Positions 1 through 41,872 of a DNA stretch of 41,872 nt are shown one piece after another. The first letter of the stretch is position 1, and every line of letters starts with the position of its first letter. The stretch comes from an uncultured Spirochaeta sp. (lineage in GTDB: Bacteria; Spirochaetota; Spirochaetia; DTKZ01). The notes under the pieces were generated by a model. It made no database searches, was not told where the DNA came from, and worked only from the letters and a program-made list of their open reading frames with translations. The stretch is from assembly GCA_937140905.1 (NCBI GenBank), contig CAKZQO010000177.1, positions 1-41,872 of the forward strand. Reading direction: 5' to 3'. The translations under genes were made by a program, and so were the position numbers.

Positions 1-1
1 A

Positions 2-61
2 ATTGTGGCAAACCTAATAGCTGGTAGAAAGCCCTTCGTTCCCTTAAAACCTTCCGAATAG
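2..61 (+). CDS. C-terminal tail of an upstream gene (partial)
   Basis: One frame is open from the window edge to a TAG at 59-61 and encodes about 19 residues ending in FVPLKPSE. The stop lies 9 nt before the next start at 71, which is typical operon spacing. The fragment is too short to assign a family. It could also be a chance open frame, because only 60 nt are visible. Confidence 0.4.
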   Translation: MVANLIAGRKPFVPLKPSE

Positions 62-70
62 GATGATGGG

Positions 71-1432
71 ATGATCCGATATCGATGGATATTGGTCTTC
101 TGGTTTCTCACAGGAACCCTAGGGTTGTATCCTCAGTCCTTCACTGTTTCTTATCGTTTAGGTGATACATACAAGATCATCGAAAAGCACAACTTTCGGA
201 AATGGGAAAACGGTAAGTATCTAGGCGCTGTATACCGGGAAATACGAGGGACCTTAACGCGGGAAAAGAATCCCCTAGAAGCTCGGTTCAATGGACGGTT
301 CTACCTCTTGGAGCAGAGCCAACAGGGCGGGCTTCCCACAGCCCCCATCATAGAAGCCTCTTTCCCTGCCGAAGTCCAAGTTACCGAGTATGGGATCATT
401 CTATCCTCTACAGTGGAACGATTTCCCACCATGCGAAGGTTTCCTGTCCTACCTAGGGAAGGTGCTGTGGGATTCAGGTGGCAAGAAATGGCCGAGCGCG
501 TGTTGGATCCAGATTTCAATGGGAAGGTCACGGTACTGCCCGTACTGGTAGATTACCGGTACGAAGGGTTGGGGACGTATCGGAACGAGGAAGGGCACCG
601 AATAGTGGGGAAATATGCAGTACGGTACAAAGGCGCATCGGCAGTATCGAAGGATCCCGACTTGACAGAAGTTCAGGGAACCCACGATGTGGTGATATTT
701 TTATCCACACGGGAGGAGGGGCTAAGGTTCATGACAGAAACGTTCAAAGAAGAATACAGGTACCGCACGGGTAGAGCCCTTCGATTAGAGGGTACCATAG
801 CAACTTTTTTCGAAGGAGTTACCCCCCTGGATTCTACACGAATTGCGGAGGCCTTTGGTTTATCTCGGGAAACCTCTCCAATCCCAGGTAATACCCTGCC
901 AGCAAAGGAATCGACCTCGATTCCACTTTCCACAGCCCAGTCGACACCTACCTCTCCCCCTGCATCTATCCCGTCAGAGTCGACTCAAGGTGGCCTCCCT
1001 GAGGAACCAAAGTTATCCCACGCCTCTCCCGAGTCTCCCTTAAGTCCCCGGGTGCTACCCGATGTAGAACTGGAAGAAAGACCGGAAGGTCTCACCCTCA
1101 CCGTGAAAAACCTTCGATTCAAACCGGATTCTGCAGAACTACTCCCCGACGAGAACTCTCGCCTCCTAGTCCTCGCCCAAGGATTGAAGCACATCCTCCA
1201 TAAACGGTTCTTGGTAGTGGGACACACTGCGGATGTGGGAAATCCAACAGGTCAGAAAAAACTTTCCTTGGAACGGGCTAAGACCATTGTGGAGGCTTTG
1301 GTACGGTTGGGAGTTCCGAGGGATCGGTTTCTCTATGAAGGACGGGGAGCGGAAGAACCTGTGGCTTCCAATGCGGATGAATCAGGCCGGGCTCGAAATC
1401 GTAGAGTGGAGATCACGATCCTAGAGGACTGA
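71..1432 (+). CDS. OmpA-family envelope protein
   Basis: This 453-residue protein starts with a signal peptide (about residues 1-22, a basic start and a hydrophobic core ending near YPQS). A beta-rich region of about 250 residues follows, then a Ser/Thr/Pro-rich linker (about 270-340). The C-terminal OmpA-like domain (about 345-453) carries the peptidoglycan-binding pattern: GHTADVG, then RARNRRVEI near the end. OmpA domains bind diaminopimelate or ornithine peptidoglycan in the periplasm, so the protein probably ties the outer membrane or the periplasmic region to the cell wall. The N-terminal part is not recognised. The ATG at 71 has a weak purine-rich stretch (GGATGATGGG) before it, and the gene probably continues an operon from the left. 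A second OmpA-domain protein lies two genes downstream. Confidence 0.8.
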   Translation: MIRYRWILVFWFLTGTLGLYPQSFTVSYRLGDTYKIIEKHNFRKWENGKYLGAVYREIRGTLTREKNPLEARFNGRFYLLEQSQQGGLPTAPIIEASFPAEVQVTEYGIILSSTVERFPTMRRFPVLPREGAVGFRWQEMAERVLDPDFNGKVTVLPVLVDYRYEGLGTYRNEEGHRIVGKYAVRYKGASAVSKDPDLTEVQGTHDVVIFLSTREEGLRFMTETFKEEYRYRTGRALRLEGTIATFFEGVTPLDSTRIAEAFGLSRETSPIPGNTLPAKESTSIPLSTAQSTPTSPPASIPSESTQGGLPEEPKLSHASPESPLSPRVLPDVELEERPEGLTLTVKNLRFKPDSAELLPDENSRLLVLAQGLKHILHKRFLVVGHTADVGNPTGQKKLSLERAKTIVEALVRLGVPRDRFLYEGRGAEEPVASNADESGRARNRRVEITILED

Positions 1433-1494
1433 GGCGAATCGGTATCTTTCTGCCTCCCTTGCAAAGATTGGACAATCTTTATACGTTTCCAACT

Positions 1495-2700
1495 ATGCAT
1501 GCACAAAGCTTTGAACTTCCAGAACGAATCATGGTTGGTGATCCCGGATCGTTTGCCCAGCATACGCTGCGGTTTCGAGTCCCGGAAATAGTGGATAAAG
1601 TTGCTGCTTCCCTCCCCACGAAAAGCGAAGAGCGAAAGCATCTTCTTTCCCTTATCGAGGAGATTCCCGAGGGGCATATCTTGGATCCATTCGAAGAGGG
1701 ATGTGTGCGGGAAGAGGAGTTCCATCCCGAAGAAGTACTGAATTGGAAACGGGAAATCCAGGTATGGGGAAGATCCCGCTGGATCGATTTACCCTTTTAC
1801 TTCGCAGAAGCGTATCTGTATTTGAGGATTCTGATTGCCGCGGGATACTATCACAAGGATTCCCCTTACTATCGGAAGGATCCGTTCGCGTCCCAGAAGG
1901 AGGAAGAAATCCAAGGGGTTCTGCAGGCGGCTGAATGGGAAAAGACCTTGGAACGGGCTTCAGATCCCTATCGTGCACTGTTATTGATGCTAAAAGGGAA
2001 CAGGGTCGATCTGTCCAACACAAAAATTGCTCAACAGGGAAGAAAACGGGTTCACCATGATGAATCGGAAGATCTCTTAATCAACCATCTAGAGATCCTA
2101 GCTGAAAAGGTCACGAAATCGAGGAGGATCGATATCGTACTAGACAACGCAGGTTCGGAATTGATCTGTGACCTTCACTTTGCCTGCGTTGTTTTATCTA
2201 AAGGAAATAGCAGGGTCGTCTTGCATGGGAAAGCGGCTCCTTTCTTCGTATCCGATGCTACGGAGAAGGATGTGCTGGAAACAATCCATAGGTTGGGACG
2301 GAACGATGTCTACTCTTCCTGGGGAAGATCCTTGAAGAGATTTTTGGATTCGGGAATGTTGGAAGTGCGGTCCCATTACTTTTGGAACGGCCCCTGCCAC
2401 TTCCCTGCTTTACCGGAAGACTTGAAAGAAGAGTTCAGTAGAAGCGATCTGGTAATTTTCAAGGGAGACGCGAATTACCGACGATTGCTGGAAGATCGAA
2501 AATGGACATTTTCAGCTCGGTTGGAAGACCTGCTTTCCTGGTTTCCCACGGATCTGGCAGTCTTGCGTACATTGAAGAGCGAGATTCTTGTAGGGCTTTC
2601 AGACGAGAAAGCCCAAGAAATGTTTACAAAGGATCCAAACTGGTTGATAAACGGAAAATGGGGGATTGTACAATTGGTGGAAAGAAAAAAGGAGTTTTAG
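1495..2700 (+). CDS. ARMT1-like (DUF89) damage-control phosphatase
   Basis: The protein resembles DUF89 subfamily III, the group of human ARMT1 and plant At2g17340. These are metal-dependent phosphatases proposed to remove damaged or excess phosphometabolites such as fructose-1-phosphate. The signature elements appear in order: GNRVDLSN, VLDNAGSEL (metal-binding Asp-Asn), PFFVSDAT (second metal Asp) and KGDANYRRL near the C-terminus. There is no signal peptide, so the enzyme is cytosolic. The ATG at 1495 is preferred because the protein then starts directly before the conserved-looking FELPERI segment; a TTG at 1459 would add 12 residues. Neither start has a convincing Shine-Dalgarno sequence. 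The gene sits between two envelope-protein genes on the same strand, and the link is unclear. The substrate cannot be read from the sequence. Confidence 0.75.
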   Translation: MHAQSFELPERIMVGDPGSFAQHTLRFRVPEIVDKVAASLPTKSEERKHLLSLIEEIPEGHILDPFEEGCVREEEFHPEEVLNWKREIQVWGRSRWIDLPFYFAEAYLYLRILIAAGYYHKDSPYYRKDPFASQKEEEIQGVLQAAEWEKTLERASDPYRALLLMLKGNRVDLSNTKIAQQGRKRVHHDESEDLLINHLEILAEKVTKSRRIDIVLDNAGSELICDLHFACVVLSKGNSRVVLHGKAAPFFVSDATEKDVLETIHRLGRNDVYSSWGRSLKRFLDSGMLEVRSHYFWNGPCHFPALPEDLKEEFSRSDLVIFKGDANYRRLLEDRKWTFSARLEDLLSWFPTDLAVLRTLKSEILVGLSDEKAQEMFTKDPNWLINGKWGIVQLVERKKEF

Positions 2701-2746
2701 GTTGTAGATTGAAAAAGGTTGATATATGATGGATACGGAGGGTCCT

Positions 2747-5700
2747 ATGAGAACCAAGTTCTGGTTTGGTGTATTCCTTCTGGTGTATCTAGTTATCGTG
2801 AGTCCCCTGGTCTTTGGTGGAGGAAGTTCGGAAAAACTCCCCCCCAAAGTAGTGGTGGAAAAAGAGGACGAATACCTTTCCCCTGCATCTTCGCCTGGGG
2901 TCAAGGATACGGTAACAATCAAGATCAGCATAGAACCGGATCGTCAGAACAAGATGGTGATCAAGGAATACCGGCTGACTATCCGGGATGCGCAAGGTAA
3001 GGAAGTGCGGATTTGGCAGAACCGGGACGAACGGCAGCCTGGGTTCTTTGCCCGGCTGTTCATTGCCCTCGGATTCATGAAGAAACCGGAATTGGAAGTT
3101 CCAGAGGCTATCACGTGGGATGGAAAGGACACGGAAGGAAAGATGGTTCCCGATGGGGTTTACACGTACGTGTTGGAAGCGTGGGACGATGGGGGGAATC
3201 GAGCAGAATCGGAACCTCGAAAGATAGTCGTGGATAATACACCTCCAAGCGCCCAGCTTACGTTCGATTACCTGGTGTTTTCACCCAATAACGATGGCCG
3301 TAAGGATACCTTACCGATCCGTATAACTGCCAGCAAGGAGGATCGATGGAAGGGAGAGGTTCGGGACAAGGATGGGAAAGTAGTTGCCCAGGGAGAATGG
3401 AAGGATCAACTACCGGAAGTGTTTTCCTGGACAGGCCAAGATGAAAAGGGGAACCTCCTTCCCGATGGAATCTACACGATCACCCTTTCTGTGGAGGATC
3501 GAGCCGGAAACACGTTTTCTCTTACCACTGAACCGATTACTATCGATACTCGTTCTCGGGCATTTGCCTTGGGAATCGATTTCCCCTTCTTTTCGCCCAA
3601 CGGAGATGGGGTTCAGGACGAGGTAACGATCACTCCATCGGGACTCTTAACGGATGGACTCCTGGATGTAGTGTTGGAAGTGTTGGATCAGAGTGGGACA
3701 GTTCGAAGAACAGAACGAGCTACTCCACCCTTACCTTCTTCTGTGAAATTCGACGGGAAAGATCAAGGAGGGAGTATGCTACCCGATGGAACCTACGCCA
3801 TTCGGGTAACTGCTTCCTATGAAAACGGGACACAGGCGGTGGCTCAGACTCCTCCGATGGTTCTTGACACAAAGCCTGTGCAAATCCAGATCACGGCTAC
3901 TACCCCAATCATCTCGCCCAATGGGGACGGAAACAAGGACGATGTAACCTTCACCCTTTCGGGAGGAAAAGAAGGCACCTGGAAGGGCCTCATCTCGGAT
4001 GAGGCAGGGAATATCCTATTCAGTTATGATCATGAAGGTTCAATTCCATCGACTCTCTATTTCGATGGGATGGGGTTGGACGGAAAACCGATTCCCGATG
4101 GAAAGTACGTTCTTTTTATTGAAGGCAGGGATCGAGCGGGAAATCCCGGCAAATCCAACCGCTTCGTCCTCGAGGTGGATACCCGTCCAACTACCCTCGG
4201 AATTGGAACAGACTTGTCCGCCTTTTCTCCCAACGGGGATGGGGTAAAGGATCGGATCGCTATCCGGCCCATCTTGCATCAGGGAAGGGAAACGGAAGCG
4301 TATAGACTACTGATCAAGAATCGAGAAGGGAAAGGAGTTCGCACCATCGAAGAGGCGCGTGTGGTGCCTCCTGAGATCTACTGGGATGGAAAGGACGATG
4401 GAGGAACCATCGTTCCGGATGGGCTATATACCGCTGAATTGGAGGTTTCCTACAGAAATGGAAATCGGCCCAAGGCTACTTCCGCTCCCTTTGAAGTAGA
4501 TACTCATTATCCCGAAGCTACGGTCCAGATCGTCGAAAAGGAGATAAAAGCCGATCCCCAAGGAACAGTCAAACCGATTACCATCGATCAACAAACCAGT
4601 GAAGAAATATCCTGGGTAGGAGAATTTGTCTCCGTCAGTACGGTGCAGGCGGTATTCCAGCAGAAATGGTCGGGAAGAGCTCCCTCCTTTGCTTGGAAGG
4701 GAGAAGGTTCTGGAGGGAGGGCTGTACCGGATGGATCCTACCTCTACCGGTTAACCGGTGAAGATCGGGCAGGGAACCGGAAAGTTTGGGAAGTGAAGGA
4801 TCTTCGGGTAAGCTGGTTAAGACCTGAAGTGAAGGTCGTACCTCAGTTGGCAGTCTTTTCACCCAATGGGGATGGGGTGAGGGACGCCCTTACCTTCGAC
4901 CTATCCACTACGGTCATGGAGGGCCTCCTGGGATGGAAATTGGAGTTGTTGAAGGAGGGAATGCAAGTAGCTGCATGGGAAGAAAAAGGATCCCTTCCTC
5001 CGAATGTCACATGGGATGGGAAAGATCCTAAGGGAACTGTAGTACCGGACGGTACCTATACGGTACGGCTAACTGTACTGTACGAGGGGGGAGCCGTGTC
5101 TGCCGATGCGCCCATTCCCATACGGATCGATACCACGCCACCTTTGGTAACCCTCGAGTTGGCACCTGTTCCCTTTAGTCCCGACCATGATGGAAGGGAG
5201 GACATCCTGAAGGTGGGGATTGCAGTGAAAGATGAAAGTAACATAGAGTCCTGGAGTTTCAAGGTCCTCGATCCTAAGGGGAGGGAGTTCCAATCCTTAG
5301 AAGGAAAGGGAATACCGCCTGCATCGGTGGAGTGGGATGGGTATTCGAAAACGGGAGATCTTGTGCAGGCAGCCACTGAATATCCCCTGCAGTTTGTTGT
5401 GACGGATGAGGTAGGCAATGCCGCTCGCGGTTCTGTTAAGATTCTGGTGGATGTCCTCGTGTATAGGGAAGGAGGCAAAGACAAGATCCGGGTGGCCAAT
5501 GTCCAGTTTGCTCCTTGGACTACCGATTACCTAAAGTGGAACGAGGATATTGCCAAGTCCAATGTGGCTTCCATCGATCAAGTGGCAGCTATGTTAAAGA
5601 TCTTCCCCAAGTACCGAGTACGATTGGAAGGGCATGCTGTTTCGGTTCTCTACTACGACAAGGACGCTTCGGCCAGAGAACATAAGTTTGTGCTTATCCC

Positions 5701-5872
5701 CTTGTCCCAGAACCGAGCAAAGGTGGTGAAAGACGCTCTAGTTCAGCGTGGGATTGCTCCTGAGAGAATAGAGATAGAGGGATATGGCGGATCTGCTCCT
5801 ATCGTTCCGTTTAGTGACTTACAGAAACGATGGATCAACCGGCGGGTGGAGTTCATCCTTCTGCGGGAATAG
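2747..5872 (+). CDS. FlgD-type Ig-repeat protein with C-terminal OmpA domain
   Basis: About 1041 residues. The ATG at 2747 is chosen because GGAGG lies 5 nt before it; a frame opening at 2726 lacks this. A signal peptide ends near VFGGGSSEK, in a lipobox-like context without Cys. The body consists of about seven Ig-like repeats of about 95-105 residues. Each ends in WDGKD...PDGxY, and six copies of FSPNGDGxxD-type Asp-rich loops begin near 3280, 3590, 3910, 4225, 4858 and 5172. These loops resemble the calcium-binding turns of FlgD/CHU_C-like domains. One repeat (about 4540-4800) lacks the loop. The last 140 residues are an OmpA-like domain ending in NRRVEFILLRE. The likely role is a long periplasmic spacer or scaffold anchored to peptidoglycan. 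This architecture is common in spirochaetes, and its exact function is unknown. Confidence 0.8.
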   Translation: MRTKFWFGVFLLVYLVIVSPLVFGGGSSEKLPPKVVVEKEDEYLSPASSPGVKDTVTIKISIEPDRQNKMVIKEYRLTIRDAQGKEVRIWQNRDERQPGFFARLFIALGFMKKPELEVPEAITWDGKDTEGKMVPDGVYTYVLEAWDDGGNRAESEPRKIVVDNTPPSAQLTFDYLVFSPNNDGRKDTLPIRITASKEDRWKGEVRDKDGKVVAQGEWKDQLPEVFSWTGQDEKGNLLPDGIYTITLSVEDRAGNTFSLTTEPITIDTRSRAFALGIDFPFFSPNGDGVQDEVTITPSGLLTDGLLDVVLEVLDQSGTVRRTERATPPLPSSVKFDGKDQGGSMLPDGTYAIRVTASYENGTQAVAQTPPMVLDTKPVQIQITATTPIISPNGDGNKDDVTFTLSGGKEGTWKGLISDEAGNILFSYDHEGSIPSTLYFDGMGLDGKPIPDGKYVLFIEGRDRAGNPGKSNRFVLEVDTRPTTLGIGTDLSAFSPNGDGVKDRIAIRPILHQGRETEAYRLLIKNREGKGVRTIEEARVVPPEIYWDGKDDGGTIVPDGLYTAELEVSYRNGNRPKATSAPFEVDTHYPEATVQIVEKEIKADPQGTVKPITIDQQTSEEISWVGEFVSVSTVQAVFQQKWSGRAPSFAWKGEGSGGRAVPDGSYLYRLTGEDRAGNRKVWEVKDLRVSWLRPEVKVVPQLAVFSPNGDGVRDALTFDLSTTVMEGLLGWKLELLKEGMQVAAWEEKGSLPPNVTWDGKDPKGTVVPDGTYTVRLTVLYEGGAVSADAPIPIRIDTTPPLVTLELAPVPFSPDHDGREDILKVGIAVKDESNIESWSFKVLDPKGREFQSLEGKGIPPASVEWDGYSKTGDLVQAATEYPLQFVVTDEVGNAARGSVKILVDVLVYREGGKDKIRVANVQFAPWTTDYLKWNEDIAKSNVASIDQVAAMLKIFPKYRVRLEGHAVSVLYYDKDASAREHKFVLIPLSQNRAKVVKDALVQRGIAPERIEIEGYGGSAPIVPFSDLQKRWINRRVEFILLRE

Positions 5873-5882
5873 TTATAGTATT

Positions 5883-5911
5883 CTTAAGACCTAGAGCTAG
5901 AAGGCCTTAAG
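5883..5911. terminator. Inverted repeat between convergent genes
   Basis: CTTAAGACCT and AGGCCTTAAG form 10-bp arms with one mismatch around a 9-nt loop. The repeat lies in the 41-nt gap between two convergent genes. There is no long T run on either side, so it could be a weak bidirectional terminator or an mRNA-end hairpin. Confidence 0.45.
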
Positions 5912-5913
5912 GA

Positions 5914-7041
5914 CTAGGGAGATAGATGGCGGGATTCCTTTAGAGAGCGGTGCAGTAACCCTCGATAGAGGAGTCCCCCTTTATATAGGGATGTACGGTT
6001 TCTCCCCTCCTGTTTAGAGCGATAGAGGGCGGCATCGGCCTGGTTAATCAAAGAACGAGGGGTTGCTGTGTTCCCTGCAGGAAGGTACACGCACCCGAGA
6101 CTGATGGTAACGTGTAATTCCTTCCCTTCGTAAAGGATAGGTATTCTTTCGATCGTGGTTCGAAGACGTTCGGCAATATCAATCAATATCCGCAACTTAC
6201 AATCTGATATAAGCAGGATGAACTCTTCTCCCCCGAATCGAGCCAACACATCTTCACTCCGAACGAGGTTTTTTAGAATCCTGCCCAATTCAATCAACAC
6301 CACATCCCCCGCAAGGTGACCATACGTATCGTTGAACAACTTGAAATGATCGATATCCATCAGGATGATCCCGAACCCCTGTCCTCGTCTTCGATGTTTC
6401 CCAATTTCTTCTTCGAGTCTCTTTAGGAAATAGGGATGATTGTACAACCCTGTTTTCGAGTCGGTAATACTACTATAGTGATGGAGGATGTTCTGAAGGG
6501 TAACGGAGAAGAAAAGCATGAGCTTTTCGATGTATTTCAATTCCTGGGGAAGGTAAGGTCCCGGTACTACCTTGTTGCCGAATAGGATAACCCCATACAC
6601 CCCTCCGATGCCTCGTATGGGATACAGCACTTCTGGGCTATAGAGTTCCTTCAGGGTAGTTGCGATGGGAAGCGGAATTTGCCCTTCCAGCTTCTTGAAC
6701 GGAAGAGGGCCGTTGTAGGGAGAGAGGATGTTTTTTATCGAGAAATACCAGTCCATCCCTGTAAAAACTACGGCAGGTTTCAAATTGCGGAAAAAATAAG
6801 AAGAAAGAGTGGAATTAAGAGGATCCTCGATGAGGAAGAGTAGGGTAGTAGGGATGAATCGATCGAGAAAATTGGAGATCACTAAATCGATTAGGCTTTC
6901 GGGAGAGTTCCGAGAATACATTTCGAGGACTTCGCTGAAAAATTTATCCGAATCTCGGAGTTCTTTTCTTAGTTGTTCAAGTTCATCCCAGATACCAAGT
7001 TCTTTCAAGAGATCGAAATGCTGGAGTTCTTTTGCCTTCAT
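5914..7041 (-). CDS. Diguanylate cyclase (GGDEF domain)
   Basis: This 375-residue protein makes cyclic di-GMP from two GTP. The C-terminal GGDEF domain (about residues 205-350) has the active-site loop FGGEEF and the metal/substrate segment MDIDHFKLFNDTYGH. An RSED motif stands exactly five residues before GGEEF, which matches the RxxD inhibitory I-site, so product feedback is likely. The N-terminal part (about 1-190) begins with a short helical segment and continues as a GAF-like sensory region without membrane segments, so the protein is cytosolic. Its ATG overlaps the stop of the upstream dGTPase gene (ATGA), implying translational coupling and shared expression. The signal sensed by the N-terminal region is unknown. 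Confidence 0.88.
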   Translation of the reverse strand: MKAKELQHFDLLKELGIWDELEQLRKELRDSDKFFSEVLEMYSRNSPESLIDLVISNFLDRFIPTTLLFLIEDPLNSTLSSYFFRNLKPAVVFTGMDWYFSIKNILSPYNGPLPFKKLEGQIPLPIATTLKELYSPEVLYPIRGIGGVYGVILFGNKVVPGPYLPQELKYIEKLMLFFSVTLQNILHHYSSITDSKTGLYNHPYFLKRLEEEIGKHRRRGQGFGIILMDIDHFKLFNDTYGHLAGDVVLIELGRILKNLVRSEDVLARFGGEEFILLISDCKLRILIDIAERLRTTIERIPILYEGKELHVTISLGCVYLPAGNTATPRSLINQADAALYRSKQEGRNRTSLYKGGLLYRGLLHRSLKESRHLSP

Positions 7042-8192
7042 GTGAGAGCTTCCTCATCGAAGCGGTACTCGAACTTTCGTGGGATCATGATTTCCTGCAC
7101 ACATTCCATGGCATAATCGTCCGTCATACCGGCGATATAGTCTATCACCGCATAGCGAAAGTCGCCATCTACCTCCCGATAAAAATGGGCCATTTTGGCC
7201 AGATAGTCTCCGAATCGAATGGCTAGCCGATTGTTCTCGGTACGATACGAAGAGAACTCTTCTCCGTACTTGGTAAAAATATGAAGGAGGTAAGAATGAA
7301 GGGTTCGGAGGATCCGTTCGAAATAATCATGGTAGCTGGTCAATACCGGTCCTTCATAGATGGTTCTATAATTGAAGGATTTCAAGGTAAGAACCGCTTC
7401 GAAAACGGAATTGGAGAATCCGATTTTGCCCTCTCGATTGGCTTCTAGGATCATGTCGTTCACCAGAGTGTTGATGATCTCACTGTTGGAATCCCCCAAT
7501 ACTCGAACAGCCTCTTTAGGAATCTGGTCCCGATGGATAATCTTTAGCTGGAGAGCATCCTCCAGATCTCTACCCAGGTAGGCTACTTTATCGGCCATTC
7601 GAACCACGCAACCTTCCCAGGTAGCTGGATACCGGTCCAACGTTGTGAGGGAACCAAGATCTTTAATACTAAAGTCAGGCTCTATCCGTTGTTCGTACTT
7701 TTCCCCGCAATGGGTAGCGATCCCATCCCGTACAGCGTAGCTCAGATTCAGGCCACGTCCATAGTTTGCCAGGTGATCTACCATTCGGAGGGAGTATAGT
7801 TCGTGATGAAACTCAGGAAAGGAAAGCCCCATCTCCTGGATAATGCTTCGAAGGATCCGTTCCCCTAGATGGCCGAAGGGGGTATGCCCTAGATCGTGAC
7901 CCAACCCGATGGCCCATGCCAGGTCAGAATCTAGGGACAGAGCCCTGCAGATGGTTGCCGCAATGGTAGAAACGTGCATCACGTGTTCGATACGGGTACA
8001 GATATGATCGTTCTTGGGAGCAAAGAACACCTGAGTCTTGTGTTTCAATCTTCGAAAGGGATAGGAATGGATGATGGCTGTGGTGTCCCGAAAGTACACT
8101 CCTCTAAGATCAACAGAATCCTTCGGCCTAGGGCGAACTCGTTTTTTCAGTTCTTCTAAAGGTAGAGGGTTCTGAAAGAATAAACTTTCCAT
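7038..8192 (-). CDS. dgt: dGTPase-like HD-domain triphosphohydrolase
   Basis: The 384-residue protein matches the deoxyguanosinetriphosphate triphosphohydrolase-like family, which hydrolyses dNTPs to the deoxynucleoside and triphosphate. The HD metal site is visible: the His of RIEHVMH, the His-Asp pair of GLGHDLGHTPFGH, and a later Asp. The preceding FRRLKHKTQV segment is characteristic of the family. The length is usual for the shorter bacterial group. The ATG at 8192 is used: no Shine-Dalgarno sequence precedes it, but TATAGT ends 8 nt upstream, so the transcript may have almost no leader. The gene overlaps the diguanylate cyclase start by 4 nt, giving a two-gene operon of nucleotide enzymes. 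Confidence 0.87.
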   Translation of the reverse strand: MESLFFQNPLPLEELKKRVRPRPKDSVDLRGVYFRDTTAIIHSYPFRRLKHKTQVFFAPKNDHICTRIEHVMHVSTIAATICRALSLDSDLAWAIGLGHDLGHTPFGHLGERILRSIIQEMGLSFPEFHHELYSLRMVDHLANYGRGLNLSYAVRDGIATHCGEKYEQRIEPDFSIKDLGSLTTLDRYPATWEGCVVRMADKVAYLGRDLEDALQLKIIHRDQIPKEAVRVLGDSNSEIINTLVNDMILEANREGKIGFSNSVFEAVLTLKSFNYRTIYEGPVLTSYHDYFERILRTLHSYLLHIFTKYGEEFSSYRTENNRLAIRFGDYLAKMAHFYREVDGDFRYAVIDYIAGMTDDYAMECVQEIMIPRKFEYRFDEEALT

Positions 8193-8200
8193 ATAATGCT

Positions 8201-8229
8201 ACTATACAAGGAAATCCATCTGTTGAATA
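8201..8229 (-). promoter_or_regulatory. Promoter of the dGTPase operon, near-leaderless
   Basis: On the minus strand TATAGT (8206-8201) lies 8 nt before the ATG at 8192. A weak -35 (TATTCA, 8229-8224) stands at 17-nt spacing. The predicted start site is about 8194, leaving a leader of about 2 nt. Confidence 0.5.
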
Positions 8230-8251
8230 GAAGGTAGTTACGGGGAATGCG

Positions 8252-8280
8252 TTGACACTAAGCCTCTGGGGTGTTAAAAG
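8252..8280 (+). promoter_or_regulatory. Promoter of the isomerase pair
   Basis: A perfect TTGACA (8252-8257) is followed after 17 nt by TAAAAG (8275-8280). The predicted start site then falls on the A of the ATG at 8287. An AAGGG at 8278-8282 could act as a short-spaced Shine-Dalgarno if transcription starts further upstream. Confidence 0.5.
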
Positions 8281-8286
8281 GGCACT

Positions 8287-9120
8287 ATGAAAGGGCGATA
8301 CTCGATTTGCAATGAGTTATTTGGTTCCCTACCCATCGGTAAAGCGTTCGATCTCTTAGTAAGTGAGGGGTTTCAGGGAGTCGAGATTGCACCCTTCACC
8401 TTGTTCAAGACTTTTTCGCCTCCGGATATAGAGAGGGGGATTCGAACCCTTCGAACGGCCCTTTCCCAATCCGGCTTGTCCTTCGTTGGATTCCACTGGC
8501 TTTTTTTAAAGCCAGAAGGACTACGACTCCTTTCAGAGAACTCCAAAGAACGCCAGAAGGCCTGGGACCACCTTAAGCTCCTTATAGAAGTAGCGGGAGA
8601 GTGCGGGGGAGGGGTGTTGGTATTAGGTTCGCCTGCGCAGAGAGCTGCGGGAACTACTCCCAAAAAAAGTGCAAACGAGTATTTTCGGGAAGGTTTAGCC
8701 AAAGCAGCGGAGCAGGCTCAGCGGAATAAGTCGGTGATCCTATTGGAAGCACTACCCTCTACTACCACCGACATGGTCAATACCTTAAAGGAAGTGTCTG
8801 ATTGGGTCAGGATGATCAACCAACCGGGGCTTTCGGGAATGTTCGATTTCCACAATACCGAGGACGAAACTGAACCTTGGAATGTTCTGGTTTCCAAGTA
8901 TTTCCCTATTCTTCGACACGTACATTTCAACAGCCGCGATGGCTCCTGGCCCTTGCCGGAAAGGGAAGGCCAAGATTCCGAATACCGATCGGCGTTCCGA
9001 GTGTTGAAGGAACACAACTATGATGGGTGGATCTCGTTGGAAATCTTCACCATTCCGGAGAACCCTAGGTTAGTCCTACAAAACACTAGAGAATTCTTAC
9101 GGAAGGTATGGGAGGAATGA
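8287..9120 (+). CDS. Sugar phosphate isomerase/epimerase-like TIM-barrel protein (first of pair)
   Basis: A 277-residue member of the AP-endonuclease-2/xylose-isomerase-like TIM barrels. These enzymes isomerise or epimerise keto sugars, inositol derivatives or related compounds with a divalent metal. The four expected metal-ligand positions are visible in order: Glu in ILLEALPS, Asp in MFDFHN, His in RHVHFN and Glu in ISLEIF. There is no signal peptide, so it is cytosolic. The next gene starts at the base following the stop, and that gene is a second, diverged member of the same family. The pair is probably translationally coupled and works on one pathway. No sugar dehydrogenase or transporter in the window clearly belongs with it, so the substrate is open. 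Confidence 0.75.
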   Translation: MKGRYSICNELFGSLPIGKAFDLLVSEGFQGVEIAPFTLFKTFSPPDIERGIRTLRTALSQSGLSFVGFHWLFLKPEGLRLLSENSKERQKAWDHLKLLIEVAGECGGGVLVLGSPAQRAAGTTPKKSANEYFREGLAKAAEQAQRNKSVILLEALPSTTTDMVNTLKEVSDWVRMINQPGLSGMFDFHNTEDETEPWNVLVSKYFPILRHVHFNSRDGSWPLPEREGQDSEYRSAFRVLKEHNYDGWISLEIFTIPENPRLVLQNTREFLRKVWEE

Positions 9121-10047
9121 ATGTACGTCAGCGCGTTTGCCGATGAAGCAGCGGATCGTTTGGAAGACCAAATTCGGGTACTGAAGGCTTTGGGACTCAA
9201 ACACTTGGAAGCTCGGAGTATCGAGGGAATCAATATTCACGATCTTCCGGAGGACCAATTCGAACGGATGGTGGAAGAGTTGGGAAAGGCTGGAATAGAA
9301 GTGAATTGTTTTGGCTCCACCATTGCGAATTGGGGGACACCCATTACTACACCTTTCGAACAGACCCTCGAAGTGGCAAAGCGCGCTTTGAAACGAATGC
9401 AAAAACTCGGTACACGGATGATCCGAATCATGAGCTATGCCATCCTTTTGGATGAAAAAGGCAGAGCATTGGAGGATCAGCAAGAGGAGGAACGTTTTCG
9501 CAGGTTGCGGTATCTTACCTCTTTCTTCCTAGATGGTGGGGTGACGCCCGTACATGAGAATTGCGCGAACTATGGGGGCATGAGCATCGGTCATACTCTT
9601 CGGATGCTAGAACAGGTTCCGGGCCTGAAACTCGTGTTCGATACAGGGAATCCCCCTCTTACTCGGGATTATTCAAAGCCGTTCCCGTATCCCATGCAAT
9701 CCTCCTGGGAATTTTACAAAGCTGTTCGACCTGCCATTGCCTACGTGCATATCAAAGATTCCTACTGGAAAGAAGACACTAAGGAAGAGGTCTACTGCTG
9801 GCCGGGAGAGGGGAAGGGAGATGTGCGGCGGATCCTCGTAGACCTGCTACAAAGTGGATACGATGGAGGATTCTCTTTGGAACCCCACATGCAAGTAGTG
9901 TACCACGATCCTTCCGTAACTGCACCCCTAAAGAGGCGTATAGAAACGTTCTTGGAGTATGGAAGACGGTTTCAAAACCTTCTTCACGAGGTACAGAGAG
10001 AGGTTAGCGGGTTCCCTAGATCATCCGCTCCCGGATCTCCGCGCTGA
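9121..10047 (+). CDS. Sugar phosphate isomerase/epimerase-like TIM-barrel protein (second of pair)
   Basis: A 308-residue TIM-barrel protein of the same superfamily as its upstream neighbour, but clearly diverged. Metal ligands are recognisable as Glu in PVHENCANYGG, Asp in VFDTGN, His in YVHIKD and Glu in SLEPH. The ATG follows the upstream TGA with no spacer, so translation probably re-initiates. The last 11 codons (FPRSSAPGSPR region) overlap the convergent permease gene by 32 nt. That tail looks unstructured and may be a recent extension. The function is an isomerase or epimerase by family; the substrate is not identifiable. Similar neighbours often act in inositol or aldonate catabolism, which is an inference only. 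Confidence 0.75.
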   Translation: MYVSAFADEAADRLEDQIRVLKALGLKHLEARSIEGINIHDLPEDQFERMVEELGKAGIEVNCFGSTIANWGTPITTPFEQTLEVAKRALKRMQKLGTRMIRIMSYAILLDEKGRALEDQQEEERFRRLRYLTSFFLDGGVTPVHENCANYGGMSIGHTLRMLEQVPGLKLVFDTGNPPLTRDYSKPFPYPMQSSWEFYKAVRPAIAYVHIKDSYWKEDTKEEVYCWPGEGKGDVRRILVDLLQSGYDGGFSLEPHMQVVYHDPSVTAPLKRRIETFLEYGRRFQNLLHEVQREVSGFPRSSAPGSPR

Positions 10048-11500
10048 CATAGTCCAGAACCGCCACGGTTACGGCAATGAACCAGACGGCGATACCCGCA
10101 GCCTGATAGTCCAATAAACGAACGTACTGCAGGAGTACGAACCCCACTCCTCCGCCTCCTACCATGCCGATAATGGTGGACATCCGTACGTTGATGTCCC
10201 ATCGATAGATGGAAAAACTGATGAAGGGACTCACCATCTGGGGAATGACCGCAAACATGATGGTTTGTAGTTTGGTAGCTCCTGTAGCCTGCACCGCCTC
10301 TATGGGGCCGTGATCGATTCCTTCGATAGCCTCAGAGTAGAGTTTCCCTAGGGATGCGATGGAGTGTACGGTTAGGGCGATAACCCCCGCAAAGGGACCC
10401 AATCCCACCCATACCACGGCAATCACCGCCCAGATGATGGGTTCGATCGATCGCACCACGTTCATAATGAACCGCATGAGGTAGTAGATGCTCATCCCGA
10501 TCCAGGAACCGTGCATGATGTTCCGGGCGGCTAGGAAACTGAGGGGAATGGCAAACACGATACCTAGCACAGTAGCCATCAAACCCATCACAATGGTTTC
10601 CACCATCCGGCTCACGATTTCTAAGAAAGGGGTGCTAAGTTTCAAAGGACCGATGGGGAACACCTGTTGAGCTTCCACGTAATGGATCAACGGTCCCTTG
10701 ACCGCTCCCGGAGGAATAATGCTATAAGGTATAGGAAGTTTTACGGTGAACTTTCCTTCCGGATCCGTCTGAACCGAGAGGTATTCTCCCCCAATGCGGA
10801 CCTGGAATCGGCTTCCAATGGGATCTTCCCACCAGATGTCGGTCTTTGTGTTGGGCTCGAAACCAGAACCATGGAGAGTTATAATGGTTCCAGGGACGGG
10901 TTGTCCTTTTTCATCCAATTTGGAGGAGACCCCTACAGTAGGTTCGGCGTAGACATAGGGGTTCCCGGGTTTGGGGACTGGTTTTCCAGGAGGATTCCCT
11001 TCCCCTTCGAGAATTTCTGCCCGGGCAGAGAGAACCCGCGTGTCCCGGGTAACAGCGGCCTTCCAAGGCCAGAGTACCCGGTTCAGAGGAGTCATGGCTT
11101 TATTGAAATCTTTCACCATCCGGGGTACATCGATTTCGCTGATTTGCCATCCTAAAACAAATAGGAGAAGACTCAAGACAAAAAAGAATGAGATGAGTCC
11201 CCTAGCCTTCCTTCCCGGACCTACGTGGGCGAGTTTGATGGTGTCCAGGATTCCAAGGATCCAGAACAGAGCCAAAAGGATGAGCACTAGAAAAGTGAAG
11301 CTTGGCCGTCGTTCCAGGGATCTTCGGAGGACTCCCAGTATGGTAGTTTCCCTTGGGGCTAGAAGACTGAACCGCCAGTAGGCCATGGCAAGAGAAGTGA
11401 GGAATCCAGTGAGGGCAAAAAGTCCTCTGCGCACCTGTCCCATTACGATTTGACCCAATCCGGGCAGCAGGATGGAAAAAATCCAGGCAAACTTAAGCAT
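10016..11500 (-). CDS. phnE: PhnE-type ABC permease with N-terminal membrane/Ig-like extension
   Basis: The protein is 494 residues, about twice the usual PhnE length. Residues about 295-494 form the transporter permease: several membrane helices, the EAA-like loop EAIEGIDHGPIEAVQATGA (about 390-408) and a C-terminal helix. The first 120 residues hold three or so membrane segments, beginning with an LPGLGQIVMGQ motif like that of small TM2-type membrane proteins. Between them, residues about 180-275 look like an Ig/IPT-type beta domain (GTIITLHGSGF...), expected outside the membrane. The ATG has GGAGGG upstream and overlaps phnC by 8 nt. The family imports phosphonate, phosphite or phosphate. 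No C-P lyase or other phosphonate catabolic gene is in the window. Confidence 0.85.
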   Translation of the reverse strand: MLKFAWIFSILLPGLGQIVMGQVRRGLFALTGFLTSLAMAYWRFSLLAPRETTILGVLRRSLERRPSFTFLVLILLALFWILGILDTIKLAHVGPGRKARGLISFFFVLSLLLFVLGWQISEIDVPRMVKDFNKAMTPLNRVLWPWKAAVTRDTRVLSARAEILEGEGNPPGKPVPKPGNPYVYAEPTVGVSSKLDEKGQPVPGTIITLHGSGFEPNTKTDIWWEDPIGSRFQVRIGGEYLSVQTDPEGKFTVKLPIPYSIIPPGAVKGPLIHYVEAQQVFPIGPLKLSTPFLEIVSRMVETIVMGLMATVLGIVFAIPLSFLAARNIMHGSWIGMSIYYLMRFIMNVVRSIEPIIWAVIAVVWVGLGPFAGVIALTVHSIASLGKLYSEAIEGIDHGPIEAVQATGATKLQTIMFAVIPQMVSPFISFSIYRWDINVRMSTIIGMVGGGGVGFVLLQYVRLLDYQAAGIAVWFIAVTVAVLDYVSAEIRERMI

Positions 11501-12287
11501 CTTTCGTCCCTCCTAAAAGAGAGGGAGGGGCGATCCGTTCGGCTTCTTCCCCGTACACTTCTTTGAACTGAGCATCCGTCATTCTTCGAATGTCTTCTCT
11601 CGAACCTTCGTATACGAGTTGACCACCCCTTAGACCAATTACCCGAGAAGCGTACCGTTGTACCAGGTCTAAATAGTGAAGACTACAGATAACGGTAATA
11701 CCTTCTTCTTTGTTCAACCGTTCCAGATACCCCAAAATGGAGTGGGCCAGTACAGGATCCAAACTAGCCACAGGTTCGTCTGCTAGAATCACTTTTGGTT
11801 GTTGCATCAAAGCTCGAGCGATACCAACCCGTTGTTGTTGCCCTCCCGAAAGTTCCCGGGCCCGTTTATAGGCCATTTCCAGTAGTCCAACCTTTCGCAA
11901 CGCTTCTTCAGCCATCCGATAATCTTCCTCGTTGAATCGATAGAGAAGACTCATCGCGGGAGGCACGTACCCCAATCTACCCGCAAGGACATTCATCTGC
12001 ACGCTTAACCTTTGAACGAGGTTGAACTGCTGAAAGATCATACCGAAATCCCGTCGAATCTTACGGAGGGATTTGGAATCCGCCTTTGTTACGTCCACTC
12101 CGTTCCAGATAATTTTCCCTTCAGTAGGCTCTATTAAACGGTTAATGCATCGAAGGAGTGTTGATTTCCCCGCACCGGATAGGCCTATCACGACAAGGAA
12201 CTCACCATCCTGAACGGAAAAACTAACATCCTTCAAAGCCGCTGTGCCATCGGAGTATACTTTCGTGAGGTGTTGAACTTCCAGCAT
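11493..12287 (-). CDS. phnC: PhnC-type ABC transporter ATPase
   Basis: A 264-residue ATPase that powers the PhnE permease. Visible motifs are Walker A GLSGAGKSTLL, the Q-loop region IFQQFNLV, signature LSGGQQQR, Walker B VILADEPVASLD and H-loop SLHYLD. The length and the phrase SLHYLDLVQRYASRVIGLRGG are typical of PhnC. The start has GAGAGG in front. The order phnD-phnC-phnE on the minus strand is a complete importer. A strong hairpin separates phnC from the upstream binding-protein gene, which would allow more binding protein than membrane complex. The substrate is phosphonate-like by family; phosphite or phosphate is equally possible. Confidence 0.9.
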   Translation of the reverse strand: MLEVQHLTKVYSDGTAALKDVSFSVQDGEFLVVIGLSGAGKSTLLRCINRLIEPTEGKIIWNGVDVTKADSKSLRKIRRDFGMIFQQFNLVQRLSVQMNVLAGRLGYVPPAMSLLYRFNEEDYRMAEEALRKVGLLEMAYKRARELSGGQQQRVGIARALMQQPKVILADEPVASLDPVLAHSILGYLERLNKEEGITVICSLHYLDLVQRYASRVIGLRGGQLVYEGSREDIRRMTDAQFKEVYGEEAERIAPPSLLGGTKDA

Positions 12288-12335
12288 GGATACCTCTCTT
12301 CCGAGCCTCGACCCTTAAACGACGAGGTAGGGAGA

Positions 12336-12359
12336 TCCAGGGGAGGGGCCTCCCCTGGA
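12336..12359 (-). terminator. Perfect 11-bp hairpin between phnD and phnC
   Basis: TCCAGGGGAGG and CCTCCCCTGGA are perfectly complementary around a 2-base spacer. No T run follows in the direction of transcription, so this is less likely a full terminator than a processing or stability hairpin that protects the phnD mRNA end. A partial attenuator is also possible. Confidence 0.6.
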
Positions 12360-12368
12360 AGAATTAAA

Positions 12369-13271
12369 TCATTTTACAAAAGAGGAAGGATTCACACCTG
12401 CAGACTGGAGAATCTGTCGGAAAGGATCGTAGAAACTATCCCCCAGAGCTTCCAGATCGTCCCAGTTGTACGCTTGACGGAGAGCTTTTTTCCCTTCTTC
12501 TGTCTTGGAAATCTTTAACATGGCAGACACGATCTTCTTCCGCATTTCCTCTGGCATGGAAGGGGAGAATTGGATTCCATCGTTCGGCACATCGATAGTA
12601 GTAGCGATGACCACTACCTTTTCCATCACGTCGGGGTTGGTTTTCTGGATATTCGTCCGAGCATCCACGAAGCAAGCTCCCGCGTCGGCATCTCCTCGGT
12701 ACACGGCCGAAACGACTCCATCATGGCTTCCTGCATCGAGGATTTTGATGTCTTTTTCCACATCGATTTTGGCTGCTCGCAGCATCAAGCTTGGAATGAT
12801 CCATCCTGTAGTTGAAGTGGGATCTACCCGGGCGAAAACTTTCCCTTTTATATCCTGCAAGCTCTTGATTCCTCCTCCCGCTCGGGCGATGATCTGGCCA
12901 TTGTAGGTGGTTTTACCTCTTCGAACCGCGATCAGTTCTGCTCTGGCCACCTTCTTTTCCGCTGCTATGATATAGGCGAAGGTGTTGAGGGAAGCCATAT
13001 GGGCCGAGGGAGGATTGCTTGCCAATGCTTCGATGGCGCCGCCGTATTCGGTGGGAACCAAGACTTTATAGAAGTACCCAGTCTCTTTCTGTAGAAGATC
13101 TACCATTGCTTTGGCACCCGAGACGACTTTTTGAGTATCACTGGAAGGAACAAAGGCCCAGACAATGGGATTCTCTTCCGAACCTAGGGGTTTGGCTTCT
13201 TTTGCACCTGAGGCAAAAAGGAATCCACCCAATACACATATTCCAACTACGAAAGGAATAAGCCGTTTCAT
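12369..13271 (-). CDS. phnD: PhnD-type periplasmic binding protein
   Basis: A 300-residue solute-binding protein with a signal peptide of about 21 residues ending in FLFASGAKEA. The context resembles a lipobox, but the lipidated Cys is replaced by Gly, so it should be soluble or anchored in another way. The mature protein fits the PhnD/phosphonate-binding family: VWAFVPSSDTQKV near the N-terminus, then YGGAIEAL, GRVDPTSTTG-like text (KVFARVDPTSTTGWIIPS) and SHDGVVSAVYRGDADAG. It would deliver ligand to PhnCE. The ATG is preceded by AGGAGGAG and a promoter at 13312-13341, making this the first gene of the transporter operon. Phosphonate, phosphite and phosphate are all possible ligands. Confidence 0.88.
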   Translation of the reverse strand: MKRLIPFVVGICVLGGFLFASGAKEAKPLGSEENPIVWAFVPSSDTQKVVSGAKAMVDLLQKETGYFYKVLVPTEYGGAIEALASNPPSAHMASLNTFAYIIAAEKKVARAELIAVRRGKTTYNGQIIARAGGGIKSLQDIKGKVFARVDPTSTTGWIIPSLMLRAAKIDVEKDIKILDAGSHDGVVSAVYRGDADAGACFVDARTNIQKTNPDVMEKVVVIATTIDVPNDGIQFSPSMPEEMRKKIVSAMLKISKTEEGKKALRQAYNWDDLEALGDSFYDPFRQILQSAGVNPSSFVK

Positions 13272-13311
13272 GTTCTCCTCCTACGATTTAGCGATTCATT
13301 CGTTGTACTGT

Positions 13312-13341
13312 ATTGTATCCTATGTTTGCCTTCTGGATCAA
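13312..13341 (-). promoter_or_regulatory. Promoter of the phnDCE operon
   Basis: TTGATC (13341-13336), 18 nt, then TACAAT (13317-13312) on the minus strand. It gives a leader of about 35 nt containing AGGAGGAG before the ATG at 13271. This is an ordinary leadered promoter, unlike several others in the window. Confidence 0.5.
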
Positions 13342-13396
13342 TAAAAATAGAAGTGTACTTGTCTAGGTTGGCAATTTAAGGATACCCTTCTGGATT

Positions 13397-14761
13397 GTGA
13401 AAGTACCGAAACACGCCTTGTACTACGAGCAACCCGATCTGTATGAAATTGAAGCGAAAGTCCTTTCCCTTCATCCACGGGACGACAAAGTGTTGGTTGT
13501 CCTAGAACCCTCTCCCTTTTTTCCAGGAAAGGGAGGGCAACCAGGAGATAGGGGATGGATAGGAAATATCCCTATCGTGGGATACGCTCCCATAGAAAAA
13601 CGCCAAAAGGATGGTAAATCCAACCCTTTTGCCGAAGAACAGGAAGAGTCTAACGATACTCTCTATCCTCTGGTAGAAGCGAAATCCTGGACAGAAGAAT
13701 ATCCAACTTTCCTGGACGGTTCAAAAATAGTTTGTCGGGTAGATGGGAAGCATCGGCAGGAGTATCGGGAACAACATACCGGCCAGCACTTAGTGTCTGC
13801 GTTATTGAAAAAACTCTTGCAGGTGGATACGGTTTCCGTCCATTTTGGGGAGCAAACAACTACTATCGAAGTGGGCCAAGAATCTTTGCCCGAAGGATAC
13901 AGAACCCTGATCCAAAACGAGGCAAATCGAAAGATCCTCGAAAATCCTCCGGTTCGTACATATTGGATCGATAAGGATGAGTACGAAACCGTATCCCTTC
14001 GACGAGTCCCTCAACTTAAAGGGCCGTTGCGGGTGGTAGAGATCGAGGGAGTAGATCGAACAGCCTGTAGTGGAATTCATCTAGACAGCCTCGCTCCCAT
14101 ACGGTTGGTCTTGATTCTGGGAGAAGAACGGATTCGAGGGAGGCTCCGGCTCCATCTGTTATTGGGGGAGCGAGCGATTCGGAGGCTTGAACAAGCCGAA
14201 GAAATCCTATCCTCCTTACGTTCAATCTGCACGGCGGGCACAGAGGATTTACCTAATGTGGTCAAGGGCCTTCAGGAAGAAGTCAAATCTCTCATGCAAC
14301 GATACTCATACTTGAAAAAGGAATACTTTTCTTTGAAAATGAAGGAATTACTTCAGACGGGTAGAGAACTGGTTATTGCAGGGCAAAGGAGAGGAACGTT
14401 CCTCTGTCTCGATCTAGCAGAAGGGGAAATGGAGGACCTTAGGTTTCTGGAAGAAGCGTTTCTCAATCAAACTCAGGGGATGCTCCTTTTGGGGTTGGTC
14501 CGTAAAGGGAAAGAAGGGAACACGGTGGCCTTTCTAGGGGCTCATAACTTATCACCTATAGGGGGAAACTGTCTCTCAAATTTTGATCTCCGGGAAGTGT
14601 TCCAGGAACCCCTGAAGACTCATGGAGGAAAAGGGGGAGGTAATCCTTCTAGAGTCCAAGGTTCGTTTCCCTCAAAGGAACTGTGGGAAAGGTTCAAGAG
14701 AGAGATTGAGTCCGTTTTACATAGATCAACCGATCATCTCCCTCACGGTAGAAATCCTTGA
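13397..14761 (+). CDS. AlaX-type alanyl-tRNA editing protein, long form
   Basis: A 454-residue homologue of the editing half of alanyl-tRNA synthetase; it hydrolyses Ser or Gly wrongly attached to tRNA-Ala. The N-terminal segment has FFPGKGGQPGDRG. The zinc site is visible as HTGQH plus the later Cys and His of ACSGIH. Helical residues (about 265-330) lead into a DHHA1-like C-terminal domain with GGKGGGNPSRVQG. No aminoacylation domain is present, so it is a free-standing trans-editing factor. The start is a GTG; no in-frame ATG gives the complete N-terminal motif, and no good Shine-Dalgarno is seen. The last 68 nt overlap the convergent GNAT gene. Confidence 0.85.
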   Translation: MKVPKHALYYEQPDLYEIEAKVLSLHPRDDKVLVVLEPSPFFPGKGGQPGDRGWIGNIPIVGYAPIEKRQKDGKSNPFAEEQEESNDTLYPLVEAKSWTEEYPTFLDGSKIVCRVDGKHRQEYREQHTGQHLVSALLKKLLQVDTVSVHFGEQTTTIEVGQESLPEGYRTLIQNEANRKILENPPVRTYWIDKDEYETVSLRRVPQLKGPLRVVEIEGVDRTACSGIHLDSLAPIRLVLILGEERIRGRLRLHLLLGERAIRRLEQAEEILSSLRSICTAGTEDLPNVVKGLQEEVKSLMQRYSYLKKEYFSLKMKELLQTGRELVIAGQRRGTFLCLDLAEGEMEDLRFLEEAFLNQTQGMLLLGLVRKGKEGNTVAFLGAHNLSPIGGNCLSNFDLREVFQEPLKTHGGKGGGNPSRVQGSFPSKELWERFKREIESVLHRSTDHLPHGRNP

Positions 14762-15185
14762 TCCGTGCTTCCAGGGTATACCCGTTTCGTTCGTAAAAAG
14801 ACCGGGTGGGGGCATATTTTTCCTGGGAAGATGTCTCGATGATGATCAATCTTCCTCCTGCCTTTCGTATGACCTCTTCGGTAAATAGAAGCAACTGTTT
14901 GCCGATCCCACAACGCTGGTACAGAGGGTCTACCGCAATCCAGTACAGGTCAAAGGTTCCTTCGGTAGCGGGAGTAGGACCATAGCAAACGTAACCCAAC
15001 ACCTTTCCTTCCCTGTCAGCGGTGTATAGGATGTAATCTTTCTGTTCTGGATGGTTGAGCCATGCATCGACCAACTCCAGGGCTACATCGATCTCTGCGG
15101 GAGTGAACATGGAGGTGCGATGAAGGATATCCAAAATGGAGGATCGATCTTCTACGGTTGTTGGCCGAATACGGATGGATGTCAT
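14694..15185 (-). CDS. GNAT-family N-acetyltransferase
   Basis: A 163-residue acetyl-CoA-dependent transferase. Motif A is clear (WIAVDPLYQRCGIGKQLL, about residues 86-103), followed by motif B (SFYERNGYTLEARI). The fold and length are those of single-domain RimI-like GNATs. The ATG has AAGGAG upstream and lies 2 nt after the stop of the ATP-grasp gene, so the two form an operon. The 3' end overlaps alaX by 68 nt on the opposite strand. The acceptor could be an amine or amino acid made or used by the ligase next door, but this is a guess from position only. Confidence 0.85.
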   Translation of the reverse strand: MTSIRIRPTTVEDRSSILDILHRTSMFTPAEIDVALELVDAWLNHPEQKDYILYTADREGKVLGYVCYGPTPATEGTFDLYWIAVDPLYQRCGIGKQLLLFTEEVIRKAGGRLIIIETSSQEKYAPTRSFYERNGYTLEARIKDFYREGDDRLIYVKRTQSLS

Positions 15186-15187
15186 GA

Positions 15188-16192
15188 CTAAGTCTCCTTC
15201 AGTGGTAAGTTGTTTTCGATTAGGATCTTTAGAAACTCTTCGTAAGGGATGCCGGCAGCTTTCAAGGCTTTGGAGAATCCTGCTTGGAGGCTTATATCCG
15301 GATTGGGATTGAATTCCAGCACATACGGGTTTCCTTCTCTATCTAGGCGAAAATCTACTCTCCCGTAATCTTTTCCGCCGAGAACCTTCCAGGTTTCTAC
15401 TGCCAAGGTTCGTAGTGTTTCTGCTAGCTCTGGGCTCACGGATGCTGGGCAAATGGAAGGGGTTAACCGAAACTCTGGACTATCCTCGATCCATTTGGCT
15501 TCGTACGATACGAGGGCTGATCCTTCTTGTTCAAGATCTTTTAGGGATACTTCAGAGATAGGAAGGGTATGTAATTCTCCTTCCCTTTCTAGAAGACTTA
15601 CGTTGAACTCCCGACCTGGAAGGAACTCTTCAATGAGTATTGGCTCTCGGTATTGTTCATAAAGGTCCTTAGTTACCTGATGCAAGCTTTTCATGTCCTT
15701 TACTACATTTCGTTTCTCAATACCCACACTGGCATCTTCCTGGGATGGTTTTACGATCAAAGGAAAGGAAAAAGGGATGCTATGCGGTAGATTGCCCCCA
15801 TGGTAAACCACCCATCTGGGAGTAGGAATCCCGCTCGCAGAGAGAATCCGTTTAGTTAGGTCTTTGTCTTGGGCAATTCCAAGAGTTTTGGCAGAATTAC
15901 CCGTGAATGGGATTTCTAGAAGCTCCAAGAGCGCTGCCACATGCATTTCCTTCTTTGCGTTACCTCGAAACCCTTCGCAAAGATTGAAGATCAAAGGGGG
16001 AGAAGGGGAAAGATCATGCACAAGCTTCTGGACATCTGTTATAGGATAGCGAATACAAGGGAACCCGAGGATCTCCAGATGGGCATACACAGCCTCTACT
16101 TCTTCCTGGACCGCGGCTTCGGAGATCCAATCCTTCGTTGCTCCATGGTATAGTTCTTCGACGGCGTTGTATAATATCCAAAAGGGCCCCAT
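15188..16192 (-). CDS. D-Ala-D-Ala ligase-like ATP-grasp enzyme
   Basis: About 334 residues with ATP-grasp organisation. An N-terminal domain contains FNLCEGFRGNAKKE. The ATP lid and binding segment is PLIVKPSQEDASVGI, followed by EEFLPGREFNVSLL. The C-terminal metal site is KDYGRVDFRLDREGNPYVLEFNPNPD. It resembles D-alanine-D-alanine ligase, but the residues around the second substrate differ from what I know of Ddl, so it may join another carboxylate and amine. The ATG at 16192 is preferred over the TTG at 16228, because that TTG coincides with a -35-like TTGCGA, and TAGATT ends 7 nt before the ATG. It forms an operon with the GNAT gene. Confidence 0.75.
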   Translation of the reverse strand: MGPFWILYNAVEELYHGATKDWISEAAVQEEVEAVYAHLEILGFPCIRYPITDVQKLVHDLSPSPPLIFNLCEGFRGNAKKEMHVAALLELLEIPFTGNSAKTLGIAQDKDLTKRILSASGIPTPRWVVYHGGNLPHSIPFSFPLIVKPSQEDASVGIEKRNVVKDMKSLHQVTKDLYEQYREPILIEEFLPGREFNVSLLEREGELHTLPISEVSLKDLEQEGSALVSYEAKWIEDSPEFRLTPSICPASVSPELAETLRTLAVETWKVLGGKDYGRVDFRLDREGNPYVLEFNPNPDISLQAGFSKALKAAGIPYEEFLKILIENNLPLKET

Positions 16193-16199
16193 GGTGGAC

Positions 16200-16228
16200 A
16201 ATCTATCGGTGCGTCTAACCTTTCGCAA
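16200..16228 (-). promoter_or_regulatory. Promoter of the ATP-grasp/GNAT operon, near-leaderless
   Basis: TTGCGA (16228-16223), 17 nt, TAGATT (16205-16200), then 7 nt to the ATG at 16192. The predicted leader is about 1 nt. Confidence 0.45.
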
Positions 16229-16252
16229 GGGGGGGAATAGAATAAAAAGTAT

Positions 16253-16281
16253 TTGACGCCAGGAAGATTCCGGTTTACACT
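16253..16281 (+). promoter_or_regulatory. Sigma-70-type promoter of a small RNA candidate
   Basis: TTGACG (16253-16258), exactly 17 nt, TACACT (16276-16281). The predicted start site is about 16288. No ORF of useful length starts before the terminator at 16349-16377. Confidence 0.6.
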
Positions 16282-16287
16282 ATTTTC

Positions 16288-16377
16288 AAGGTAACCGGTG
16301 GAAAGGGGGATTTTCCCACGAGGGGGATTCCCGGAGGTCTAAAGGGGTAAGGAGAGGGCTTCTCTCCTTTTTTTTTT
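16288..16377 (+). ncRNA. Candidate small RNA of about 90 nt
   Basis: The segment lies between a good promoter and a strong intrinsic terminator and has no coding frame. A hairpin can form from GTGG (16298-16301) with CCAC (16316-16319), closed further by AAA/TTT. A second small hairpin uses GGG (16324-16326) and CCC (16330-16332). ACC (16294-16296) may pair with GGT (16336-16338), enclosing both. Two similar blocks, GGGGGATTTTCCC and GGGGGATTCCC, stand in tandem. I compared it by eye with SRP RNA, 6S RNA and common riboswitch cores and found no match. It may instead be an attenuated leader of the lipoprotein gene at 16487. Confidence 0.5.
16349..16377 (+). terminator. Rho-independent terminator
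   Basis: AAGGAGAG and CTCTCCTT form a perfect 8-bp stem around a 5-nt loop. The stem runs into ten consecutive T (16368-16377). It is the clearest intrinsic terminator in the window. Confidence 0.85.
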
Positions 16378-16486
16378 GCGTGCGGTGATACGTTAGCTCT
16401 CCTTTTTACACACGTATTTTACAGCCATGATATATCTCCCCTTCACTAATCTTCAGGCGGTGCCGAAATTGTGGATAGGAGAAAGT

Positions 16487-17347
16487 ATGGGAAAGGGTTT
16501 ACTTTTCTGGGGATGCTTGGTTTTTTTCCTTCTATCCTGTCAGACAGAAGAATTGAATCGTCTAAAATCAGAGAACGAATCCCTTCGGAGGGACCTGTCG
16601 ATCTGCAAAAGCGAAGAAACAGAACTCCGACGAAAGGAAAGGGATTTAGTGGGACGAATCAACTCCCTCGAAACGGAATTAAAAGAACTGCGAGAAGCAG
16701 GAGAGAAGCTTACCAAGGAAAACGAAGCTCGAAAAAATAGGATCCTTCAGTTGGAGAGGGAACTTGCTATTTTGAAAGAAGATCATCAATACCTTAGCAG
16801 GATCCTGGAAGAGCTTCGGTTCACTGCCCAATCTAACTCACGGGAAAAGGCACCTCTTGAAACCGGACAAAAAGGATGGGAGGATCGAAGTGGGCTTAGA
16901 AAGCTTAGACACCCAGATGGAAGGATAGAGTACTTTGATGCGAGCGTGTCCTCCTTGGATAGCCAGAGTATGTTCCTTTCCATCGAGGAGAAGCCCGATG
17001 GGACTTTATCCCTCTATTTGAATATTCAACATGGGTACTGGGTGATCCGAAAAGACTATTCTGTGGTAGGCATCGCTATTTCCAAGGGTGGAAAAACCTT
17101 ATCGATTCCCTATTCTCTTTCAGATGTATATGCGGTGGAGCAGGGGGGATTCCGGAAAGAGATCCTTAGACTCCCTGTGAAGGGGAAAATCTTGGATATC
17201 TTAAAGGAACTAGCCGAAGGAGAAAGTGAGATCCGTATCCTAATTGCTTTTCCAGATTTTTCTCAAGATCGGGTGCTTTCCCGTCTAGAAGTGCAGGGAA
17301 TGGGAAACGTGTACTATGCGTTTCGAGAAATGGGGGGCTCTCTTTAG
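16487..17347 (+). CDS. Coiled-coil lipoprotein
   Basis: A 286-residue protein starting at the ATG at 16487, with TAGGAG 5-6 nt upstream. An upstream in-frame ATG at 16427 would place 20 residues before the signal peptide and is rejected. The signal peptide ends in FFLLSC, a true lipobox, so the protein is probably a membrane lipoprotein. Residues about 22-120 are a long heptad-rich coiled coil (LNRLKSENESLRRDL and so on). The C-terminal 150 residues form a mixed alpha/beta region (IEYFDASVSSLDS...DGTLSLYLNIQHGYW) that I do not recognise. The gene stands alone and converges with the transglutaminase-like gene 13 nt downstream. A structural or adaptor role is possible. Confidence 0.75.
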   Translation: MGKGLLFWGCLVFFLLSCQTEELNRLKSENESLRRDLSICKSEETELRRKERDLVGRINSLETELKELREAGEKLTKENEARKNRILQLERELAILKEDHQYLSRILEELRFTAQSNSREKAPLETGQKGWEDRSGLRKLRHPDGRIEYFDASVSSLDSQSMFLSIEEKPDGTLSLYLNIQHGYWVIRKDYSVVGIAISKGGKTLSIPYSLSDVYAVEQGGFRKEILRLPVKGKILDILKELAEGESEIRILIAFPDFSQDRVLSRLEVQGMGNVYYAFREMGGSL

Positions 17348-17359
17348 TCTTCGTAGGAA

Positions 17360-18514
17360 TTAAGGCTCGATTCTCCCATGGAATGGAACGGCTATCCACA
17401 GGGAAGGATCGGCCATCTTCTTATTGATCAATCCTAACGCTACCTTGTCCGTTAGCTCGGCCACCAGGTACCCTTTACTTTCATAGAAGAATTTTGCCCC
17501 CTGTCCTGGAATATCTACAGCTGCCATGGCATGCTGATAGGTATGGGAAACAAGGAGAATGGCATCGAACCCCCAGTGCCCAAGGATAGCAATGAATAAA
17601 AGCGCTCGGGCATCACAATCTCCCGTAGCATCAACTGCGATCTCTAAGGGAGAGGCTAGATCGGAAAGGGTCGATTTTCGTGTGTAGGAGAATCCCTGTA
17701 TCCAGGATAACAGTGTCGAAGGCAACTGTTCTCGTGTGATCCCCGTCTTCTTGAAATGAGTGAGAAGAGTTTCTGCCAAGGGTTTCAGTCGGAGATAGGT
17801 ATCTCGGTAGATGACCTGGTAGTACCGTTTCCAGGCCTCGGGGAATACAGAGGGATTCCGGGTGTATTTGCTCAATATTCTAGCCTCCCGTTCGATTACT
17901 ACCGAGTTGGCCTCTATTTCCCCTGAGCCAATTTCCAGCGGGACGGACGTATTGCTTAAGCGTATCTCCTTCTTGATAGGTTGGGGATCGGGGAACTCCC
18001 GATAGAACTGACTTATGGGGCCGGGGGCTTTTCTCGATTGCTCTTCGGGAGAAAAACTGTCGAGGAGGGAGAGGAGAAAGTCGTGATATTCACCATAGGC
18101 AGGTTCGGAAACGAACGCCATAAGAAGATAGTTTAAGGATTCCCCCTGGAGTCCCACAAAATATCCGCGGGCTTTGTGTTTTCCCGCAAGGAACGTGTAG
18201 TCTGATAGGATCGCATCCCTACCATTGAAAAGGAAAGGGGCGGCATCCCCTTGAGCCTTGAACTTCTCCTTGGCGAATTGAAGGATCTCCTTGGCCGAAG
18301 TGAAGGTATCTTTGGGGAATACGGCAATTTGAAACACTGCTTTTCGGGACGAGTCTGTGAAGGAAACAAGGTTTGGATCCGTTGCGTCCAAAACCGCCCA
18401 ACCAGGGGGCAGATCTATCGTGTACCCAAAGGCGGAAACAAGGACCCTCTCTGCCCAGGTGTTGCCCAGTATCAAAAGGGAAAGAATCAGGCGAAGAAAC
18501 CATTTCTTTTGCAT
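17360..18514 (-). CDS. Exported transglutaminase-like protein
   Basis: A 384-residue protein with a signal peptide ending near GNTWA. Residues about 25-155 resemble a PsbP/DUF1795-like fold (FGYTIDLPPGWAVLD...). The C-terminal part (about 215-384) has a transglutaminase-like core: Cys in ATGDCDARALLF, His in YQHAMAAVDI and an acidic residue after it. Such papain-like folds act as peptidases or amidases in the cell envelope; cross-linking is not implied. It would be periplasmic. No strong Shine-Dalgarno is visible beyond AAGGAT directly abutting the ATG. It stands as a single gene, convergent with the lipoprotein gene. The substrate is unknown. Confidence 0.7.
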   Translation of the reverse strand: MQKKWFLRLILSLLILGNTWAERVLVSAFGYTIDLPPGWAVLDATDPNLVSFTDSSRKAVFQIAVFPKDTFTSAKEILQFAKEKFKAQGDAAPFLFNGRDAILSDYTFLAGKHKARGYFVGLQGESLNYLLMAFVSEPAYGEYHDFLLSLLDSFSPEEQSRKAPGPISQFYREFPDPQPIKKEIRLSNTSVPLEIGSGEIEANSVVIEREARILSKYTRNPSVFPEAWKRYYQVIYRDTYLRLKPLAETLLTHFKKTGITREQLPSTLLSWIQGFSYTRKSTLSDLASPLEIAVDATGDCDARALLFIAILGHWGFDAILLVSHTYQHAMAAVDIPGQGAKFFYESKGYLVAELTDKVALGLINKKMADPSLWIAVPFHGRIEP

Positions 18515-18555
18515 ATCCTTATCATCGACTTCGATTCATCCGAACATTAAACTGT

Positions 18556-18762
18556 ATGGAAACCTACTGTTTGGAAACGACAGACGGGTTACTCCATCTC
18601 TTTACGGTACTGCATCGGCAAGATGATGAACTAGAATGCGAAGCGATCCATTCCGATGGGGATCGAACCATCCGTATTCATCAAACCATCAACGCTTGTT
18701 TATTCGAACTCTTTTTAAAGATAGGAATCGTTAGACCTTTCAATCCCCTTCCCAATTACTAA
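18556..18762 (+). CDS. Small hypothetical protein (68 aa)
   Basis: This short ORF fills the gap between a divergent gene at 18514 and the DUF2156 gene at 18811. The product starts METYCLETTDGLLHLF and is compact and acidic, with no signal peptide or membrane segment. The frame stays open upstream into the divergent gene, but the ATG at 18556 is the first plausible start outside it. There is no Shine-Dalgarno. I do not recognise a family. It may be real, because codon use looks like that of its neighbours, or it may be chance. Confidence 0.4.
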   Translation: METYCLETTDGLLHLFTVLHRQDDELECEAIHSDGDRTIRIHQTINACLFELFLKIGIVRPFNPLPNY

Positions 18763-18810
18763 GCAGGTGAATTTGTCATTTAACCGGTTTCGTATTAATT
18801 TAGATCCATC

Positions 18811-19698
18811 ATGAGCATACCTTCCTATCCAACCTTTGCACCCATCGATCTCTCCATGCGTCCCATTCTACATCCTCGGCTATCCATGTTGAAGGATGGA
18901 ATATCTGAGTTCACCTTTGCGGGTTTGTACCTATTCCGAAATACGTATAGGTATCGAGTTTCCTGGTTGCCCAACCAAACAGCGGTAATTTCCGGTGAAA
19001 AGGAGGGCAAGCGTTTTTTCATGTTACCCTGTGGCCTACCGGAGGATGAGGCTTTGCTGGCCGACCTCTTCCGGACCCATGATTACCTGAAGAACCTCTC
19101 GGAAAGCGACACCAATGCGGGCAGAATACAATTGGAACAGTGGGGATACACGATAGTTGAGGACCGAGACAACTTCGACTACCTTTACCTCCGAGAGCAC
19201 CTAGCCACTCTCCCCGGAAAGCAGTACCATAAGAAGCGGAACCTGGTAAACGCCTTCCTGAACAATTACAGGTATGAAGAAAGACCCATGCGAAAACATC
19301 ATCTGGAAGACGCCTTCTATGTGCTGGAGGAGTGGCGCAAAGCGAAATCGGAAGAAGGAGATTATCAGGCAGCGCGAGAAGCTCTAGAGCTGATGGATGT
19401 GTTAAACCTGAAAGGGTACCTTTACTATGTGGAAGGAGAACCAGCTGCTTATACATTGGGAGAAGCCTTAGCCCGGGGAAGAAGTTTTGCGGTTCACTTC
19501 GAAAAAGCCTTGGATAAGTACAAGGGAATCTATCAGTTCGTGAATCAAGCCTTTGCTGCAGCGTTGCCTAAGTATATTCTGTATATAAACCGTGAACAGG
19601 ATCTGGGAGATCCTGGTCTCAGGCAAGCCAAGATGACCTACCGGCCCTGGGGCTTCGTCAAGAAGTATCGGGTGTATCCAGCTAAACCCCTTGCATAA
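18811..19698 (+). CDS. DUF2156 (phosphatidylglycerol lysyltransferase C-terminal-like) protein
   Basis: A 295-residue soluble protein matching DUF2156, which has the double-GNAT fold related to the catalytic end of MprF and to FemX-like aminoacyl transferases. Recognisable stretches are FDYLYLREHLATLPGKQYHKKRNLVNAF, YLYYVEGEPAAYTLGEAL and the C-terminal DPGLRQAKMTYRPWGFVKKYRVY. Unlike MprF it has no membrane domain. Many bacteria carry this soluble form; its acceptor is unknown and could be a peptide, lipid or small amine. The start at 18811 has no clear Shine-Dalgarno, and an AT-rich stretch precedes it. It is followed by the regulatory region of glnN. Confidence 0.75.
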   Translation: MSIPSYPTFAPIDLSMRPILHPRLSMLKDGISEFTFAGLYLFRNTYRYRVSWLPNQTAVISGEKEGKRFFMLPCGLPEDEALLADLFRTHDYLKNLSESDTNAGRIQLEQWGYTIVEDRDNFDYLYLREHLATLPGKQYHKKRNLVNAFLNNYRYEERPMRKHHLEDAFYVLEEWRKAKSEEGDYQAAREALELMDVLNLKGYLYYVEGEPAAYTLGEALARGRSFAVHFEKALDKYKGIYQFVNQAFAAALPKYILYINREQDLGDPGLRQAKMTYRPWGFVKKYRVYPAKPLA

Positions 19699-19748
19699 CT
19701 GTTGATCCTTCGATATCCTACACGATCGTGGGCTGTTTCAAGCAATTC

Positions 19749-19792
19749 ATACATTTTTGTAGCCTTCCTAGAAGAATATTACCAAAATGTAT
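19749..19792 (+). repeat. Inverted repeat upstream of the glnN sigma-54 promoter
   Basis: ATACATTTT (19749-19757) and AAAATGTAT (19784-19792) are perfect 9-bp arms, centred about 105 nt upstream of the predicted transcription start. A nested dyad AGAATA/TATTCT (19773-19795) overlaps the right arm. The distance suits an enhancer site for a sigma-54 activator. A separate 10-bp palindrome CACGATCGTG stands at 19721-19730. Confidence 0.45.
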
Positions 19793-19848
19793 TCTCGCAT
19801 ATCATTCTATTTTCTTAACAGAGAACAAGTTACGCCCGGATAACTTTT

Positions 19849-19865
19849 TTGGCATGAATCTTGCA
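19849..19865 (+). promoter_or_regulatory. Sigma-54 (-24/-12) promoter of glnN
   Basis: TTGGCAT, GAATC, TTGCA: GG (19851-19852) and GC (19863-19864) are separated by exactly 10 nt, with the conserved flanks of the sigma-54 consensus. The predicted start is about 19876, giving a leader of about 40 nt that includes AGAGGAG before the ATG at 19916. Confidence 0.75.
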
Positions 19866-19915
19866 AAAATAAAAGTAAGAATCAAATAACCTAATATTCC
19901 TTAGAGGAGAAACAC

Positions 19916-22048
19916 ATGTCTAAGACTTCCATTGATTTCGTTAGTACACCCGTTCCGAGTATCTATGGAATTAATTCCTTCAACGATTCGGTAATGAGGG
20001 AACGCCTTCCAAAGGGAATCTATCGGGAATTGAAGCGGGTGCAACAGGGGGAAACAGAGTTGACCCTGGAGGTAGCGGAAGTCGTTGCTGCCGCTATGCG
20101 GGATTGGGCAATAGAAAGAGGAGCCACCCATTTCACTCACTGGTTTCAACCTTTGACAGGCCTGACTGCAGAGAAACATGATTCTTTCATCTCTCCCACA
20201 TCGGATGGACGGGTCATTATGGAATTCTCAGGAAAGGAACTGATCAAAGGTGAACCCGATGCTTCTTCCTTTCCTTCTGGAGGACTTCGTTCCACCTTCG
20301 AAGCCCGGGGCTACACCGCATGGGATGTGAACACTCCCGCTTTCTTAAAAGAAGACCAGACAGGTGTAACTCTCTACATTCCTACGGCCTTTGTCTCCTA
20401 CACAGGGGAAGCGCTAGATAAGAAAGTTCCTCTCCTACGATCGATGGAGGCGTTGAACAAGCAGGCCCTTAGGGTTCTCAGGGCATTGGGAAATACCAGC
20501 TCAAAACGTGTGATCCCCACCCTGGGACCCGAACAAGAGTATTTTCTCGTAGAGAAAGCTCTGTTCGATAAACGCTTGGATCTCATGCTCACGGGCCGGA
20601 CTCTGTTTGGAGCCATGCCTCCCAAGGGTCAGGAAATGGAAGATCATTATTTCGGGTATATAAAGGAACGTATAGCGGACTTCATGCGGGAGCTGAATTA
20701 CGAGTTATGGAAACTAGGGATCTCCGCTAAGACCCAGCACAACGAAGTTGCCCCCAACCAGTTTGAGCTGGCCACGATCTTCACGGTTTCCAGTGTAGCT
20801 TGTGACTGGAACCAGCTGGTGATGGAAACGATGAAGCGGGTAGCTAGTCGTCATGGCCTGGCAGCCCTTCTGCACGAAAAGCCTTTTGCGGGGGTAAATG
20901 GATCGGGCAAGCACAACAACTGGTCTATCGCAACCGATGATGGGATTAACCTGCTGGATCCGGGCGACAGTCCTCATGAAAACGCCCAGTTCCTGCTGTT
21001 CTGCATGGCGGTCTTGAAAGCGGTAGACACCTATGCGGCTCTTTTACGGATGTCCTGCGCCAACAGCGGGAATGATCATCGGCTAGGGGCCAACGAAGCT
21101 CCACCCGCCATTGTGTCAATCTTCCTGGGAGATAGCTTGACCGACATCCTGGAAAAGCTAGTCAGCGGCAAACCTGTGGAAGCTCGGAATGGAGCGAAGT
21201 TGGAGATTGGAGTAACCACTCTACCAAAACTCCCCAAGGACCTTACCGACCGGAATAGGACCTCGCCGTTCGCTTTTACCGGGAACAAGTTCGAATTCCG
21301 GATGGTTCCTTCTTCGGAAAGCGTAGCCGGTCCTAACGTAGTGCTCAATACCGCTGTAGCGGAGGTGCTTTCCCAGTTTGCAGAAAGGTTGGAAGCCGCC
21401 TCGGATCCGCGCCGAGAGGTGGAGAAGATCGTGAAAGAAACGTATCGGGCACATAAGCGGATCGTGTTCAATGGAAACAACTATTCTCCTGAATGGGTAA
21501 AGGAAGCAGAACGAAGGGGATTGCCGAATATTTCTAATACGGTGGAAGCGCTGACGGAAATAATCAAACCCTATTCCATCGAACTGTTTACGAAACATAA
21601 GGTGTTCAGCCAGCAGGAATTGGAATCCAGGTATGCCATTTACATGGAGCGGTATATCAAGCAGATCAACATCGAAGCAAGAACCATGATCAACATGGTG
21701 AATAAGCAGATATACCCCGCGGTTCTTTCCTTCATAAAGGATACGGCGGATACCCTAACTAGACTCAGAGATATCAGTGCGTCCCTCCCCTTGGGGGTAC
21801 ATGAGGCATTCCTCCGGACGTTGGTAGAGGAAGCTGCTCTCCTGAAAGAAAAGACTCACGAATTGGAGTCCCTTGTGGATGAGGGGGGAGGACACCATAA
21901 AGACATCCTTTCCCACGCTCGGTTCATGCGAAACAAGGTGTTTGCAGCCATGGCTGAGGTTCGCTTGCATGCGGACAAACTGGAAACGATGGTCAGTAAG
22001 GATCGATGGCCGTTCCCCAGTTACGCGGATCTACTGTTCAGACTCTAA
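19916..22048 (+). CDS. glnN: Glutamine synthetase type III
   Basis: A 710-residue enzyme that makes glutamine from glutamate, ammonia and ATP in the cytosol. The length and the motif set are those of GSIII (GlnN), not of the shorter GlnA: THFTHWFQPLTGLTAEKHD near residue 80, LGPEQEYFLV (catalytic Glu), AKTQHNEVAPNQFELA, VNGSGKHNNWS and NSGNDHRLGANEAPPA. A C-terminal helical extension (about 590-710) is also typical. AGAGGAG precedes the ATG. A -24/-12 promoter and an upstream inverted repeat indicate control by sigma-54 and an NtrC-like activator, as expected for a nitrogen-assimilation gene. The only activator in the window is the PrpR-like one at 28102-30003, which more probably serves its own operon. 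Confidence 0.95.
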   Translation: MSKTSIDFVSTPVPSIYGINSFNDSVMRERLPKGIYRELKRVQQGETELTLEVAEVVAAAMRDWAIERGATHFTHWFQPLTGLTAEKHDSFISPTSDGRVIMEFSGKELIKGEPDASSFPSGGLRSTFEARGYTAWDVNTPAFLKEDQTGVTLYIPTAFVSYTGEALDKKVPLLRSMEALNKQALRVLRALGNTSSKRVIPTLGPEQEYFLVEKALFDKRLDLMLTGRTLFGAMPPKGQEMEDHYFGYIKERIADFMRELNYELWKLGISAKTQHNEVAPNQFELATIFTVSSVACDWNQLVMETMKRVASRHGLAALLHEKPFAGVNGSGKHNNWSIATDDGINLLDPGDSPHENAQFLLFCMAVLKAVDTYAALLRMSCANSGNDHRLGANEAPPAIVSIFLGDSLTDILEKLVSGKPVEARNGAKLEIGVTTLPKLPKDLTDRNRTSPFAFTGNKFEFRMVPSSESVAGPNVVLNTAVAEVLSQFAERLEAASDPRREVEKIVKETYRAHKRIVFNGNNYSPEWVKEAERRGLPNISNTVEALTEIIKPYSIELFTKHKVFSQQELESRYAIYMERYIKQINIEARTMINMVNKQIYPAVLSFIKDTADTLTRLRDISASLPLGVHEAFLRTLVEEAALLKEKTHELESLVDEGGGHHKDILSHARFMRNKVFAAMAEVRLHADKLETMVSKDRWPFPSYADLLFRL

Positions 22049-22092
22049 GAATTCGAAGCCACGCCAATTAAAAAAGTCAGGACTATAGGGTT

Positions 22093-22127
22093 AGGCAGGG
22101 GTCCCTCACCGGCTCCTGCCTATTTTA
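22093..22127 (+). terminator. Terminator after glnN
   Basis: AGGCAGG (22093-22099) pairs with CCTGCCT (22115-22121), followed by ATTTTATT. The hairpin is moderately strong with a short T-rich tail, 45 nt after the glnN stop. Confidence 0.65.
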
Positions 22128-22208
22128 TTCCCTAGACTCTTGAAACACTGAGACTTCTATGGAGTTCCCTGTACCATTCCATCCCTTGAGTATGTCAAAA
22201 GGATCGAA

Positions 22209-22238
22209 TTGACATCCAAGCCCTGTTTATGGCATAAC
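22209..22238 (+). promoter_or_regulatory. Promoter of the tRNA gene
   Basis: TTGACA (22209-22214) is perfect; CATAAC (22233-22238) follows after 18 nt. The tRNA begins 10 nt further on, leaving a 5' extension of only a few bases. Confidence 0.55.
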
Positions 22239-22248
22239 ACAGTTCACC

Positions 22249-22322
22249 GGGCCCATAGCTCAGTTGGTCAGAGCGGCGGACTCATAATCCGCGGGTCGTA
22301 GGTTCAAGTCCTACTGGGCCCA
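22249..22322 (+). tRNA. tRNA with CAU anticodon (Ile2 or elongator Met)
   Basis: The full cloverleaf can be drawn by hand. The acceptor stem GGGCCCA/TGGGCCC has discriminator A; the D stem is GCTC/GAGC; the anticodon stem GCGGA/TCCGC encloses CTCATAA with anticodon CAT at 22283-22285; the T stem is GTAGG/CCTAC with loop TTCAAGT. The CCA end is not encoded, so it must be added. CAU could be elongator methionine, or isoleucine-2 after lysidine modification. The GGGCCC acceptor and A73 recall Ile2, but this is not decisive. It is not an initiator: the three G-C pairs next to the anticodon loop are missing. Confidence 0.93.
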
Positions 22323-22333
22323 ATACCCCTCCA

Positions 22334-23617
22334 TCAACTCCCTCGCAGTAGATTCAGGAGTCCTAACGACATGATCGGCAGGTTACTAATTAACAAGAGG
22401 GTCACTAACTCGGCCGCTAGGAAAATGAGAATCGAGCGAGAGATTTTCTCGATCGTAAGCCCTGTTAGGCTACAAGCCACAAACAAGTTTACCGCCATCG
22501 GAGGAGTGATCATTCCGATGGATGTGTTTACCACGATGAGAATTCCCAGCACAATTGGATGGATCCCAAGCTGTTGGGCTAGGGGAAAAATGATGGGAGT
22601 AACCAGAAGGATGATGGCCTGCGTTTCAAGAATAGCCCCTAGGAACAGGAGAACCACGTTCAGGAACAGGATGATGATAAAGGGGTTTCGGGACACTTCC
22701 AGCATGGCGGCCGCCACCTTCGCGGGCACCTGCAGGGATGTAAGGAGCCAGGAAAAAGAGGAAGAGGTGGCAATCACGAAAAAAACTACCGCCGTGTTCA
22801 CCGATGCCTTCAGGATTATCTGAATCGTGCGATCTAGGTTTATTTCTTTGAAGATGAATACCCCTACGATGAAGGAGTACACAACTGCAACGGCCGCCGC
22901 TTCAGTGGGGGTAAAGATTCCCCCATAGATCCCACCAAGAATGATTACCGGCATGAACAGAGCTAGAATCGCTTCTCTACCTGTCTTCCACAGTTTCTGC
23001 AGGGAACTCTTTTCTCCTCGAGGAAGGTTCAGAGTGTGGGCTTTCCAGATGACCACGCCGATGAGGGATATAGCTAATAGGATTCCGGGTAAAAGTCCTC
23101 CGATGAAAAGATCTCCGATGGAAGTATTGGTAACTACCCCATAGGTTACCATGGGAATACTAGGGGGAATGACGACTCCCAAAGTTCCCCCTGCGGCGGC
23201 AAGGGCAGCGGCAAAGCTCATGGGGTAGCCTGCCTGGATCATGGCGGGAATCATGATGGATCCGATAGCGGCTACCGTGGCAGGGTTGGATCCCGATAGA
23301 GCGGCAAAGAAAGCGCAGGAGACAATGGTAATGATCCCTAATCCCCCCTTGAGGGAGCCCACAATGGCTTGGGCAAAGTTAACCAGCCTTCGGGACATGC
23401 CTCCTTGCTCCATAAAACCACCCGCAAGCATGAAAAAAGGAATGGCCATGAAGGGAAAGGAGTCTAGGGATGTGAACATCCGCTGGGCAATGAGAAGGGG
23501 GGGAGTAGGCATATCACCAAACACCAGCGCGATGATTCCTGCCATTCCCAACGCAATGGCAATGGGTATGTTCAGAACGAGAAGGATTACGAAGGATCCA
23601 AAGAGTATGTATTCCAT
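22334..23617 (-). CDS. dctM: TRAP transporter large membrane subunit (DctM)
   Basis: A 427-residue protein with about 12 hydrophobic segments, typical of DctM. Family marks are MAIPFFMLAGGFMEQGGMSRRLVNFA, FFAALSGSNPATVAAIGSIMIPAM and GVVIPPSIPMVTYGV. It forms the sodium-coupled transport channel together with DctQ and receives ligand from the periplasmic binding protein. AGGAG lies before the ATG. It is the last gene of the sigma-54-controlled operon starting with the acid-sugar kinase, and it converges with the tRNA gene only 11 nt away. The context suggests an acid sugar or hydroxy acid as substrate. Confidence 0.93.
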   Translation of the reverse strand: MEYILFGSFVILLVLNIPIAIALGMAGIIALVFGDMPTPPLLIAQRMFTSLDSFPFMAIPFFMLAGGFMEQGGMSRRLVNFAQAIVGSLKGGLGIITIVSCAFFAALSGSNPATVAAIGSIMIPAMIQAGYPMSFAAALAAAGGTLGVVIPPSIPMVTYGVVTNTSIGDLFIGGLLPGILLAISLIGVVIWKAHTLNLPRGEKSSLQKLWKTGREAILALFMPVIILGGIYGGIFTPTEAAAVAVVYSFIVGVFIFKEINLDRTIQIILKASVNTAVVFFVIATSSSFSWLLTSLQVPAKVAAAMLEVSRNPFIIILFLNVVLLFLGAILETQAIILLVTPIIFPLAQQLGIHPIVLGILIVVNTSIGMITPPMAVNLFVACSLTGLTIEKISRSILIFLAAELVTLLLISNLPIMSLGLLNLLRGS

Positions 23618-23627
23618 AGGCTAACTC

Positions 23628-24107
23628 CTACTTGGACGCAGACGAAGATCGATTCTGTTTGAATCCTTGGATACCCCGAAGGATCATGAGTACCATTCCC
23701 ACAGGAATCGCACCGTAGGCAATCCCGATGGGGATTCGCAAGGCAGGAGATACTTGTTCGGTTTGTATTTGGGACCAGATGATCTGGAGAGAGAATATCA
23801 GAATGAGGATGTTGAAGAGCACGATAACGGCAGTACGAAAAATGGAGAGGTGGGGTTTGTAACGCTCGGGCAATCGGGACACGATGGCTTCTACCCCAAT
23901 ATGAGCGTTCTTCTGGATACCGAGGCTTGCGCCAATGAATCCGATCCATACCATGCAGTATCTTGCCAGTTCTTCTGCCCACACCAGGGAAAGGGTAGAA
24001 AGGTATCGGATCATCGTTGCTACGAAGATCGTCACCACCATGATGGGGAATAGAACAACCAGCACCACCTCTTCCAGGTTGTTAAACCGATTAAACAGCC
24101 GCTTCAA
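23628..24107 (-). CDS. dctQ: TRAP transporter small membrane subunit (DctQ)
   Basis: A 159-residue protein with four membrane helices, the standard size of DctQ. WAEELARYCMVWIGFIGASLGIQKNAHIGVEAI is the family hallmark. It starts at a TTG (24107), supported by AAGGAGGG 6-7 nt upstream; there is no ATG in the conserved N-terminal stretch. It pairs with DctM, which begins 10 nt after its stop. A hairpin separates it from the dctP gene upstream, so the membrane subunits are probably made in smaller amounts than the binding protein. Confidence 0.9.
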   Translation of the reverse strand: MKRLFNRFNNLEEVVLVVLFPIMVVTIFVATMIRYLSTLSLVWAEELARYCMVWIGFIGASLGIQKNAHIGVEAIVSRLPERYKPHLSIFRTAVIVLFNILILIFSLQIIWSQIQTEQVSPALRIPIGIAYGAIPVGMVLMILRGIQGFKQNRSSSASK

Positions 24108-24152
24108 GGGAACCCTCCTTCCGCTGGACGATTTTATTGTAAAAAATTACAA

Positions 24153-24187
24153 AGAGTAGAGGCGAACAGGGACGCCGCCTCTACTCT
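24153..24187 (-). terminator. 12-bp hairpin between dctP and dctQ
   Basis: AGAGTAGAGGCG and CGCCTCTACTCT are perfectly complementary around an 11-nt loop. In the direction of transcription a broken T-rich tract (CTTTGTAATTTTTTAC) follows. It probably works as a partial terminator or stabilising hairpin after dctP. Confidence 0.6.
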
Positions 24188-24214
24188 GATCCGTGTTCTA
24201 CGGAGATGAGTATA

Positions 24215-25207
24215 CTACTGACCGCGCACTTTTTGAATCAGATCTTTTCCGATGTCTGCTTCGAACTTCGTGTACACAGAGGCTGCCGCTTTCTGGAATA
24301 CCGCCTTGTCGGGTGTGGTAACTTCCATCCCAAGAGATTTCAGCTCATCCACCAGCTTCTTCTCGTTTTCGATGATGAAGTTCCGTTCGAAATCCCTCGC
24401 TTCCGCTCCAGCGCTCTGCAAGGCTTTCTGCTGATCCGGAGTCATACTCTTGAAGAGTTTTTCGTTGATCATGAGAACGGCAGGAGAGTAGAAATGCCCA
24501 GTAAGGGCTAAATACTTCTGAACTTCGTAGAACTTGCTAGTCTTGATGATCAGGAGGGGGTTTTCTTGGCCATCCATTACCTTCTGCTGTAGAGCGGTGA
24601 ACAGTTCTCCGAAGGCCATGGGGGAAGGATTGGCACCTAACACTCGGAAGGTTTCCAGGTGTACCGGATTCTCCATTAAGCGGATCTTCAGCCCCTTCAG
24701 GTCGTCGGGAACATTGATGGGGCGTTTCGAATTGGTAATGTGGCGGAATCCGTTCTCATAGAAAACGATCCCTTTGATCCCTTTGGACCCTAAAGCTTCT
24801 AGCATTTTCTGCCCTGTCTCTCCATCCAGAATGGGGTAGAACTTGCTTCTATCCTGCACGATGAAGGGAAGGTCAAACACCATAAAGGCCTTGGAGAAAT
24901 TGGGGAGAGGCCCTGTAGAGGTAAGGCACATTTCGACGGTACCAAGAGAAACCCCTTCGATCAAGTCTCGCTCGTTCCCTAACTTCGAGTTCCCGAAGGC
25001 CTGGATCTCGATAGTCCCGTTACTCTTCTGTTTGGCTAGCTCTGCTAGTTTTGCCAGTCCTACTCCATAGTGCGAGTCGTCTGTGAGAGTGTGTCCTACC
25101 CGCAGGGTAAACTTCTTTGCCTCGGCGGCTTTTTCTTTAGATCCGCCCGCAAAGATGAGGCTACTCGCTAGCAGTAGCACCATTAGAAGCGCACAAATTT
25201 TCTTCAT
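24215..25207 (-). CDS. dctP: TRAP transporter periplasmic binding protein (DctP)
   Basis: A 330-residue DctP-family protein. The signal peptide ends in LIFAGGSKEKAAEA, again a lipobox-like context without Cys. Family landmarks follow: LRVGHTLTDDSHYGVGLAKLAEL, GNSKLGNERDLIEGV, GLKIRLMENPVHLETFRVLGANPSPMAFGELFTALQQKVMDGQENPL. The Arg of KIRLMENP is the usual carboxylate-binding residue, consistent with an organic acid ligand. AAGGAG precedes the ATG, 31 nt after larA. The substrate is probably the hydroxy acid or acid sugar processed by the two enzymes upstream. Confidence 0.93.
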   Translation of the reverse strand: MKKICALLMVLLLASSLIFAGGSKEKAAEAKKFTLRVGHTLTDDSHYGVGLAKLAELAKQKSNGTIEIQAFGNSKLGNERDLIEGVSLGTVEMCLTSTGPLPNFSKAFMVFDLPFIVQDRSKFYPILDGETGQKMLEALGSKGIKGIVFYENGFRHITNSKRPINVPDDLKGLKIRLMENPVHLETFRVLGANPSPMAFGELFTALQQKVMDGQENPLLIIKTSKFYEVQKYLALTGHFYSPAVLMINEKLFKSMTPDQQKALQSAGAEARDFERNFIIENEKKLVDELKSLGMEVTTPDKAVFQKAAASVYTKFEADIGKDLIQKVRGQ

Positions 25208-25238
25208 GTCTGTCTCCTTATGCGTATACTCGATATTT

Positions 25239-26537
25239 CTACGGTACTACGTACCGTGTTCGATCGTGGGGAAGCACAGGAAGCATGTCCGGTGCGTGAG
25301 TCAGAACCGTTACCGATGCACTGGGACCTTTCTTGTGAAAAGCAGCGTCCAGCGCCTCTTGAGCCGTTGGGAACCAGGTAAACCCCAGTTGCTCCGCAGT
25401 CTTTTTGTCGATGCCATCCGATACGATGAACACCGATTCCCGTTCCTTCACCTGTGCCCATGCGATAGCTAGAGCAGCGGCTACTTCATCCTTGACCTTA
25501 CCGCCTGTAACAAGGCTGCGGATTTCATCGCTGGTTTTATTCGTGATTTCCAGGATGTCCTGGTGAGTCATCGCCACTCCCTCATAACAGGGGGTAACTA
25601 CGATGATGATTCCCCCCTCTTTCACGGCAAGGTCAGCAGGGTAGAGGGTTTTATGAGCCTGCCAAAATTCGATATCACAGGGATGGGATCCCGCCAGTAC
25701 AATATCCGCTTCCCGGGGAATGGGAGTAGAGTATACCTCGATACACCGCTTTACCCCCACCCTGAAGGCTTCTTGTACATCCCCATAAAAGGCATCTACC
25801 ACTTCCCCATTTTTGTCCAACACTGTATTGAGGATCGTGTGGAGACCAACCTTCCGGGCGATAATGTCGAGTTCCACGCGAACAGGGTTGTCTAGTATTC
25901 CCAAGTAGGAACGTTTGGCCCGCACGGAAAGAAGGTGGGTATCGGCGGTGGTTTGTTCTCCGCAGACGCCGGGTTGGACGATTTTGGAACCACCCGCGAA
26001 CCCGGGTATATGGTGGGGCACGATGCTTCCCACCCCGATCTTGAAATCAGCTTCGTATACCCGCTTGTTCACCTGAATCCGGGTACCATTCTCAGTCGTG
26101 CCTAGATCCACCAGTTCCTTTGGATCCTTGAAAGGATGGTTATACACAGGGACCCTACGGACTACCTCCTCTCCAAACTTCTTTAGGATTTCTTCCTCTG
26201 TCATGAACCGGTGAGTTCCTAGCGCGATCACTACGGAAATCTTCGAATCGGGAACACCCGCTGCATTCATTTCGTTTAGAAGAATCGGAAGTATCAAATG
26301 GGTTGGGGTAAGACGGGTATTGTCATCAGCCACGATCACAACCTTTTCTTTTCCTTTTACCAGCTCCCGAAGGGGACGGGTTGCGATGGGATTCGCAAGA
26401 CTTCGATGTAGGATCTTCTGCACATCCTCTTTATGAGGGATCTCCCGGGGTGAATAAACTCCGATCAAGTTCTTCTTCGGTAGCGTCACATCGATTTCCC
26501 TGCATCCGCAGGGCAAGCTGACCGTTATTTGTTCCAT
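25239..26537 (-). CDS. LarA-family nickel-dependent racemase/epimerase
   Basis: A 432-residue LarA homologue. LarA enzymes use the nickel-pincer nucleotide to invert the C2 hydroxyl of alpha-hydroxy acids by hydride transfer. Compared with Lactobacillus LarA, the key residues are all present with a shift of about one: Arg75 in DDNTRL, His109 in GTHR, His175 in VPHH, Lys185 (cofactor attachment) in AGGSK, His201 (nickel ligand) in ADTHL, and Gln293 and Lys296 in FWQAHK. Reported family activities include lactate, malate, phenyllactate and hydroxyglutarate racemases and a gluconate 2-epimerase. The context (acid-sugar kinase 3 bases upstream, TRAP genes downstream) suggests epimerisation of an acid sugar. 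GAAAGGAG precedes the start. LarB, LarC and LarE, which make the cofactor, are not in the window. Confidence 0.87.
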   Translation of the reverse strand: MEQITVSLPCGCREIDVTLPKKNLIGVYSPREIPHKEDVQKILHRSLANPIATRPLRELVKGKEKVVIVADDNTRLTPTHLILPILLNEMNAAGVPDSKISVVIALGTHRFMTEEEILKKFGEEVVRRVPVYNHPFKDPKELVDLGTTENGTRIQVNKRVYEADFKIGVGSIVPHHIPGFAGGSKIVQPGVCGEQTTADTHLLSVRAKRSYLGILDNPVRVELDIIARKVGLHTILNTVLDKNGEVVDAFYGDVQEAFRVGVKRCIEVYSTPIPREADIVLAGSHPCDIEFWQAHKTLYPADLAVKEGGIIIVVTPCYEGVAMTHQDILEITNKTSDEIRSLVTGGKVKDEVAAALAIAWAQVKERESVFIVSDGIDKKTAEQLGFTWFPTAQEALDAAFHKKGPSASVTVLTHAPDMLPVLPHDRTRYVVP

Positions 26538-26539
26538 GA

Positions 26540-27838
26540 TTATTTCTCCTTTCCAGGAATTGAACTAATTCGACGACATGCAAGAATAAAGGCATCTGAG
26601 GTTCCAAAGGCACCAGCCTTGGTAACGAGAGGTAATCCTTCCCACCTGCCGCCTCTAACACAACCAAGGGGGATGCCCGGCGAGGTTTCATCCAGCACCT
26701 CGATACTATGCACATCCATACCTTTGCAGACAGCCATGGCAATGTCTCCTCCAGTGACAATAAGACCCGAACATAGAGAAAAGTCAATGGAAGTGCCAAG
26801 ATGCTGGAAAGCGTTTAAAAGAGTCTCAATCGGATCGGAGGATCCGTTGGAAGATAGCTGCAACTTATGACGATCCGACATGAGAAGGGTATGCTTCTTT
26901 TCCCGAAGATGTATGCGTACCCAATCTAAGGCAGTGTCTATCTCCCTGGGATTTCCCTTCAGAATTTCGCCTGGATCTAGAATGAAGGGTTCTATCCCCG
27001 CCCATTGGGTAAAGACCCTGGCCTGTTGGGTAGATACCTCACTCATGCTCCCGAGGATGATAAGTACTGGTTTGGCATTGGGGAAGAGGTTGGGCTGGAT
27101 AGGAGAGGATTCCCTGGGTTGGGTAAAAATATTTGTCCGGGCAGTCAAGTACTCCTCTGACAAGGCCTCGGCTAATCCCGCACTTCCCACCCAGAGACAT
27201 GTGCGCCCGCTGGAAAAGACTCCCTGTACGATGCGTTGTAGATCCTCTTCTGTCTCCGCATCGAAAATCAGTATCCTGCTGCCCTTTTTCGCTAAACTAG
27301 CGATTCTTTCTTTCAGTGTGCCCCCTCGTATCTGGTCGAGGGATATGGATGCGGAGGGAATGGAGCCTTGGGCCTGAAATAGGGTAGGAATATGGGAATG
27401 CCGAACGGGGCACCTAGGATCAGAAGCTGCTTCGGTCTCCGCAACAGGTATTCCCCGAACGTAGTGGATACCATTTACTGTCGTTCGCATATTCTTTGGA
27501 TAAGCAGGTGCCACAATAGCGACTTCCTTCGCAGAAAGTTTCAGGGCTTCCTCTACCTCTGGTACAACATTCCCCCGCAACGTGGAATCGATTTTCTTGA
27601 ATAGAATATCTGTCTCGGATGGAGAGATAGCATGAAAGGCGCTTTGAATCCGCTCTACTGCGCTACTTGGGGGAAGAGCACGGCTATCCGTGTTAAGCAC
27701 GATAACTTCGATCCGTTCTTTAGTTCTACTTGCGTTTTTAGGATCGAGAAAGACAACCGTTCTTAAGCCTTTTTTAGCGAATTGTACGGCAGTATCGTTC
27801 GCTCCCGTTAGGTCATCGGTAATTACGTAGATGCTCAC
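26540..27838 (-). CDS. Four-carbon acid-sugar kinase family protein (DUF1537)
   Basis: About 432 residues. DUF1537 kinases phosphorylate threonate, erythronate and related acid sugars or their keto forms. Visible family motifs are ITDDLTGAND at the N-terminus, KKIDSTLRGN, APAYPKN with GIHYVRGIP, and in the C-terminal nucleotide-binding half TGGDIA, SPGIPLG and KAGAFGTSDAF. The start is set at the GTG at 27838: it has GGAG 6 nt upstream and follows a sigma-54 promoter by only 11 nt. The longer frame from 27910 would begin upstream of that promoter and lacks family similarity. The kinase is the first gene of the operon with the LarA homologue and dctPQM. The dehydrogenase and decarboxylase normally associated are absent. 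Confidence 0.87.
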   Translation of the reverse strand: MSIYVITDDLTGANDTAVQFAKKGLRTVVFLDPKNASRTKERIEVIVLNTDSRALPPSSAVERIQSAFHAISPSETDILFKKIDSTLRGNVVPEVEEALKLSAKEVAIVAPAYPKNMRTTVNGIHYVRGIPVAETEAASDPRCPVRHSHIPTLFQAQGSIPSASISLDQIRGGTLKERIASLAKKGSRILIFDAETEEDLQRIVQGVFSSGRTCLWVGSAGLAEALSEEYLTARTNIFTQPRESSPIQPNLFPNAKPVLIILGSMSEVSTQQARVFTQWAGIEPFILDPGEILKGNPREIDTALDWVRIHLREKKHTLLMSDRHKLQLSSNGSSDPIETLLNAFQHLGTSIDFSLCSGLIVTGGDIAMAVCKGMDVHSIEVLDETSPGIPLGCVRGGRWEGLPLVTKAGAFGTSDAFILACRRISSIPGKEK

Positions 27839-27859
27839 CTGATTCTCCACATAATAATA

Positions 27860-27875
27860 TGCAAAAACTATGCCT
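27860..27875 (-). promoter_or_regulatory. Sigma-54 promoter of the kinase-larA-TRAP operon
   Basis: Minus strand AGGCAT, AGTTT, TTGCA: GG (27874-27873) and GC (27862-27861) are exactly 10 nt apart. The predicted start is about 27849, leaving an 11-nt leader that contains GGAG and leads to the GTG at 27838. The sigma-54 activator is encoded directly upstream. Confidence 0.72.
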
Positions 27876-27910
27876 TCTTTTGTAAAATTAAAGGATGTTC
27901 TAAGATCCAT

Positions 27911-28101
27911 TGAAGAGGTTGCAACTTGAAGATTGAGAGCTTATTCCTTTCAATAAGAGGAGTTAATTTTGACCTTCGTTACGGAACTACCCAAAAGAAT
28001 TCCGGGCAACATTTTCCAGGAAAAGGATGCAAAAGGAAGCTGCTATTTGGCGAAGGAATGTAGCAGGTTGAAACGGGTAGTGTTGTATATAGCAACTATT
28101 C
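27911..28101 (-). promoter_or_regulatory. Upstream control region with dyad symmetries
   Basis: The 191-nt gap between activator and kinase has no credible gene. It holds three dyads: CTGCTA/TAGCAG (28040-28066), CTTATT/AATAAG (27940-27957) and the palindrome GTTGCAAC (27918-27925). They lie about 70-220 nt upstream of the predicted start, the range for enhancer sites. No site shared among them is obvious. Confidence 0.35.
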
Positions 28102-30003
28102 TCATCTCCGTTTCTTCAACTTGCGCCATAGAGTGCTTCGATCGATTCCCAACCGTTTCGCTGCACGACTCACACAAAACCCTTCCTCTTCCAAAGCTTT
28201 CCGAATGGCCTCCTGCTCCAGGGATTTAAGATCCCCATTCCCTGAAAAAACCGAGTTAGAGTCGGGTCTTGGAAATGAAGGGAGTAGCGCTTCTTCTAGG
28301 ATCACTCGATCGATCTGAGGCTCCCGAGTGGAAAAGAAAGCTCGTTCCACAACCGAGGCAAGCTCTCGCACGTTCCCTGGCCAAGAATACTGGAGGAGAA
28401 GTTCCATCGCATCCGGAGTAAAAGCGTTTGGACCTGGATGCTGGGAAGCGAGGCGGTGTAAGAAGTGAAGAGCGAGAGGAGGAATGTCTTCCGGACGTTC
28501 GCGGAGGGGAGGGACATAGAGGGTCAGCACGGTTATCCGATAGTATAAGTCTTCTCGAAAGGCTCCCTTCTGTACCAACTCTCGGAGATCCTTGTTGGTA
28601 GCCGCGATAATGTGCACGTTCACCCGGATCATGGAAGATCCCCCTATCCGGAGTACTTCCCGTTCCTGCATAGCCCGCAGGATTCGCGCCTGTAAGGAAA
28701 GGGACATTTCCGAAATCTCATCTAAAAACAGGGTTCCGTTGTGAGCTAGTTCGAACAATCCTGGTTTGCCCCCTTTCAACGCTCCTGTAAAAGCCCCTTC
28801 CTCGTATCCGAAGAGTTCGCTTTCCAGAAGGTTCTCTGGCAGTGCCGCGCAGTTGATGGCCACGAAAGGTCCAAACCGGTGGGGCGAGAGATTATGAATA
28901 CTTTGAGCAAGCATTTCTTTCCCCACACCCGTAGGTCCAGATAGAAGAATGGTAGAGCCAAGAGTGGCAAACCGAAGAGCTTTCTCCTTTACCTCCATCA
29001 TCTTTTTAGACCGGGCGATCATGGAATCCAGCGTAGCTCGGGCAACCAAACCTCGCTGAAAAACCTTGTTCCGGATCTGGAGTTCATACTCCTGCACCTT
29101 CCCTACCGATTGGAAGGATGCCACGATCCCCATTGGTTCCCCTTCCATAAGAATGGGATATCGTTCCACAGCGATGGATTTCCCCTGAATTTTGATCACA
29201 TCCACTCCAGGGTGGTTTTCTTCGGCAAACACCTTTCTCAAAGCCGGGTGCATAAGAGCGTCGGACACAGGTTTCCCGATCACCGAGGATGAATCCAGTC
29301 CAAAGAGGGATTCCGCAAGGGAGTTGCAAACAGTAATCACCCCCTGAGAATCCACCGCGATGATACCGTCCCGGGAACTGTCTACCACAGCTTTAAACAA
29401 AGCTGTTCGTTCCCGTTCTTTCCTCTGCACCTTCACCAGTTGGATGGCCTGCTGCAGAGCGCTCTGGATTGCTTCTCCTCCCGATTCGATGAGGTACCCC
29501 ACCATTCCCAATGCTCGGGCTTCCCGGACCGACACGGTATCTCCCACCATGCATCGAATCCCTCTTTGGTAGGCGGAAAGGATTATCTCCCTTGCCTCTG
29601 CTTCGGATTGGAGCACCAGTTCTTCGATTTTCAATCCTACTAGCTCTCCCACGCTGGACAATCCCAAACAGATATTCGGAAACCCAATGACGGCAATGTG
29701 TTGAGCGGTTCCAATGAGGGATCGCATGGACCGAAGCACATCCATCGCGCTTACCCGAATTTCGACTACCGGTACTTCCAAATGCTGGGCCAATAGGGTA
29801 GCTGTGCCTCCTCGACTGATGAATATATCGACCCCGCTTGTCAACAGTGCTTGAGCTTTTTCCAAGCCTTCCCCAAGGTCTCCCTGGACAACCTGGATCT
29901 TGCAGGGTTCTTCCGTGGAAAAGTTAAGGGCCGTTTGTCGAGCTGTAAGAGCCAACCCTTGGTTAGGGGCTACGATTACCACGTGGATGGGTTTCGTTAC
30001 CAT
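28102..30003 (-). CDS. PrpR-like sigma-54 enhancer-binding activator
   Basis: A 633-residue regulator. Residues about 1-190 match the PrpR N-terminal sensor (ISRGGTATLLAQHLEVPVVEI, SAYQRGIRCMVGDT), which binds small organic acids or acyl-CoA-like signals. A PAS domain follows (about 200-310, VVDSSRDGIIAVDSQGVITVCN). The AAA+ domain (about 325-560) has Walker A GPTGVGKE, the sigma-54 contact loop GAFTGA and LFLDEISEMS. A Fis-type helix-turn-helix ends the protein (SRAAKRLGIDRSTLWRKLKK). It should open the -24/-12 promoter next door when the imported acid or a product is present. A palindrome overlaps its own start, suggesting autoregulation. No Shine-Dalgarno is visible. Confidence 0.92.
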   Translation of the reverse strand: MVTKPIHVVIVAPNQGLALTARQTALNFSTEEPCKIQVVQGDLGEGLEKAQALLTSGVDIFISRGGTATLLAQHLEVPVVEIRVSAMDVLRSMRSLIGTAQHIAVIGFPNICLGLSSVGELVGLKIEELVLQSEAEAREIILSAYQRGIRCMVGDTVSVREARALGMVGYLIESGGEAIQSALQQAIQLVKVQRKERERTALFKAVVDSSRDGIIAVDSQGVITVCNSLAESLFGLDSSSVIGKPVSDALMHPALRKVFAEENHPGVDVIKIQGKSIAVERYPILMEGEPMGIVASFQSVGKVQEYELQIRNKVFQRGLVARATLDSMIARSKKMMEVKEKALRFATLGSTILLSGPTGVGKEMLAQSIHNLSPHRFGPFVAINCAALPENLLESELFGYEEGAFTGALKGGKPGLFELAHNGTLFLDEISEMSLSLQARILRAMQEREVLRIGGSSMIRVNVHIIAATNKDLRELVQKGAFREDLYYRITVLTLYVPPLRERPEDIPPLALHFLHRLASQHPGPNAFTPDAMELLLQYSWPGNVRELASVVERAFFSTREPQIDRVILEEALLPSFPRPDSNSVFSGNGDLKSLEQEAIRKALEEEGFCVSRAAKRLGIDRSTLWRKLKKRR

Positions 30004-30017
30004 ACCAAGAATGGTAT
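30002..30017. promoter_or_regulatory. Palindromic operator candidate over the activator start
   Basis: ATACCA and TGGTAT are perfect 6-bp arms around AGAA. The site covers the activator's start codon and overlaps its possible -10 (TATACC on the minus strand, 30018-30013). Binding here would shut down the activator gene. A copy was not found before the kinase. Confidence 0.4.
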
Positions 30018-30054
30018 ATGGAAAAGGGAAGATTGGGAAAGATGGTAAATCTTC

Positions 30055-30083
30055 TTGGAAATGCCATGGAAGGGGCCTATACT
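30055..30083 (+). promoter_or_regulatory. Promoter of the VWA gene
   Basis: TTGGAA (30055-30060), 17 nt, TATACT (30078-30083). The predicted start is about 30090, followed by AAGGAGGT at 30092-30099 and the ATG at 30105. This gives a leader of about 15 nt. Confidence 0.65.
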
Positions 30084-30104
30084 TGTTCTGTAAGGAGGTA
30101 TTCC

Positions 30105-31235
30105 ATGAATAGAAGAACGCTCGTATTCGGTTTATACCTCATCCTGTTGCTTGGCAGCGAGATCTTTTCGGAGGACCGGAAAGTTGTATTAGTGCTGGAT
30201 GTTTCGGGCAGCATGAACGAAGAAAAGAAGTTCCAGGCGGTACAATCCTACATTGAACAGGATCTATTCCCCAACCTCCTCAAACCTAACGATCAATTTA
30301 CCCTCATTTTATTTGGGAACAACCCGCGGCAGGCTTTTTCGGAGAAAATTACCGACGATTCCAGCAGGAAGCAAATTCTGGAACGCGTTCGCAAACTGAA
30401 AGCAGACGATAATTACACGGATATTGGTATGGCGTTGGAGTATCTGTTTGATCTACTCTCTGGCATGAAAGGGCAGGGAGAGGTAAAGGTAATCTTCATT
30501 ACGGATGGGAAGAACACTCCCCCTAGAACGAGTCCATATTATGGTAAGGACCTTTCCGTGGATGCCCGATTCAGAGAAATTGGGAAAAAGATATCTCAGG
30601 AGGGCTGGTACATCTATGTAATCGGTATTGGAAAGGAAACTGATGCAAAACATATTGTATCAGCAGTTGAGGGATCAGTGTTGAGGGAGACGGATACCAA
30701 GCTACAGAATGTGAAGGTTGAAGAGTATTTAGATCAGACAGAAAAGGCGCGAATGGCGAAGGAGTCCGAAAGAAAGAGAACCGAACAGGAGAAATATGAA
30801 CGTTCATTAACAGGAGTTCCTGCCTGGATTCACCAATGGGCCTTGTCGCTAGGGGTATCCCCTAATGTTCTCTATGGAGTTCTTATCGTTCTAATCCTGA
30901 TTATCCTTATTGGAATAGGCTCACTTCTATGGAGAAAGGTTCGCCCGATCAAGATCCTCGTGTGGGATTCCCAGTTGAGTAAGACCAATGCTGTACGCCT
31001 TTCCTTGGGCGTAGGGTCCAGTGTGACCTTCAATATGCCTCCCTATTGGTTACCCGTATTGGGAGGGGAAGATCACCCAGCCCTTAAAATAGGTAGGAAT
31101 CTCAAGGGCCTATGGATCATGATTCTGGATGACACCCTGGTGAGCGATGATTCTCCCTATCGGGATAGAGAGAAACACCGGTTGAAGAAAAGAACCCTCG
31201 ACTTAATCAGCGGAGAACAAGTATTTATCCTGTAA
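30105..31235 (+). CDS. Membrane-anchored von Willebrand factor A protein
   Basis: A 376-residue protein starting at the ATG with a near-perfect AAGGAGGT. A signal peptide or first membrane segment (LVFGLYLILLLGSEIFS) leads to a VWA domain (about 25-195) with a complete metal site: DVSGSM, the Thr of NYTDIG and the Asp of FITDGKN. A charged helical linker (EKARMAKESERKRTEQEKYE) and a single membrane helix (VLYGVLIVLILIILIGIGSLLW, about 260-281) follow, then a C-terminal domain of about 95 residues. The VWA part should face the periplasm and the C-terminus the cytoplasm. VWA domains mediate metal-dependent protein contacts; the partner is unknown and the neighbours give no clue. Confidence 0.78.
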   Translation: MNRRTLVFGLYLILLLGSEIFSEDRKVVLVLDVSGSMNEEKKFQAVQSYIEQDLFPNLLKPNDQFTLILFGNNPRQAFSEKITDDSSRKQILERVRKLKADDNYTDIGMALEYLFDLLSGMKGQGEVKVIFITDGKNTPPRTSPYYGKDLSVDARFREIGKKISQEGWYIYVIGIGKETDAKHIVSAVEGSVLRETDTKLQNVKVEEYLDQTEKARMAKESERKRTEQEKYERSLTGVPAWIHQWALSLGVSPNVLYGVLIVLILIILIGIGSLLWRKVRPIKILVWDSQLSKTNAVRLSLGVGSSVTFNMPPYWLPVLGGEDHPALKIGRNLKGLWIMILDDTLVSDDSPYRDREKHRLKKRTLDLISGEQVFIL

Positions 31236-31255
31236 AGGTGGTGATTATTAATGGA

Positions 31256-31885
31256 TTAATGGATAGAATCCGTGTGTTCTTTTCGTTCAAAATGCCCTTG
31301 CTTCCATGTACGGTACAGTTTGAATATTCCAATGGAAACCACAATCAGGAGAAGGACGAAGAGAACGATTCCTAGAATTCGGTACGGTCGCTCCATGGAA
31401 GCCCCAAGCCGGAAGAAGAGAAAATAGAGGGTCGATACACTGATAATGGCCGCAATCCCGTCGAATAAGGCAAAGAGCCCATACTTCATACGCATGATTC
31501 CAGAGCTTATGAAGAGGGTGTTGCGAACCCCAAAGGGGATGAAGCGGCAAATAATGAAGGAAAATATTCCGTATTTCTTGATGTAAAAATGTACACGTTC
31601 GAGTTTAGCAGGACTTAGGAACTTTTGGAGATATTTTTTGTGAAGACCATGCCCTATACGATTGCCTATCCAGTAGGCCATATGATCACTGATGATCACG
31701 CCCGCCAGCAGGGCTATGTAGAAATTGTACGTGAGTTCCACGTTGGAGCGGGCCAAAAAAGCTGAGGTGATGATGATAAGATCCTCCGATAAGGGTAGGT
31801 TCAGGCCCGCCAGAAGAAGAAGGATGAAGACAAGAAGGGGTGCATAGGTCACATACTGGTTCAGGAAAGCCCACACCTGCTGCAT
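31256..31885 (-). CDS. DedA-family membrane protein
   Basis: A 209-residue protein with the DedA/VTT arrangement: LPLSEDLIIITSAFLA re-entrant segment, then FIICRFIPFGVRNTLFISSGIMRMKYGLF (the usual R-x-x-P-x-x-R-like region, here RFIPFGVR) and C-terminal hydrophobic helices. DedA proteins flip undecaprenyl phosphate or other lipids, or support membrane energetics. The ATG at 31885 (MQQVWAFL) is used; a 41-residue upstream extension in frame contains no family similarity and crosses the promoter. TATACA ends 7 nt before this ATG, so the transcript is near-leaderless. The gene is divergent from the ABC exporter genes. Confidence 0.8.
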   Translation of the reverse strand: MQQVWAFLNQYVTYAPLLVFILLLLAGLNLPLSEDLIIITSAFLARSNVELTYNFYIALLAGVIISDHMAYWIGNRIGHGLHKKYLQKFLSPAKLERVHFYIKKYGIFSFIICRFIPFGVRNTLFISSGIMRMKYGLFALFDGIAAIISVSTLYFLFFRLGASMERPYRILGIVLFVLLLIVVSIGIFKLYRTWKQGHFERKEHTDSIH

Positions 31886-31892
31886 AGAAATC

Positions 31893-31921
31893 TGTATACA
31901 TGGTTTTCCCGCTGAAATCAA
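31893..31921 (-). promoter_or_regulatory. Promoter of the DedA gene, near-leaderless
   Basis: TTGATT (31921-31916), 17 nt, TATACA (31898-31893) on the minus strand. The predicted start is about 31886, one base before the ATG. Confidence 0.6.
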
Positions 31922-31949
31922 GCAACTTTTCTTTACAGAGGGTTTAAAG

Positions 31950-31955
31950 TATATT
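31950..31955 (+). promoter_or_regulatory. -10 element of the ABC exporter operon, near-leaderless
   Basis: TATATT ends 7 nt before the ATG at 31963. The -35 (TTTTCT region, 31927-31932) is weak. No Shine-Dalgarno is present. The predicted leader is about 1 nt. Confidence 0.45.
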
Positions 31956-31962
31956 CCAACGT

Positions 31963-33744
31963 ATGGAAACTGTGCTTCGAGAGTTCCATGTGGAGGATAT
32001 CCGTCCATACAATCGGAAATCTCCCCTCCATTGGGTCCTTTCCCATCTTATGCGTTATCCCCATCTACCTATTCTAATGGTGGTGGCCTCCCTTGTGAAC
32101 AATACGGCGTATGGGAACATTCAACTCTATATTGGAAAATCCTTCGACCAAGTACTGAGAGGCCCTAGTGGTGCTCTTGTACCCCTAGTTCTTGTGATCG
32201 TTGCTTCGGCGGTCCTTCAAGGTCTAACCGGTCTGGTGCGGAACTATAGCGTGGAAACATTGGCGCAGAGAATCGAACGGGATTGCCGGGAGGAATACTA
32301 CGTCTCCCTTTTAGAGAAGAGTCAGACCTTCCATGGTAAACAACGGGTAGGGGATCTGATGTCTAGAGCTACCTACGATGTGCACGCTCTGAACCTGATG
32401 TTCAGTCCGGGACTGATGCTGATCGTGGATTCTTCTCTGGCCTATGCCATCCCCATGATCATGATTGCCCGCTTACATACATCCTTGCTACTCGTTCCGA
32501 TTCTTTTTACGATTGTACTTGTCTTTACCCTTCTGGACTACAACCGCCGGTTGGAACCGGTTAGTTTGGCTCAACAGGAACAGAATGGTAAGCTCAGCGC
32601 TGAAACGGAAGAAATCTTATCTGGAATCCTAACGGTAAAATCCAACGTCCAGGAGAAATACGAACTGGAAAAATTCCTTTCCGATGCTCGGGTATTTCGG
32701 GACTATTTCATCCAACAGGGAATTATCCAGGCTCGCTACTGGCCCATGCTGGCCTTTGCCCTGTCCTGGGGCATGAGTCTTCTCCACGGGTTGTACTTAT
32801 GGAAGACAGGGGCAATCAGTCTAGGAACAGTGATTGGTTTTATGGGACTCTTCAATACCTTCCGGTTTGTAACTTATATATCCTTGTTTTCTTTCAACAC
32901 AGTTCAACACGGGATGGCCAGCGCAAAAAGGATACTGGAAATTATCAACACCCAAACTGAATTAGATCAAAACCTGCAGGGTACTCGCAAGAAGATCGAA
33001 GGATCCGTTGAGTTCGATACTGTATTCTTTGGATACAACGGAGCACTGGTCCTCAAACGGATCAATTTTTTTATTCAACCAGGCATGACAGTGGCCATCG
33101 TAGGAGGGACAGGAGCAGGGAAGACCACTCTTACGCGGCTGATTAATCGAACCTTTGATCCCGTGGTGGGGAGTGTGAAAATAGACGGGATTGATGCGAA
33201 GGATTGGAATCTAGAGAGTCTTCGTTCCCAGATTGCCTTCATCGAACAGGACGTGTTCCTATTCTCCCGGACAATCCGGGAAAACATTGCCTTCGGTCGG
33301 GAGGATGCTACCGAAGAGGAGATTAGGCAGGCAGCCCAACTTGCCCAAGCTCACGAGTTCATCTGTTCCTTAAAAGATGGGTACGATACGGTAGTAGGAG
33401 ATCGAGGGGTCACTCTTTCGGGTGGGCAGCGGCAGCGTATAGCCATTGCCCGTGCCCTTTTGACGGATCCCAGGATTCTCATTTTAGATGATTCCACCAG
33501 TGCCATAGATAGTCGCACCGAGGACGAGATCCAAAAAGCTATTCGGAATGCCAGTCGAAATCGAACGACCTTCATCATTACCCATCGACTGAGCCAGATC
33601 CGATGGGCTGACCGGATCCTGGTGTTGAAGAAGGGAGAACTAGTGGCGCAAGGTACCCATGAGGAGCTAATGGAAGTTTCAGAGGAGTACCGCAAGATCT
33701 TTTCGATTCTACCGAAAGGGAAGGTGTATGGGATTCATTCTTGA
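31963..33744 (+). CDS. ABC exporter half-transporter, degenerate catalytic site
   Basis: A 593-residue fusion of a six-helix exporter membrane domain (about 30-330) and an ATPase domain (about 355-590). Walker A is GGTGAGKTTLTR, the signature LSGGQRQR is intact, and the H-loop is ITHRLS. Walker B ends ILILDDSTSA: the catalytic Glu is replaced by Asp (codon 33490-33492), so this subunit's ATP site should hydrolyse poorly. It overlaps the next gene by 17 nt, and both form a heterodimeric exporter like TM287/288, LmrCD or BmrCD. The usual substrates are drugs or lipids. A TetR regulator lies 3.2 kb downstream of this gene's end and may control export, but no shared operator was found. Confidence 0.92.
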   Translation: METVLREFHVEDIRPYNRKSPLHWVLSHLMRYPHLPILMVVASLVNNTAYGNIQLYIGKSFDQVLRGPSGALVPLVLVIVASAVLQGLTGLVRNYSVETLAQRIERDCREEYYVSLLEKSQTFHGKQRVGDLMSRATYDVHALNLMFSPGLMLIVDSSLAYAIPMIMIARLHTSLLLVPILFTIVLVFTLLDYNRRLEPVSLAQQEQNGKLSAETEEILSGILTVKSNVQEKYELEKFLSDARVFRDYFIQQGIIQARYWPMLAFALSWGMSLLHGLYLWKTGAISLGTVIGFMGLFNTFRFVTYISLFSFNTVQHGMASAKRILEIINTQTELDQNLQGTRKKIEGSVEFDTVFFGYNGALVLKRINFFIQPGMTVAIVGGTGAGKTTLTRLINRTFDPVVGSVKIDGIDAKDWNLESLRSQIAFIEQDVFLFSRTIRENIAFGREDATEEEIRQAAQLAQAHEFICSLKDGYDTVVGDRGVTLSGGQRQRIAIARALLTDPRILILDDSTSAIDSRTEDEIQKAIRNASRNRTTFIITHRLSQIRWADRILVLKKGELVAQGTHEELMEVSEEYRKIFSILPKGKVYGIHS

Positions 33745-35542
33745 TGGGTTGGAAACAGAGTCGTACGATCGGACCTACTCAGATAGAGAACTAGTTCGTC
33801 GGATCGGTGAGTTCTTTCGACCTTACGTAGGGAAACTGCTCCTCACGGCGTTAGCCCTCCTTTGCATGTCTTTGGTTGGTGCCCTTTCCCCCATACTTAT
33901 TGCAAAGGTAATTGATTGGGTTTCCGCCACCCCAAAGTGGGGAATTTTGATAGGAGCTTCCTTGGGAGTATCGGCTCTAGGAGCGATGAATTGGGTTTTC
34001 AATTATGGGCACGAACGTCTGATTACCATCCTTGTGGGTCAGGTTGTCTACGATGTTCGGAAACAGGTATTCGAACGGACCCTTTCCCACGACCTGTCCT
34101 TTTTTGATACCCAAGCAACGGGGAAACTGGTAAGCCGTATCGTTTCGGATACCCAGGATTTTTCCAATGTGGTCACCTTAACTGCCGAGTTCTTCAGCCA
34201 GTTCTTCATGATCCTCCTGTTGACAGGATTCCTCTATTCTGTGCATCCCACCTTGACTCTAATCTTACTTGGAATGGCTCCTGTGGCAGCAGGAATCGCC
34301 CTCTCTTTCCGGAAGATTGCCCGAAAGGTTACCTTGGAAGCCAAGCAAGCTAACGCACAGATCAATGGACAGATTCAGGAGTCCGTATCCGGAATCATGG
34401 TTGCAAAGGCTTTTCGAAAAGAACAAGCCCTCTTCGATACGTTTCAAAAGAATAATCAATTGTCCTACCAGGTCGGTTGGAGGAGAGGGATCGTGTTGAA
34501 TACGATTTTCCCCATCATGGGAATCACTTCGGGATCGGCAAACGCGCTGGTGGCTTATGTGGCGGCTATCGCGGTGTTTGGGGGAAAACTGAGCGCTGGC
34601 GATTGGTATCTCTTCATGCAAGCGGTGGGCTTCTTTTGGTGGCCCTTGTTGAACATCGCTTCTTTTTGGAGTCAGTTGCAGGATGGGTTTTCCGCCGCCG
34701 AGCGGGTGTTCGCTCTGATAGATCATCCGGAAAAATTGCAGCAAAGAAGTTCGGTCGTTCTGCCCCGTCTCAAGGGGAAGATCGAGTTCAGGGACGTGGT
34801 GTTTGCGTACAATGAAAAGGAACGGGTCTTGGACGGTTTTTCCCTTCGAATAGAACCAGGGGAGATCGTTGCCGTTGTGGGCCATACAGGAGCGGGAAAG
34901 TCCAGCCTAGCGAAACTAGTGGCTCGCTTCTATGAGTTCCAGGGGGGAGAAATACTGATCGATGATCAGGATATCCGATCCCTCGATCTAGGCTCCTATC
35001 GCAAACAGATTGGGTACGTGACTCAAGATCCCTTTCTTTTTCGAGGGACGGTTAGAGAGAATATACGGTATGGTCTCCCAGAGGCTTCCGATAGTGAGGT
35101 GATTCAGGCAGCTCTACGCCTGGCTAAAGGAGAGTGGTTAGAAGAACTGTCGGAAGGCTTGGATACGGAGGTGGGTGAACAGGGAAGCAGAATCTCTTAT
35201 GGGCAACGTCAATTGATCGCATTGGCTCGGATTCTGTTGAAGAATCCAAGGATCTTTATTCTAGACGAAGCCACCGCCAGCGTGGATCCTTTTACCGAAA
35301 CGCGAATCCAGGAAGGATTGACTGCCGTGATGGAGGGAAGAACGGCCATCGTGATAGCCCATCGTCTTTCCACCGTACGGAATGCCCATCGAATCATCGT
35401 TCTGGATCATGGAAGAATCGTGGAAGAAGGAGCTCATGAAGAGTTGCTTTCCAGGGGTGGAGAATACGCTTCATTATACAATACCTATTTTAGGCATCAA
35501 TCGCAGGAGTATTTGGAAAAAAATCCCTCATTTTCCCTTTGA
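33728..35542 (+). CDS. ABC exporter half-transporter, consensus catalytic Glu
   Basis: A 604-residue partner of the preceding gene. After the membrane domain (about 35-335) the ATPase domain has Walker A GHTGAGKSSLAK, Walker B IFILDEATASVD with the catalytic Glu, and H-loop IAHRLS. Its signature is ISYGQRQ (35192-35212) instead of LSGGQ. In the assembled dimer this altered signature faces the Asp-type Walker B site of subunit one. One site is therefore degenerate twice, while the other combines normal parts from both subunits. This is the standard asymmetry of heterodimeric exporters and supports the two genes being one machine. The start lies inside the upstream gene, implying coupled translation. 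Confidence 0.92.
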   Translation: MGFILDGLETESYDRTYSDRELVRRIGEFFRPYVGKLLLTALALLCMSLVGALSPILIAKVIDWVSATPKWGILIGASLGVSALGAMNWVFNYGHERLITILVGQVVYDVRKQVFERTLSHDLSFFDTQATGKLVSRIVSDTQDFSNVVTLTAEFFSQFFMILLLTGFLYSVHPTLTLILLGMAPVAAGIALSFRKIARKVTLEAKQANAQINGQIQESVSGIMVAKAFRKEQALFDTFQKNNQLSYQVGWRRGIVLNTIFPIMGITSGSANALVAYVAAIAVFGGKLSAGDWYLFMQAVGFFWWPLLNIASFWSQLQDGFSAAERVFALIDHPEKLQQRSSVVLPRLKGKIEFRDVVFAYNEKERVLDGFSLRIEPGEIVAVVGHTGAGKSSLAKLVARFYEFQGGEILIDDQDIRSLDLGSYRKQIGYVTQDPFLFRGTVRENIRYGLPEASDSEVIQAALRLAKGEWLEELSEGLDTEVGEQGSRISYGQRQLIALARILLKNPRIFILDEATASVDPFTETRIQEGLTAVMEGRTAIVIAHRLSTVRNAHRIIVLDHGRIVEEGAHEELLSRGGEYASLYNTYFRHQSQEYLEKNPSFSL

Positions 35543-35567
35543 AAAGTACGGTTTTTTTCGTTAGTAT
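35539..35567 (+). promoter_or_regulatory. Promoter of the outer-membrane protein gene, leaderless
   Basis: TTGAAA (35539-35544), exactly 17 nt, TAGTAT (35562-35567), then 6 nt to the ATG at 35574. The predicted start is the A of the ATG. Confidence 0.6.
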
Positions 35568-35573
35568 GAAAGA

Positions 35574-36845
35574 ATGAAACGTCGATTTCCATCGATTTTC
35601 CTGTTCGGGGTCTTTTGGTGCCTTACCATCGGATCCGTATCGACCGAAGAAGTGTTCGATTTCGGTGGACACGTCCGAGCGCTTCTAGGATGGGAGGGGC
35701 CGGGAGATGGAACGCTCCTCGAGGGGGAACCCTCCTTGTGGATAAAGGCGACCCTCTCGCCTTCTGTTTCGTTAGAACTTCAGGCTCGTTTTCTCAGCAC
35801 TTTGGATTCTCCTCGGTTACTGGACCTTGAGAAGGGGACAATTCAGGTCCGGATCCCGCGGTACCCGGAATTGGATTCCCTCTTCGTGTTTAAGGCGGGG
35901 CGTCAGGTAATCTCTGATTTCTCCGCGTATGTGTTCGATCATCGAGTGGATGGAGCGTCTTTCCAATGGAAGTTCCCCTTCACCCACATAGAGTTATCGG
36001 GGGGGTATACAGGATGGCAACCACGGGAAGTCTCCCAAATTTACCTTTCCAAATCGGATGTGTTGGATTCGGAAGACTCCTCCGTTGATTATACCCCACC
36101 AAGGCTGGTCGAGATTGGCACCTTCACCTTTCCCCAAATCCTTTTTTCTCAGGACATTATCCTCTCCATCATTTCCCAGCAGGATCTGAGATCCGATGCT
36201 CCGGGTCGACCTCCAGCTAGAAGGGATCGAGTCCATACGAACTATCTAGGATTGGGGACCAAAGGTAAGCTTTTCGAGAACACACGAATATCCCTATTTG
36301 GGTATTTAAGCTTAGGATTCGTTGGGGTGAGTTCAAGAGTGTTTTCGGGCATGTACGGCGCATCTGTACAATGGAGGGGAAAAGATCGGTATAGGACCGA
36401 GATAGAAGGTATCCTTGTATCCGCTTCGGGGGATGATCGTCTGAGTTCCATCTATGATGGGGCCACGGTTCGGGAAGCGAATGTATTCTTGCCTGTAAGC
36501 CTCCGAGAAACGGGAGTAGCCTTCTCTCCCTTCTTGGCAAATATAACCTTCTTTCAACTGAGAGGAGGCCTTTCCCCTCTATCAAAGGTCTGGATAGAGG
36601 GGCAGGCATTCCTTTTTTTCCGCACTACCGGTGGACCTATTTCAGAATCGGGCATAGATCCTTTGGATCGATCGGACCTGTTCTTAGGGCCTGAGTTGGA
36701 CCTTCGGGCAGAATGGCGTCTATACTCTGATCTGAAGATCCGTTCCAATGTTGGCTTTTTCCTACCTGCCACAGGCTCTATGGGGGCCTTCTCTCGTAAA
36801 GATCCCTGGGTAAAGGGTACGATAGAGGCTGTGTTTTCGTTCTAA
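35574..36845 (+). CDS. Putative outer-membrane beta-barrel protein
   Basis: A 423-residue protein with a signal peptide ending near GSVSTEE. The rest alternates short amphipathic beta-strands with turns (FDFGGHVRALLGWEG, LWIKATLSPSVSLELQARF, FVFKAGRQVISDFSAYVFDH) and ends in a terminal Phe (VKGTIEAVFSF). This pattern suits an outer-membrane porin-like barrel inserted by the BAM machinery. I do not recognise the family; similar large lineage-specific barrels are common in spirochaetes. It lies directly after the exporter genes but has its own promoter. An outer-membrane partner for the exporter is possible but unsupported. Confidence 0.6.
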   Translation: MKRRFPSIFLFGVFWCLTIGSVSTEEVFDFGGHVRALLGWEGPGDGTLLEGEPSLWIKATLSPSVSLELQARFLSTLDSPRLLDLEKGTIQVRIPRYPELDSLFVFKAGRQVISDFSAYVFDHRVDGASFQWKFPFTHIELSGGYTGWQPREVSQIYLSKSDVLDSEDSSVDYTPPRLVEIGTFTFPQILFSQDIILSIISQQDLRSDAPGRPPARRDRVHTNYLGLGTKGKLFENTRISLFGYLSLGFVGVSSRVFSGMYGASVQWRGKDRYRTEIEGILVSASGDDRLSSIYDGATVREANVFLPVSLRETGVAFSPFLANITFFQLRGGLSPLSKVWIEGQAFLFFRTTGGPISESGIDPLDRSDLFLGPELDLRAEWRLYSDLKIRSNVGFFLPATGSMGAFSRKDPWVKGTIEAVFSF

Positions 36846-36860
36846 GTTTTAAAGTCATTG

Positions 36861-36879
36861 ATTCGGCCAATGGCTGAAT
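36861..36879. promoter_or_regulatory. TetR operator candidate
   Basis: ATTCGGCCAATGGCTGAAT is a near-perfect palindrome: ATTC.GCC/GGC.GAAT arms around the centre. It ends 2 nt before the -35 box of the TetR gene. The size and position fit autoregulation by the TetR protein. Confidence 0.55.
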
Positions 36880-36881
36880 GA

Positions 36882-36910
36882 TTGACACCCCTTGATGGGG
36901 GGCATATACT
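36882..36910 (+). promoter_or_regulatory. Consensus promoter of the TetR-rsmE operon, near-leaderless
   Basis: Perfect TTGACA (36882-36887), exactly 17 nt, TATACT (36905-36910), then 8 nt to the ATG at 36919. The predicted start is about 36917, giving a leader of about 2 nt. Confidence 0.75.
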
Positions 36911-36918
36911 CGAGCCAA

Positions 36919-37506
36919 ATGGGTCGCAAGGAAAAGAAAACCACAAAAATCAACAAGGAAAGGATCCTCTTTACGGCGGCTAGGTTAATGAAGGAAAAGG
37001 GTGTTTCCAATATTAGCCTTTCCGATATTGCGAAAGCGGTGAAAATCAGCAAAGGTACCCTCTATTATTATTATCCATCCAAACATGATTTGGTGTTCGA
37101 TATCGCCGAACAGAGCATGAATCACATGACTCAAAAGATATTCCAATGGGTGGAAAAGAGTAAGGAGGACGTTCCTCCAGAAGAAATCCTGAAGATCGTT
37201 TTCGATACCATTCTTCGGGCCAAGAGCCGAGGACAGATCCATTTCTACCTCATGCTGGAAGCTCTTTCGGATGAATCTCTTCGGGAACGTTTTTGTCAAG
37301 AGTACGCCAAATGGAAAGAGTTGATCCTCGATGGATTGAACCGGATCCTACCCCAAGGGAAAGAGAACTCTCTCCTATCTCAAATTATTCTAGCCTCCAT
37401 CTATGGGTTTCTCTTGCAAACCCTATTGGGTTTAGAGAAGCCCCCCTTGGAACAGATCTCTAAGTTCCTTATTCTGGCCGATCTATCGCCTTCCCTTCCC
37501 GGATGA
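36919..37506 (+). CDS. TetR-family transcriptional regulator
   Basis: A 195-residue repressor-type protein. The DNA-binding domain (about residues 10-60) reads ILFTAARLMKEKGVSNISLSDIAKAVKISKGTLYYYYPSKHDLV, a textbook TetR helix-turn-helix. The C-terminal ligand domain is not assignable. The start is set at the ATG at 36919. Starts at 36892 (TTG) and 36895 would fall inside the promoter spacer. The transcript should be nearly leaderless. A palindrome directly upstream of the -35 suggests autoregulation. The stop overlaps the rsmE start (ATGA). The exporter genes upstream are possible targets. Confidence 0.87.
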   Translation: MGRKEKKTTKINKERILFTAARLMKEKGVSNISLSDIAKAVKISKGTLYYYYPSKHDLVFDIAEQSMNHMTQKIFQWVEKSKEDVPPEEILKIVFDTILRAKSRGQIHFYLMLEALSDESLRERFCQEYAKWKELILDGLNRILPQGKENSLLSQIILASIYGFLLQTLLGLEKPPLEQISKFLILADLSPSLPG

Positions 37507-38237
37507 ACCTGATTCTTCTCGATTCTCCGAATCCCTCTGGGGTGTTCAATAAAGAAGATCGTCGATATACCCACATTCGAAGGGTCTTAAGAGGGAGAGT
37601 GGGAAGCATGTTGAAGGCAGGGGTCGTGAATGGTCCCCTAGGCACCCTGGAGATCCTAGAGTTTTCCGAACAGTTCCTTCGATACCATTTTATCCCTACT
37701 CAGGAACCCATTCCACCCTATCCTATCGAGGTGCTTCTAGGCGCGATGCGGCCCATCGTGGCGAGAAGACTGCTTAAAGATCTAACGGCTCTAGGCGTGA
37801 AAGGGATCCATCTGGTAAAGGCGGATCTTTCCGAAGGATCCTACCTGCAAAGCTCCCTTTGGAAGAATAACGAGTACGAAACATACCTTTGGGAAGGGGC
37901 GGAACAGGGAGGAACTACCATCCTTCCTATGGTTCGGCTGCACGCCGATCTATCGAAAGGGCTTTCCGAATTGCCGAAAAATGGAAAAAACCTAGTATTA
38001 GACCCTAACGCACCCAGATCCCTCTTTTCAGTACAAAAAAATTGGAAGCTTTCCCCTGATTATACCCCCGTGTTAAGGGTTGCCATAGGTCCTGAACGGG
38101 GATGGACAGAACGAGAATTGAACCTTTTCATCGAGAGCGGATTCATTCCTTGTCGGATGGGATCGAGAGTCTTGCGAACAGAAGCTGCGGCCCTCATTGC
38201 CGTTGGAATCTTGGTCATGCAATGGGAAGAAAGGTGA
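37503..38237 (+). CDS. rsmE: 16S rRNA m3U1498 methyltransferase
   Basis: A 244-residue member of the RsmE family, which methylates N3 of U1498 in 16S rRNA using S-adenosylmethionine. The N-terminal PUA-like part (HIRRVLRGRVG) and the SPOUT-knot motifs at the C-terminus are clear: AIGPERGWTERELNLF and MGSRVLRTEAAALIAVGIL, plus LLGAMRPIVARRLLKDLTALGVKGIHL in the middle. Its ATG overlaps the TetR stop by 4 nt, so a housekeeping gene is translated from a regulator's transcript. Another promoter for rsmE alone is not visible. Confidence 0.92.
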   Translation: MNLILLDSPNPSGVFNKEDRRYTHIRRVLRGRVGSMLKAGVVNGPLGTLEILEFSEQFLRYHFIPTQEPIPPYPIEVLLGAMRPIVARRLLKDLTALGVKGIHLVKADLSEGSYLQSSLWKNNEYETYLWEGAEQGGTTILPMVRLHADLSKGLSELPKNGKNLVLDPNAPRSLFSVQKNWKLSPDYTPVLRVAIGPERGWTERELNLFIESGFIPCRMGSRVLRTEAAALIAVGILVMQWEER

Positions 38238-38274
38238 TATACCCTTCCCGATGGATTCTGGTTCTCATTGCGTG

Positions 38275-38280
38275 TATACT
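38275..38280 (+). promoter_or_regulatory. -10 element of the BamE-like lipoprotein gene, leaderless
   Basis: TATACT ends 6 nt before the ATG at 38287, so the start site is predicted on the A of the ATG. The -35 (TGGATT, 17-nt spacing) is weak. Confidence 0.45.
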
Positions 38281-38286
38281 ACCCGT

Positions 38287-38607
38287 ATGATTCGGACTAT
38301 ATGTGCTCTAGGGGTTTGCATTCTACTCTTACAGGCGACGGGATGCGCGTCGGTTAGCCCCGGAGTGCTGGAAGTATCAATGCCGAGAAAAACGGAAACG
38401 CAGAGCCGGAATTTTACGTGGGCGGAACCGACCTACCGTCCAAAGGAACTGAAGAAACTGCGGGTGGGAATGACAAAATCCGAAGTGCTATCCCTGTTCC
38501 AAGAGCCACGCACCATCAAGCGGACTCCCTCAGACGAGTACTGGGAGTACGACTGGTTCGAACTGTACTTCCGGGGGGGGCGGTTGGTGAATTGGTTCGA
38601 TCTGTGA
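38287..38607 (+). CDS. Small BamE/SmpA-like lipoprotein
   Basis: A 106-residue protein. The signal peptide ends in LLLQATGC, a proper lipobox, so it is a lipoprotein. The C-terminal half, LRVGMTKSEVLSLFQEPRTIKRTPSDEYWEYDWFELYFRGGRLVNWFDL, has the SmpA/OmlA/BamE-type pattern: GMTKSEV, then a Pro, then an aromatic-rich strand pair. BamE helps assemble outer-membrane barrels, but many short proteins with this fold have other roles. The gene is followed 7 nt later by the histidine kinase gene. Cotranscription with the two-component system is possible, so a sensory accessory role should be kept in mind. Confidence 0.7.
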   Translation: MIRTICALGVCILLLQATGCASVSPGVLEVSMPRKTETQSRNFTWAEPTYRPKELKKLRVGMTKSEVLSLFQEPRTIKRTPSDEYWEYDWFELYFRGGRLVNWFDL

Positions 38608-38614
38608 GGGAGGG

Positions 38615-40117
38615 ATGTTCTGGACCATACGAAACAAGCAACTATCGTTCTTTGCTGTCATCATAGGTGTTATTAGCTTTTTCAATCTTTACTCCCAATA
38701 CCGTCTTTCCATTTTATTGGATGAGTTCCAGACTAACCTGGATAGCTATTTCACCATGAATCAATACCTAATAGAGCTCCGTTCCCTCCGGGGATCGATG
38801 AATCGATTCATCCGGGAAGGATCCCTGGAAAGTCTGCAACAGGCAATGTCTCTGAAGGATCAACTGAACGTTACCCTGGAACGGGTAGATCGACAATCCA
38901 ACACATCTTTGGAAACATATTTTCTTCTCCGGGCGTTACGGAATGGGCAAGGGGTTTGCCTGCAGAAGTACATGGAGGCCATCGAGTTAAAGCAGAAAGG
39001 AGTCGCTACCTCTTTCATACCCTACTACGCAGCCGACCGGATAGCAGAGTATCTTGAAGGGTACACGTCTCAGCTATTGAATATACGGTTGTCTCAGGGG
39101 AACAAAAGTTATCAAGAACTGACAGATCGGGTCGATCAATCCCGCACCCTCATGGGGATCCTTTTTCTCTCCATAAGTGTTCTATCCATTGGATTTGCGA
39201 TCCTGTTTACCAACTCCCTTACCCGACCCATTCAACGATTGGCTGTTACCGCGGAACGGATGGCTGGGGGAGATCTGGATACCCCTCCAATACCCATTAG
39301 TTCCAAGGATGAGGTAGGGATCCTGGAAGCTTCCTTCAACCGAATGCGGGAGAATATCCAGAGAATGTTCCGGGAGCTCCAGGACAAGGCAGAACTGGAA
39401 AAACGGCTTCACGCCGAGGAACTCCGGAACGTGGACATGGAACGTTCGCTGAAGGAAGCTCAGTTTCTCAACTTGCAGTCCCAGATCAATCCTCACTTTC
39501 TCTTCAATACGTTGAATCTCCTTTCTCGTTCAGCCGATTTCGAGCGAGCCCATCGCACAGCCGAACTCGTACGATCACTTTCCCATCTTTTTCGCTACAG
39601 TTTCAGGAAACATGGCCCCAGTGTGTCCCTCCAGGAAGAACTGGATTTCGTGGAAGAGTACCTACGAATCCAAACCCTCCGGTTTGGAAACCGGATCCGG
39701 TACGTACGGAGGTGCACTACAGAGATAGGGAAGGTCTCGATTCCCGCCTTTACTCTGGAACCCTTGGTAGAGAACGCCCTTATCTACGGTTTGGAGCCTA
39801 AGGAGGAAGGAGGAGTCATTCGGATAAAGATAAGCCGATTCCGGGATCGAATCCGGATTCGGGTACTGGATACAGGGCTTGGTATGGATGATCGATCACT
39901 GAAGGAGATAGAGGATAAAGAAAGAAGAACGAAGGAAAGGGGCCGAGGGATTGGATTACAGAACGTACGAGCTCGTCTTAGGATCTTTTTCGATGCCCAA
40001 GAAGAGTTCAAGATCTACAGTAAGAGGGGAAGGGGAACCCTAGTCTGGATCAGCCTTCCCGTGGATGGGAAGGGGAGGATGAATCCGTCGATAGAGAAGG
40101 AGCCTTTGCATGTATAG
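38615..40117 (+). CDS. YesM/LytS-type sensor histidine kinase
   Basis: A 500-residue membrane kinase. Membrane helix 1 is at about residues 10-30 and helix 2 at about 172-195. An extracytoplasmic sensor domain of about 140 residues, mainly helical, lies between them. A HAMP domain follows (SLTRPIQRLAVTAERMAGGDLD) and then a His_kinase region with the phosphorylated His in LQSQINPHFLFNTLN. The ATPase domain has LVENALIYG (N box), VLDTGLGM and GRGIGLQNVRARL. It phosphorylates the response regulator encoded next, whose start overlaps it by 8 nt. The sensor domain resembles a four-helix bundle without a known ligand. The pair precedes a TRAP-type binding protein, suggesting control of solute uptake. 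Confidence 0.92.
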   Translation: MFWTIRNKQLSFFAVIIGVISFFNLYSQYRLSILLDEFQTNLDSYFTMNQYLIELRSLRGSMNRFIREGSLESLQQAMSLKDQLNVTLERVDRQSNTSLETYFLLRALRNGQGVCLQKYMEAIELKQKGVATSFIPYYAADRIAEYLEGYTSQLLNIRLSQGNKSYQELTDRVDQSRTLMGILFLSISVLSIGFAILFTNSLTRPIQRLAVTAERMAGGDLDTPPIPISSKDEVGILEASFNRMRENIQRMFRELQDKAELEKRLHAEELRNVDMERSLKEAQFLNLQSQINPHFLFNTLNLLSRSADFERAHRTAELVRSLSHLFRYSFRKHGPSVSLQEELDFVEEYLRIQTLRFGNRIRYVRRCTTEIGKVSIPAFTLEPLVENALIYGLEPKEEGGVIRIKISRFRDRIRIRVLDTGLGMDDRSLKEIEDKERRTKERGRGIGLQNVRARLRIFFDAQEEFKIYSKRGRGTLVWISLPVDGKGRMNPSIEKEPLHV

Positions 40118-41429
40118 CCTTCTCGTAGCAGATGACGAAGAGTTTGAGAGGAAAGCGATCCGTCTCATCATCAATAAGAATTGCCCCAGCATAGACCAGA
40201 TATGGGATGCAGAGAATGGACGCCAAGTAGTAGAGATTTGCCAGCGACAACGGCCTGATATTCTTTTCTTGGACATTCGGATGCCTGGATTGACCGGATT
40301 GGAAGCCGCAAAGGAATTACGAAAGATCCATCCGGAGGTTCGAATCGTTTTTCTTACCGCGTACCATGAGTTCGAGTATGCTCACGAAGCCATACGAATC
40401 GGTGTAGATGATTTCATCTTGAAACCGGCTACGGACGAACGAATCCTGGAAGTGATAGAAAAAGTGACTCATCGATTGGATGAAGAACGTAAGCGGGAAG
40501 AACATGTCAAGCGGAATCAGGATCGATTGGAGCAGGTTTCGCAGTTGTTCACCAACGAGCTTCTTGCTACTCTTCTACAAAGACCCCTGCCCACTGAAAC
40601 GGCACGAACTTATTTTGAAGCGCTAGATATCCATTTCTCCATGGGAATTCTGGCGGTGTTTCAGGTAGATTACGAAGCGTACCCCATCCGAATCGAATCT
40701 TCTAAGCAGCGTCTTCTATTGAAGCGTCGCTGTATGTTGAAAGTGAAACGGGAACTGGAAGGAAGGATGATCCGTTTCCTCGTCCATGAGCAGGAGGATG
40801 TGTTCTACGTGTTGATTCTTCCAGGAAAGGATTCTTCGAAAGAATACACATCGGAAGCGGAAATACAGGACCTGTTCCAGAGCCTCGCTACCGGGGTACG
40901 GAAGGATTTAGGTCTTCCTTTACGGGTGGGGATCTCCCATCGTTTTACTCAACCGGAAGAGATCCATCGGGCTTTTAAAGAGGCTCGGGCCGCCCTACAG
41001 GGGACTCATGTGGAGGAAGACGTGGTGGTCTGGCAGGGAATGAGGGAAGGTTCGGGATCGGTTCCTCGTACCGAAGCCTTGATCCATGAAGCGGTGGAAT
41101 ACATCTCCCAGCATTACGGCGAAGAACTTACCCTTGAATCGATGGCATCTCGGGTGAGGCTTTCGAGTTTTTATTTCAGTAAGAGTTTCAAACAATATAC
41201 AGGAATGACATTCATCGATTACCTATCCCTCTATCGGGTAGAGAAGGCGAAGGAGTTATTGAAAGATCCCCGGTGGAGTATCAAAGAGGTGAGTGCAAAG
41301 GTAGGATATCCAGATCCAAACTATTTCACTAGAGTATTTAGACGAATGGAAGGGCTTGCCCCAACAGAGTATCGATCCTTTCTTTTGGGAAAAAAAGGAC
41401 AAGATTTTCAAGAAAAAAACAAAACATGA
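40110..41429 (+). CDS. YesN-type AraC-family response regulator
   Basis: A 439-residue regulator. The receiver domain (about 1-120) has the acidic pair DDEEF, the phospho-acceptor Asp in DILFLDIRMPG, a Thr in VFLTAYHEF and the Lys in DFILKPATDE. A middle region of about 200 residues follows with a coiled segment. The C-terminal AraC DNA-binding domain (about 330-430) has two helix-turn-helix motifs: LTLESMASRVRLSSFYFSKSFKQYTG and WSIKEVSAKVGYPDPNYFTRVFRRMEG. GGAG precedes the ATG. It is paired with the kinase upstream. The binding-protein gene 68 nt downstream is a likely target. Confidence 0.93.
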   Translation: MYSLLVADDEEFERKAIRLIINKNCPSIDQIWDAENGRQVVEICQRQRPDILFLDIRMPGLTGLEAAKELRKIHPEVRIVFLTAYHEFEYAHEAIRIGVDDFILKPATDERILEVIEKVTHRLDEERKREEHVKRNQDRLEQVSQLFTNELLATLLQRPLPTETARTYFEALDIHFSMGILAVFQVDYEAYPIRIESSKQRLLLKRRCMLKVKRELEGRMIRFLVHEQEDVFYVLILPGKDSSKEYTSEAEIQDLFQSLATGVRKDLGLPLRVGISHRFTQPEEIHRAFKEARAALQGTHVEEDVVVWQGMREGSGSVPRTEALIHEAVEYISQHYGEELTLESMASRVRLSSFYFSKSFKQYTGMTFIDYLSLYRVEKAKELLKDPRWSIKEVSAKVGYPDPNYFTRVFRRMEGLAPTEYRSFLLGKKGQDFQEKNKT

Positions 41430-41497
41430 AGGTTGCGGTAGTAAAAATTCCAGGATACGCTGAGGATAGAAAAATTTTTTGTAAAGGAGTGATGTGT

Positions 41498-41872
41498 ATG
41501 AAGAGAGGAATCAGTATTCTTGTCCTGATCCTTGTGGCCTTTGCCCTGTTTGCGGGCGGCGCCAAAGAAACTCCCAAAGCGCAGGCTGCTAAACCAGCAG
41601 AAAAGCAAATCGTGATGCGTTTGGCAGAGACCCATAGGGCCGATTATCCCACCACCCGGGGCGACATGGAGTTTGCCCGTTTAGTGAACGAGCGAACCAA
41701 TGGCAGGATCAAGATCGATGTGTACCATTCCAGCCAGCTCGGTGAAGAGAAAGCGGTGATCGAACAGGTACAGTTCGGAGCCATAGACTTCACCCGGGTC
41801 AGTATTTCTCCTCTGGCAGCCTTCGCAAAACATTTCGACGCCCTCCAGATGCCCTACCTATACAGGGACGCG
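41498..41872 (+). CDS. TRAP transporter binding protein (DctP), cut by the window end
   Basis: The first 125 codons of a DctP-family protein are visible. AAGGAG at 41484-41489 lies 8 nt before the ATG. The signal peptide ends in LFAGGAKETPKA, again Gly in place of the lipobox Cys. The mature part begins with IVMRLAETHRADYPTTRGDMEFARLVNERTNGRIKIDVYHSSQLGEEKAVIEQVQFGAIDFTR, the typical DctP start. It sits behind a two-component system, so it is probably the first gene of a second TRAP operon induced by that system. The rest lies outside the window. Confidence 0.88.
   Translation, partial: MKRGISILVLILVAFALFAGGAKETPKAQAAKPAEKQIVMRLAETHRADYPTTRGDMEFARLVNERTNGRIKIDVYHSSQLGEEKAVIEQVQFGAIDFTRVSISPLAAFAKHFDALQMPYLYRDA

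What the first reader, a model, noticed from the sequence alone, without database searches (positions are those of the whole stretch)
16253..16377. Free-standing small RNA candidate of about 90 nt with its own promoter and terminator
TTGACG-N17-TACACT is followed by a structured, non-coding, G-rich segment with tandem GGGGGAT(TT)TCCC-like blocks. An 8-bp stem plus T10 terminator ends it, 110 nt before the next gene. No known RNA family was recognised by eye. It could be a trans-acting sRNA, or an attenuator or riboswitch for the downstream lipoprotein.
Basis: seen in the sequence. Interest (0 to 1): 0.6.

Follow-up and report, generated by a model that had tools for sequence, protein, structure and literature searches.

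The report
Genus-specific spirochaete small RNA gene
This is very probably a real, previously undescribed small RNA gene of about 90 letters, kept with its own start and stop signals in four related uncultured spirochaetes and nowhere else we looked; what it regulates is unknown.

Summary
A sigma-70-type promoter (TTGACG-N17-TACACT, 16253-16281), a G-rich segment and a strong intrinsic terminator (16349-16377) are present. On this sequence alone the promoter match and the folding energy do not exceed chance. Comparative evidence decides the matter. The same promoter-RNA-terminator unit sits at the same place, beside a divergent ATP-grasp gene, in all four held genomes of the genus. Promoter hexamers and spacer length, a 15-nt motif (AAAGGGGGATTTTCC) and the terminator stem are nearly invariant, although fourfold-degenerate sites of the neighbouring gene are randomised between the most distant pair. 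No Rfam family matches, it is not SRP RNA, and no credible homologue appeared in about 290 other genomes of the class. The leader/attenuator reading is unlikely: in one species the lipoprotein gene is absent and the next gene converges on the RNA, yet the RNA is kept. Best reading: an independently transcribed, probably trans-acting regulatory sRNA. The target is not identified, no Hfq was detected, and no compensatory base changes support a fold. A CsrA-sponge role is possible in this FliW-CsrA organism but poorly supported. It is a new member of a known kind (lineage-specific bacterial sRNA).

The parts
16253..16281 (+). sigma-70-type promoter TTGACG-N17-TACACT
   Evidence: conserved with the same 17-nt spacing in G001 and G002 (TTGACG/TACACT) and G003 (TTGACG/TACAAT)
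16288..16377 (+). predicted sRNA of about 88-90 nt (5' end inferred about 7 nt after the -10 hexamer)
   Evidence: covariance model finds it once in each of the 4 genus genomes (94-112 bits; next best in those genomes 21 bits)
16302..16316 (+). invariant 15-nt motif AAAGGGGGATTTTCC
   Evidence: Identical in all four species
16306..16332 (+). predicted internal hairpin GGGGAUUUUCC / GGGGGAUUCCC
   Evidence: Consensus fold of 4 sequences: pairs kept or changed on one side only (U-A/U-G, G-C/G-U), none changed on both sides; weak support. G003 on its own prefers another fold
16341..16377 (+). conserved AAAGGGG(T/A) plus intrinsic terminator AAGGAGAG...CTCTCCTT with T10
   Evidence: terminator stem invariant in four species
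15188..16228 (-). divergent neighbour: ATP-grasp / D-Ala-D-Ala-ligase-like gene, the constant syntenic anchor (true start may be the inner ATG near 16192)
   Evidence: Pfam; orthologues beside the RNA in all four species
16427..17347 (+). downstream lipoprotein gene (lipobox LLSC; probable start ATG at 16487 behind AGGAGA); not required for the RNA
   Evidence: found only in G000-G002 of nine family genomes

Best explanation
A stand-alone small RNA gene, specific to one genus of uncultured spirochaetes, is transcribed from its own housekeeping-type promoter and ends at an intrinsic terminator to give a 3'-polyU RNA of about 90 nt. It most likely acts in trans as a post-transcriptional regulator, pairing with mRNAs through its conserved G-rich segments (the invariant AAAGGGGGAUUUUCC and the AAAGGGG before the terminator). 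Shown here: the gene unit, its purifying selection, its independence from any particular downstream gene, and its genus restriction within the genomes searched. Inferred: transcription, the trans mode and the pairing segments. Not found: a target or an Hfq chaperone.
For: Found at the syntenic place in all four genus genomes, with promoter hexamers, 17-nt spacing and terminator kept. The RNA is 92% and 88% identical to G001 and G002 where neighbouring genes are 79% and 74-75% at DNA level, and 71% to G003 where the neighbouring gene is 59% and its fourfold sites are at chance (27%). The flanks of the RNA do not align with G003. In G003 the gene beyond the terminator is a convergent 566-aa gene whose stop codon lies inside the terminator. 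The lipoprotein gene was found only in G000-G002 and the 566-aa gene only in G003 and sister genera, so the RNA outlasted a change of neighbour. No Rfam match; SRP RNA is encoded elsewhere.
Against: No expression data. Only four sequences, and no pair with compensatory changes on both sides. No Hfq match in any of nine family genomes. A search for the complement of the invariant motif gave counts no higher in G000 than the reversed control, and no match shared between species except the RNA gene itself. Other antisense matches were not shared either.
Confidence: 0.62

Rival explanations
1. A protein-sequestering RNA: its GGA motifs bind CsrA and titrate it, as CsrB/RsmZ do, in an organism that also has FliW.
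For: csrA and fliW lie next to each other in all four genus genomes. The RNA carries 5-8 GGA motifs in about 90 nt, more than mononucleotide shuffles.
Against: GGA number is not above dinucleotide-preserving shuffles in three of four species (P 0.36-0.69; G003 P 0.04), and ANGGA occurs only 1-2 times per RNA. One GGA is lost in G001 and another in G002. Most GGAs are paired in predicted folds instead of lying in hairpin loops. fliW is anti-correlated with the regulators of Csr sRNAs (PMC7652899).
Confidence: 0.12
2. A cis-acting leader, attenuator or riboswitch of the downstream lipoprotein gene, with the 90-nt RNA as its terminated form.
For: In G000-G002 the lipoprotein gene lies downstream on the same strand, 110 nt after the terminator in the window; no clear separate promoter was found between them.
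Against: In G003 the RNA, promoter and terminator are kept although the lipoprotein gene is absent and the next gene converges. The DNA between terminator and the lipoprotein's own short leader is not conserved and differs in length. No Rfam riboswitch matched.
Confidence: 0.12
3. A cis-antisense RNA or transcription insulator for the ATP-grasp neighbourhood: in G003 it lies antisense between a 566-aa gene and the ATP-grasp gene.
For: The ATP-grasp gene is the one constant neighbour; sister genera have the 566-aa gene directly before ATP-grasp on the same strand, so the RNA probably arose in that spacer.
Against: In G000-G002 no gene is known to be transcribed across it on the other strand, yet the RNA is kept with an internal conservation pattern not needed for an insulator or a perfect antisense RNA.
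Confidence: 0.08
4. A short peptide gene (GTG start, MERGIFPRGGFPEV).
For: Same 14 codons open in G000 and G001 with two synonymous differences.
Against: Start codon lost and frame shifted by indels in G002; no matching frame in G003.
Confidence: 0.03

Closest known systems
Intergenic, independently transcribed trans-acting bacterial sRNAs (general class)
   Same: Own sigma-70-type promoter, about 90 nt, intrinsic terminator with poly-U tail, short invariant segment, lineage-restricted
   Different: No target known, G-rich rather than C-rich putative pairing segment, no Hfq detected in the family
CsrB/CsrC/RsmY/RsmZ family CsrA-sequestering RNAs
   Same: Several GGA motifs; host has CsrA
   Different: GGA not enriched over dinucleotide shuffles, not in conserved hairpin loops, not individually conserved; host has FliW
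Bacterial small SRP RNA (RF00169)
   Same: Similar length, single copy
   Different: True SRP RNA is encoded elsewhere in the same genome (G000:C169, 67 bits); no Rfam match here

Membership tests
Stand-alone intergenic sRNA gene | Own promoter conserved with the RNA | tested here: met
   TTGACG-N17-TACA(C/A)T in four species
Stand-alone intergenic sRNA gene | Own intrinsic terminator | tested here: met
Stand-alone intergenic sRNA gene | Conserved more than neighbouring neutral sequence | tested here: met
   RNA 71-92% identical; fourfold sites of neighbours 26-60%
Stand-alone intergenic sRNA gene | Independent of the downstream gene | tested here: met
   downstream gene differs and converges in G003
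Stand-alone intergenic sRNA gene | A discrete transcript is made | not testable with these tools
   No RNA data
Trans-acting base-pairing sRNA | Conserved complementarity to mRNA translation starts | tested here: inconclusive
   Only the exact complement of the 11-nt core and BLAST-level antisense matches were tested; none shared between species
CsrB/RsmZ CsrA-sequestering RNA | Multiple (A)NGGA motifs in hairpin loops, above chance | tested here: not met
CsrB/RsmZ CsrA-sequestering RNA | CsrA present | tested here: met
Lipoprotein riboswitch/attenuator | Linked to a downstream gene across species | tested here: not met
Any Rfam 15 family | Covariance model score at or above gathering threshold | tested here: not met
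Small SRP RNA | Match to RF00169; sole SRP RNA of the genome | tested here: not met
   SRP RNA at G000:C169

The most novel reading that the evidence does not exclude
The RNA sequesters CsrA in a spirochaete that also uses FliW, i.e. protein and RNA antagonists act on the same CsrA; [quoted passage not shown]
Probability: 0.1. Interest if true: 0.6.

Novelty: new member of a known kind. Interest (0 to 1): 0.36.

Why it matters
Among spirochaetes, sRNAs have been mapped mainly in Borrelia (own knowledge and PMC5216591, PMC10319736). This one belongs to a lineage of uncultured spirochaetes in which no Hfq was detected, and could serve as a defined case for asking how sRNAs work there. Its birth in a spacer between two ancestral genes, and its survival when one of those neighbours was replaced, would be a traceable example of a new regulatory RNA gene. 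Until expression and a target are shown it remains an orphan sRNA.

Tried and rejected
Known RNA family: rejected (no Rfam match at gathering; only chance hits at E 0.67-1.7). SRP RNA: rejected. 6S RNA: no 6S match in the family's genomes, this RNA included. Paralogues or more distant homologues: the covariance model finds one copy per genus genome; hits outside the genus (E 3e-4 and weaker, in about 290 genomes) were inspected for the best few and are mostly unrelated terminators with a similar stem or chance G-rich matches. Pattern hits in Prevotella, Chlorobiaceae, Sedimenticola and Oscillospiraceae were not examined and are taken as chance. Peptide gene: rejected (frame broken in G002, G003). 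G-quadruplex: tracts of three or more G fall to two in G003, so not conserved. Target search through the invariant motif: nothing shared between species. Compensatory base changes: none. The first multiple alignment used two loci on the wrong strand and was redone.

Full report
What was checked. The sequence shows TTGACG (16253-16258), a 17-nt spacer, TACACT (16276-16281), a G-rich segment and a terminator stem with ten T at 16349-16377. On this sequence alone these are not beyond chance: promoter-like sites 2 against 0.8 expected, terminator-like sites 3 against 1.1, folding z-score -0.43.

Conservation. A DNA search of 60 relatives found the segment in all three other held genomes of the genus, E = 4.5e-51 (G001), 4.2e-39 (G002) and 7.1e-15 (G003), and no convincing match elsewhere. 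The aligned unit keeps both promoter hexamers and the 17-nt spacing, the 15-nt AAAGGGGGATTTTCC, TTCCC/TTTCCC, AAAGGGG, and the terminator stem.

Strength of selection. The neighbouring ATP-grasp gene is 79, 75 and 59% identical at DNA level between G000 and G001, G002, G003, with fourfold-site identity 60, 53 and 27%. The RNA is 92, 88 and 71% identical. Against G003, synonymous sites are saturated, so the shared RNA core and promoter imply purifying selection.

Independence from neighbours. The constant neighbour is the divergent ATP-grasp gene. In G000-G002 a lipoprotein gene follows the RNA on the same strand; this gene was found in no other genome of the family. In G003 its place is taken by a 566-aa gene on the opposite strand whose stop lies within the RNA's terminator. 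The 566-aa gene is ancestral: sister genera carry it directly before ATP-grasp on the same strand, and in the three upstream stretches read, G004, G005 and G008, there is no room for an RNA; it was not found in G000-G002. The simplest history is that the RNA gene arose in the spacer in the ancestor of this genus, and later survived the replacement of the 566-aa gene by the lipoprotein gene. This argues against a leader or attenuator function. G003 is 79% complete, so absence of the lipoprotein gene from its whole genome is not certain; its absence from this place is.

Identity. No Rfam family reaches its threshold. The SRP RNA is elsewhere. A covariance model from the four sequences finds a single strong copy in each genus genome (94-112 bits; next best there 21 bits) and only weak hits elsewhere. 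Of the best weak hits inspected, most were unrelated terminators and one a chance G-rich match.

Structure. Consensus folding gives an irregular 11-bp hairpin joining the two G-rich blocks, plus the terminator. Pairs vary only on one side (U-A/U-G, G-C/G-U) and none shows a compensatory double change. G003 alone prefers another fold. The fold is therefore a hypothesis. The invariance of the first block across saturated divergence suggests a sequence-specific role such as pairing to mRNA, but the complement of its core was no commoner in G000 than the reversed control and no match was shared between species apart from the RNA gene itself.

Mechanism. A trans-acting base-pairing sRNA is the default reading of such a unit and the one I commit to (0.62); this is inference. 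No Hfq match was found in nine family genomes. CsrA and FliW are present and adjacent, so I tested the sponge idea: GGA counts do not exceed dinucleotide shuffles in three of four species and individual GGAs are lost in relatives. It is kept only as a minor rival. It would be notable because a review states that joint action of FliW and sRNAs on CsrA remained undetermined (PMC7652899).

Verdict. A real, genus-restricted, undescribed sRNA gene: a new member of a known kind. Expression and target remain to be shown.

Noticed in passing
L023:2676-4376 (-), and orthologues in G004, G005, G006, G007, G008: A 566-aa family-wide gene without any Pfam match lies directly before the ATP-grasp gene in sister genera and G003, but was not found in G000-G002, where a lipoprotein gene occupies the place.
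   Followed up: partly
window 14694-16228 (-): A GNAT acetyltransferase gene and an ATP-grasp, D-Ala-D-Ala-ligase-like gene form a pair seen also in G002 and G003; substrate unknown.
   Followed up: no
G000:C105:4286-4830, and the same in G001-G003, G005-G007: fliW and csrA are adjacent in seven of nine family genomes; both are undetected in G004 and G008 (83 and 60% complete).
   Followed up: no
window 16430-16490: About 50 nt just before the lipoprotein start (TTCAC.AATCTTCAGG..GTGCCGAAATT..GGATAGGAG) is conserved in G000-G002 and separate from the sRNA; it may be the lipoprotein's own leader or an earlier in-frame GTG start.
   Followed up: partly
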